From Bacteroidales bacterium (lineage in GTDB: Bacteria > Bacteroidota > Bacteroidia > Bacteroidales > Bacteroidaceae), in contig SUXO01000017.1 of the NCBI GenBank assembly GCA_015060885.1, positions 1 through 42,550 on the forward strand: DNA of 42,550 nt, in the 5' to 3' direction. Positions 1 to 42,550 of this stretch are shown one piece after another. The notes below the pieces were generated by a model, which worked only from the letters and a program-made list of their open reading frames with translations, made no database searches and was not told where the DNA came from. The position numbers and the translations under genes were made by a program. Within the stretch, counting starts at the first letter, position 1, and the number at the start of each line of letters is the position of its first letter.

Positions 1-139
1 GGGAGCATATACCTGTTCAAGACCAACAGACTGATGTTCACCAGCGGTTTCCCCAAACAGGCATCGCTCATAAACCGCCGGCCATACTACAAGGTGCGCA
101 ACATAAAGCCGTGGATTTTCACCACAAGAATAAAGATAG
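1..139 (+). repeat. Direct repeat, arm 1 (continues to the left of the window)
   Basis: Bases 1-139 match 1433-1571 with one visible mismatch (C120 versus T1552). Beyond base 139 the two copies diverge. The repeats bracket the acyltransferase gene 187-1191. Confidence 0.9.
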
Positions 140-180
140 CATTGAAAATTTTAATTAAAACAATATTTTTCAACAAATAA
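1..180 (+). CDS. 3' end of an unrecognised polysaccharide-locus gene (partial)
   Basis: The reading frame is open from the first base and stops at TAA 178-180, giving the last 59 residues of a protein that begins before the window. The visible part contains FKTNRLMFTSGFPKQAS and ends in a basic, hydrophobic tail. The same coding segment recurs in the broken copy at 1214-1603, whose extra upstream residues (VNSDSKTF, YVVPGEISHID) suggest a Rossmann-like sugar-modifying or glycosyl-transfer enzyme of polysaccharide loci. That is a weak resemblance and I do not name a family. The next gene starts 6 nt downstream, so it probably belongs to the same transcript. Bases 1-139 are the first arm of the direct repeat described separately. 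Confidence 0.6.
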   Translation, partial: GSIYLFKTNRLMFTSGFPKQASLINRRPYYKVRNIKPWIFTTRIKIALKILIKTIFFNK

Positions 181-186
181 CACAAG

Positions 187-1191
187 ATGGCAAATACCAG
201 GAACTCTAATCTCGAACTGCTTCGCATAGTTGCAATGGCATTCATCGTTGTATGGCACATATCAATACATGCGCAGAAAGGAGAAGCCATAACCCACGAC
301 TTTATTGCAAGCATAGCCATAACCGGCGTAAACTTGTTTGTGCTCATCAGCGGTTATTTCGGAATTAAATTAAAATGGAAATCCCTTCTCAATATTTTAA
401 GTTGCGCAATATTCTATTATTCTATTACCCTGCTATGCAACTACATCTTTTTCGACCCCACACTGAATTTAGTGAAAGAGATTGAGTGCATATTCACACC
501 GATAAGCAACTACAAAACTTATTGGTTCGTATCAACCTACATAATGCTGATGCTACTAAGCCCTGCTATAAACACAATACTCAATAAAATGAATAAACAA
601 CAATATATCTTTTTTATTGGAGTAATGTTTTACATATGCTGCATAACTGGATTTGTTTTTCAACATTCAATCAACATTAACGGATACAATCTGTTTAATT
701 TCATCTTTATTTATTCAGTTGGGCACCTTTTAAGGAAATATGACATACCGCATAAGTTTTGTGCACGTTTCCTTGTTCTAATTTACATCTCCGCTACTAT
801 TATAATATTTATAGGGTCATATTTAAACATCGGAAGAACCCTCAACTATAATAACCCGATAATAGTAATCTCAGCAATTGCGTTTTTCTGCTTGTTCGCC
901 AGACAAAACTTTAACAATTGCCATATAAATACCATCGCAAAGAATATGTTTCCGGTTTATCTCGTTCAGGAATCTTCTTTGGGTGTAGAAATATATCGGT
1001 TGTTATACACATTCGGGAAAGAGACCAATTTTCAAGGAGCAGGCTATTTTATCATACTTGCACTATATATAACAATACTCTTTATAAGTGCATTCATATT
1101 TGAGAAGATACGACTGCTTATTCTAAAAAAGCCACTTGAACATTTAAGCAAATATCTCACCGACAAATACACTTTTCTAGAAGAACTATGA
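187..1191 (+). CDS. Membrane acyltransferase (acyltransferase 3 / OafA-like family)
   Basis: This 334-residue integral membrane protein probably O-acetylates (or otherwise O-acylates) sugars of the surface polysaccharide or its lipid-linked precursor at the inner membrane. The N-terminus NSNLELLRIVAMAFIVVWHIS, with a Trp-His pair at residues 23-24, is the family signature: the conserved histidine lies in the first membrane helix. About ten hydrophobic segments follow and the length is usual for the family. The ATG lies 6 nt after the preceding stop and its TGA overlaps the next possible ATG (ATGA at 1188). The gene is AT-rich. It sits between two copies of another gene's 3' end, as if it had been inserted there by recombination. 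The specific acyl group and acceptor cannot be told. Confidence 0.85.
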   Translation: MANTRNSNLELLRIVAMAFIVVWHISIHAQKGEAITHDFIASIAITGVNLFVLISGYFGIKLKWKSLLNILSCAIFYYSITLLCNYIFFDPTLNLVKEIECIFTPISNYKTYWFVSTYIMLMLLSPAINTILNKMNKQQYIFFIGVMFYICCITGFVFQHSININGYNLFNFIFIYSVGHLLRKYDIPHKFCARFLVLIYISATIIIFIGSYLNIGRTLNYNNPIIVISAIAFFCLFARQNFNNCHINTIAKNMFPVYLVQESSLGVEIYRLLYTFGKETNFQGAGYFIILALYITILFISAFIFEKIRLLILKKPLEHLSKYLTDKYTFLEEL

Positions 1192-1213
1192 GCAACCACA
1201 GCGAAGACAATAA

Positions 1214-1603
1214 ACGCATAGCCTGTTGCCGCTTGAACTGTTACACCGCCTTCACCCGCAGAAACCGATACTTGTGAATTCGGACAGCAAGACCTTTCTG
1301 CAAGCAGCCGCTGGGCTGGGGTACACATACGTGGTTCCGGGCGAGATAAGCCACATAGACAACAAGAGCAATACAGGCGGCGACAATGCCAATGAAAAGA
1401 TGTTCACAGACTTTCTTCTTATTGCAAATGCCGGGAGCATATACCTGTTCAAGACCAACAGACTGATGTTCACCAGCGGTTTCCCCAAACAGGCATCGCT
1501 CATAAACCGCCGGCCATACTACAAGGTGCGCAACATAAAGCCGTGGATTTTTACCACAAGAATAAAGATTGGATTGAAATCCATGTTCAGGATTTTCTCA
1601 TAA
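1214..1603 (+). pseudogene. Truncated duplicate of the gene at 1-180 (3' fragment)
   Basis: An open frame without a plausible start runs from just after a stop at 1211-1213 to TAA 1601-1603. It begins LPLELLHRLHPQKPILVNSDSK, continues YTYVVPGEISHIDNKS, and ends in the same 47-residue stretch as the partial gene at window start. The N-terminal half of the protein is missing, so this is read as a broken duplicate rather than a gene. A competing frame starts at ATG 1188 with an ATGA overlap to the acyltransferase and stops after about 30 residues. That is what one expects if the original start codon survives but a deletion or frameshift separated it from the rest. The final residues (LKSMFRIFS) differ from the first copy, so the crossover lay just before base 1571. 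Confidence 0.7.
1433..1571 (+). repeat. Direct repeat, arm 2
   Basis: Second arm of the repeat of bases 1-139, offset 1432, within the truncated gene copy. See arm 1. Confidence 0.9.
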
Positions 1604-1625
1604 AGGCAACAGCAATTCCGGAACT

Positions 1626-1633
1626 TATCTTTG
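1626..1633 (+). promoter_or_regulatory. Possible -7 promoter element ahead of the pyruvyl transferase
   Basis: TATCTTTG fits the Bacteroidales -7 consensus TAnnTTTG and lies 50 nt ahead of ATG 1684, just after the broken gene. No clear TTTG -33 element is seen at 19-21 bp upstream, so the call is weak. A 7-codon ORF (ATG 1664) ends in a TGA that overlaps the pyruvyl transferase ATG. Confidence 0.35.
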
Positions 1634-1683
1634 CAAACCGCAACAACTGCAAAAGTACAAACTATGGCGTTCCCTCGAAAAGG

Positions 1684-2811
1684 ATGAAAATAGGAATAAT
1701 TACTTTACCCTTACATACTAATTATGGAGGTATATTGCAAAACTACGCATTGCAATATATTCTACAAGAGATGGGGCACACGGCAACAACGATAAACTAC
1801 AACCATATAGTAAAGTTGCCTGTACTGACACGCTATCCGATATATTTAAAGAACATACTGCAACGATATCTTCTAAAAAGAAACGTAGTAGTATTTCCCG
1901 ATATTGAGGCCAATAAACCCTGGTTAAATAGAACTCGGTACACGGCTGATTTCGTAAACAAATACATAAAACACACTGATATAAAAAGTATTGATGAGTT
2001 AAAACCAAAAGATTTCAGTTGCGTGATTGTAGGCAGTGACCAAATATGGCGCCGATTATACAACCAGTCCTTTCCTGGGACAACAAACTCATTTCTTGAA
2101 TTTGCGAAAGACTGGAACATAAAAAGAATTGCATACGCAGCATCATTTGGCACCGACGATTGGGAATACACAGAAGAGGAGACAAGAAGATGTGCCGAAC
2201 TTATACAGAAGTTCGATGCTATAAGCGTACGCGAAAAGTCGGCAGTAAGATTATGCAAAGAAAAATTCAATGTCGATGCTGTTCATCTATTAGACCCCAC
2301 AATGTTGCTCACTGCCGACAACTACAAAAACATCTTCGAAGCAGCAAAGACACCTGCAAGTCCCGGCAACTTGATGTGCTACATTCTCGATGCCAATAAC
2401 GACACCGACAATATCATAAACCACATTGCAACATCAAAAGGTTTATATCCATTCCATACTAATTCAAGAACAGAAGATGAAACCGCGCCAATGGAAGAAC
2501 GGGTACAACCACCTGTTGAAAACTGGTTACGCGGTTTTTATGATGCAAGTTTCATTGTTACCGACTCATTCCACGCCTGTGTATTTTCTATACTATTCAA
2601 CAAACCATTTGTTGTTTACGGAAACAAAGAAAGGGGCATGGCACGATTTACCTCTTTATTGGAGATGTTCGGATTAGAAGAGAGACTTATTTCTGACGAA
2701 AAGGAACTAAAATGTGTGATTGACAAAGAAATTGATTGGGGTGAGGTGAATTGCAAACTCAATGCTTTACGAGAACATAGTTTTGAGTTCCTAAAAAAAG
2801 CATTAGGTTAA
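1684..2811 (+). CDS. Polysaccharide pyruvyl transferase family protein
   Basis: A 375-residue enzyme expected to transfer a pyruvyl group from phosphoenolpyruvate to a sugar of the repeat unit, forming a ketal and adding negative charge. It should act in the cytoplasm on lipid-linked intermediates. Family features in order are MKIGIITLPLHTNYGGILQN at the N-terminus, VGSDQIWRR, YAASFGTDDW, ISVREKSAV, LLDPTMLL and, near the C-terminus, TDSFHACVFSILFNKPF, the characteristic TDSFH block. The frame is open upstream to 1543, but ATG 1684 is chosen because the family homology begins exactly there and the upstream codons come from the broken neighbour. The stop is followed by the next gene after 3 nt. 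Some members of the family act in other pathways; a polysaccharide role rests on the neighbourhood. Confidence 0.85.
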   Translation: MKIGIITLPLHTNYGGILQNYALQYILQEMGHTATTINYNHIVKLPVLTRYPIYLKNILQRYLLKRNVVVFPDIEANKPWLNRTRYTADFVNKYIKHTDIKSIDELKPKDFSCVIVGSDQIWRRLYNQSFPGTTNSFLEFAKDWNIKRIAYAASFGTDDWEYTEEETRRCAELIQKFDAISVREKSAVRLCKEKFNVDAVHLLDPTMLLTADNYKNIFEAAKTPASPGNLMCYILDANNDTDNIINHIATSKGLYPFHTNSRTEDETAPMEERVQPPVENWLRGFYDASFIVTDSFHACVFSILFNKPFVVYGNKERGMARFTSLLEMFGLEERLISDEKELKCVIDKEIDWGEVNCKLNALREHSFEFLKKALG

Positions 2812-2814
2812 ATT

Positions 2815-3100
2815 ATGAATAATGACAAGATAGGAGTTATTGCCCCTGTATATAAAACCGAAAAGTTTATTGCCGAATGCATTGAGAGCATTCTCGCACA
2901 AACATATACAAATTTCCGTTTGATACTTGTTGATGACGGAACGCCCGATAATGCCGGGAAGATATGCGATGAATACGCAAAAAAGGACAACCGCATAACC
3001 GTTATTCACCAAGAAAATGCAGGGGTTACGCGTGCAAGGGCCCGTGGTGTTGAAGAGGCTAACGACTGTGAGTGGATAACGTTTGTGGACAGTGATGATA
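2815..3100 (+). repeat. Near-identical segment shared by twin GT2 genes, copy 1
   Basis: About 285 bp that recur at 3789-4074 with only scattered base changes. The similarity ends abruptly inside both genes just after the DXD motif codons. Confidence 0.85.
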
Positions 3101-3792
3101 TGCTGGCAAATACTGCATTGTATGATTTTATAGAAGCTGCATCAAATAATATTGACATTGTCCTTAATTCCACATATTACACAGAAACAACTTCCTGCAC
3201 AGGAATATCACCATTCTACAAGTTTAATGGTCCACTGCTTAGCATTGAGGATTTTAGGAAAAACATGATTTCCACAAAAGGAGGGATGCCGTGGGGTAGA
3301 ATGTTTAGAAAGGCAATTATAAAACCATCAGCCTTTGAGATTCCACGAGAAATCTATTATGGAGAAGATGCTATTACAAATACAAGAATTGCTTTTAATA
3401 CAGAAAAACCGGTTGCCGTAATAGAGAAGCCCCTCTATTTTTATAGGCAAATGAATGATGGCGTATGCAAAAACTTTGCATTCACACACAATTACGAAGA
3501 TTTATTAAGTAAATATATCCTAAAATCAATTCCAGTAAAAGAACAAAATCACTATTGCAATGAAATTATATGGAGAAGATTATGGATATGGACAAGTTTG
3601 TTTAATCAATCTATAACAAAACCAAGTTGGAGTAATACAAGTTTTCACAAACGGCTTATTAGTGATATCAAAAAGTATAATTGCAAAATATCCATATTCG
3701 ATTGGTTGTTACTCAAATACACAAACTCCACCTGCCGTATTTTAATAATTCTTATACGAAAAAGCTACTTATTCCTTAGAAGATTTATATGA
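2815..3792 (+). CDS. Glycosyltransferase family 2 (first of a twin pair)
   Basis: A 325-residue inverting GT-A glycosyltransferase predicted to add one sugar to the lipid-linked repeat unit at the cytoplasmic face of the membrane. The nucleotide-sugar domain occupies roughly residues 1-110, with the opening GVIAPVYKTEKFI, LILVDDGTPD at about 37-46 and the metal-binding VDSDD at 91-95. The remainder, which would set acceptor specificity, is less conserved, and the basic C-terminus may contact the membrane. It starts 3 nt after the pyruvyl transferase and overlaps the next gene by ATGA. The first 95 residues differ from those of the next gene at only four positions, while the rest is unlike it, pointing to recent duplication or gene conversion. 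Donor and acceptor sugars are unknown. Confidence 0.9.
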   Translation: MNNDKIGVIAPVYKTEKFIAECIESILAQTYTNFRLILVDDGTPDNAGKICDEYAKKDNRITVIHQENAGVTRARARGVEEANDCEWITFVDSDDMLANTALYDFIEAASNNIDIVLNSTYYTETTSCTGISPFYKFNGPLLSIEDFRKNMISTKGGMPWGRMFRKAIIKPSAFEIPREIYYGEDAITNTRIAFNTEKPVAVIEKPLYFYRQMNDGVCKNFAFTHNYEDLLSKYILKSIPVKEQNHYCNEIIWRRLWIWTSLFNQSITKPSWSNTSFHKRLISDIKKYNCKISIFDWLLLKYTNSTCRILIILIRKSYLFLRRFI

Positions 3793-4074
3793 ATAAAGAC
3801 AAGATAGGAGTTATTGTCCCTGTATATAAAACCGAAAAGTTTATTGCCGAATGCATTGAGAGCATTCTCGCACAAACATATACAAATTTCCGTTTGATAC
3901 TTGTTGATGACGGAACACCCGATAATGCCGGGAAGATATGCGATGAGTACGCAAAAAAGGACAACCGCATAACCGTTATTCACCAAGAAAATGCAGGAGT
4001 TACACGTGCAAGAGCTGCCGGTGTTGAGGCCGCCAATGACTGCGAGTGGATAACATTTGTCGATAGTGATGACA
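3789..4074 (+). repeat. Near-identical segment shared by twin GT2 genes, copy 2
   Basis: Second copy of the segment at 2815-3100, offset 974. Confidence 0.85.
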
Positions 4075-4730
4075 CGATAACGTATGATGCATTGGAAGTA
4101 TTGCTCCAAGAAATAGGAAAACACGACTGCGATATTATAATTAATGATTTATATATAAAAGAAGATACTATTTCTATAAGCGACTACAACAAACAGCTTA
4201 TACAACTTAACGAAAATATAGTACTTGCACCTTGGGGCAAACTATTCAAGAAAGAGCTATTCAATAAAACCATATTCGACATTCCACGCGAGGTTGTTGT
4301 TGGGGAAGATGTTATAATGAATTTGCATTTATCATTCGCAAGCACAAAAGAGTACATTATTGTTATTCACAAACCTATATACAGATATAACATCAACAGA
4401 AGTGAAAGCGCAACAAAAGTTCACAAGAAATCACTTGCTTATGAAGAAATGTTCTTTAAACAACTAACAAAAGCTATACCAATAGAAGAACGGGATTTGT
4501 GGCTGAGAGAAACGATTATACCTCGCTTGCGTTGTTGGAGATTTTTCTGGGGATACAAGTATTCCGTAAAGGATATGAAAAATACCGACTTCTACAAGGG
4601 GTTGCACGCCGATATCAAAAGATACAAATATGATATGCCAGTGATAGACTCAATTATATTCTACAATACCAACCCCATTATTAGATTTTTTACTATAAAT
4701 CTAAAAAAAATTATAAACAAGCTATCTTGA
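3789..4730 (+). CDS. Glycosyltransferase family 2 (second of a twin pair)
   Basis: A 313-residue GT-A glycosyltransferase, start ATG overlapping the stop of the previous gene (ATGA). The N-terminal domain is nearly a copy of the neighbour's (differences at residues 3, 10, 77 and 81 among the first 95), including VDSDD at 91-95. From about residue 96 the two sequences part. Here the second half reads IIINDLYIKEDTI and later APWGKLFKKELF, with the FDIPREVVVGEDV block that is also recognisable in the twin as FEIPREIYYGEDA. The two enzymes therefore probably use the same or similar nucleotide sugar but different acceptors or linkages. This is an inference from the split pattern of similarity. Confidence 0.9.
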   Translation: MNKDKIGVIVPVYKTEKFIAECIESILAQTYTNFRLILVDDGTPDNAGKICDEYAKKDNRITVIHQENAGVTRARAAGVEAANDCEWITFVDSDDTITYDALEVLLQEIGKHDCDIIINDLYIKEDTISISDYNKQLIQLNENIVLAPWGKLFKKELFNKTIFDIPREVVVGEDVIMNLHLSFASTKEYIIVIHKPIYRYNINRSESATKVHKKSLAYEEMFFKQLTKAIPIEERDLWLRETIIPRLRCWRFFWGYKYSVKDMKNTDFYKGLHADIKRYKYDMPVIDSIIFYNTNPIIRFFTINLKKIINKLS

Positions 4731-4805
4731 AAAAGAGCTGTAAACTTCTTAATGAGGCAACTTCTGCAAAGGCAGTTTCTTTATCAGTGAAATATACATT
4801 CAATT

Positions 4806-6008
4806 ATGAATATCTGTTTTTTAAGTTACAGAGAAAACAACCCATATATCGGGGGCATAGAGAATGTAACCTACACGTTAAGCAAAGAACTTACGAAAAG
4901 AGGGCATAATATTATATGTCTTTCACAAATACATTCACAGATAGACAAACCATATGCCCCTGCGTGCAAAGAGTTGTTTTTGCCCAATCACGAACAGATA
5001 AATTCAAAAGAGAACCTCAACTTTTTATGCAAACTAATCAAGGAAGAGGATATCGATATAATTATAAACCAATATTCAACAACATTAGGCTTTTGCGAAT
5101 TATGCCACAATGCAAAACAACTATATAATAACATAAAGATAGTCACGCCACTGCATCTCGAACCCGAACAAAGCATAAAAGGAATTAAGAACAACTTTTT
5201 CATTAAATACAAAAATGAGGGGAATATAAAAAATTGGATTATTGATTTCATTCTGTTTCTGAAATTCCATTTGTACAAAAAGAAAAGGTTGCATAAAAAG
5301 ATTAATAAGGAATTAAATTATATCATTGCCACAAGCGACAAGGTTGTTCTGTTGTCAAACAACACCCAAAAAGATGTAGAAAGGATTACCGGCAAAGAGT
5401 GCAAAGAGAAACTATGTTCGATAGGCAACCCAATAAAGACCTATACGGATGTTAAACAGACGAGAAAGAAGAAACAACTTCTATATGTCGGCAGGCTTGA
5501 ATTCGGGCTTAAACGCATTGACCGAATAATAGACATTTGGAAAAAGATAGAAAAAGAGAACCCCGATTGGACTTTCAAAATTGTGGGCGACGGCCCGTAC
5601 AGGCAGGATTTTGAAGAAATTGTAAATAAAGAGAAAATTGAAAGACTCTACTTTGAAGGATACCAAGACCCACAAGAGTATTACAAAGAATCTTCTATTA
5701 TATGCTTAACCTCCTCATCGGAAAGTTTCGCAATTGTACTGGCCGAAGCACAGTCTTATGGTTGTGTTCCAATAGCATACAATAGTTACAACGCGCTTCC
5801 CGACATAATCACAGATGGATACAATGGATATGTTATCCCTTCCTTTAAGCAAAATTTGTTTATAGATAGGTTACAAATGCTTATGAACGACAATGAATTG
5901 CGCTGTTCAATGAGTCGTAACGCTATTGAACATTCAAAGAAATTCGGTTTAGGTATTATTGTCGATAAATGGGAACAGTTGCTTCAAAGTTTAACGAACA
6001 AGTGTTAA
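4806..6008 (+). CDS. Glycosyltransferase family 4 (GT-B)
   Basis: A 400-residue retaining GT-B glycosyltransferase for the repeat unit. The N-terminal domain starts MNICFLSYRENNPYIGGIEN, with the GGIEN loop typical of GT4 donor/acceptor closure. The C-terminal domain has LLYVGRLEFGLKRIDRIID and the nucleotide-binding E-x7-E motif in SSSESFAIVLAEAQSYGCVP. The start at 4806 is supported because homology begins there. 75 nt separate it from the GT2 gene before it, an unusually long gap in this locus that holds no recognisable gene. The gene is AT-rich and Lys/Asn-rich. Sugar specificity cannot be inferred. Confidence 0.88.
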   Translation: MNICFLSYRENNPYIGGIENVTYTLSKELTKRGHNIICLSQIHSQIDKPYAPACKELFLPNHEQINSKENLNFLCKLIKEEDIDIIINQYSTTLGFCELCHNAKQLYNNIKIVTPLHLEPEQSIKGIKNNFFIKYKNEGNIKNWIIDFILFLKFHLYKKKRLHKKINKELNYIIATSDKVVLLSNNTQKDVERITGKECKEKLCSIGNPIKTYTDVKQTRKKKQLLYVGRLEFGLKRIDRIIDIWKKIEKENPDWTFKIVGDGPYRQDFEEIVNKEKIERLYFEGYQDPQEYYKESSIICLTSSSESFAIVLAEAQSYGCVPIAYNSYNALPDIITDGYNGYVIPSFKQNLFIDRLQMLMNDNELRCSMSRNAIEHSKKFGLGIIVDKWEQLLQSLTNKC

Positions 6009-6018
6009 TTATATAAGC

Positions 6019-6138
6019 ATGCGCATACTTTGGTGCTCGGTAACACCATCACTTTTTAACCCACGCAGCAACGGACACAACGGAGGAGAATGGATAGCCT
6101 CGCCAGAAGCAAATAATTATAATACATTAAGATACTAG
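6019..6138 (+). pseudogene. N-terminal remnant of a GT4 glycosyltransferase
   Basis: A 39-codon frame from ATG 6019 to TAG 6136-6138 begins MRILWCSVTPSLF and continues SNGHNGGEWIASPE. This is the usual opening of a GT-B glycosyltransferase, with the Gly-Gly-x-Trp-Ile loop after the first beta strand. After that loop the frame runs into unrelated AT-rich sequence and stops. The remaining 350 or so residues are absent, and the next intact GT4 gene begins 7 nt later. It is therefore read as the stump left when another glycosyltransferase gene replaced or deleted most of this one. A functional 39-residue peptide is unlikely. Confidence 0.65.
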
Positions 6139-6145
6139 TTGTTTT

Positions 6146-7357
6146 ATGAGAGTTCTACAAATTAACAATACCGATATGTTCAGCACCGGGAATATTATGC
6201 TAAATATCGCCAATGCTGCAACAGAAAGGGGCAACGAAGCTTGGACTATTTCTAAATATACCAGGACAAGCACTCTACAAAACAAACGAAATCTCAATCA
6301 TATTTATGTCGGCAACAGGGTTGAACATACCATACATAGGTATTTTTCTTGGATTACCGACCTGCAAGACTTTGGCTCAAACATTGCTACATACAAAATT
6401 ATAAGAATAATAAAAAAAATCAACCCCGACATTATACACCTTCACGACCTTGTCGGGTGGTATGTCAATATAGGTTTATTATTTAATTATTTGAAGAAGA
6501 TTAACAAGCCCATAGTATGGACCTTCCATGACTGCTGGGCATTTACTGGAAGATGTATTTATTTCGATGCAATTGGTTGCAACAATTGGAGAAAAGGGTG
6601 TGGAAATTGTCCGCAATTAGACTATATGCCTAAAAGTTGGTTCTTTGACAATTCTGCATTTAATTGGAATAGAAAAAGAAGACTTTTCACAAGTTGTGAC
6701 AATATTACGATTGTTACCCCATCGGAGTGGCTGAAAGAACTTACAAGAAAGAGTTTTCTTAACAAATACCGCTGTGTTGTAATTAACAATGGAATAAACC
6801 TTAACGTATTCAAACCCACATACGGTAAAACATACCATAAATTAAAAAAGGATAATTCAAAAATAATACTTGGCGTTGCCAGCACCTGGTCCAAAAGGAA
6901 AGGTCTTGATGATTTTATAAGGTTATCGAACGAACTCCACGATGGTTATAAAATTATTATTGTGGGTTTAGAACAAACAGAAACTAATAATGAACGAATT
7001 TGTGCAATCAAAAGGACTACGAACCAAGAAGAACTGGCCGAAATTTATACCGCTGCCGATGTTTTTGTAAACCCAACAACAGAGGATAACTTCCCAACAG
7101 TAAACCTCGAAGCACTCGCTTGCGGAACTCCGATAGTAACATATAGAACAGGCGGGTCGCCCGAATGCGTTAACGAAAAAAACGGGCTTATTGTTGAAAA
7201 AGGGAATTATGGAGCTTTAAAAGCAGCTATATATAAAATATTAGAGAGAAACAAGGGCGCATACACTGAGGCTTGTATAGAGAAAGCCAAGGAATATGAT
7301 ATGAACGAACGTTTCAACGATTATGTGAACCTGTACGAAGAGATTCTAAACAGATGA
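6146..7357 (+). CDS. Glycosyltransferase family 4 (WcaC-like)
   Basis: A 403-residue GT-B glycosyltransferase. The N-terminal domain (MRVLQINNTDMFSTGNIMLN) carries the HLHDLVGWYVN and WTFHDCWAFTGRCIYFD segments, followed by a cysteine-containing stretch, CNNWRKGCGNC, seen in WcaC-like colanic-acid and capsule transferases. The C-terminal domain has a GVASTWSKRKGLDDFI nucleotide-binding loop and NPTTEDNFPTVNLEALACG with the E-x7-E motif. Its stop overlaps the next gene's start (ATGA at 7354), so translation is probably coupled. The gene immediately follows the stump of another GT4 gene. The sugar transferred is unknown. Confidence 0.88.
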   Translation: MRVLQINNTDMFSTGNIMLNIANAATERGNEAWTISKYTRTSTLQNKRNLNHIYVGNRVEHTIHRYFSWITDLQDFGSNIATYKIIRIIKKINPDIIHLHDLVGWYVNIGLLFNYLKKINKPIVWTFHDCWAFTGRCIYFDAIGCNNWRKGCGNCPQLDYMPKSWFFDNSAFNWNRKRRLFTSCDNITIVTPSEWLKELTRKSFLNKYRCVVINNGINLNVFKPTYGKTYHKLKKDNSKIILGVASTWSKRKGLDDFIRLSNELHDGYKIIIVGLEQTETNNERICAIKRTTNQEELAEIYTAADVFVNPTTEDNFPTVNLEALACGTPIVTYRTGGSPECVNEKNGLIVEKGNYGALKAAIYKILERNKGAYTEACIEKAKEYDMNERFNDYVNLYEEILNR

Positions 7358-8214
7358 AAATTGCCACAATAATACTAAACTACAACAGTTCGGCCGATTG
7401 CAAGAAATGCATTGGTGACTTGCTTATGCAAGAAAATGTGGAGCAGGAAATTATTGTTGTAGATAACTGTTCAAAGGAAGAGGAGCGGTTGGCAGTAGAA
7501 AATTTGTGCAACGAACTGTCTGTTACATTCATTGCCAATGACAAGAACTGCGGTTACAATGCCGGGAATAACATTGGCCTGCGATACGCGGCTGAGAAAG
7601 GCTATGGGTATGCCCTTATTGCCAACCCCGATATGCAGTTCCCAAACAGGGACTACCTGCAAAAATTACTCGAACCGATGTTCAACGATAAAGAGATTGT
7701 TGTTTGCGGAAGCGATATCGTGACACCTGAGGGAGTGCACCAAAACCCAAAGAAAAGGGGTGAAGACAAATTAGCAAACTATTTCTTTTGGATAAAAGAG
7801 TTCTTCAAGACAAGAAAAAGTGATACTCCCGAATGGATTGAGGAGCCAACAATATCCAAAGAATGTCGGTGCCTTAATGGGTGTTGTTTTCTAACCAGTA
7901 TAGACTTCATAAAGCAAATAGGTTTCCTTGATGAGGGCACATTCTTATATGGTGAGGAACCCATTTTAGGTATACAAGTTGAAAGAACCGGTAGTAAGAT
8001 GTATTATTTAGCCGATACCTATGCAATTCATAACCATAAAAAAAGCAACGAAGGAAGTTCTGCTTTTTGTTTGAAGCATTGGCGACATTCTATGGTACAT
8101 CGTCTATACAAATACAGCAATATGCCTTTGTACAAGAAGGTTGTTGCACAAATGGGCATTGAGCTATACTTTTTGACATTAAAGCTTTCACATTGGGCAA
8201 GACTACTAAAATAA
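7354..8214 (+). CDS. Glycosyltransferase family 2 (rhamnosyltransferase-like)
   Basis: A 286-residue GT2 protein of the WbbL/rhamnosyltransferase-like branch. It opens IATIILNYNSSADCKKCIGD, with IIVVDNCS near residue 35, NPDMQFP as the equivalent of the DXD region, and the later LNGCCFLTSIDFIKQIGFLDEG and YGEE block typical of this branch. It overlaps the upstream GT4 gene by 4 nt and is followed after 22 nt by the polymerase gene. It would add a deoxyhexose or similar sugar to the growing unit on its lipid carrier, but rhamnose itself is not shown by the sequence. Confidence 0.85.
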   Translation: MKIATIILNYNSSADCKKCIGDLLMQENVEQEIIVVDNCSKEEERLAVENLCNELSVTFIANDKNCGYNAGNNIGLRYAAEKGYGYALIANPDMQFPNRDYLQKLLEPMFNDKEIVVCGSDIVTPEGVHQNPKKRGEDKLANYFFWIKEFFKTRKSDTPEWIEEPTISKECRCLNGCCFLTSIDFIKQIGFLDEGTFLYGEEPILGIQVERTGSKMYYLADTYAIHNHKKSNEGSSAFCLKHWRHSMVHRLYKYSNMPLYKKVVAQMGIELYFLTLKLSHWARLLK

Positions 8215-8236
8215 AAATAAAGAATATCCGTAAAAT

Positions 8237-9493
8237 ATGTACAACTCAACATATAGAAGCCCTTTAACAACTTTTACAACAATATTCATAATATTGTTTA
8301 GCATATATTATACACCAATAGATACATTTGGAACAAACGCACCTATTAAAATGACATTAATGGTGCTATCTGCAATAATACTATTCACACGCACCTTTAA
8401 AGCTTCAAAAGCTTTAATTATAGGTAGTCTGTATTTATTCTTTCAACTTCTCACAGCTAGTTTTCATTCCGACTCTTTCCGGTGGAGTACCTATATTTAT
8501 TCCGTTTTATTGACACTTACATACATCTGCTTTTACAATCTAATCTTCATAGAAAAGATTTTCACCATAGACCATTTTATTAAAATATGTAAATGGATGA
8601 TGATGATTTATTTTGTTGTATGCATCATACAACAAATTGCATTACTAGCAGGTATAAATGTAATGGTAGAGATAAACCTATGGAAACCGCTCGATAGAGG
8701 AATTGGTTGCAACTCATTAGCAAATGAACCAAGCCATTTTGCACGCATTATGCTCGTATACTATTATGCCTATATAAAATGCAACGAATATAAACGCGAC
8801 GAAGGCCCATTTACTTTAAAAGAGCTATTCAGTGGGGAGCATAAATGGGTTACAATACGATTTGTGTGGATGATGATAACAATGGGTAGCGGAACAGCTT
8901 TTGTTTGTTTAATTCTTCTCTCTCTCTACTTTGTGCGCAAGCACAACTGGTACTATATTTTGCCAACGCTCATTATTCTATATGGACTAATACAAGCATC
9001 GGGCATTGAACATCTGGACAGAGCTACAGGGGTTATGAACAATGCTGTGCAGCTCGATAAAGAGGGAGCGAGAGAAGCAGATGGTTCCGGCGCCAGTCGA
9101 GTTTCGCCATTTCTAAACTCGTTAAATGCAGATTTTACCAAATTTGAGACTTGGTTTGGACATGGCATCGACTATTCGGTAAATAATAGACTTTTCGCAA
9201 AACAAAAAGCAACTCTTTTTGACGATTATGGACTAATATTCTATATACTATCAATGATGTTAAACTTCTCTTGTGCATACAGTTTTTGGTCATTGGGAAC
9301 AGTCTTTATGTTTGCCGGAATTGGGGGAGGCTGTGGTAGCAACATACAATATGCTTGGGCTCTAATGATGATAATGACTTGCATTAGGTACTTCTATGAA
9401 AATCGTTATAATCCCGAAATATACGACGATTATGAGGACGAAGATTGTGAAATAGAAGAGATAGAAGAAAACACTCAAACAACAATAGAATAA
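8237..9493 (+). CDS. Wzy-like polysaccharide polymerase
   Basis: A 418-residue polytopic inner-membrane protein with about ten or more hydrophobic segments and a large loop around residues 255-315 containing GHGIDYSVNN. That is the layout of O-antigen/capsule polymerases of the Wzy group, which join flipped repeat units in the periplasm. The sequence is poorly conserved, as is usual for Wzy, so the call rests on topology and on its place among glycosyltransferases. The C-terminus is strikingly acidic (YDDYEDEDCEIEEIEE) and probably cytoplasmic. The gene abuts the next one directly (TAA 9491-9493, ATG 9494). It could also be a ligase-like protein. Confidence 0.75.
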   Translation: MYNSTYRSPLTTFTTIFIILFSIYYTPIDTFGTNAPIKMTLMVLSAIILFTRTFKASKALIIGSLYLFFQLLTASFHSDSFRWSTYIYSVLLTLTYICFYNLIFIEKIFTIDHFIKICKWMMMIYFVVCIIQQIALLAGINVMVEINLWKPLDRGIGCNSLANEPSHFARIMLVYYYAYIKCNEYKRDEGPFTLKELFSGEHKWVTIRFVWMMITMGSGTAFVCLILLSLYFVRKHNWYYILPTLIILYGLIQASGIEHLDRATGVMNNAVQLDKEGAREADGSGASRVSPFLNSLNADFTKFETWFGHGIDYSVNNRLFAKQKATLFDDYGLIFYILSMMLNFSCAYSFWSLGTVFMFAGIGGGCGSNIQYAWALMMIMTCIRYFYENRYNPEIYDDYEDEDCEIEEIEENTQTTIE

Positions 9494-10498
9494 ATGGGAA
9501 ACGCAAAAAAAATATTAAAAACCCGAATAACGGAGTTCTTCTCATTGTGGAAGTATTATAGTTTCTTATATGCACTATACAACGCTGTTTGGTGGTTTTG
9601 TTTTTATACACGCCCTCCCTTCTGCTATAAACTATCCACTTATGCTATAAAGAAAAAGACAGCGTGGCTCGACAAGTATATCGAAAGAGAATACAAACAT
9701 ATAATTGACAAGTACAAAAAAGCCGGCATTACAGATGCTGGCACAATTATAAAAGAACCAACAATTTGGATATTCTGGGGACAAGGTGAGGAGAATATGC
9801 CACCACTCGTGAAAGCCTGTTACAAGCAGCTAACAAGAAACAACTGTAATGTTACGCTTGTTACCAGCAAGAATATAAATGAGTTTCTCGATTTACCACA
9901 AGAAGTTATAGACAAGGTCAATTGTGGGAAAATATCCTGGGCCTATTTTAGCGATATTATACGAAATTCACTTTTAACAAAATATGGAGGATTGTGGATG
10001 GACGCGACCGTATGGGCTCCACATAAACTTCCAATAAAAGAATTTATGAATTATAGGTTCTTTTCTCCAGGAACAAGAATTGTAGTGAACAACCGAACAA
10101 TTAATTTCTGGTCCAATTTTGAATGGAGCTGGAATGGTTGGTGTTTATGGAGCAATATGACGAATTATCCCATTTTCTCGTTTGTTGCAGATATGTTGAC
10201 TGAAATAGCAATTAAGGAGGAGGTTATTCCCGATTATGTAACCATTGATTACCTCATATATTACGCAATTCGCAGTCACCCCACGACACATAAAGATCTG
10301 GAATTCTCGCAAACCTTTAATTGCAAAAACAGGCATACACTTGCCTCAATAATGCACGAGGAGTACAATGAAGTACAATACAAGGAACTTATAGAGGACA
10401 ACTATTTCTTCAAATTAAGTTTCCGCGCCGGATGGAAAGAAAGAACCAAAGAAGGCAAAAAAACTTTTTATGGACATCTTATAAGCAATCCTCAATGA
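9494..10498 (+). CDS. Capsular polysaccharide synthesis glycosyltransferase (Caps_synth / GT32-like)
   Basis: A 334-residue protein with the family hallmarks TIWIFWGQGEENMPPLVKAC at about residues 90-110, ISWAYFSDIIRNSLLTKYGG and GGLWMDATVWAP at about 170-180. The Asp in the last block corresponds to the DXD-type nucleotide-sugar site of GT32-like enzymes. The first 50 residues include a hydrophobic aromatic segment (FFSLWKYYSFLYALY) that may anchor it to the membrane. It starts immediately after the polymerase stop and overlaps the next gene by ATGA at 10495. It would transfer one sugar of the repeat unit; the identity is not evident. Confidence 0.82.
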   Translation: MGNAKKILKTRITEFFSLWKYYSFLYALYNAVWWFCFYTRPPFCYKLSTYAIKKKTAWLDKYIEREYKHIIDKYKKAGITDAGTIIKEPTIWIFWGQGEENMPPLVKACYKQLTRNNCNVTLVTSKNINEFLDLPQEVIDKVNCGKISWAYFSDIIRNSLLTKYGGLWMDATVWAPHKLPIKEFMNYRFFSPGTRIVVNNRTINFWSNFEWSWNGWCLWSNMTNYPIFSFVADMLTEIAIKEEVIPDYVTIDYLIYYAIRSHPTTHKDLEFSQTFNCKNRHTLASIMHEEYNEVQYKELIEDNYFFKLSFRAGWKERTKEGKKTFYGHLISNPQ

Positions 10499-11466
10499 TT
10501 AATCTCACCCTAGCTATCTGCGTTTACAACGCCGAGAAATATATAAAAGAGACCCTGCAATCGATAATGGCACAGACTATGCAGGATTTCCACCTGCTCA
10601 TTGTGAACGATTGCAGCACCGACGGCAGCGTTGCCATAATTGAGGAGTTCTTTGCAGAAAACCAACGGCAATATGAACTTGTGAACCTCCCTGTAAACGG
10701 AGGATTGAGCGCAGGACGAAGATATGTCGAGGAGCACGCTGCCACAAAATACATAATGTTTGTTGATGCTGATGACTGCCCGCACCCCACACTCGTTGAA
10801 AAGCTATACAACAAAATAGCATCGGACAAAGACCTTATGGCCGTGGGATGCCATCTCGAATATATGGACAGTAAAGGCCGAAAAATAAACGGCGGTATAT
10901 TCCTGGGCGAAACCACAAAAGAGGGCTTTTACCGTAAAGCAGAAAAAGAGAAACTCATATTTATGCAGCCTACTGCAATATATGACCGCGAGGTTGCGTT
11001 GAGCGTAGGCGGGCATAACATCACCGGGTTCCCTGCGGGAAAGCCGCGCTACCAGGACCTTTGCGAGGACCTCGACTTGTGGACACGTATGAGCGACCTA
11101 TACAAGGAGGGAAAGGCCATAATTGTAATACCCGAGATTCTGTGTCGCTACCGCAAGCACGAAAATGCTATGTCGGCCAATTCCATTGGTATGATACTGC
11201 GTATGCGGCACATAAAAAAGAACCTTAAACTGCGCCGCCGCGGGGAGAAAGAACTCTCATTCATTGAATTCAAAGAGAGCCTCACCTGCGAGGAACTTAC
11301 TAAAATAGAAAAAGATGCAAAAGCAGCCGATGCCCTGCGACAAGGTTACTATGCACTTAAAAAGGGAAGAATTTTCACATTCATAGGCAAGCTGGCTGCA
11401 TCCATTTACAACAACCCCACGTATTTTATAGACAAGTTCAAGCACAATGTGTTGAGGAGGAAATAG
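10495..11466 (+). CDS. Glycosyltransferase family 2
   Basis: A 323-residue GT2 protein starting MINLTLAICVYNAEKYIKET, with HLLIVNDCSTDGS at about 33-45 and the metal-binding FVDADD at about 85-90. A longer open frame begins at 10432, but ATG 10495 fits both the family N-terminus and the ATGA overlap with the preceding stop. The base composition is clearly richer in GC than that of the genes before it, marking a change in ancestry inside the locus. A 111-nt gap follows, with a short palindrome and a dispersed repeat, so this may be the end of one transcriptional segment. Confidence 0.88.
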   Translation: MINLTLAICVYNAEKYIKETLQSIMAQTMQDFHLLIVNDCSTDGSVAIIEEFFAENQRQYELVNLPVNGGLSAGRRYVEEHAATKYIMFVDADDCPHPTLVEKLYNKIASDKDLMAVGCHLEYMDSKGRKINGGIFLGETTKEGFYRKAEKEKLIFMQPTAIYDREVALSVGGHNITGFPAGKPRYQDLCEDLDLWTRMSDLYKEGKAIIVIPEILCRYRKHENAMSANSIGMILRMRHIKKNLKLRRRGEKELSFIEFKESLTCEELTKIEKDAKAADALRQGYYALKKGRIFTFIGKLAASIYNNPTYFIDKFKHNVLRRK

Positions 11467-11482
11467 GCTTATTTAAATAAGC
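11467..11482. repeat. 16-bp perfect palindrome after a GT2 gene
   Basis: GCTTATTTAAATAAGC directly follows the stop at 11466. There is no T-run after it, so it is not a standard intrinsic terminator. It could be a weak transcription or mRNA-processing signal, or a binding site. Confidence 0.45.
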
Positions 11483-11511
11483 TATGATATAGCGTTGCCC
11501 CAAATACCGTC

Positions 11512-11539
11512 TGTCATATCGAACGTATGTGAGATATCT
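11512..11539 (+). repeat. 28-nt dispersed repeat, copy 1
   Basis: This 28-nt segment matches the reverse complement of 38070-38097 at 26 of 28 positions. The shared core reads ATATCGA, then CGTATG, then GAGATATC, and its ends are themselves partly palindromic. It lies in the gap before the kinase gene at 11578. Confidence 0.6.
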
Positions 11540-11577
11540 AAAAACACGCACCTACTCACCTAAGCAGATTACACAAA

Positions 11578-12900
11578 ATGAAACAAGGAATAACCGCCAC
11601 ACATATAAAGGAAGTAATTGGTTTTCTTAACAAGAAAGCCGACTACGCCGTGCTGCGCAACTTTGAGGAACTGCCCGACAAGAACACAGCGCGTGACATA
11701 GACATAATAATCACACGCAAAAGCTACAAGACAATAAAGGAGGAACTTGTTGACCTGATAGACAGGAGCGGGTGGAAGATAGTAACATACCTGCACAGCG
11801 ACCGGCTGATAACGTTTGTTTGCGCAACAACAACCGAAGAGGATACCGACATTGTGCAGTGGGATTTCTTCTTCGATACATCGGTCTGGGGCATACAACT
11901 AATGAGTGCCGAGGAGTTGCTCGCGAACAAGAAATTCAATGGCTTTTTACACCACATTGGTACCGAGGGGCAGTTCTTGGATAAATATCTCTACGACAGG
12001 GCTGTGAGAACTCAATACCCCGAAAAGTACCGCGCCACACGCGAGGCAGCCTGCCAGTCGCCCATTGTCATTGAAAAACTTTCAAGGATATTCGGTTGCA
12101 ATTCGGTTGAAGAGTGCGACAAGAAAAGTGGCAAAAGACTTATACTCACCGCCTTGTGGGCCAACATAAAGAGCCGCCCGCTGGCACTCGTTGCCGGTAT
12201 ATTTTATTTCCTTTATACTTTTATAAAGAACTATATATGCTCGAACACCGGTGTGAGCATAGGGTTTACCGGCCCCGACGGCAGCGGCAAGACCACTGTG
12301 ATTGATATGTTGCTCGAAAGAATTGCATCTGTCTTTAAAAAAGCACACAAGTACTACCACTTCCGCCCCACCCTCTTCGGGAACCTGGGCGAGGTGGCCC
12401 ACTCGGCAGGCATTAAGAAGGAGGTGGACCGCGATTACAGCAACCCACATCGCGGCGGAAAGACCGGCAAGGCAAGCTCGCTTGCCCGCCTTGCCTACTA
12501 CTCCATCGACTACATTGTGGGCTACTTTGTAAAGGTAAAGAGTGCTACGCGCATAACTCGCGTAATTATTTTCGACCGTTACTACACCGATATAATCTGC
12601 GACAGCCGCCGTTCGCGTATCTACCTTAACCCCAAATTCCTCTACTGGTGGGGCAAGCTGTTCATTCCCTCGCTCAACTATAATATTCTGCTCACAGCAA
12701 GCAGCGAGAGTATTCTCGCCCGCAAACGCGAGCTCGACGAGGAGGGAATAAACACCATAAATGCAAAAATTGACTACCTGTGCGGCAAAAAAGGTTACCG
12801 CAAAGTACTAAACGAAAAGGCACCGCAATGTGCTGTGAACGAGATACTCACTTATGTTTTCGATGAGCAGCACAAGAAGAATTTAAAGAGATTGAGATAA
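11578..12900 (+). CDS. Nucleotidyltransferase-fold and P-loop kinase fusion protein
   Basis: A 440-residue two-part protein. Residues 1 to about 150 resemble a nucleotidyltransferase fold: VLRNFEELPDKNTARDIDII gives a D40-x-D42 pair, and VQWDFFF supplies a later acidic strand. Residues 228-440 form a thymidylate-kinase-like P-loop domain with GFTGPDGSGKTT (Walker A, K238), IIFDRYYTDII at about 325-335, and a lid-like region with Arg/Lys (ILARKRELDEE). A hydrophobic segment at about 203-220 links them and could be a membrane hairpin. The substrate is unknown; such genes recur in Bacteroidales polysaccharide loci, where phosphorylation of a sugar, lipid or polymer end would fit. It is GC-richer than the flanking acyltransferase. 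Standard TMP kinase function is unlikely given the context and fusion. Confidence 0.7.
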   Translation: MKQGITATHIKEVIGFLNKKADYAVLRNFEELPDKNTARDIDIIITRKSYKTIKEELVDLIDRSGWKIVTYLHSDRLITFVCATTTEEDTDIVQWDFFFDTSVWGIQLMSAEELLANKKFNGFLHHIGTEGQFLDKYLYDRAVRTQYPEKYRATREAACQSPIVIEKLSRIFGCNSVEECDKKSGKRLILTALWANIKSRPLALVAGIFYFLYTFIKNYICSNTGVSIGFTGPDGSGKTTVIDMLLERIASVFKKAHKYYHFRPTLFGNLGEVAHSAGIKKEVDRDYSNPHRGGKTGKASSLARLAYYSIDYIVGYFVKVKSATRITRVIIFDRYYTDIICDSRRSRIYLNPKFLYWWGKLFIPSLNYNILLTASSESILARKRELDEEGINTINAKIDYLCGKKGYRKVLNEKAPQCAVNEILTYVFDEQHKKNLKRLR

Positions 12901-12904
12901 CATT

Positions 12905-13879
12905 ATGACGCAAGCACAAAGAATTGAATTTATTGACCTTGCAAAAGGTATATGTATTTTTTTAGTTGTTACAGGACATTGTGGAGCCGCAATTGGCTTA
13001 CCCGGATACGACATCGTGCGAATGCCTTTATACTTCATCCTTTCAGGATTATTCTTTAAAACATACGGGGGGGTAAAACGCCTTATAATCAAAAAGTTGA
13101 ACAAAATTCTAATCCCTTTTGTTTTTTTCTATCTCCTCGGCAATTTTGCATTTTACACTATAAAATATATTGCCCCACAACTTTTAATAACAGATGCACG
13201 GGGAATTTTTGATGTTTTTGATAACCGCCAATTCTTCAACGGCCCCATTTGGTTTCTTCTCTGTTTGTTTTGGTGTAACATATATTTTGCACTAATACAC
13301 TCTTATATAAAGAAAGATGGAATACGCATTGCTATTGTTTGTTTGCTGGGATTAATTGGATGGTGGTTGGGATATAAGAATTATTTTGTTCCCTTGTTTA
13401 TAGATGTAGCAATGACTGCATTGCCATTTTTTGCATTTGGTTATTATTTAAAAAGAAGCAATATCTTATATCCTAATAACTTGGATAAATACAATTTGAT
13501 TCTTGCATTTGCATTTTGGTGCGTTTCCTTTATATTAATAAAAACAACAGATTTCAGGTTATCATTCCATTATAACGGCATAAACGGAATTAGCACATAT
13601 TTTATAGCCATTGCATCGGTTTTATCAATACTATTTCTTTGTAAAAGTATCAAAAGATTGCCATATTTCTCTTATATAGGGAGATACTCCATAATACTTC
13701 TTTGTGTACACCATATGATTTACCGTCCTGTAAAAGTACTATTACAAACAACCGGAATTGAAACTATAAACAACGGATATATTGTAGCAATAATAACACT
13801 ATTATTATCAACTTTATGCATTCCTATATGCATAAAATATATTCCCTGGTTCGTAGCACAAAAAGATTTAATAAAATGA
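12905..13879 (+). CDS. Membrane acyltransferase (acyltransferase 3 family)
   Basis: A 324-residue polytopic membrane protein opening RIEFIDLAKGICIFLVVTGH. The conserved His of the first helix is at about residue 23, and PLYFILSGLFFK at about 41-52 is also typical. Some ten hydrophobic segments follow, including INGISTYFIAIASVLS and YSIILLCVHHMIYRP near the end. It likely O-acylates the polysaccharide or its precursor. It starts 4 nt after the kinase gene and overlaps the following GT2 gene by ATGA. It is markedly AT-rich between GC-richer neighbours and differs in sequence from the acyltransferases at 187 and 27186. Confidence 0.85.
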   Translation: MTQAQRIEFIDLAKGICIFLVVTGHCGAAIGLPGYDIVRMPLYFILSGLFFKTYGGVKRLIIKKLNKILIPFVFFYLLGNFAFYTIKYIAPQLLITDARGIFDVFDNRQFFNGPIWFLLCLFWCNIYFALIHSYIKKDGIRIAIVCLLGLIGWWLGYKNYFVPLFIDVAMTALPFFAFGYYLKRSNILYPNNLDKYNLILAFAFWCVSFILIKTTDFRLSFHYNGINGISTYFIAIASVLSILFLCKSIKRLPYFSYIGRYSIILLCVHHMIYRPVKVLLQTTGIETINNGYIVAIITLLLSTLCIPICIKYIPWFVAQKDLIK

Positions 13880-14646
13880 CCGAATTCATCTCACTAATTA
13901 CCGTCTGTTGGAACAGCGAAAAGACTATTGCTCGAACAATAGAGTCTGTTTTGAAGCAATGCTTCACAAACTATGAGTATATTATAATTGACGGAGCATC
14001 AACCGACAGAACCGTTGACATAATCAAGCAATATGAGCCTTTGTTTAAGGGAAAACTTAAATATGCGAGCGAACCCGACAAGGGTATTTATGATGCATTC
14101 AACAAAGGTATCAGACAAGCAACAGGAAAATATGTATGGCTTGTAAACAGTGACGATTATATAGAGAATGATGCGCTGCAACTGATTTATAATTTTTCAC
14201 AGAATTATAAAGATGGCGAAGAACCTATAATATCGGGTATAATGAACGTAAGGGGTGAGAAGAACAAGATCCTTTACCAAGTACAATCATCGCCCGAAAA
14301 GGTTAAGGCTGCATACAGAAACAACACTATGGGTACCATTCACCCGGCAACAATCGTTCCCAAAAGAATATATGACGAGATTGGGTTATACGATATAAAC
14401 TACAAGATAATTGGAGATATCGATTGGTTCAAGCGAGCCTATAAGGCAAATATGCCTATTGCATTCTTAAAAGAGGTGATAACAAATTTTAACACCGGGG
14501 GGGTGAGCACTGCATCTGACAATAAAAAAAGCATTAAGGACAGAAAATATCTTATAAGCAAATTCTATCCGAATTTCTTTCAGCGCAACTATCAGTTTCT
14601 TAAATGGCTGGCAATGTTCTATCTTGTAAAATACATTAAAAAGTAA
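13876..14646 (+). CDS. Glycosyltransferase family 2 (WcaA-like)
   Basis: A 256-residue GT2 enzyme beginning MTEFISLITVCWNSEKTIAR, with YIIIDGASTDRTVDII, YASEPDKGIYDAFNKGI and VNSDDYIE as the DXD equivalent. The DKGIYDAFNKG block is typical of the small WcaA-type transferases of O-antigen and capsule loci. A longer frame from 13816 is open, but ATG 13876 fits the family N-terminus and overlaps the previous stop by ATGA. The length is normal. It is AT-rich like the acyltransferase before it, so the two probably arrived together. The sugar is unknown. Confidence 0.88.
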   Translation: MTEFISLITVCWNSEKTIARTIESVLKQCFTNYEYIIIDGASTDRTVDIIKQYEPLFKGKLKYASEPDKGIYDAFNKGIRQATGKYVWLVNSDDYIENDALQLIYNFSQNYKDGEEPIISGIMNVRGEKNKILYQVQSSPEKVKAAYRNNTMGTIHPATIVPKRIYDEIGLYDINYKIIGDIDWFKRAYKANMPIAFLKEVITNFNTGGVSTASDNKKSIKDRKYLISKFYPNFFQRNYQFLKWLAMFYLVKYIKK

Positions 14647-14655
14647 CTCCATAAT

Positions 14656-15894
14656 ATGTCACACCCAAAGCATAAAATTTTCGTTTCAGCCTACGCCTGC
14701 GAGCCCGGGCAGGGCAGCGAGATTGGCGTGGGATGGCACTGGGTACTCGAAATGTCGCGCTACTTTGAACTATGGGTGCTCACACGCGAGAGCAACCGCC
14801 CCACCATTGAGCCGTGGATTAAGGAGAACCCCGAATACCGCAACATACACTTCCTTTACTTTGACCTTCCCAAGTGGGCGAGGTTCTGGAAAAAGGGGCT
14901 ACGCGGTGTGCGCACATACTACAATATATGGCAATTCTGTACAGATGGCATTGTGAAGCGCACAATGCGCGAGAACGGCATTAAAATATTCCACCACATA
15001 ACATACGGCAACGTGCTGTGGAAGGTAAGTTCCTACGGGCAAAAGCAGTTCTTCGTTTGGGGCCCGGTAGGAGGATTGGAAACAATCCCCGCCGAGTACA
15101 GTAACCACTACGGGCGCAAAGCACGCATCATAGAGCAGGCGCGCCGTGCAACCATTAGACTGTTGCCTGTAAATATGGGGTTCAAGCAACGTTGCAAGAA
15201 CGCCGATATTATATTGTGCAAAACCGAGATTACCAGCAATCTTATACCCGCCAAGTATCGTGACAAGGCAGTTCTCTTCACCGATGTTGCCGTGGAAAGC
15301 CTGGCGCAACACACCGGTAACCAGGAAACGAAAAGCAACTGCACAAATTTCATAACCGTGGGAAGGCTCGAAGCCTGGCGCGGGTTCGACATAGCGATAG
15401 AGAGTTTTGCGAAAGCGGCAAAAGAGCGCAACGACATACACCTCACTATTGTGGGCAAAGGTGGCGACAAGGAGCGCCTGAAAGCCATTGCAAAGCAGCA
15501 AGGCATTGAGGATAAAATTACATTCACCGGCAAGGTGGAGATGGAAGAGTATTACCGCCTGCTTGCCGCGAGCGATGTTGCGATAAACGCTTCGCTTAAA
15601 GAGGGTGCCGTTACAGTTTCGTTTGACACACTTTCAATGGGCAAGCCGCTTATATGCCTCGACACCACCGGCTACACGCGCTACTTTTCGAACGAATATG
15701 CAATTGTAATCCCACGCACAAGCCGCAAGAATGTTATTGAAAAAATGAGTGCTGCCATTGTGCGCCTGTGCAACGAAGAGGAGAGGAAATCCCTCGGTGA
15801 GAAGGCCAAAAGTGCCGGCACACAGTTTACCTGGCAGGCACGCGGTGAGGAGTTCTGCGATTTGTTGATGAGCAAAATAAAGAGTTGCTTATAA
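14656..15894 (+). CDS. Glycosyltransferase family 4 (GT-B)
   Basis: A 412-residue GT-B enzyme. The N-terminal domain has SAYACEPGQGSEIGVGWHWV, a glycine-rich acceptor loop, and FVWGPVGGLETIP. The C-terminal domain has FITVGRLEAWRGFDIAIESF and NASLKEGAVTVSFDTLSMGKP, the position of the usual E-x7-E motif. Here the second acidic residue of that motif is replaced (EGAVTVSFD), a feature seen in some members. From here to 19155 the genes are visibly richer in GC than the preceding pair. A 9-nt gap precedes it and 12 nt follow. Confidence 0.85.
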   Translation: MSHPKHKIFVSAYACEPGQGSEIGVGWHWVLEMSRYFELWVLTRESNRPTIEPWIKENPEYRNIHFLYFDLPKWARFWKKGLRGVRTYYNIWQFCTDGIVKRTMRENGIKIFHHITYGNVLWKVSSYGQKQFFVWGPVGGLETIPAEYSNHYGRKARIIEQARRATIRLLPVNMGFKQRCKNADIILCKTEITSNLIPAKYRDKAVLFTDVAVESLAQHTGNQETKSNCTNFITVGRLEAWRGFDIAIESFAKAAKERNDIHLTIVGKGGDKERLKAIAKQQGIEDKITFTGKVEMEEYYRLLAASDVAINASLKEGAVTVSFDTLSMGKPLICLDTTGYTRYFSNEYAIVIPRTSRKNVIEKMSAAIVRLCNEEERKSLGEKAKSAGTQFTWQARGEEFCDLLMSKIKSCL

Positions 15895-15906
15895 AAAGCA
15901 TAGACA

Positions 15907-16992
15907 ATGAACCTGTTACTCAATAAAATAATCACCCGCGACGGCGGGACAATGTTCTACCGTTTTGGAAATGCCGACGGCAAGCGATGGATTGTTCCCG
16001 CACGCAATATGCGGGTGGCACTCAACTTGTACCAGCCGAGTGGGCGCAACGGCAAGCTGGTAAAGGCATTGTTCCCGTGGTTGCACAGCCTGTTGCCTGT
16101 GCGCCGTGTTATAAAAGCCGAAACCATCCAATGCTCCCTGCAAAAGGAACTGAACGGGAAGCTATGCAATATATTCGGCGTTGAGGAAGCGGAATTCGCC
16201 ATATTCGAAGGAACCCCCAGCGTGCATCAGAAGGTAACGATGCAGCTGAGTTGCGGGAAACAGATTCTTGGCTACTGCAAGGTGAGCGACAACAAGGAGA
16301 TACTTGCCCTTTTTGAAAAGGAGACCGCTACACTGCAACAGCTTGCAGCGATGGGCGTAAAAGGAATACCGCAAGCGCTCTATTGCGGGACATTGAGCAA
16401 CGGAGCGCACATATTCGTGCAAAGCACTGTGAAAAGCACCCGTTCGAAAGTGGTACACCAATGGGGGGCGTTGCAGGAAGAATTCATTGCTGTACTCCAC
16501 GAGAAAACGAAACAGACTATCCCATTTGAGGAGAGCGACTACTATAAATCGCTCACCGCACTGCAAGAACACCTTAATTGGCTGCCGGCAAGCATAGACC
16601 AAAAGGTTGTAGCAGCCGCAATTGCAGAGGTTATGGCAAAATATCGCGGTAAAATGGTGGAATTTTCGGCCTGCCACGGCGACTTCACCCCGTGGAATAT
16701 GTTTGTGGAGAAGGGAGAACTTTTTGCCTTCGACTTTGAATATTCATCACTCACCTGCCCGCCCGGCCTCGACCGTTGCCACTTTGAGTTGCAGACTGCA
16801 ATATTTGAAAAGAACATGACTGCCGAAGAGATTGCAACAGTTGCTGACATTACAGGAAAAGAGCCACTGGTCGAATATCTGCTCAACATTATGTCGCGCT
16901 TTGCTGTGCGCGAGAAGGGAGATATAAAGGGTGATGTTGCACGCTCTTTTGAAATTTGGCACAAGCTGCTCATAAAATTGTCGACGGAATAA
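15907..16992 (+). CDS. APH-fold kinase-like protein
   Basis: A 361-residue protein with the catalytic signature of the aminoglycoside phosphotransferase/choline kinase fold: CHGDFTPWNMF at about residues 256-266, giving H257-x-D259-x4-N264, followed by FAFDFEYSS with the metal-binding D276. The N-terminal lobe contains HQKVTMQLS and ILGYCKVS as probable nucleotide-binding strands. Lysine K125 of the latter is a candidate for ATP contact. In this setting the substrate is probably a sugar, a lipid-linked glycan or a small polyol rather than an antibiotic. The gene sits between two GT4 genes, with 1 nt to the next start. The true substrate is not shown by the sequence. Confidence 0.72.
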   Translation: MNLLLNKIITRDGGTMFYRFGNADGKRWIVPARNMRVALNLYQPSGRNGKLVKALFPWLHSLLPVRRVIKAETIQCSLQKELNGKLCNIFGVEEAEFAIFEGTPSVHQKVTMQLSCGKQILGYCKVSDNKEILALFEKETATLQQLAAMGVKGIPQALYCGTLSNGAHIFVQSTVKSTRSKVVHQWGALQEEFIAVLHEKTKQTIPFEESDYYKSLTALQEHLNWLPASIDQKVVAAAIAEVMAKYRGKMVEFSACHGDFTPWNMFVEKGELFAFDFEYSSLTCPPGLDRCHFELQTAIFEKNMTAEEIATVADITGKEPLVEYLLNIMSRFAVREKGDIKGDVARSFEIWHKLLIKLSTE

Positions 16993-16993
16993 T

Positions 16994-18091
16994 ATGAGAA
17001 TAATTTGCTTTCACCTCTTCAACGATTACAGCGGCAGCCCCAAGGTGCTGAAAAACCTGTTGACGGGAATGCTGGCCGAGGGATTTGAGATTGAACTCGT
17101 GACATCGGAAGGCGGTGTGCTCGACGAACTGCCGCAATGCGCAAACCTTAAACGCAAAAGATACAGATATCACTTCCACAACAACGCAATAATTGTACTC
17201 CTGCGCTACATTGCTGCACAGATATACACATTCTTTGTGGCTCTTGGCTATGCATTTGACAAGAAGACGGTTTTCTATATCAACACCATATTACCGGTGG
17301 GGCCGGCCATAGCGGGGCGGCTTACAGGCAAGGAAGTAATATATCACTACCACGAAAATGCAACGGTAAAAAGCGGGTTCTACCGCTTTTTGGCGTGGTG
17401 TATGCAGAGGATTGCAACAGAAATAATATGCGTGAGCAATTACCAACGCTCTTTCTTAAAGAGAAGAAAAGGGGTTTATGTTATACCCAATGCTGTTGAA
17501 GACAGCTTTATCGAAAAACTATTGCCCGACCCGCAAAAAGCCTTTGAACAGCAGCGTGTGTTAATGCTCGGCTCGCTGAAAGGATACAAGGGCACAATGG
17601 AGTTTGTGGAACTTGCACGAAGATTGCCGCAATACCTTTTTGAACTTGTACTGAACGAAACGGAAGAGAATGTAAGAACATTCCTGGAAGAAAACTCCAT
17701 AAATGAGATTGAAAACCTTGCGATACACGCACGGCAAGAGGATGTGAGCCCCTTCTACAACCGAGCATCGCTGGTGCTTAACCTGTCGAACAAGGAACTC
17801 TTTATCGAAACATTCGGCCTCACCGCGCTTGAAGCAATGTCGGCCGGGTTGCCCGTAATTGTTCCCACCGTAGGCGGCATAGCCGAGATGGTTGAAAATG
17901 GGGTGAACGGCTACAAAACCGATGTGCAGGAATTGGATAAAATTGAGGAGAATATCAAAAATATTTTATCCAATCAAGAATTATATCTATCTTTGTCAAA
18001 AGGCGCATTGGAGCACTCCAAAAGATATAGTGCAAAAGAGATGGCTGCTGCCATATCAAACAGAATAAAACACTGCAAAAGCGACCAATGA
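16994..18091 (+). CDS. Glycosyltransferase family 4 (GT-B)
   Basis: A 365-residue GT-B glycosyltransferase starting MRIICFHLFNDYSGSPKVLK, with the SGSPKVL acceptor-side loop, YHYHENATVKSGF in the N-terminal domain, and ICVSNYQRSFL at the linker. The C-terminal domain has LMLGSLKGYKGTMEFVELA and FIETFGLTALEAMSAGLPVI, including the E-x7-E motif, then VGGIAEMVENGVNGY. It follows the APH-like gene by 1 nt and overlaps the next gene by ATGA at 18088, so the three are probably co-translated. Confidence 0.88.
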   Translation: MRIICFHLFNDYSGSPKVLKNLLTGMLAEGFEIELVTSEGGVLDELPQCANLKRKRYRYHFHNNAIIVLLRYIAAQIYTFFVALGYAFDKKTVFYINTILPVGPAIAGRLTGKEVIYHYHENATVKSGFYRFLAWCMQRIATEIICVSNYQRSFLKRRKGVYVIPNAVEDSFIEKLLPDPQKAFEQQRVLMLGSLKGYKGTMEFVELARRLPQYLFELVLNETEENVRTFLEENSINEIENLAIHARQEDVSPFYNRASLVLNLSNKELFIETFGLTALEAMSAGLPVIVPTVGGIAEMVENGVNGYKTDVQELDKIEENIKNILSNQELYLSLSKGALEHSKRYSAKEMAAAISNRIKHCKSDQ

Positions 18092-19155
18092 AAAGAGTTG
18101 CAATAATTGGCATACAGGGCGTTCCCGCCAACTACGGTGGGTTTGAAACGCTTGTTGAGAATATTATCGGCGAAAGAAGCAGCGATAATATCGAATACAC
18201 CATCTTTTGCAGCAGCAAGGATATGCCCGAAAAATTGCAGACCTATAAGGGCGCAACGCTCAAATACATTCCCTTGCGGGCAAACGGCGCACAGAGCGTG
18301 TTATACGATTTTATAGCTATGCTCCGCTCCATCTGCGGTTACGACACAATACTCATTCTGGGTGTTTCGGGTTGCCTGTTCCTCCCCATTCTGCGCCTTT
18401 TGAGCCGCGCCCGTATAATTGTGAACATCGACGGTTTGGAGCATCGCCGCAACAAATGGACCGCACACATACGCAAATACCTGTTGTTGTCCGAGGTGGT
18501 GGCCGTGAAAACAGCCCACACCATAATTGCCGACAACAAAGGTATTGCCGACTATGTGAAAGAACGATACAAGAAGGATGCAACGCTCATAACATATGGC
18601 GGCGACCACGTTATGCAACCTGTACCGCAGAGTGTACAGGAAGAGATTTTGAAGGGGTACGGCCTTGAAAAAGGAGGATACTCAATGTCGGTATGCCGCA
18701 TTGAGCCCGAAAACAACTGCCACATAGTACTCGATGCCTTTGCTAATAGCGGCAAACACCTGGTGTTCATAGGCAACTGGAAAAGAAGCGAATACAGCAA
18801 CCGCCTTAAAGAGATGTACAAGGGTTGCGACAACATCACCATGCTCGACAGCATTTACGACCTGAATATCCTGTATGCCCTGCGTGCAAACGCTGAATAC
18901 TACATACACGGACACAGTGCAGGCGGCACCAACCCATCACTGGTGGAGGCTATGTTCTTCGGCCGTCCCATACTGGCATATAACTGCGTGTATAATTGCG
19001 AAACAACACACCACAAAGCCTATTATTGGAGCAACAGCGAAGAGCTGCAACAGTTGACCAAGCAGCAAGGTTTTTCGGGCGAGAGTACAAAAGAGATTGC
19101 CTGCAAGCACTACACTTGGGAAATGATTACCAAGGAATACGAAGAGCTTTACTAG
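18088..19155 (+). CDS. DUF1972-type glycosyltransferase (rhamnosyltransferase-like)
   Basis: A 355-residue GT-B protein of the group whose N-terminal domain is DUF1972, often annotated as rhamnosyltransferase. It opens VAIIGIQGVPANYGGFETLV, the group's signature, then ILILGVSGCLFLP, NIDGLEHRRNKW at about 112-123, and IIADNKGIADYV. The C-terminal part has YSMSVCRIEPENNCHIVLDA and YIHGHSAGGTNPSLVEAMFFG, the nucleotide-sugar motif. It overlaps the preceding gene by 4 nt. A 41-nt gap follows. Transfer of rhamnose or another deoxysugar is inferred from the group only. Confidence 0.85.
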   Translation: MKRVAIIGIQGVPANYGGFETLVENIIGERSSDNIEYTIFCSSKDMPEKLQTYKGATLKYIPLRANGAQSVLYDFIAMLRSICGYDTILILGVSGCLFLPILRLLSRARIIVNIDGLEHRRNKWTAHIRKYLLLSEVVAVKTAHTIIADNKGIADYVKERYKKDATLITYGGDHVMQPVPQSVQEEILKGYGLEKGGYSMSVCRIEPENNCHIVLDAFANSGKHLVFIGNWKRSEYSNRLKEMYKGCDNITMLDSIYDLNILYALRANAEYYIHGHSAGGTNPSLVEAMFFGRPILAYNCVYNCETTHHKAYYWSNSEELQQLTKQQGFSGESTKEIACKHYTWEMITKEYEELY

Positions 19156-19196
19156 ATTTTCTCATCTTTTAAAGTTCGTCATTTAAATTAAAATCT

Positions 19197-20021
19197 ATGG
19201 AAATAATAGTTTTAATACCTATCTACAAAGAGCTGCTCGACAAAGACGAAGAACAATCCTTAAAACAGGCTTTTAAAGTCTTATCACAATATAAAATCTG
19301 TTTTATTTGTCCTGACGGATTAGATCTTACAGAATATAAGAAGATTATCAAAAACAAACAAATTTACACAGAAAGGTTTAGCACACACTTTTTCAAAAGT
19401 ACGGCAAGCTATAGCAACCTTTTGGTAACTAACAACTTTTATAAGCGTTTCAGTGCTTATGATTATTGCTTAATATACCAGCTTGACGCATGGGTATTCT
19501 ATGACAACCTAAAAGATTGGTGTGAAAAAGGTTATGATTATATTGGAGCGCCATGGTTTGAAAATTATAAGACAAAAGAGGAAGGGGCAAACCTTTGGCG
19601 CGTAGGTAATGGAGGATTGTCATTACGTAAAATAGAGTATTTTTTGAAAGTAACAGATAAAAAACAAACTCTATACTCATTTAAAAGTTTCCTATATAAA
19701 TACTTTGGCACAATTACAGACCTTAAAAAAGGTATAAGCCTACTTATGTATAGAAACTTTGCTTGGTACAGAAAAAGAAAAAAGTATTTTTGGGAAGATG
19801 TCTATTTTTGTGAGTTAAATTACAACTTTAACACGCCGGAGCCAAGACTGGCAGCAGAATTCAGTTTTGAAAAATCACCGGCATTTTTATATACCTTAAT
19901 TAACAAACTTCCATTCGGTTGCCACGCTTGGAGGAAAAACCAATACGAAGAGTTTTGGAAGTATTATATCCCGAGAATACAAGATAACAACATATCTAAA
20001 AAACACGAAAATATTTACTAG
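19197..20021 (+). CDS. DUF5672 family protein, probable glycosyltransferase
   Basis: A 274-residue protein with the DUF5672 features: IVLIPIYKELLDKDEEQSL at the N-terminus, YDYCLIYQLDAWVF at about 90-103, YDYIGAPWF, then VGNGGLSLRK and FWEDVYFCEL. The GNGGLSLR and WEDVYF pair resembles the GT-A acceptor-side motif of beta-1,4-galactosyltransferases, and QLDAW could be the metal-binding site. It is likely a transferase of the locus, though activity has to be inferred. It is strongly AT-rich between GC-richer neighbours, suggesting a separate acquisition. 41 nt lie before it and 21 nt after. Confidence 0.75.
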   Translation: MEIIVLIPIYKELLDKDEEQSLKQAFKVLSQYKICFICPDGLDLTEYKKIIKNKQIYTERFSTHFFKSTASYSNLLVTNNFYKRFSAYDYCLIYQLDAWVFYDNLKDWCEKGYDYIGAPWFENYKTKEEGANLWRVGNGGLSLRKIEYFLKVTDKKQTLYSFKSFLYKYFGTITDLKKGISLLMYRNFAWYRKRKKYFWEDVYFCELNYNFNTPEPRLAAEFSFEKSPAFLYTLINKLPFGCHAWRKNQYEEFWKYYIPRIQDNNISKKHENIY

Positions 20022-20042
20022 AAGTTACATACAACAATCCCT

Positions 20043-20675
20043 ATGAACATCATTAAAGAGATTACAAGACTCATTACCGTACTGAAATTCCGCAACAAGG
20101 GAGTGGAATTGCAGATGGGCAAGAACACCCGTCTTAAACACTGCAAGGTAAAGAACAAGGGTAAAGGCAACAGAATAATAATTGCTGCCGACACCCGCAT
20201 AGACCGTTGCAAATTCACATTCCTCGGTTCCGACAGCACAATAATAATTGGCAATGCCTGCAATATGAGCGATATGGAGTTCCACTTTGAAAACAAAGGA
20301 AATGAAATAAACATCGGCGACAAAGTGGGTATTGCACGGAATGTTCAGTTTGCTGCTTGCGAAGGCACCAAGATAACCATTGGCGACGAATCTATTTTTG
20401 CCCACGACACATTGATACGCACAACCGACTCGCACTCCATTCTTGACAGCGAAGGCAAGAGAATTAACCCCGCACAGGATATTGTCATAGGCAAGCACGT
20501 GTGGGTGGGGCTTGGCGTGCTCATTCTTAAAGGTTGCAGAATTGCCGACAACAACATTATAGCAGCCAAGTCGCTTGTTTCGAGCAAAATTCCTTATGAG
20601 GAGAATATTATTCTGGCAGGCAGCCCGGCAAAAAAGATAAAAGAGGGCATATCCTGGGACCCCAACCTGCTCTAA
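20043..20675 (+). CDS. Left-handed beta-helix acyltransferase (hexapeptide repeat)
   Basis: A 210-residue trimeric-type acyltransferase likely to O- or N-acetylate a sugar from acetyl-CoA in the cytoplasm. Imperfect hexapeptide repeats fill residues 25 to 185: NRIIIAADTRIDRC, STIIIGNACNMSD, NEINIGDKVGIARN, TKITIGDESIFAHD. The catalytic region reads IRTTDSHSILD, where the His is at about residue 131, and is followed by DIVIGKHVWVGLGVLILKG and AGSPAKKIKEG, the standard CoA-binding end. It closes the polysaccharide locus: the next element is a strong terminator and the following gene faces it. Confidence 0.85.
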   Translation: MNIIKEITRLITVLKFRNKGVELQMGKNTRLKHCKVKNKGKGNRIIIAADTRIDRCKFTFLGSDSTIIIGNACNMSDMEFHFENKGNEINIGDKVGIARNVQFAACEGTKITIGDESIFAHDTLIRTTDSHSILDSEGKRINPAQDIVIGKHVWVGLGVLILKGCRIADNNIIAAKSLVSSKIPYEENIILAGSPAKKIKEGISWDPNLL

Positions 20676-20692
20676 AACCATATTGCAACATA

Positions 20693-20738
20693 AAACAAGA
20701 ATGAGGCAAGTGCTTAAACGCTTGCCTCATTCTTGTTT
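20693..20738. terminator. Bidirectional intrinsic terminator closing the polysaccharide locus
   Basis: A perfect 18-bp stem (20693-20710 with 20721-20738, AAACAAGAATGAGGCAAG and its complement) encloses a 10-nt loop. T-rich ends occur on both strands, and the hairpin lies between convergent genes ending at 20675 (+) and 20750 (-). Confidence 0.92.
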
Positions 20739-20749
20739 TATGAACTATC

Positions 20750-22384
<1,635 letters not shown>

Positions 22385-22412
22385 ATATATATATCATTCT
22401 TCTAATTCCCCG

Positions 22413-22420
22413 CGAAGATA
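22413..22420 (-). promoter_or_regulatory. -7 promoter element for the ABC-F gene
   Basis: On the minus strand the sequence reads TATCTTCG, a common variant of the Bacteroidales -7 element, 28 nt ahead of ATG 22384. The -33 element is not clear. Confidence 0.5.
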
Positions 22421-22427
22421 CAACAAA

Positions 22428-22459
22428 TTTGCGACATTAAAGATAAATGGCTACTTTTG
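22428..22459 (+). promoter_or_regulatory. Bacteroidales-type promoter for the sugar nucleotidyltransferase
   Basis: TTTG at 22428-22431, then exactly 20 bp, then TACTTTTG at 22452-22459 match the TTTG / TAnnTTTG consensus. Transcription should start near 22466. That places the in-frame ATG at 22447 upstream of the transcript and favours ATG 22477 as the real start. Confidence 0.8.
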
Positions 22460-22476
22460 CAATAAACAACACCACT

Positions 22477-23280
22477 ATGAAAGCAATGATATTCGCCGCG
22501 GGGCTCGGAACCCGCCTGAAACCCCTCACCGATACCCTGCCCAAAGCACTTGTTCCCGTGTGTGGCAAACCGCTCATAGAACACGTTGCACGCAAGTTGC
22601 AGGCATCGGGCATTGACGAGGCGGTTGTCAACATACACTATTTTGCCGACAAAATAGAGGAATGGATGGCATCGCAACCCTGGATTACAAACAAAAAAGA
22701 GAACAAGAGTGAGGGGCAGATGCTTATGGAGATAAGCGACGAGCGCGAATTGTTGCTCGAAACCGGTGGTGCAGTGCTGCACGCACGCCGTTACCTGCAA
22801 GGGTGCGGACATTTCCTCATACACAATGTCGATATTCTGTCGAACTGCGATATCAAGTGGTTTGCATCGCAGACACGCCCCGATGCCCTTGCAACTCTCC
22901 TGGTGAGCGACAGAAAGACAACACGATTCCTCCTGTTCGCCCCCGAAGATATGCGCCTCGTGGGGTGGATGAATACCGACAGCGGCGACTATCACGTGAC
23001 ATCGCCCGACATTATCCCCGCACGGTGCCGCGCACTCGCCTTTTCGGGCATACACATCCTGAGCGACCAAGTGCTGGGCCTTATGGAGGAGTATGTGAAA
23101 GAGAAGGGATTGCCAACAGATGAAAAGCGCGGAACACGCTTCCCCATAATGAGTTTCTATATGTGGGTTGCCGCCAAGAGGCCAATATATGGTGTTGTGG
23201 CGAAGGAGCTCGAATTCATTGACGTGGGCAAGCTCGATGCACTAAAACCTGCCGAGGAGTTCATAAACCGCGCACAATAA
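22477..23280 (+). CDS. Sugar-1-phosphate nucleotidyltransferase (MurU-like)
   Basis: A 267-residue NTP_transferase protein that would couple a sugar 1-phosphate with an NTP to give an NDP-sugar in the cytoplasm. It opens MKAMIFAAGLGTRLKPLTD, the G-x-G-T-R nucleotide-binding loop, followed by PKALVPVCGKPLIEH, VNIHYFADKIE and HNVDILSNCD, the metal-binding Asp region. LEFIDVGKLDALKPAEEF closes the fold. The length and lack of a C-terminal beta-helix fit MurU-type enzymes (N-acetylmuramate 1-phosphate uridylyltransferase), but mannose- or glucose-1-phosphate cannot be excluded. A start 30 nt upstream (22447) is in frame but lies inside the promoter. It is a single gene closed by a strong terminator. 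Confidence 0.82.
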   Translation: MKAMIFAAGLGTRLKPLTDTLPKALVPVCGKPLIEHVARKLQASGIDEAVVNIHYFADKIEEWMASQPWITNKKENKSEGQMLMEISDERELLLETGGAVLHARRYLQGCGHFLIHNVDILSNCDIKWFASQTRPDALATLLVSDRKTTRFLLFAPEDMRLVGWMNTDSGDYHVTSPDIIPARCRALAFSGIHILSDQVLGLMEEYVKEKGLPTDEKRGTRFPIMSFYMWVAAKRPIYGVVAKELEFIDVGKLDALKPAEEFINRAQ

Positions 23281-23281
23281 C

Positions 23282-23321
23282 AACAGAACAGCGAGCCTTT
23301 TAAAAGGCTCGCTGTTCTGTT
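23282..23321. terminator. Bidirectional intrinsic terminator
   Basis: A 40-nt perfect palindrome (AACAGAACAGCGAGCC arms around TTTTAAAA) lies between the convergent nucleotidyltransferase (+) and CPBP (-) genes, with T-runs on both sides. Its right edge touches the stop codon of the CPBP gene. Confidence 0.9.
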
Positions 23322-24187
23322 TATTTGTCACCGGCCTCGCGCCACGGCGAAGGCACGCTCGGCAGCCAATGGTCCATTATGCGGGCAATAAAAAGGGCCG
23401 CTATTGCAAAAAAGATAACGCAAGCTATTTCGCTGCCGGTGTCGGCCGGCACTTCAAGCTCACTATCCATTCCCCATATAAGCCCGCTCACCACAGCCAG
23501 GAGGTTGTTCATTACATGCCCCACAACCGCCGGCAACAGACTGCCGGTGCGGTAATATACCCAACCGAAGCCCACACCCAGACAGGTTGCATAAAACACC
23601 TGTACGGGATTAAGATGTATTATGCCGAATATTGCTGCCGACAGCACAATTGCCACCCACGGACGGTTAAATATACGCATAAACATTCCCTGGATGGCCC
23701 CGCGGAAGAGCAGCTCTTCGAGCAGAGGAGCAGCAAAAGCCATCGACAGCACACCGGGAGTGCTTTTAAGCAAAAGTTCCACATCGTGCTGTGTAAGGTT
23801 TTCGAGCCCAAGCCATTCTGCCGCAATATTGAATACCACCATCATCGCAAAGATAAAAAGTACCGAGAGAAGCAGCACACTGCATTTCACCTCGCGGAAG
23901 AACCCCTTTCTTATTCGAACATATTTGAAGAAAATAAGATGGGCTATCATAACGAGCGACGACAGAAGCATACCCACAGCTGTTCCGGTCACGGCATAAG
24001 AGGACATTGGGGGCGCAACGGCCTTTTCAAACACCGAATAGGCAACGCTCTCCACAAAAATGTTGTAGCACAGGAAACCGCCAATGCGACCGGCCATCAG
24101 AAAAAGAAACTGATAGACGAGGAACAGGGCCAACAGCTTTACAACCGTGGCAAAAACCCAAAGGCCATTCATTGAAATTCTCCCCAT
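23321..24187 (-). CDS. CPBP family intramembrane glutamic endopeptidase
   Basis: A 288-residue polytopic membrane protein with the three CPBP/Abi motifs: EELLFRGAIQG at residues 157-167 (catalytic E157/E158 and R162), FGIIHLNPVQVFYA with H191, and VVGHVMNNLLAV with H224 and N228. About seven to eight hydrophobic helices are visible. Members cleave or process membrane-associated peptides; the substrate here is unknown. It lies 10 nt downstream of ribF and is probably the last gene of the HAD-ribF-CPBP operon. A start at the second Met (MNGLWVF) is also possible. Confidence 0.9.
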   Translation of the reverse strand: MGRISMNGLWVFATVVKLLALFLVYQFLFLMAGRIGGFLCYNIFVESVAYSVFEKAVAPPMSSYAVTGTAVGMLLSSLVMIAHLIFFKYVRIRKGFFREVKCSVLLLSVLFIFAMMVVFNIAAEWLGLENLTQHDVELLLKSTPGVLSMAFAAPLLEELLFRGAIQGMFMRIFNRPWVAIVLSAAIFGIIHLNPVQVFYATCLGVGFGWVYYRTGSLLPAVVGHVMNNLLAVVSGLIWGMDSELEVPADTGSEIACVIFFAIAALFIARIMDHWLPSVPSPWREAGDK

Positions 24188-24197
24188 AACAGCATCC

Positions 24198-25121
24198 TTA
24201 AATACCCCTTTTTACACGGGCAACATCCACGCCTATCTGCAAGCGCAGCGTGTCGACGCTGTCAAACGGTTGCTCGTCGCGCAAACGGCGCACAAAGGAA
24301 ACGGCAACCTTTTCGTCGTATATATCGGCCGAAAAATCCAATATATGCACCTCGGCAGTGCGCACATTGACACCCTGCAAAGTGGGTTTCACACCAATGT
24401 TCATCACACCCTTGTATGCCCCGCCGCCAACGGTAATCTCAACCTCGTACACGCCATCCTTGGGCAACATCTTCATATCGTCGCTCAATGTGATATTGGC
24501 AGTGGGGAAACCAATTGTGCGACCGAGAGCAGCCCCGTGCCCAACAACCCCTTCCAGAGAGTATGGGCGGCCAAGAATAGTGGCAGCAGCCTGTACATCG
24601 CCCGCGGCAAGGGCACGGCGCACCTGCGACGAACTGACCTTGCCGCCATCGATAAGGAACTGCCCCGTCTGAAACACTTCGATGCCGAGTGACTGCCCAT
24701 AAGAGATATACTCATTTATACCCTCACCCTCCTGCGGACAACCGAAGTGGTGGTCATACCCGACAGCCAGCAACTGCACACCGAGTTTCTCTTTAAGCAC
24801 CTCCTTCATAAAGCGGTCGGCAGTCATCGATGCCATATAGCTGTCGAAGTCGAGCAGCACGCAACGTTCCACGCCGGACTGTTCGAGCAAAGCAATCTTT
24901 TCGTCGTTTGCAGTCAACAGAAAAGGCTCGCTCTCGCCGCCGAACAATATGCGGGGGTGATAGGCAAATGTTATGACACACAACGGCAAGCCGCGCTGCG
25001 CGGCAACGCTGCGCAGCTCATCAATCATAGCCAGATGCCCCTTGTGCACACCGTCGAACGAGCCGATGGTTGCAGCCACAGGTATCTGCTTTACATTATC
25101 TATATCCCTTATTATCTCCAT
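24198..25121 (-). CDS. ribF: Bifunctional riboflavin kinase / FAD synthetase
   Basis: A 307-residue enzyme that phosphorylates riboflavin to FMN and adenylylates FMN to FAD. The N-terminal FAD-synthetase domain has TIGSFDGVHKGHLAMIDEL at about 18-36, the HxGH nucleotidyl-transfer motif, then ITFAYHPRI and AVGYDHHFG. SSSQVRRALAAGDV joins the domains. The C-terminal riboflavin-kinase domain begins near residue 185 with YSLEGVVGHGAALGRTIGFP, where GFPTANI is the conserved site, and continues with GVYEVEI and MNIGVKPT. The length is standard. It sits 10 nt after the HAD gene and 10 nt before the CPBP gene. Confidence 0.96.
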   Translation of the reverse strand: MEIIRDIDNVKQIPVAATIGSFDGVHKGHLAMIDELRSVAAQRGLPLCVITFAYHPRILFGGESEPFLLTANDEKIALLEQSGVERCVLLDFDSYMASMTADRFMKEVLKEKLGVQLLAVGYDHHFGCPQEGEGINEYISYGQSLGIEVFQTGQFLIDGGKVSSSQVRRALAAGDVQAAATILGRPYSLEGVVGHGAALGRTIGFPTANITLSDDMKMLPKDGVYEVEITVGGGAYKGVMNIGVKPTLQGVNVRTAEVHILDFSADIYDEKVAVSFVRRLRDEQPFDSVDTLRLQIGVDVARVKRGI

Positions 25122-25131
25122 ACCTTTTATA

Positions 25132-25776
25132 TTAATCCTTCAATAAAAAATCGCCCCAACGGGAATTCCTCTCAACAAGCACCGCCTCTATACCGACACT
25201 TCCGGCAGCAGCGCAATTATCGGCCGAATCGTCGAAAAAGAGTGTGTCACACGCCAAAATCCCGGCTTCCGAAAGTACACGGGTGAAAATCTCCTTCGAC
25301 GGCTTGCACAACTTCATCTCATAAGAGAGAAAAACACCATCGAAATAACTCTCCACCGCACGCCCTTCCAACGCCGCAATATTACGCGAAATGGCCGCCC
25401 AGTGTATTTCGTTCGTGTTGCTCAACAAATAGACTTTGTGCCCTGACGCACGCAGTTGCAAAAGACGTTGCCATTTATAGAGCGGCAGGTCGCCTATGAG
25501 CGCACACCAAGCCTCGCGCACACGCACTTCCAGTTCGCCGGCGGGGAGGTTGCGCACGCCGGGCGGCAACAGGGTGGCAATGTAGGCCACAAGCTCGGCA
25601 GGAGATATCTTCCCTGTTTCAAAAGCAAGCATTGCACTGTTGGCAAGCGAATGGGTTTCGTTGAGCATACTCTCCTCAACCCCCAGCTTGGCAAAAGCCT
25701 CAAAAGTGAGCGAAGGATGAATATCGAGCAATATTCCACCGAGGTCAAATATCAGATTCTTCTTTTTAAGTATCAT
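25132..25776 (-). CDS. HAD-superfamily phosphatase (HAD-IA, YihX-like)
   Basis: A 214-residue HAD hydrolase. Motif I is NLIFDLGGILLDI, in which the usual second Asp is Gly, as in the YihX-like group. Motif II is VYLLSNTNEIHW, the motif III lysine is in MKLCKPSKEIF, and motif IV is LFFDDSADNCAAA. A helical cap lies between motifs I and II (about residues 17-100). It probably removes phosphate from a sugar phosphate or nucleotide; in this operon an FMN- or riboflavin-pathway phosphate is conceivable but unproven. It is the first gene of the HAD-ribF-CPBP operon, with a promoter element 75 nt upstream. Confidence 0.88.
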   Translation of the reverse strand: MILKKKNLIFDLGGILLDIHPSLTFEAFAKLGVEESMLNETHSLANSAMLAFETGKISPAELVAYIATLLPPGVRNLPAGELEVRVREAWCALIGDLPLYKWQRLLQLRASGHKVYLLSNTNEIHWAAISRNIAALEGRAVESYFDGVFLSYEMKLCKPSKEIFTRVLSEAGILACDTLFFDDSADNCAAAGSVGIEAVLVERNSRWGDFLLKD

Positions 25777-25850
25777 AATTATATCACATAAAGCACCGCA
25801 ATAAGAACATTTTGCCCCTCTTTGCGGTTACTTGAACAGGTTCTTGAATG

Positions 25851-25858
25851 CGAAGATA
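25851..25858 (-). promoter_or_regulatory. -7 element for the HAD-ribF-CPBP operon
   Basis: The minus strand reads TATCTTCG followed by CA, the common Bacteroidales -7 form, about 75 nt ahead of ATG 25776. No clear -33 partner is seen. Confidence 0.5.
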
Positions 25859-25878
25859 TATTTTTTTTCTCAAAAACC

Positions 25879-25909
25879 TTGTTTCTATAAATAAAATGTA
25901 TTACTTTTG
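25879..25909 (+). promoter_or_regulatory. Promoter of the tRNA gene
   Basis: TTG at 25879-25881 and TACTTTTG at 25902-25909, 20 bp apart, match the Bacteroidales consensus and lie 25 nt ahead of the tRNA. Confidence 0.75.
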
Positions 25910-25933
25910 CGCTGTATTTCGAAAGAGATACTC

Positions 25934-26007
25934 GGGCTTTTAGCTCAGTTGGTTAGAGCAACAGACTCATAATCTGGAGGTCCCAGGTTCAAGCCCTGGA
26001 TGGCCCA
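25934..26007 (+). tRNA. tRNA with CAT anticodon (Met elongator, or Ile2 if lysidinylated)
   Basis: A complete 74-nt cloverleaf. The acceptor strand GGGCTTT (25934-25940) pairs with ATGGCCC (26000-26006) with one mismatch, and A26007 is the discriminator. The D-stem is GCTC/GAGC, the anticodon loop CTCATAA with CAT at 25968-25970, and the T-arm CCAGG TTCAAGC CCTGG. No CCA is encoded, as is usual in Bacteroidales. CAT can be elongator Met or the Ile-AUA tRNA modified by TilS; I favour Met without proof. A terminator follows at once, and then three tandem units repeating the 3' end of this tRNA. Confidence 0.93.
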
Positions 26008-26011
26008 CTTA

Positions 26012-26038
26012 AAGAGAACCCTATGGTTCTCTTTTTTT
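26012..26038 (+). terminator. Intrinsic terminator of the tRNA
   Basis: AAGAGAACC / GGTTCTCTT stem with loop CTAT and a run of T's, beginning 5 nt after the tRNA. It is the 'type A' hairpin of the tandem array. Confidence 0.9.
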
Positions 26039-26160
26039 ATAGGTAGGGCTTTCACCTGCGGTTATCTCCTTCGTTTAATTGTTTGCACCGCCTACGCCGA
26101 CAGCAAACACGAAGTCGATGGGTCTCTACGAGACAAATCTCAAGCCCTGGATGGCCCACG

Positions 26161-26191
26161 AATACGGGAACTACGGTTTCCGTATTTTTTT
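26161..26191 (+). terminator. Terminator hairpin of tandem unit 1 (type B)
   Basis: AATACGGGAAC pairs with GTTTCCGTATT (one G-T pair) and a T-run follows. The sequence differs from the type A hairpin at 26012 yet the pairing is kept. Confidence 0.8.
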
Positions 26192-26466
26192 ATGTGTAGG
26201 GCTTTCACCTGCGGTTATCTCCTTCGTTTGATTGTTTGCACCGCCTACGCCGACAGCAAACACGAAGTCGATGGGTCTCTACGAAACAAATCTCAAGCCC
26301 TGGATGGCCCACAAATACGGAAACTACGGTTCTCTTTTTTTTATAGGTAGGGCCTTCACCTACGGTTATCTCCTTCGTTTGATTGTTTGCACCGCCTACG
26401 CCGACAGCAAACACGAAGTCGATGGGTCTCTGCGAGACAAATCTCAAGCCCTGGATGGCCCACTTA

Positions 26467-26494
26467 AAGAGAACCCTACGGTTCTCTTTTTTTT
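26467..26494 (+). terminator. Terminator hairpin of tandem unit 3 (type A)
   Basis: AAGAGAACC / GGTTCTCTT with loop CTAC and a T-run, the same stem as the tRNA terminator at 26012. The unit 2 hairpin (26313-26342) has a type B left arm and a type A right arm and pairs poorly. Confidence 0.85.
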
Positions 26495-27185
26495 ATGTGT
26501 AGGGCTTTGGCAACGCCTCCCTATCGCCACCCGCAGGGCGTGACTTCGGTTCAGTAGAAATTTAGTGTTGACAAGTTGATTTTTTAATAAGTTGTGTCAC
26601 CTCACGCAGCCCTTTGTGTAACGAATTATCTCCTGCAATGGTAATTCTCAAAAAAGGAACCGGCACCGTTAAAATCATAGTGTTTATCCGAGCATTTGCA
26701 GGAGAGAGTGCGAAAGCTCGTGCAAATGAGCGAGTGAAAGTTTACTTGCACGCAAAGCGAATGCAGCCGAGGTTGCGCGAAGCGAGAATGTTTGCCATAA
26801 GTTGACAATGCTTGCTGTTCGCATCCCGCACTACGTGCGACTAATTGCTGCAAGCATTGTCTATTAAATTACATTTAATTCCACAGCACCCTGCAAATGT
26901 GAGAAAGATAAACACGGCAAGGGAGGTTCGACTGAGGGTTCGCCTTTGGGCGACGTGAACAAAGAACCGAGCGACTGATTTTTCTCGCGTGCCGGGCGTT
27001 TGGTTCTTTGCGCGACAAAGAACATCAAAGATATATTTCCAATGAGAGAATAACCGACAAATAACACCGAGAAGTCAAAAGAAAGAATGTTTAGTATCGT
27101 ATATAGTGAGTGCCCACACCTTTTTGCTACTGAGTCGTGACTTCTCCACGCTACCTGCGACTAATGGCTGTCGGTGTTGTTGAAA
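26495..27185. other. Gene-free region with structured repeats
   Basis: I see no convincing gene in these 690 bases. They hold several inverted repeats: TCTCCTGCAA (26629-26638) with TTGCAGGAGA (26696-26705); CATTTGCA (26693-26700) with TGCAAATG (26722-26729); GACAATGCTTGC (26804-26815) with GCAAGCATTGTC (26850-26861); and AACACCGA (27063-27070) with TCGGTGTT (27171-27178). Two related short elements share a CTAC-x-TGCGACTAAT-x-GCTG motif at about 26831-26850 and 27151-27170. The stretch 26705-26800 is made of short repeats of the kind GCGAAAG, GCGAGTG and GCGAAGCGAG. Confidence 0.6.
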
Positions 27186-28133
27186 CTATTTCTTTATTGC
27201 TTTTCTCATTACAATGCTGACAATATATGAAACAGCAATCAATATTATTGTCGTAAGAACTATGGATATTTCCCTGTTACCGACCAACTTCATTACCGCA
27301 TATAAAGGCATATTATATAGGTGGAGTATATAAAGTTCTAATGTCAGTGTTCCAATAAACGATAGCACTATCCCCAATTTCACATGCAACAACTTATAAC
27401 ATATACTAAAAAACAACGGCATCGCAAACATAAAACCCAATATAATGCCATATGTTCCAAAAAGCAGAGCAACAAGAAATATTACCACGCCTGCAATAGC
27501 AGATAAGTTAAGATAGACTTTAATCTTCTTCTCATCGGCTCCACGAATATACATTTTATAAAGAATAACACCATATATAAATGTAGGTACTCTTTGATAA
27601 GACAAGGACAAGCGTGGGATTATACAAAAGTAATGCAATAAAGTTACGCAAATTATAGATGCTGCCAATAGCAAAAAGAGCCTCTTGATATTTAACCGAA
27701 ATAAGAAAGGAGTAAAAAGATAAAAAGTCAACAATGTGGGGATATACCACTCATAATAGTATATTCCAAATGGTTCGTTATGGAAGAACCACCAGCCTAA
27801 ACCACTGTAATACGTAAATACTTGAAATAAATTATGAGGATGATTTCGTTGAAGTATTATATTTATTACAAACATTAAAGTTATCAAAAACCACCATGTT
27901 GGTATAATTCTCTTTAACCTTCTAACAATAAAATCTTTATAATTATTATTCTTTTGTAGCGAAAAACAAAGGCCAAACGAACTTAACAGGATAAAGATAT
28001 CCACTCCCAAATAGCCAATTTTGCTTATTTGACATTGAAGGAAAGAATAATGAAAAGCTATAATCCACAAAATTGCGAGCCCCATAAACGCCGAGCGACC
28101 TTTTTGAATATTACCTAAATTTATAAAACCCAT
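27186..28133 (-). CDS. Membrane acyltransferase (acyltransferase 3 family), orphan
   Basis: A 315-residue polytopic membrane protein of the OafA/acyltransferase 3 group. It opens NIQKGRSAFMGLAILWIIAF, followed by HYSF with the family histidine, then GYLGVDIFILLSSFGL and FIVRRLKRIIPTWWF, both typical. About ten helices are visible, ending LTLELYILHLYNMPL and a basic tail. It should O-acylate a cell-surface glycan. Unlike the two related proteins in the polysaccharide locus it stands alone, is strongly AT-rich, and lies between the tRNA-linked repeat region and a divergent lipoprotein gene, which suggests a horizontally acquired cargo gene. Confidence 0.85.
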   Translation of the reverse strand: MGFINLGNIQKGRSAFMGLAILWIIAFHYSFLQCQISKIGYLGVDIFILLSSFGLCFSLQKNNNYKDFIVRRLKRIIPTWWFLITLMFVINIILQRNHPHNLFQVFTYYSGLGWWFFHNEPFGIYYYEWYIPTLLTFYLFTPFLFRLNIKRLFLLLAASIICVTLLHYFCIIPRLSLSYQRVPTFIYGVILYKMYIRGADEKKIKVYLNLSAIAGVVIFLVALLFGTYGIILGFMFAMPLFFSICYKLLHVKLGIVLSFIGTLTLELYILHLYNMPLYAVMKLVGNREISIVLTTIILIAVSYIVSIVMRKAIKK

Positions 28134-28154
28134 CTCTTTTTATATTTAATTATA

Positions 28155-28162
28155 CAAATGTA
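28155..28162 (-). promoter_or_regulatory. -7 element for the orphan acyltransferase
   Basis: The minus strand reads TACATTTG (TAnnTTTG), 22 nt ahead of ATG 28133. No clear -33 element is seen. Confidence 0.5.
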
Positions 28163-28207
28163 TGAATAACATCCCATTTTAGCATAGGAATAAAAATCTT
28201 TTTTAAC

Positions 28208-28215
28208 TAAATTTG
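28208..28215 (+). promoter_or_regulatory. -7 element for the DUF3472 lipoprotein gene
   Basis: TAAATTTG followed by C matches TAnnTTTG and lies 56 nt ahead of ATG 28271. No clear -33 element is seen. Confidence 0.5.
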
Positions 28216-28270
28216 CATTTATACATTGCAGATGAATATTTAAGCTATAAAATTATAATACTATTCACCT

Positions 28271-29560
28271 ATGAAAAAGAGAGGATTTTTACAATTTGCA
28301 GCAGCGATGCTGATTGGTTGGGCCACTGTATCGTGCGGAAGCGCACCATCGGATGCCCAAAATGAGAGCGTTGTCACCTTGTCGGGCAATGCATACATAA
28401 CATCGGAGTGCGCAGCATCTATCGATGAACGCAACAACTCTGTATGCAACTGGAACGACGAAAAAAGCGTGATAAGTTTCTATTTCAGGGCACAGCAGAG
28501 CGGCAAGATGAACGTTGCCCTGCAAGCAAAGGGACATTCACGCATTGAGGTTTCCTTGCTGGGCAAGGAGAAGAAGGTCACACTCGACAGCGACACACTT
28601 GCGTGCGTTGAGGTGGGCTCGTTCAAGGTGAAGAATCCCGGTTACATAAAGATGGACATCCGTGGTGTGAAGATAAACGAAGGCACCGATTTCGGTTCCA
28701 TTGCCGCCGTTCTTGTGGGTGGCGAGGTGAGCCCTGTCGTTTGTGTAGCACCCGACTTCGATACACACTTCGGCCGCCGCGGCCCGTCGGTTCACCTGGC
28801 TTACAGCCTGCCCAAAGAGGATATAGAGTGGTTCTACAATGAGGTTACCGTACCCGAGGAGGGCGACATCCCCAGCAGCTATTATATGGTTTGCGGGTTC
28901 GGCGAGGGCTACTTCGGAATGCAGAACAACACTCCCCACCCAAGAAGAGTACTCTTTTCGGTGTGGAGCCCCCACGAAACCGACAATGCTGCCGAAATAC
29001 CCGAAGAACAGCGTGTGGTACTCATTAAAAAGGGTGCCGATGTCACAGTCCAGGATTTTGGAAACGAAGGCGCAGGCGGACAGAGCTTTATGCACTACGA
29101 CTGGAAGGCCGGGGAGCGTTGCCGTTTCCTTATGGGAATAAAGCCCGACGGCAAAGGCAACACCGTTTACACAGCCTATTTCTTCGACAATGCCAAAGGG
29201 GAATGGTCGCTTGTTGCATCGTTCCGCCGCCCCAACATATCGACCTGGTACACCAATGCCCACTCCTTCTTGGAGAACTTCAACCCTGTAATGGGCTACA
29301 TAACCCGAAAGGCCTGCTACGGGAACCAGTGGGCACGCACCACCGATGGGCGTTGGCTCCCTGTAACCAAAGCACGTTTTACCTGTGATGGAACCGGCCG
29401 ACAAGAGATGCGTCTCGACTATACCGGCGGTGTGGAAGGCGAGGATTTCTTCCTATCGATGGGCGGTTTCTTCGATGAATATATGGCTGCCGACACCAAT
29501 TTCGACCGCACAGGCAACACAACCGAAGCCCCCGAAATCGACTTCTCGGCACTCGAATAG
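28271..29560 (+). CDS. DUF5077/DUF3472 domain lipoprotein
   Basis: A 429-residue exported lipoprotein: the signal peptide MKKRGFLQFAAAMLIG ends in the lipobox ATVSC, with lipidated C22. Residues about 40-155 look like the beta-sandwich DUF5077 domain (LSGNAYITSECAASIDERNN). Residues about 165-425 are DUF3472, with RRGPSVHLAYSLP, SSYYMVCGFGEGYFGMQNN, VLFSVWSP and FLSMGGFFDEY. Proteins of this kind are common in Bacteroidota and are thought to be involved in surface carbohydrate binding or turnover, but no activity is established that I can name. It is a single gene with its own promoter element, closed by a strong terminator facing the flavodiiron gene. Confidence 0.85.
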   Translation: MKKRGFLQFAAAMLIGWATVSCGSAPSDAQNESVVTLSGNAYITSECAASIDERNNSVCNWNDEKSVISFYFRAQQSGKMNVALQAKGHSRIEVSLLGKEKKVTLDSDTLACVEVGSFKVKNPGYIKMDIRGVKINEGTDFGSIAAVLVGGEVSPVVCVAPDFDTHFGRRGPSVHLAYSLPKEDIEWFYNEVTVPEEGDIPSSYYMVCGFGEGYFGMQNNTPHPRRVLFSVWSPHETDNAAEIPEEQRVVLIKKGADVTVQDFGNEGAGGQSFMHYDWKAGERCRFLMGIKPDGKGNTVYTAYFFDNAKGEWSLVASFRRPNISTWYTNAHSFLENFNPVMGYITRKACYGNQWARTTDGRWLPVTKARFTCDGTGRQEMRLDYTGGVEGEDFFLSMGGFFDEYMAADTNFDRTGNTTEAPEIDFSALE

Positions 29561-29604
29561 AAGAGGATTCGTTACACCCCGCCAATTTGCATCCAAAGCA
29601 CAAA

Positions 29605-29646
29605 CAGTACAACGCTACCGAGTAATTACTCGGTAGCGTTGTACTG
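29605..29646. terminator. Bidirectional intrinsic terminator
   Basis: A perfect 42-nt palindrome (21-nt arms starting CAGTACAACGC) lies between the convergent genes ending at 29560 (+) and 29662 (-). T-rich tails are short. Confidence 0.85.
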
Positions 29647-29661
29647 TTATATATTATTCCT

Positions 29662-30819
29662 TTATTTCAAAAGTTCACTTACCATCTGCTGCATAGCAGG
29701 GAGGTCGCTTTCCTTCATACGCGAGCGTATGGTAACCATAGGCTCAACAATATCTATGGCCTTCATTTCGCCAAGCAAGGCACGCATCACCCTGCCGGCC
29801 GAGGGAGCCCAGGAGCCGTTCTCCAAAAGCGCAACCTTACGACGCTGGAAGTTCTTGTTTTTGAGGTGGTGCAGGAAATCCTCCATAGGCGGGAAGAGGC
29901 CTGCGTCGTATGACGAGGAGCAGAGAACCATATGCGAGTAACGGAAAGCATCCTCAACAGCCTCGGCCAGGTCGCAACGCGAAAGGTCGGTTACAGCCAC
30001 TTTGGGGGCACCGGCATCGGCAAGCATCTGTGCAATTCTCTTTGCAGCAACTGCCGTACCGCCGTGAATGGTGGCATAGGCCACAAAGACACCGTCGGTT
30101 TCGGGTTCATATTTGCTCCAAGTGTCGTAGAGCCCCACATAATAAGCAAGGTTTTCTTTAAGCACGGGGCCGTGTAAGGGGCATATTATCTCAACAGGGA
30201 GGGCCGCAACCTTTTTCAGCAGTGCCTGCACCTGCACACCATACTTGCCGCATATGTTGAAATAGTAGCGGCGTGCCTCGCAAGCCCACTCCTCGTCGGC
30301 CGAGAGGGCACCGAACTTGCCGAAAGCATCGGCCGAAAAGAGCACCTTGTCGGTCGTGTCAAAGGTAACCATAACTTCGGGCCAGTGTACCATTGGGGCA
30401 AGCATAAACTGCAATGTGTGCTTTCCCAGCACAAGCGTGTCGCCCTCCTTCACAGCTACCGAGCGCGACGAATAATCGACACCCTCGAAGAACTGCGGCA
30501 TCATCTGCAACGCCTTGGCCGATGCGACTATCTGCATTGAAGGAAATTTTGCCATAGCATCGGCAATGAGCGATGCGTGGTCGGGCTCGGCGTGATGTAC
30601 AATGAGGTACGACGGCTCGCGCCCTGCAAGTGCCGCATCGACATTGCTCCACCACTCTTCGGCCATACGGCCGTCGGCAGTGTCGAGAATAGCAATCTTT
30701 TCATCCTCAATTATATACGAGTTATAAGCCATTCCATTAGGCACAATGTACTGGTTTTCAAAGAGGTCGAGCCCTATGTGGTCGACACCGATATATTTTA
30801 TGCTGTCAGTAATCTTCAT
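29662..30819 (-). CDS. Flavodiiron protein (FprA family A-type flavoprotein)
   Basis: A 385-residue cytoplasmic oxidoreductase that reduces O2 to water (or NO to N2O) and so protects anaerobes. The N-terminal metallo-beta-lactamase-like domain carries the di-iron ligands: H76-x-E78-x-D80-H81 in VHHAEPDHA, a His in PMVHWPEVMV, the Asp in FSADAFGKFG and a His in CPLHGPVLK. The C-terminal flavodoxin domain begins near residue 245 with VFVAYATIHGGTAVAAKRIA, the FMN phosphate loop, then VLCSSSYDAGLFPPM and LLENGSWAP. It has the two-domain form without rubredoxin. It starts 3 nt after the DUF4091 gene and ends the receptor operon, an unexpected partner. Confidence 0.93.
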   Translation of the reverse strand: MKITDSIKYIGVDHIGLDLFENQYIVPNGMAYNSYIIEDEKIAILDTADGRMAEEWWSNVDAALAGREPSYLIVHHAEPDHASLIADAMAKFPSMQIVASAKALQMMPQFFEGVDYSSRSVAVKEGDTLVLGKHTLQFMLAPMVHWPEVMVTFDTTDKVLFSADAFGKFGALSADEEWACEARRYYFNICGKYGVQVQALLKKVAALPVEIICPLHGPVLKENLAYYVGLYDTWSKYEPETDGVFVAYATIHGGTAVAAKRIAQMLADAGAPKVAVTDLSRCDLAEAVEDAFRYSHMVLCSSSYDAGLFPPMEDFLHHLKNKNFQRRKVALLENGSWAPSAGRVMRALLGEMKAIDIVEPMVTIRSRMKESDLPAMQQMVSELLK

Positions 30820-30822
30820 TTA

Positions 30823-32490
30823 TCAGAACTTGTTTAATGTTGTACGGAATTTGTTTACCATCGCCTCGCTGTTAGTTGATATCTTCTTTATGTTTATGCT
30901 CTCCAACAGCTTTTTAAGGTCCTTTTCGGTACTTTTATCACCCTTTGCAACAGCCTCGGCAAGCAGAATCTTATACTTCTCGAACTGCTGTATGCCCTGC
31001 ACAAGGCGTTCCCAACGTATGGAGCTTATGCTGTGGGGGTATATCACGTATGTATCGCCGGCGGGCCACGCTGTGAAACGGGAATCCTTTTCGGGTTCCA
31101 CGGTCCAGCTGTTGTAGGCCCAACGCAAGTAACCGTCGAGGTCTTTCGCAAGTGCTTCAAGAGCTATGAATTCGGCATCGGCAGGTGCAGTAAAGGTAAA
31201 GAGGTTGGGATATTCGGCCGAACAGCAGGTGTAGTAGGTCGATACCTTTCCCTCGCTGCGGCGACGTGCCAAAAGTTCCGGAGTGTAGGCACCGTAGGCA
31301 AATATATCGAGGCAATAGTCGGTTATGTCGGCCTCTATTTCGGGGTGATAGTTGCCCGCCATCGAAATCTTCATACCGGGCGCATATTTCTTTATAACGG
31401 CTATTGCCGCCTGCATCTGCTGCAAGCTGCGCTCGTCCATTGAGATAAATGTCCTGTCGAACCATCCCTGCTCCTTCAAGTGCTGCGCAAAGGCCTGCAA
31501 CATACCGCCCCAGAAGCGGTCGTAAGCTTCGTCACCGGGCGCGCACTGCATATACTTGTGGCTGTCGGTAGCCTGGTCGTAATAGCGGAACGACAGTTTC
31601 CAGGGTATCATAGAGAAACAGGTAATCTCCTTGGTTATACCGCAATCCATCATAAAACGCACCCAACGGTCGAAGATGGTAAAGTCGTAGTACCAGCAGC
31701 CGTCGGCCTTCTTCATCCAGGTTACCATACTGCCAAAGGGGTCGTATGTCTGCCCGTTCCAGGGGCGGTCTATGAGGGTTGCCGTGATAGCCTTCTGCCC
31801 TGCCGATGCGAGCTTGCGCATATAAGGAGCCATCTTGTGGAAGTGTTCGGCCGACCAGGGTTCCACGCCGTGTACTCGTGCTACGGCATAGGGATTCTGC
31901 CAGAAATCGAGATGGAATTTCCAATCCTTCGGTTCGGGCAGCACACGGTCGAGCACCTTCACCGTGTAGGTGTGTGTCGTTGTTACACCGCCTGCGGTTA
32001 TTGCAACCTCGCCTTTGTATCGCCCCGGCTTTGTACCGTGTGGTACGTTCACCGTGAGCCACAGGCCAAGCGACGACTCACCGCCAAGCACAACGGGATT
32101 GTCGGTTGTTATGCGGTCGGCCGACAGTTTCTCGCCATAGGCATCGACGGCGTGCTTCCCGCACCCTGTGAAACGGTCGGTAATGACACCCTGCACAAAA
32201 CCGCCTGTGACATTATGGGCAGCAATCGTATTCTTGCCACATTCGAGCGGCGCGAATGAGTACTCCACCGAAGCCTCGTCGGCAGCCTTGTTTGTAACCA
32301 AGAGCTGGAAGTTGACACGCTCGCCACGCCAGGCCACTGCATTGTTTACAGGAGTGGTCTTTATCACTGCACCACTCTCCAATGGGTAACGTGTATCGAT
32401 GTTTCCCCAACGCACTTTTACTTGTGCCGTTGCAAGCAATGCAAAAAGCACAAAAACCGAACTTGCTAAAACTTTCTTACACATAATCAT
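30823..32490 (-). CDS. DUF4091 glycoside-hydrolase-like exported protein
   Basis: A 555-residue protein with a signal peptide (KKVLASSVFVLFALLATAQ). The N-terminal beta domain, residues about 20-185, contains NAVAWRGERVNFQLLVTN. A TIM-barrel-like part follows, with KFHLDFWQNPYAVARVHGVE, WFDRTFISMDERSLQQM (possible catalytic acidic residues) and YLRWAYNSWTVEPEKDSRF, then a VIYPH segment. This matches the DUF4091/DUF6067 group, annotated as putative glycosidases. It would act in the periplasm or on the surface. ATG 32490 is preferred because it overlaps the TGA of the upstream gene (ATGA); a start two codons later would also work. Confidence 0.83.
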   Translation of the reverse strand: MIMCKKVLASSVFVLFALLATAQVKVRWGNIDTRYPLESGAVIKTTPVNNAVAWRGERVNFQLLVTNKAADEASVEYSFAPLECGKNTIAAHNVTGGFVQGVITDRFTGCGKHAVDAYGEKLSADRITTDNPVVLGGESSLGLWLTVNVPHGTKPGRYKGEVAITAGGVTTTHTYTVKVLDRVLPEPKDWKFHLDFWQNPYAVARVHGVEPWSAEHFHKMAPYMRKLASAGQKAITATLIDRPWNGQTYDPFGSMVTWMKKADGCWYYDFTIFDRWVRFMMDCGITKEITCFSMIPWKLSFRYYDQATDSHKYMQCAPGDEAYDRFWGGMLQAFAQHLKEQGWFDRTFISMDERSLQQMQAAIAVIKKYAPGMKISMAGNYHPEIEADITDYCLDIFAYGAYTPELLARRRSEGKVSTYYTCCSAEYPNLFTFTAPADAEFIALEALAKDLDGYLRWAYNSWTVEPEKDSRFTAWPAGDTYVIYPHSISSIRWERLVQGIQQFEKYKILLAEAVAKGDKSTEKDLKKLLESINIKKISTNSEAMVNKFRTTLNKF

Positions 32491-33401
32491 TTATTCAATA
32501 CTCCATTATACAAAAACTCTTTCCCGGCAACATAGGCTGCGAGGTTGTCGGCCATCCTTGCATTGAAAGTGAGCTTTGAAGTTCTCACATCGAACTCGCC
32601 TTCGGCCTTTGCAAAGGTGTAGTCGGCGGGATTTCCTATACTTATATGCGGCACCACATTCTCGCCCGAGAAGGTCATTATTCCGGCAACATTGGTGCAG
32701 GGAAGGCTGCACAGGGTTATGTCGAGTACAAGAGGCATTCTGTCGGAGAACTTAACACCAAGCATCTTCACATCCACGGTGCTTGCCTGCATATTCACTA
32801 CAACAATAAGGGAGGCAGGGGCCAAAGTGAAGTCACCCACCTGCAAAGCACCGGTAAAGCCATATTCCACACCGCCGGCAGAGGGTGGCGTTACCGTTCC
32901 ACCGCCTTCGTTTTCAACCTTGCCGGCAGTATATACAAACACCATACCTGCAACGTGGGCGGCAAGGTCGTCGGCCATCTGCGCAACGAATGTAATAGCC
33001 GATGCATCGGCATTTATCCAGCCTGTGAGCAACGCGAAGGTATAGTCACTGTTGGGCTTGCCGGCTATGAGGGGCACAATGTTCTCTGCTGCAAAGACAA
33101 GGCGGCCGTCGGCTTCGGTACAAGGTATGCCGTTCAAAGCAATATCGAGTGTCACAGGCATCTTGTCGGAGAATTTTACCCCTTTCATCAGAATGTCCAT
33201 ATACCCTGCGGCACTCTTGTTTATTTCAACCGAAACGGCAGCATCGGCAAGGGTAAAACTGCCCACCTGCAAGTCGCCCGAATAAGCAAAGGATTTCTCC
33301 TCCACTGCGGGCACGGGCAAGGTAACCTCATTGTCGTCGGCACAGGAGCCGAAGAAGAGTATTATGGCCAACAAAGGAAATATCGATAATATTTTTTTCA
33401 T
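32487..33401 (-). CDS. Lipoprotein with two tandem calycin-like domains
   Basis: A 304-residue lipoprotein: MKKILSIFPLLAIILFFGSC gives lipidated C20. Two homologous beta-barrel-type domains follow, about residues 35-160 and 175-304, joined by a Gly/Thr/Pro linker. The parallels are clear: YSGDLQVGSFTLADAAVSVE against FTGALQVGDFTLAPASLIVV, GVKFSDKMPVTLDI against GVKFSDRMPLVLDI, and ENIVPLIAGKPNSDYTFA against ENVVPHISIGNPADYTFA. This is the calycin-like pattern of Bacteroidetes lipoproteins that may bind hydrophobic small ligands. It lies 11 nt after the TonB receptor and overlaps DUF4091, so it is probably the receptor's surface-exposed ligand-binding partner. Confidence 0.8.
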   Translation of the reverse strand: MKKILSIFPLLAIILFFGSCADDNEVTLPVPAVEEKSFAYSGDLQVGSFTLADAAVSVEINKSAAGYMDILMKGVKFSDKMPVTLDIALNGIPCTEADGRLVFAAENIVPLIAGKPNSDYTFALLTGWINADASAITFVAQMADDLAAHVAGMVFVYTAGKVENEGGGTVTPPSAGGVEYGFTGALQVGDFTLAPASLIVVVNMQASTVDVKMLGVKFSDRMPLVLDITLCSLPCTNVAGIMTFSGENVVPHISIGNPADYTFAKAEGEFDVRTSKLTFNARMADNLAAYVAGKEFLYNGVLNK

Positions 33402-33412
33402 ATTTATTTGGT

Positions 33413-35584
33413 TTATAGGTTAATATGCAATGAAGCTCCAAATTGGAGAGGCTTTCCATTGGCAAAGAAGTCGTGATTGATGGAGTTGAAATAGAAGGTG
33501 TTGTACTCCTTGTCGAGCAGGTTCTTACCCCACAGCGAAGCCCCGAAGTACCCTTTCTCCCACAGGAGTGAGGCCGAAAGAAGCCCATAGAACGATTGCG
33601 AAAGCGTATTGGCCTCGTTCCAATAGATGCGGCCCGTACCGTTCCATCCTACGTTGAGCACAAAGCGGTTGGCAAAGGAGCGCGGCACAGGGAGGTCACA
33701 GGCCACGTTGACAGCCATTGTCTGGCGTGGGGCAAACGGCAGAGCATTGCCTGCGTAATTCTCGCCATCGCTCTCATACTTGTCGAACTCGGCCTTGGTG
33801 TAACCATAAGAGCCGTCGATGGTGAAACGCCCCACCCGCCACGTTGCCGCAAGCTCGGCACCCAGGCTGTGCGACTCGCCGGCATTCGACATCATACGGC
33901 CTGTTCCGCCTTTGGGAAAGACGGTCAGCTGCTGGTCGCGGCACTCTATGTAGAAGAGCGATGCCGACACATTGAGATTGCCGTCGAAGAACGAAAGATG
34001 CGTGCCCACTTCATAGTTCCAGTTGGTTTCGGGCTCATATATTGTGGCACTTGCATCGCCTGCGGGTGCTTGGTGCGCAAGCCCTGCAATCATTCTGTTG
34101 CGCAGGATGTCGGAAAAGAGCTGTGTATTGAAACCGCCGGCCTTGAAGCCCTTGCGTGCCGATGCGTACACATTGCCGTACTTATGCCTGTAAACCACCG
34201 AGAAACTTGGCAGCAGCTCACACTCGTCAATTTCCGTTTCTCCTTCAAAAACAGTCAATAAAGGAGCGTAGAATATGCTGTTGCTCTTGGTGGTGTAGTG
34301 CACAAGGGAGCGGCTGTCATAATCCATCGAAGAGTACTCGTAATTGAGGCGCGCGCCGGCACTGAAATCGAAATCACCTAACGAATAGGTTGCCTGTGCA
34401 TAACCCGCAGCACCCCAGGCCGGGATTGTGAAGTTATCATATATCGTAAAGTCGCGTTCCTTGAAACGCACACCCGAATACTTCTCTATAATCTCGCTCA
34501 CACCATACTCGCGGAAGTTCACGGGAGCCTCCATAAACATATGGCGATAGAAGCCGAAAAGACCGGCAACCCACTTGAACGCCTTGTCATCGCTCGACTT
34601 TATCACAAATTCCTGTGTGAAAGAGTGTTCGCGCTGCTCCTGTTCGAGCACAAAATAGTCGAGCGGGAGGAAATCATTATCAATGTGCATCTTGTCGTCG
34701 GTATATTGATAACCGCTTGCCGACGAGATTGTAAAATTGTCGAAGAAACGTTTCACCACAAGCCCGTCGGAAAGGCTGAAACGCTTGTAATAGCACTCCT
34801 CGTTGTAGTTCACGGGAGCCAGGATGCCTGTTGCAGCATCGTAGAAACGGTAGCCCCAGCCTCCTTCGTCGACATAACCGGCCGAGAATGTATTGTCAAT
34901 ACTCCAACGGTCGGCAGGCAACCACTGGAAACGCAGGCGTGTGGCAACATTGTCACCGCCGTCGCACTTGTCGCCCGAATAACCGTTTGTGTAAAAGCCG
35001 TCGTTGTGGTTATAATAGACACTTGCCGACCAGCCGAATTCACGGCTCTTGGCAGCATAGTGCGAAGCCTTCACACGCACCGTATTCTCATTGCCATACT
35101 CCAAAGTGAGCCTCTTGCCCTGGAAGTTAAGCGGCGAGAGAGTGGTTATGTTTATGGCACCGCCCGCAGTGTTGCGCCCCATAAGGGTACTCTGCGCACC
35201 GCGCATTATTTGAACACGGTCAATGTCGAAAAGCTCAAAATCGTAATTGTTCTTGTTCATTACCGGCATCTGGTCGATGTTCAGCCCCACAACAGGCTGG
35301 TCGATACGCGAGCCGAAGCCACGCACATATATCGAGGAGGTCATACGCGAGCCGTAATCGGGCTGGTAGAAGTTGGGCACCACCGACGAGAGCTCTTTTA
35401 TGCCGTTTATATGCCGGTTTTCAAGTTCCACCCTGCCGAGCGAGGTTGCCGAATAGTCCTTGCGGCCCGGCTCCTCGGAAAATTTCGTGGACGAAACGAT
35501 GTCCACGCCCGACAGCATCACCGTGTCGGTTCTTTCGACAGAAGTTGTTAGGAATAAAGATATTAAAAGTACTGAAAATGTCAT
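33413..35584 (-). CDS. TonB-dependent outer-membrane receptor
   Basis: A 723-residue TonB-dependent transporter. The plug domain runs from about residue 25 to 150, with VDIVSSTKFSEEPGRKDYSA, GIKELSSVVPNFYQPDYGSR, SIYVRGFGSRIDQPVVGLN and RVQIMRGAQSTLMGRNTAGG. A 22-strand barrel fills the rest and ends FGASLHINL with an aromatic/aliphatic C-terminal strand. It has no carboxypeptidase-like N-terminal domain and no SusD gene beside it, so it is not a classical SusCD pair; the calycin-like lipoprotein takes that place. The predicted signal MTFSVLLISLFLTTS lacks the usual positive charges. A six-codon ORF MKHYRE just upstream in another frame overlaps the start, so the N-terminus may be mis-set or frameshifted. 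The substrate is unknown. Confidence 0.9.
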   Translation of the reverse strand: MTFSVLLISLFLTTSVERTDTVMLSGVDIVSSTKFSEEPGRKDYSATSLGRVELENRHINGIKELSSVVPNFYQPDYGSRMTSSIYVRGFGSRIDQPVVGLNIDQMPVMNKNNYDFELFDIDRVQIMRGAQSTLMGRNTAGGAINITTLSPLNFQGKRLTLEYGNENTVRVKASHYAAKSREFGWSASVYYNHNDGFYTNGYSGDKCDGGDNVATRLRFQWLPADRWSIDNTFSAGYVDEGGWGYRFYDAATGILAPVNYNEECYYKRFSLSDGLVVKRFFDNFTISSASGYQYTDDKMHIDNDFLPLDYFVLEQEQREHSFTQEFVIKSSDDKAFKWVAGLFGFYRHMFMEAPVNFREYGVSEIIEKYSGVRFKERDFTIYDNFTIPAWGAAGYAQATYSLGDFDFSAGARLNYEYSSMDYDSRSLVHYTTKSNSIFYAPLLTVFEGETEIDECELLPSFSVVYRHKYGNVYASARKGFKAGGFNTQLFSDILRNRMIAGLAHQAPAGDASATIYEPETNWNYEVGTHLSFFDGNLNVSASLFYIECRDQQLTVFPKGGTGRMMSNAGESHSLGAELAATWRVGRFTIDGSYGYTKAEFDKYESDGENYAGNALPFAPRQTMAVNVACDLPVPRSFANRFVLNVGWNGTGRIYWNEANTLSQSFYGLLSASLLWEKGYFGASLWGKNLLDKEYNTFYFNSINHDFFANGKPLQFGASLHINL

Positions 35585-35610
35585 TCGCGATAGTGTTTCA
35601 TAAAGTTCTG

Positions 35611-35618
35611 CGAAGATA
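35611..35618 (-). promoter_or_regulatory. -7 element for the TonB-receptor operon
   Basis: The minus strand reads TATCTTCG followed by CA, 26 nt ahead of ATG 35584. No good -33 partner is visible. The implied transcription start lies only about 20 nt before the start codon. Confidence 0.5.
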
Positions 35619-35667
35619 GTAAAAAAACGGAATTTTCCACCTATGCAGCAACGTTAAAGCGAACAAA

Positions 35668-36291
35668 TTAGCGATACTTTTCCCACTCATACCCGTTACT
35701 GCGTTCGGGCAACAGTTCGTGCAAAAGAGGAATGAGGACCTTTGCAACAATTTCATCGTTTAGCCTGTGCTCCCCACGGAACCAGCGGCAACGCTCCTCG
35801 CCATAAAGGCTTGCCATCAACGGGCGGAACTGCACCACGGGGTCCTTGTCGCCGAAGAGGCCCATTACAAGCTGTTTTTCGCGCTCGTCGATGCCGGCAA
35901 ACTGCTCCTTTTCGAGTTGCTTGAAACGCTCCACAACACCCTTGTCGATTCGGAACTCGGTTGCGCCGTCGGCCCGTTTCGACATATATTTGTTGCGCCC
36001 CATCTTGCCGAACAGCAAAGAACGCGACATTTCGAACGAAGGGTTCACCACAATACGCGGCACACCCCACAACTGCTGTGTGTACATACCGCCCATAGAT
36101 GTTCCTATCACAATTTCGGGTTTCTCCTTTTCCACTATGCCGCGCAACAGTTCCATTGCCTCAAAAGGGTCCACGGGAAGGTCGGGGGCAATCACCTGCC
36201 AGTCGGGCAAAAGGCGGCGCAGACACATTACCGTGCCCGAACTGCCCGACGAGGCAAAACCGTGAACATACATAAGTTTTCTTCTTTCCAT
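35668..36291 (-). CDS. YqiA-like alpha/beta-hydrolase (esterase)
   Basis: A 207-residue small esterase of the YqiA/YcfP type. It starts RRKLMYVHGFASSGSSGTV, with the oxyanion HGFASS segment. IVIGTSMGGMYTQQLWG holds the nucleophile S65 in G-T-S-M-G. GLFGDKDPVVQFRP supplies the acid, and RGEHRLNDE supplies the catalytic His near residue 174. The natural ester is unknown. It lies downstream of trpB2 on the same strand, beyond that gene's terminator, and upstream of the receptor operon. I see no clear promoter of its own. Confidence 0.85.
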   Translation of the reverse strand: MERRKLMYVHGFASSGSSGTVMCLRRLLPDWQVIAPDLPVDPFEAMELLRGIVEKEKPEIVIGTSMGGMYTQQLWGVPRIVVNPSFEMSRSLLFGKMGRNKYMSKRADGATEFRIDKGVVERFKQLEKEQFAGIDEREKQLVMGLFGDKDPVVQFRPLMASLYGEERCRWFRGEHRLNDEIVAKVLIPLLHELLPERSNGYEWEKYR

Positions 36292-36303
36292 CGGTATTTA
36301 TTA

Positions 36304-36337
36304 TAAAAAGAGTGAGACTGAAAAACAGCCTCACTCT
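36304..36337 (-). terminator. Intrinsic terminator of trpB2
   Basis: On the minus strand AGAGTGAGGCTG pairs with CAGTCTCACTCT (one mismatch) around a loop of five T's and is followed by TTTTTAT. It begins 22 nt after the trpB2 stop. Confidence 0.8.
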
Positions 36338-36358
36338 ATTGGATTCTGTTCATATCAC

Positions 36359-37735
36359 TTACTCTTTGACAGCCGAATCCTCGCAAAGGGAGTTTCCAAG
36401 ATTTTTCTCAATCTCCTCGTCACTTATCGAGTAGTTGTTAAGGCTGCCCGATATATACTGGTCATAAGCTGTCATATCCATAAGACCGTGACCCGACAAG
36501 CAGAAAAGGATAACCTTCTCCTCGCCAGTCTCCTTGCACTTTTCGGCCTCGGCTATTGTAGCTGCAATGGCGTGGCACGACTCCGGTGCGGGCACAATAC
36601 CCTCGGCCTTTGCAAAGAGAAGGCCGGCTTTGAAGGAGTCGAGCTGGCTTATGTCGGCAGCCTCCATTAGGCCATCCTTCAACAACTGCGACACAATGAC
36701 ACCCGCACCGTGATAACGCAAGCCACCGGCGTGTATGTTGGCAGGCTTGAAGTTATGGCCGAGCGAGAACATCGGCATCAAGGGGGTGTAGCCTGTTTCA
36801 TCGCCAAAATCGTAGCAGAAACGGCCACGCGACAGTTTGGGGCACGATTCGGGCTCGGCAGCAACGAAACGGGTATTCTTGGTACCCTTTATGTTGTGGC
36901 GCATAAAGGGGAATGCGATTCCCGAGAAATTGGAGCCTCCGCCAAAGCAGCCGATGACAATGTCGGGGTACTCCCCAGCCATCTCCATCTGCTTTTCGGC
37001 TTCAAGGCCTATGATTGTCTGGTGCAGACTCACGTGGCTCATTACCGAGCCAAGAGCATACTTGCAGTTGGGTGTAGTGCGTGCAAGTTCCACAGCCTCG
37101 CTTATCGCTGTTCCCAACGAGCCCTGGTGATTGGGGTTCACTGTTATTATATCCTTGCCCGCACGGGTTGACATAGAGGGCGAAGGGGTAACCTGCGCGC
37201 CGAATGTCTGCATAACACTGCGGCGATAGGGTTTCTGCTCGTAGCTCAGCTTCACCTGATACACGGCGCACTCCAAGCCGAATACCTTTGTGGCATAAGA
37301 GAGGGCTGCACCCCACTGCCCCGCACCGGTCTCGGTGGTAACGTTTGTGGTGCCCTCTATCTTGCAGTAATAGGCCTGCGGCAGTGCCGAGTTGAGTTTG
37401 TGGGAACCTATGGGGCTCACACTCTCGTTCTTGAAGTATATGTGAGCAGGTGTGCCGAGTGCCTTTTCAAGACCATAGGCACGCACAAGAGGTGTGGAAC
37501 GGTAGTAACGGTACATCTCCTGCACGGGTTCGGGAATGTCAATCCACGCATCGGTGAAGTTCAGTTCCTGGCGTGCCGACTCGGCCGACAACAATTTAGA
37601 CAACTCCTCAACCGTAATGGGCTTGCGTGTCTTCGGGTCGAGCATGGGAGCAGGCTTGTTCACCATTTCGGCCTGGATATTATACCACTGTGTGGGTATC
37701 TCGTTTTCTTGAAGGAAATAACGTTTCTGTTTCAT
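36359..37735 (-). CDS. trpB: Tryptophan synthase beta chain, TrpB2 type
   Basis: A 458-residue PLP enzyme that condenses indole and L-serine to tryptophan. SVSPIGSHKLNSAL contains the PLP Schiff-base lysine K113, TTETGAGQWGAALSY follows, and GCFGGGSNFSGIAFP is the phosphate-binding loop. The N-terminal extension QKRYFLQENEIPTQWYNIQA and the extra length over TrpB1 (about 400 residues) mark it as TrpB2, which usually lacks a trpA partner, and none is adjacent. Transcription starts about 180 nt upstream and passes through a tryptophan attenuator, direct evidence that the cell treats it as a tryptophan-biosynthetic gene. The family is also annotated as 'TrpB-like PLP-dependent enzyme'. Confidence 0.95.
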   Translation of the reverse strand: MKQKRYFLQENEIPTQWYNIQAEMVNKPAPMLDPKTRKPITVEELSKLLSAESARQELNFTDAWIDIPEPVQEMYRYYRSTPLVRAYGLEKALGTPAHIYFKNESVSPIGSHKLNSALPQAYYCKIEGTTNVTTETGAGQWGAALSYATKVFGLECAVYQVKLSYEQKPYRRSVMQTFGAQVTPSPSMSTRAGKDIITVNPNHQGSLGTAISEAVELARTTPNCKYALGSVMSHVSLHQTIIGLEAEKQMEMAGEYPDIVIGCFGGGSNFSGIAFPFMRHNIKGTKNTRFVAAEPESCPKLSRGRFCYDFGDETGYTPLMPMFSLGHNFKPANIHAGGLRYHGAGVIVSQLLKDGLMEAADISQLDSFKAGLLFAKAEGIVPAPESCHAIAATIAEAEKCKETGEEKVILFCLSGHGLMDMTAYDQYISGSLNNYSISDEEIEKNLGNSLCEDSAVKE

Positions 37736-37769
37736 CGATATATATGATTTTATTTAAGTCACAATAAAA

Positions 37770-37793
37770 AAACCGGCCTTTGCGGGACCGGCT
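37770..37793 (-). terminator. Attenuator terminator of the trpB2 leader (arms 3 and 4)
   Basis: On the minus strand AAGCCGGTC pairs with GGCCGGTTT around CCGCAAA, followed by a run of T's ending at 37764. It lies 35 nt ahead of ATG 37735. Arm 3 can instead pair with the upstream antiterminator segment at 37837-37844. Confidence 0.88.
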
Positions 37794-37831
37794 TGTTCTG
37801 TTATTATAGCTGCACATTGAATGACATATAT

Positions 37832-37869
37832 GCGGCAACCGATCGCGAGTTTATCCCGAGATGCGCCAC
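37832..37869 (-). promoter_or_regulatory. trp attenuator arms 1 and 2 (antiterminator)
   Basis: Minus strand: GATCGGTT (37844-37837) can pair over eight positions with AGCCGGTC (37793-37786, the left arm of the terminator), forming an antiterminator. GCCGC (37836-37832) can pair with GTGGC (37869-37865), which overlaps the Trp codons, forming the alternative 1:2 hairpin. This is the classic three-way switch, worked out by hand. Confidence 0.72.
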
Positions 37870-37898
37870 CACCAATATCTGTTCATTGCATTTGCCAT
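37851..37898 (-). CDS. trp leader peptide with three consecutive Trp codons
   Basis: The frame from ATG 37898 to TAA 37851-37853 reads MANAMNRYWWWRISG (15 residues); an inner start at ATG 37886 would give MNRYWWWRISG. Three TGG codons stand in a row at 37874-37866, preceded by a Tyr codon. The ORF begins about 20 nt after the expected transcription start and ends 58 nt before the terminator hairpin. Ribosome stalling at the Trp codons when charged tRNA-Trp is scarce would cover arm 1, free arm 2 to pair with arm 3, and let transcription continue into trpB2. The peptide itself probably has no other function. Confidence 0.85.
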   Translation of the reverse strand: MANAMNRYWWWRISG

Positions 37899-37923
37899 AT
37901 TCAATATTCTTTCTTTATGGTTG

Positions 37924-37954
37924 CGAAGATATATATATTTTTTATCCCTGCAAA
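37924..37954 (-). promoter_or_regulatory. Promoter of the trpB2 leader
   Basis: Minus strand: TTTG (37954-37951), 19 bp, TATCTTCG (37931-37924), the Bacteroidales consensus. Transcription would begin near 37917, so the leader before trpB2 is about 180 nt. Confidence 0.8.
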
Positions 37955-38069
37955 AGATTGCACAAAAAAATATCGGAAGCTGTTTAAAATTTGGTAATTA
38001 TATCACAAATTACAAATGGTAGTAATTTCGAACCTTGTGTGAGAAATCTCACCATTCAGTGGCATTTTG

Positions 38070-38097
38070 AGATATCTCGCATACGCTCGATATGACA
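38070..38097 (-). repeat. 28-nt dispersed repeat, copy 2 (inverted)
   Basis: The reverse complement of this segment matches 11512-11539 at 26 of 28 bases. It lies in the gap between trpB2 and porT. Confidence 0.6.
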
Positions 38098-38164
38098 GGA
38101 ACTATGTAATAAAAAAGACAAAAGAACAGAAGATGATGTAGGGGCGCACCGGTCTGCCCCTACG

Positions 38165-38400
38165 GGAAAAAAAACAATAAGACACAAAAACAGAAAGACA
38201 AAACAAATGTAGGGGCGCACCGATGTGTGCGCCCGAAAACACACAGGCAAAGAAATATCGGGCAGACACATCGGCTGCCACTGCGGAAAAAAAACAATAA
38301 GACACAAGAACAGAAAGACAAAACAAATGTAGGGGCGCACCGGTGCGTGCGCCCAACAAATGCACAGGCAAAGAAACAACAACAAGAACAACTGTCCCTC
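38165..38400 (+). repeat. Tandem 120-bp repeat with GC-rich hairpins
   Basis: Two copies start at 38165 and 38285, exactly 120 bp apart. Each has an A-rich stretch (AACAATAAGACACAA then CAGAAAGACAAAAC), then TGTAGGGGCGCACC leading into a hairpin with GGGCGCAC / GTGCGCCC-type arms (38213-38234 and 38333-38354), then CACAGGCAAAGAAA. A third, partial relative lies upstream at 38118-38163. Confidence 0.8.
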
Positions 38401-38535
38401 TGATAGAGGGACGAGAAATTTACAAGTAAATTTCGGAGGGAGTATAAAAAAGCGATTGAATGCAACGGAACTATTGATTTTATCGCCTACCCCCTGCGGG
38501 TACTCCCTCTTTATTACAAAAAAGAGGGAGAGTTT
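38392..38535. repeat. Nested inverted repeats, possible small non-autonomous element
   Basis: GTCCCTC-TGATA-GAGGGAC (38394-38412), GAAATTTAC-AA-GTAAATTTC (38415-38434), and CTCCCTCTTT (38503-38512) with AAAGAGGGAG (38521-38530). AGGGAGTA near 38437 is also complementary to TACTCCCT at 38501. This dense, foldable layout resembles small mobile repeats, but no target duplication is visible. Confidence 0.5.
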
Positions 38536-38582
38536 TAATTGCCGGCTGCCACTACGGCAGAATTTATCGGTTACTTATAATC

Positions 38583-39284
38583 CTATTCAAAATAGAGCGA
38601 GAGCACTATCATCTTGGAAACCACCTTGTCGACCGAATGTGTGAACTTCAAATAATTCTCGTCGAGCAGGTCCTTGCGGTCCTTTTCGAGCACATCGGTG
38701 AGGCTGAACGCGAATTTAAGTTCGGGTATCAGCTTGAAGAAGGGAAGATAGAAGTCGCAACCCATACCCACTTCGACCATACAGTCGAATTTCTTGAAGA
38801 GGATGGGACGCTGCTTCTTCACCGTGAGGTTCATCATAGGGGCAATACCGGCTGTTATGTAGGGGCGGTAGTTGTTGAAACGCTCGGCCGCAAACTTGAC
38901 GTGCAAGGGGAAGGCCAAATAGGTAGTCTTCACCTGCTGGCTCTCGCGCAGGTCACTCGCGGTATCGCGGAATTTTATCGTGTTCTGCCCAAAATGCAGG
39001 GTGGGCAGCAGTCGCAACGAAAAATGGTTGCTCAAACGCAGGTCGGCAAGCACACCCACAGTGAAACCGGGGTTATAAGAGGCAATGTCGGCAACCCACT
39101 GCTCGCCGTTGGCTGTAACAAAGCCGTTGTTGGTAAACTCCATATCCTGCATATGCACGCCCACAAAGAAACCATAATGCAAGCGACGGTAGTCGATGTA
39201 GGGCTTGTTCTGCACCTTGCGCTCCTGGGCAAAAAGCGACACAGGAAGCAACAATAACATTATTATATATAGGTATCTCTTCAT
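38583..39284 (-). CDS. porT: PorT-like outer-membrane protein (type IX secretion / gliding)
   Basis: A 233-residue beta-barrel outer-membrane protein. The signal peptide MKRYLYIIMLLLLPVSLFAQ is followed by KVQNKPYIDYRRLHYGFFVG, the segment typical of PorT. Alternating barrel strands follow, including FTVGVLADLRLSNHFSLRLL and YLAFPLHVKFAAERFNNYRP, ending VLSLYFE. PorT is needed for type IX secretion in Porphyromonas and has orthologues across Bacteroidales. The frame is open upstream to 39434, but ATG 39284 starts the signal peptide and lies 41 nt after a strong promoter -7 element, so the longer form is rejected. It is transcribed alone. Confidence 0.82.
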   Translation of the reverse strand: MKRYLYIIMLLLLPVSLFAQERKVQNKPYIDYRRLHYGFFVGVHMQDMEFTNNGFVTANGEQWVADIASYNPGFTVGVLADLRLSNHFSLRLLPTLHFGQNTIKFRDTASDLRESQQVKTTYLAFPLHVKFAAERFNNYRPYITAGIAPMMNLTVKKQRPILFKKFDCMVEVGMGCDFYLPFFKLIPELKFAFSLTDVLEKDRKDLLDENYLKFTHSVDKVVSKMIVLSLYFE

Positions 39285-39324
39285 ATCATTACAATAACGT
39301 ATTTTAGTAACAGTTATTGCAATG

Positions 39325-39356
39325 CGAAGGTAAAAAAAAGAGATAATATATGCAAA
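39325..39356 (-). promoter_or_regulatory. Promoter of porT
   Basis: Minus strand: TTTG (39356-39353), exactly 20 bp, TACCTTCG (39332-39325), matching the Bacteroidales consensus. Confidence 0.8.
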
Positions 39357-39410
39357 TTGTAAAAATATGTTAAAAAGCGTTTTTAATAGACACCATAACA
39401 CAAAAAGCAC

Positions 39411-39418
39411 TATCTTCG
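39411..39418 (+). promoter_or_regulatory. -7 element of the ferredoxin gene
   Basis: TATCTTCG lies 32 nt ahead of ATG 39451. The -33 region is not clear. Confidence 0.55.
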
Positions 39419-39450
39419 TGGCGGATAAATACAATTAAAATTTTACAACT

Positions 39451-39618
39451 ATGGCTTACGTAATTTCAGACGACTGCGTTGCTTGCGGTACCTGTATCGA
39501 CGAATGCCCCCAGGGCGCAATTTCAGAGGGTGACAAATATTCTATCGACCCCGAATTGTGTATAGACTGCGGTTCTTGCGCAAGTGTATGTCCCTCAGAG
39601 GCTATTCACGAAGGTTAA
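39451..39618 (+). CDS. 2[4Fe-4S] ferredoxin
   Basis: A 55-residue clostridial-type ferredoxin that carries electrons between low-potential cytoplasmic enzymes, for example pyruvate:ferredoxin oxidoreductase or hydrogenase. It reads MAYVISDDCVACGTCIDECP, with C9, C12, C15 and C19, then PELCIDCGSCASVCPSEAIH, with C37, C40, C43 and C47. This is the full pair of CxxCxxCxxxCP cluster motifs, and the length is standard. It is a monocistronic gene with a promoter element just upstream and a strong terminator 25 nt after the stop. It is too short for most length cut-offs but unmistakable. Confidence 0.97.
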   Translation: MAYVISDDCVACGTCIDECPQGAISEGDKYSIDPELCIDCGSCASVCPSEAIHEG

Positions 39619-39643
39619 TAGCAACGCTGCAAGAGCAAAAATT

Positions 39644-39675
39644 AAAGAGCCCGCCATTAAAAGCGGGCTCTTTTT
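39644..39675 (+). terminator. Intrinsic terminator of the ferredoxin gene
   Basis: AAAGAGCCCGC pairs perfectly with GCGGGCTCTTT around CATTAAAA and runs into a T-tract. Confidence 0.92.
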
Positions 39676-39703
39676 CAATGACACAACAACCAAAAGAGAA
39701 ATT

Positions 39704-39796
39704 ATGAAAACATTGCTGCATATAATTGTAAAATCGGCCGTTATTGTATTAATATCGGTCCTTGCCTATCTCTTCTATATACACGTGATTGCATAA
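39704..39796 (+). CDS. Possible 30-residue single-pass membrane protein
   Basis: The ORF reads MKTLLHIIVKSAVIVLISVL followed by AYLFYIHVIA and a TAA. A short basic N-terminus (two Lys, one His) is followed by a single hydrophobic helix of about 20 residues, the usual shape of bacterial small membrane proteins. AAAAGAGAA lies 5-13 nt ahead of the ATG and could serve as a ribosome-binding site. It sits between the ferredoxin terminator and the convergent BspA-like gene. No family is recognised, and chance cannot be excluded at this length. Confidence 0.4.
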   Translation: MKTLLHIIVKSAVIVLISVLAYLFYIHVIA

Positions 39797-39845
39797 AAAA
39801 CGTAGTTAAACCATAGTTTATTACTCTACAACAAGCTATAAACCA

Positions 39846-42550
39846 CTATTCGCATACAGGACGCACAGGCAAACCACAATAACGTCCACATACAGCATCA
39901 AAGAAATAGTCGTCACCGGCATAGGTTTCGTCTATAATATATGCGTCGGTATATCCGCCAATGACATATACCGTACTCGACCAATAGTAGATTTTCTGTT
40001 GAGAATTAATCTCTGTGCCTGTACGGAAACCTACTGCCGGCAAGAATATACTATTGCCGTTGGGCCCTGTTACACGATAACCTTTGACTCCATAAAGGGT
40101 TTCCCACTCCCAAGTGCAGTTGTCGCGTAGTTCGTCTAACTCTCTTTTTGTGGGCATACGCCAGGAACCGCCCCATTTAACACGGGCCACATCATCCTCG
40201 TAATCAAGCTTGGTCTTTCCATCCCCACCAAGGCCCAACATATTATCATAATAGTATTTTGTAAATTGGCCAAAGCCACTGCTCCCGCTGAACTTATAAG
40301 TACTTTGAGAGTATTCCTCTTTCTCTTCGGTTTCACCCCAAGCATAATAATCACCGGACTCCCAAGCCGCGATGGCACCTACATTGTACGATGCCCATTT
40401 AACCGAGAGACCTAAATCTTGCGGTATTCCAATCGTTTCCCCCGCTGTATCGTCACTCTCATTGTTCCCGAAAAGAATAATATTTACAAGTGATGTCACA
40501 TCGGCTACATCAACAGTTCCGTCGCTATCGACATCGGCTGTGGAATTGTTTTTGTTGCTTGCGCTGCCACTCAATTTAATATTGTCTATTTTCCCCTGGT
40601 CGCTACCGTTGTTCACGCTACCGTCTTTTGTGTATTTTGCAACCAGTGTATGGGTGCCGGCAGTGGTGAATGTGTGCTCGTAACTGCCCGTGTAGCTACC
40701 GCTCTCCTTTAATATTTGTGTGCCGTCGATAGTTATAATCAACCAATCGTAGTTACTCTCGCTGCTTACGCTCCAATCGAAAGTAAGCACGCTACCTTCG
40801 GCTGCTTCCAACGTATAGCTGTTCTGCGATGTGCTGCTGCTAACACCGGCATTGGTAGAGGTCCAGTCTTCGAATGTTTGTTCTGTGGGTGTTTCTTCTG
40901 TTTCCTCGCCATTGAGTATTACTCCTACAAGTGCTGTAACATCGGCAACATCAACTGTTCCGTCGCCATCAATGTCACCCGGAACAATAATTTCCACTAT
41001 ATTCGTAAAGTTCTTCCAGTAATTGGCGGCCTGGTAGGCTGCTTTTGAACCCGCGGGAACATAAAGTGTTACAATGTCGTATAATCCCTGGAATGTGGTG
41101 GAGTAAATTCTTGCAGGAGTTTCCGATAAACAATAAATTTCAGTGAGGTCGCTGCACGCTTCAAACGCCCACTCACCAATGCTCGTCACGCTTGCAGGGA
41201 TGGTAATGGATGTAATTCCCTTTACGCTGTTAAACGCACCATTGCCGATAGCGACGGCATTTTCGGGTATAACGGCACCTTGCCAGCCGAATACCACGCT
41301 ATCGCCTCGCATTACTACGTTGCTGTTGGCGGGGATATTATAGACCTTGTTGCCGCTATCCATTGTGATTCCTTGCAGATTAAGGTTCCATGTGAATGCG
41401 TAATCCCCAATGCTTTCTACACTTGCCGGGATATGTATCTCGCGCAAGTCGCTATATTGGAATGCATAATTACCTATCGATGTTACACTATTTGGAATTG
41501 CAAGACTTGTGAGGCCGGTGCATTTTGAGAACGCATAATCTCCTATTGTTGTTACGCTGTTGCCTATTGTTACGCTTGCAAGGCCGGTGCAATTATAGAA
41601 CGCTTGTTGTCCTATTGTTGTCACGCTACTGGGAATTACGATGCTTGTAAGGCCTGAGCAATAAGCGAATGCATAGTTTCCTATTGTTGTTACGCTATTG
41701 GGGATTACGATGCTTGTAAGGCCGGAGCAATTATGGAACGCATACTTCCCTATTGTTGTTACGCTATTGGGAATTACTGTATTCTTGCAGCCGGTAACAA
41801 GTGTATTTGTTGCTGTTTCTATAATGGCATTGCAACCCTCGCGGCTGTCATAAACGCTATTGCCGCTATTAACGGTGATACTTGTAAGGCCGGTGCAATT
41901 ATAGAACGCTTGTTGTCCTATTGTTGTCACACTATTGGGAATTTCAATGCTTGTGAGGCCGGAGCAATAAGCGAACGCATACTTCCCTATTGTTGTTACG
42001 CTATTGGGAATTTCAATACTTGTAAGGCCGGTGCAATCATAGAACGCATTGTATCCTATTGTTGTTACGCTGTTGGGGATTGTTACGCTGGTGAGGCCGG
42101 TGCAATAATAGAACGCACTCTCTCCTATTGATGTTACGCCGCTACCAATTGTAACGCTTGCGAGGCCACTGCATTCATAAAACGCGCGATTTCCTATCGA
42201 TGTTACGCTATCGTTTACGACAACCTCTTTTATTTCCAAGCGGTATGTGCTCCACGGTGCACCGCTGTAGGTGTAGTTATACATAGCGCCGCTTCCACTG
42301 ATGGTTAATGTACTGTCGCGCAATATCCATGTAGCGTCGTCACCACAGATTCCTCCCGGTATCTCCACTATATTGGCAAAGTTCCTCCAATATATGGTGC
42401 TTACGATTGTGCTTTCGTCAACAGGAATGAGCATTATCTGGTCGAGCAAGAAGCGGAAAGCAAACCGGTTGGCATTCTTGGCAGTATAAAGTCCGTTTCC
42501 TTCATTATACTGCAATGGACGCAAAAGCTCAATGTTTACATCCACACTAT
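39846..42550 (-). CDS. BspA-like leucine-rich-repeat surface protein (3' part)
   Basis: The frame is open to the window edge; TAG is at 39846-39848. About 900 C-terminal residues are visible. Roughly residues 65-525 hold about 12 BspA-type LRRs of 23-24 residues (VTTIGxxAFxxCxGLTSIxIPNS). Two dockerin-like segments follow, GDIDGDGTVDVADVTALVGV and DVDSDGTVDVADVTSLVNII. Between them is a beta-sandwich stretch (TFEDWTSTNAG to QGKIDNIKLSG) that may bind carbohydrate. The last 200 residues form a FISUMP-like domain: LGLSVKWASYNVGAIAAWES, GDYYAWGE, WGGSWRMPTKRELDEL and NSIFLPAVGFR. It is probably a secreted or surface adhesin, though no type IX sorting domain is seen at its end. GTG 42545 is not taken as the start because coding continues beyond it. 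Confidence 0.9.
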   Translation of the reverse strand, partial: SVDVNIELLRPLQYNEGNGLYTAKNANRFAFRFLLDQIMLIPVDESTIVSTIYWRNFANIVEIPGGICGDDATWILRDSTLTISGSGAMYNYTYSGAPWSTYRLEIKEVVVNDSVTSIGNRAFYECSGLASVTIGSGVTSIGESAFYYCTGLTSVTIPNSVTTIGYNAFYDCTGLTSIEIPNSVTTIGKYAFAYCSGLTSIEIPNSVTTIGQQAFYNCTGLTSITVNSGNSVYDSREGCNAIIETATNTLVTGCKNTVIPNSVTTIGKYAFHNCSGLTSIVIPNSVTTIGNYAFAYCSGLTSIVIPSSVTTIGQQAFYNCTGLASVTIGNSVTTIGDYAFSKCTGLTSLAIPNSVTSIGNYAFQYSDLREIHIPASVESIGDYAFTWNLNLQGITMDSGNKVYNIPANSNVVMRGDSVVFGWQGAVIPENAVAIGNGAFNSVKGITSITIPASVTSIGEWAFEACSDLTEIYCLSETPARIYSTTFQGLYDIVTLYVPAGSKAAYQAANYWKNFTNIVEIIVPGDIDGDGTVDVADVTALVGVILNGEETEETPTEQTFEDWTSTNAGVSSSTSQNSYTLEAAEGSVLTFDWSVSSESNYDWLIITIDGTQILKESGSYTGSYEHTFTTAGTHTLVAKYTKDGSVNNGSDQGKIDNIKLSGSASNKNNSTADVDSDGTVDVADVTSLVNIILFGNNESDDTAGETIGIPQDLGLSVKWASYNVGAIAAWESGDYYAWGETEEKEEYSQSTYKFSGSSGFGQFTKYYYDNMLGLGGDGKTKLDYEDDVARVKWGGSWRMPTKRELDELRDNCTWEWETLYGVKGYRVTGPNGNSIFLPAVGFRTGTEINSQQKIYYWSSTVYVIGGYTDAYIIDETYAGDDYFFDAVCGRYCGLPVRPVCE
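41130..42230 (-). repeat. DNA-level tandem repeats coding for the LRRs
   Basis: About 69-bp units recur with blocks such as CCTATTGTTGTTACGCTATT and GTAAGGCCGG (plus-strand reading). The best-conserved copies lie at about 41530-42110. Confidence 0.8.

Follow-up and report, generated by a model that had tools for sequence, protein, structure and literature searches.

A predicted tryptophan attenuator upstream of an orphan trpB2 gene in a genus of Bacteroidales

The orphan trpB2 gene on the minus strand of a 42,550-nucleotide stretch of a Bacteroidales contig (SUXO01000017.1; the whole stretch is here called the window) is preceded by a leader that very probably acts as a ribosome-mediated attenuator, making transcription of trpB2 depend on how far tRNA-Trp is charged, with TrpB2 serving to salvage indole. 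Sequence and computation bring out the anatomy of this leader, its conservation among relatives, the covariation of its helices, a folding switch and, throughout the genus, no match to trpA or trpC. The mechanism itself is already known; what is novel, as far as the literature was searched, is its orphan trpB2 target, and the portions of the open-licence literature consulted yielded no attenuator tied to an orphan trpB2 in Bacteroidota. Also new is that throughout the genus the leader is tied to a single orphan trpB in each genome, as is the weight added to an indole-salvage role.

The elements that an earlier note had read from the letters of this DNA, namely a promoter (TTTG-19-TATCTTCG), a 15-codon leader ORF with three TGG codons, the pairing arms and a terminator, are all present on the minus strand (Table 1). 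The promoter was named after a consensus that we take to be that of Bacteroidota, and an A-rich stretch lies between its TATCTTCG element and the leader ORF, the start of which is backed by relatives, e.g., MASNVNRYWWWRIPGKHS (L015) and MTSNVNRYWWWRLSRKHS (L017). In the MFE fold, hairpin 1:2 (at about 37832-37872) overlaps the Trp codons, and the leader stop codon lies outside arm 2. The dual pairing ascribed to arm 2, with either arm 1 or arm 3, is borne out by a duplex of -13.0 kcal/mol computed between arm 2 and the 5' arm of the terminator, a pairing that in the window is shifted to GAUCGGUU with AGCCGGUC. The terminator stands before trpB2 as proposed, but the distance from the end of the T-run (37766) to the trpB2 ATG (37735) is 30 nt, rather than the proposed 35 nt or so.

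Table 1. Features of the trpB2 leader and its surroundings in the window.
Feature	Positions	Strand	Basis
Promoter, Bacteroidota type: TTTG (37951-37954), 19 nt, TATCTTCG (37924-37931)	37924..37954	-	sequence
Leader ORF, 15 codons, MANAMNRYWWWRISG-stop	37851..37898	-	sequence and relatives
Three adjacent Trp (TGG) codons, putative sensing codons	37866..37874	-	sole TGGTGGTGG match in the window
Arm 1, partner of arm 2, overlapping the Trp codons	37855..37872	-	MFE fold
Arm 2 (GATCGGTT...), pairs with arm 1 or arm 3	37832..37849	-	fold and duplex
Arm 3, partner of arm 2 (antiterminator) or of arm 4	37783..37793	-	duplex computation
Intrinsic terminator formed by arms 3 and 4: hairpin 37770-37794, then T-run to 37766	37766..37794	-	-11.5 kcal/mol
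trpB2, 458 aa, predicted regulated gene	36359..37735	-	NF009057, TIGR01415
porT/sprT-like gene, conserved upstream neighbour, outside the switch	38583..39284	-	NF052311

When set against shuffled sequences, the whole-leader fold of the window reaches z = -1.78, with 9 of 200 shuffles equally good, and its arm 2:3 duplex is equalled by 10% of arm-2 shuffles and ranks 20th of 52 among arm swaps. The single TGGTGGTGG match compares with 0.30 expected, at least one match arising in 26 of 100 shuffles. None of 10 shuffles of the window terminator gave an equally stable hairpin before the T's; such a hairpin is found in all 52 leaders collected, and none of 520 shuffles (10 per leader) is as stable. 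Short ORFs with adjacent Trp codons lie at most 260 nt upstream of 8 of 439 other ORFs, and one of these eight is itself a trpB2 leader. Judged in this way, the window sequence alone would not be quite enough, and conservation in relatives settles the reality of the leader.

Within the window's genus, a genome search found trpB in 22 of 44 genomes. The leader ORF and terminator were found on 16 of the 22 full-length trpB2 loci, and every one of the 22 leaders of the genus contains a run of two or three Trp codons. Relatives keep both the TGG run and the alternative pairing, the latter with compensatory changes (see below), so that the lack of conservation named in the earlier note as a refutation was not seen. 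A promoter of the pattern TTG-17..23-TAnnTT[TC]G, which was written after the window had been seen, lies upstream of 21/22 genus leaders vs. 26/1100 shuffled stretches, a conservation that bears, at the level of sequence, on a transcription start upstream of the leader ORF. A coding end resembling the C terminus of porT was found upstream of the leader in 15 of the 16 leadered trpB2 loci, and in 14 of those 15 it lies 92-145 nt from the Trp codons, whereas the distance in the window is 708 nt. Repeated TAGGGGCGCACCG-type elements (38130-38400) occupy part of this longer spacer, between porT and the leader, and, given the difference in distance, look like an insertion in the window's lineage.

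The leader is absent from six of the 22 trpB2 loci (L008, L012, L014, L018, L019 and L027). An orphan trpB1 is kept in five genomes with a leaderless trpB2 (G035, G002, G028, G033 and G001); in the sixth genome with an orphan trpB1 (G013), trpB2 (L026) is cut by a contig end and its upstream region is out of view. All six orphan trpB1 genes of the genus carry the leader. Five of their six proteins exceed the TIGR00263 cut-off of 392, and the remaining one (L033), cut by a contig end, scores 343. In G025, a leaderless trpB2 is accompanied by a second trpB2 with a leader (L006). Across the genus, one leadered trpB was found in each trpB-bearing genome (22/22, among 44 genomes), and the genomes with a trpB1 leader form one side of a branch of the rpoB tree (100/100; 29 of the 44 genomes). 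In two loci (L031 and L032), genes read by eye as subunits of indolepyruvate ferredoxin oxidoreductase adjoin the orphan trpB1.

The product of the window gene scores 682.8 bits with NF009057, whose cut-off is 366, and 576.5 bits with TIGR01415, whose cut-off is 518.85, and is thereby a TrpB2. Neither trpA (PF00290) nor trpC (PF00218) has a match in any of the 44 genus genomes, the controls being positive in 14 of 14; the window genome is 88.5% complete, and the absence of both genes is genus-wide. Because NF009057 also matches the TrpB1 of relatives and has a single match in the window genome, no second TrpB was found there. Three other PALP matches exist in this genome, in which trpB2 is the only tryptophan-forming step found, and on the evidence of its sequences the genus appears unable to make tryptophan from scratch. 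The scanned neighbours of the window trpB2 are not trp genes, which makes it a candidate TrpB2_o, the type of TrpB2 encoded outside operons. Orphan trpB2 genes have had no agreed role so far, as is said of P. horikoshii, which keeps trpB2_o after losing all other trp genes and in which its function was not identified (PMC1854888). The same source names an insertion of 2-6 residues in non-operon TrpB2 proteins; the sections of it drawn on here name no regulation of trpB2_o, whereas the window gene, likewise an orphan trpB2, is under predicted Trp-responsive control. As to the second substrate, serine and O-phosphoserine are both possible, since TrpB2 enzymes are cited as O-phospho-L-serine dependent (PMC11917138).

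Substrate specificity is unreadable here from sequence, and it is conceivable, although unlikely, that the attenuator is real while TrpB2 catalyses some other PLP reaction, to which control by tryptophan is simply of advantage. However, the solved chains closest to the window TrpB2 are tryptophan synthase beta chains (6hul, 4qys and 6hte), and the fact that a second clade of the genus has the leader on its orphan trpB1 suggests that both genes fill one role. Also against such a reaction, the TrpB2 of B. thetaiotaomicron (BT_RS23500) benefits an E. coli trpA deletion only when spotted beside the wild type, which was read by the authors as use of secreted indole (PMC11535334). With this complementation, which points to indole, and with trpA and trpC found in none of the 44 genomes, the salvage reading put forward in the earlier note gains weight.

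Covariance model R2, built from 25 leaders of which none is a genus trpB2 leader, detects the leader of the window with a score of 39.1 bits (E 3.2e-7). This score is not decisive by itself, since the one strong false positive in 80 further loci (680,783 bases), a match downstream of trpB2 in L141, reached 38.1 bits. R2 finds 15 of the 16 genus trpB2 leaders, including that of the window, reaches L020 only at E 0.12, and finds nothing on the six leaderless genus trpB2 loci. Run over the 44 genomes, model R1 gave 21 strong matches, all of them trpB leaders and 20 of them members of the model, followed by a gap down to 29 bits; the L020 leader is not among the matches. Other genes under the R1 leader were considered and rejected, as none of the nine loci examined among the weaker matches (L212-L220) has a Trp-run ORF at the match.

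At Rfam gathering scores only a tRNA is found in the window, and the leader shows only below the cut-offs. Its best sub-threshold match is RF00513 (Trp_leader), at 25.8 bits and E 0.0033, with a full-length alignment (1-100 at window 37764-37877); being below the gathering cut-off of 41, the window leader is not assigned to this family. The two have in common a leader ORF with a Trp run, alternative helices and a terminator, and differ in phylum and in target, which in the window is an orphan trpB2 and not a trp operon. RF01692 (Bacteroid-trp) gives no match in the window up to E 10, so that the window leader, which fails the cut-off of 49 bits, is not assigned to it either, and of the 15 other genus leaders the only two among the matches listed score 40.9 and 39.5 bits. 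The trp-operon leaders L175 (B. nordii) and L176 (B. cellulosilyticus) match RF01692 at 109.7 and 99.6 bits, respectively, and the cut-off is unreached in the other 12 operon stretches searched (one of them leaderless; L188-L190 lay outside this search). Bacteroid-trp was described in Bacteroidetes (Weinberg et al., 2010; PMC2864571), which qualifies the statement in the earlier note that attenuation of trp operons is classic in Proteobacteria: it is not only proteobacterial. Like the window leader, Bacteroid-trp is a trp leader of Bacteroidetes with the same arrangement of arms, but its target is the trp operon rather than an orphan trpB2. In Corynebacterium diphtheriae, attenuators were predicted before trpB1EDGC and trpB2A (PMC1262725), and there, as in the window, an attenuator precedes a second trpB gene; that trpB2 is followed by trpA, whereas the window trpB2 stands alone, in a genus in which no trpA was found. 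Signs of leader peptides before amino acid operons were also reported in Flavobacterium (PMC9723704).

Pairing was followed in three alignments. Of the 52 leaders, A3 comprises 39 and A4 comprises 25, after removal of 13 that were divergent or nearly duplicates; A1 comprises 15 of the 16 genus trpB2 leaders (L020 was dropped). In the arm 1:2 core, 96.8% of cells are paired across 39 leaders, one pair being C-G in 26 and U-A in 13, and the covariation score is 0.384 vs. 0.248 in shuffles (0/500); both-side changes are found at 2 pairs, which 310/500 shuffles reach, and pair types are no higher than in shuffles (499/500 reach). For arm 2:3, measured on the 25 leaders that do not belong to the genus trpB2 class, 94.4% of cells are paired over 8 pairs, 4 of which show both-side changes (10/500 shuffles reach), and covariation is 0.280 vs. 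0.227 in shuffles (0/500), with pair types again no higher than in shuffles (326/500 reach). In the same 25 leaders, the 3:4 terminator is 96.9% paired, and 9 of its 13 pairs have changed on both sides; 0/500 shuffles reach it on every measure. The arm-swap test takes in all 52 leaders and ignores shared ancestry: the duplex of each leader's own arm 2 with its own arm 3 averages -17.65 kcal/mol, vs. -14.16 kcal/mol (sd 0.41) when arms are permuted, and 0/20000 permutations are as low. Permutations within classes, which likewise ignore shared ancestry, are as low in 86/20000 cases for genus trpB2, 0/20000 for other trpB2, 5/20000 for trp operons and 1161/20000 for orphan trpB1, the last of which is not significant.

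Within the genus trpB2 class, five 2:3 pairs are nearly fixed in 14 of the 15 leaders of A1, and the window is the exception: at A1 columns 34:102 a U-A pair has become C-G, and two neighbouring conserved 2:3 pairs are lost. These two losses, and a 2:3 duplex that is among the weaker ones, would suit a leader that is a relic of a lost trp operon, carried along and no longer working, as would the close resemblance of the genus orphan trpB1 leaders to trp-operon leaders of Bacteroides. However, the change at columns 34:102 is a paired one, the arms match each other within the genus trpB2 class, the promoter is kept in 21 of 22 genus leaders, and none of the 22 has lost the leader ORF, the Trp run or the terminator, all of which argues for a working attenuator and makes a relic very unlikely.

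The switch between the two pairings was followed by folding, on the assumption of a ribosome footprint that reaches 12 nt, counted from where the A-site codon starts. As long as arm 4 has yet to be transcribed, the expected number of 2:3 pairs in the window is 0.0 if no ribosome is present, 9.7 if one sits on the third Trp codon (0/40 shuffles match) and 4.4 if one is at the stop codon, which lies outside arm 2; the last of these values counts against the attenuator reading. Over 22 leaders, a ribosome on the last Trp codon yields a mean gain of 12.1 2:3 pairs, compared with a mean of 3.4 (sd 0.7, largest 4.9) in shuffled sets (n = 40); L007 shows no switch above shuffles (22/40 as high). When the full-length leader is folded at equilibrium, the terminator prevails in the window whichever of the three ribosome states is assumed, and likewise in nearly all leaders, L013 and L136 being exceptions with a stalled ribosome. 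The switch must therefore be kinetic, decided while RNA polymerase moves, as it is in known attenuators.

The direction of regulation, the sensing of tRNA-Trp, the substrates, the source of indole and the physiological role are inferred. With enough charged tRNA-Trp, the ribosome would pass the three Trp codons and reach the stop codon; arm 2 would then either be covered or form its helix with arm 1, the 3:4 terminator would form, and transcription would halt before trpB2. If charged tRNA-Trp is short, the ribosome would stall on the Trp codons and cover arm 1, leaving arm 2 to pair with arm 3 as the latter emerges; the terminator would not form in time, and trpB2 would be made. TrpB2 would then make tryptophan from external indole and serine (or O-phosphoserine). 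Both this type of control and tnaC-type systems use a leader ORF with Trp codons, but control of the latter kind, in which free tryptophan switches the gene on or Rho rather than a hairpin ends transcription, is extremely unlikely here, given that the Trp codons are adjacent (two or three), that an intrinsic terminator is found in each of the 52 leaders, and that the three-helix logic fits starvation-induced readthrough.

Outside the genus, trpB2 leaders are patchy. The 80 relative loci include six of the window's genus (L065-L070), and among the other 74, counted as outside, 11 trpB2 loci carry a Trp-run leader; a family search (251 genomes, 30 loci read) added three further leadered trpB2. 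Upstream of trpB2 in L128 and L142, the leader is a variant that has four Trp codons (WWQSEWCTVRWRGVA) and whose arms differ, and two records titled Bacillota and Roseburia (L110 and L118) bear a trpB2 of Bacteroidales type, wrong bins or names being likely. On trp operons, the leader precedes trpB1 in 16 of 17 relatives' operons (20 stretches from 25 trpA-bearing genomes, with L178, L185 and L186, in which no trpB1 was shown, uncounted); in L183, the 400 nt preceding a trpB1 close to trpA contain no Trp-run leader. Both the operon trpB1 and trpB2 carry leaders in four genomes (G282, G283, G284 and G289). Within the genus no trpA was found (0/44 genomes); outside it, four genomes with a leadered trpB2 have trpA. 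A link between the trpB2 leader and trpA loss across Bacteroidales was rejected, trpA being present in 4/11 leadered vs. 21/39 leaderless cases in a comparison that covers 50 of the 80 relative loci, and outside the genus there was no signal on independent pairs (only 6 pairs). A single origin of the trpB2 leader was also rejected, with 10 changes on a quick tree of 121 rows (p-AU 6.9e-73), from which L048 (a bad long row) was left out and L140 (a 168-residue frame only) was skipped.

Matches to NF009709 in the 44 genus genomes fall into two score bands. The 675-682 bit band comprises 12 genomes, none with a trpB match, and the two members scanned (L221 and L229) exceed the TnaA cut-off NF053783. 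The 557-575 bit band comprises 18 genomes, all with trpB, and the three members scanned (L225-L227) reach neither the tryptophanase nor the tyrosine phenol-lyase equivalog cut-off; they encode a divergent enzyme of the tryptophanase/tyrosine phenol-lyase family (L225 1034-2485, L226 1068-2519 and L227 1019-2467). The window genome is in neither band, and G004, which has a partial match (280.6 bits) and no trpB, was left out of both. The separation of tryptophanase from trpB is real in counts but is not independent evidence, since it amounts to about one event on the rpoB tree (29/44 genomes). In G016 (L231), rpoB groups with the trpB-less genomes and trpB2 groups with G023; G016 is possibly a mixed bin.

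It is possible, and we put it forward tentatively, that the leader is a regulatory cassette marking whichever trpB is the cell's last tryptophan route, an indole-salvage switch that would fire only in starvation, and that a neighbouring clade, which appears to have swapped trpB for tryptophanase, makes indole. On that tentative reading, the cassette would sit on the trp operon where there is one, on an orphan trpB1 in one clade of the genus and on an orphan trpB2 in its other clades, and would have been gained and lost many times on the TrpB2 tree. Indole producer and consumer lineages may thus exist within the genus.

If confirmed, control by tRNA-Trp would imply that the cell needs TrpB2 when tryptophan is short, and the idea of indole salvage would become directly testable in gut Bacteroidales. 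The suggested presence of indole-producing and indole-consuming species within one genus would also bear on indole levels in the gut.
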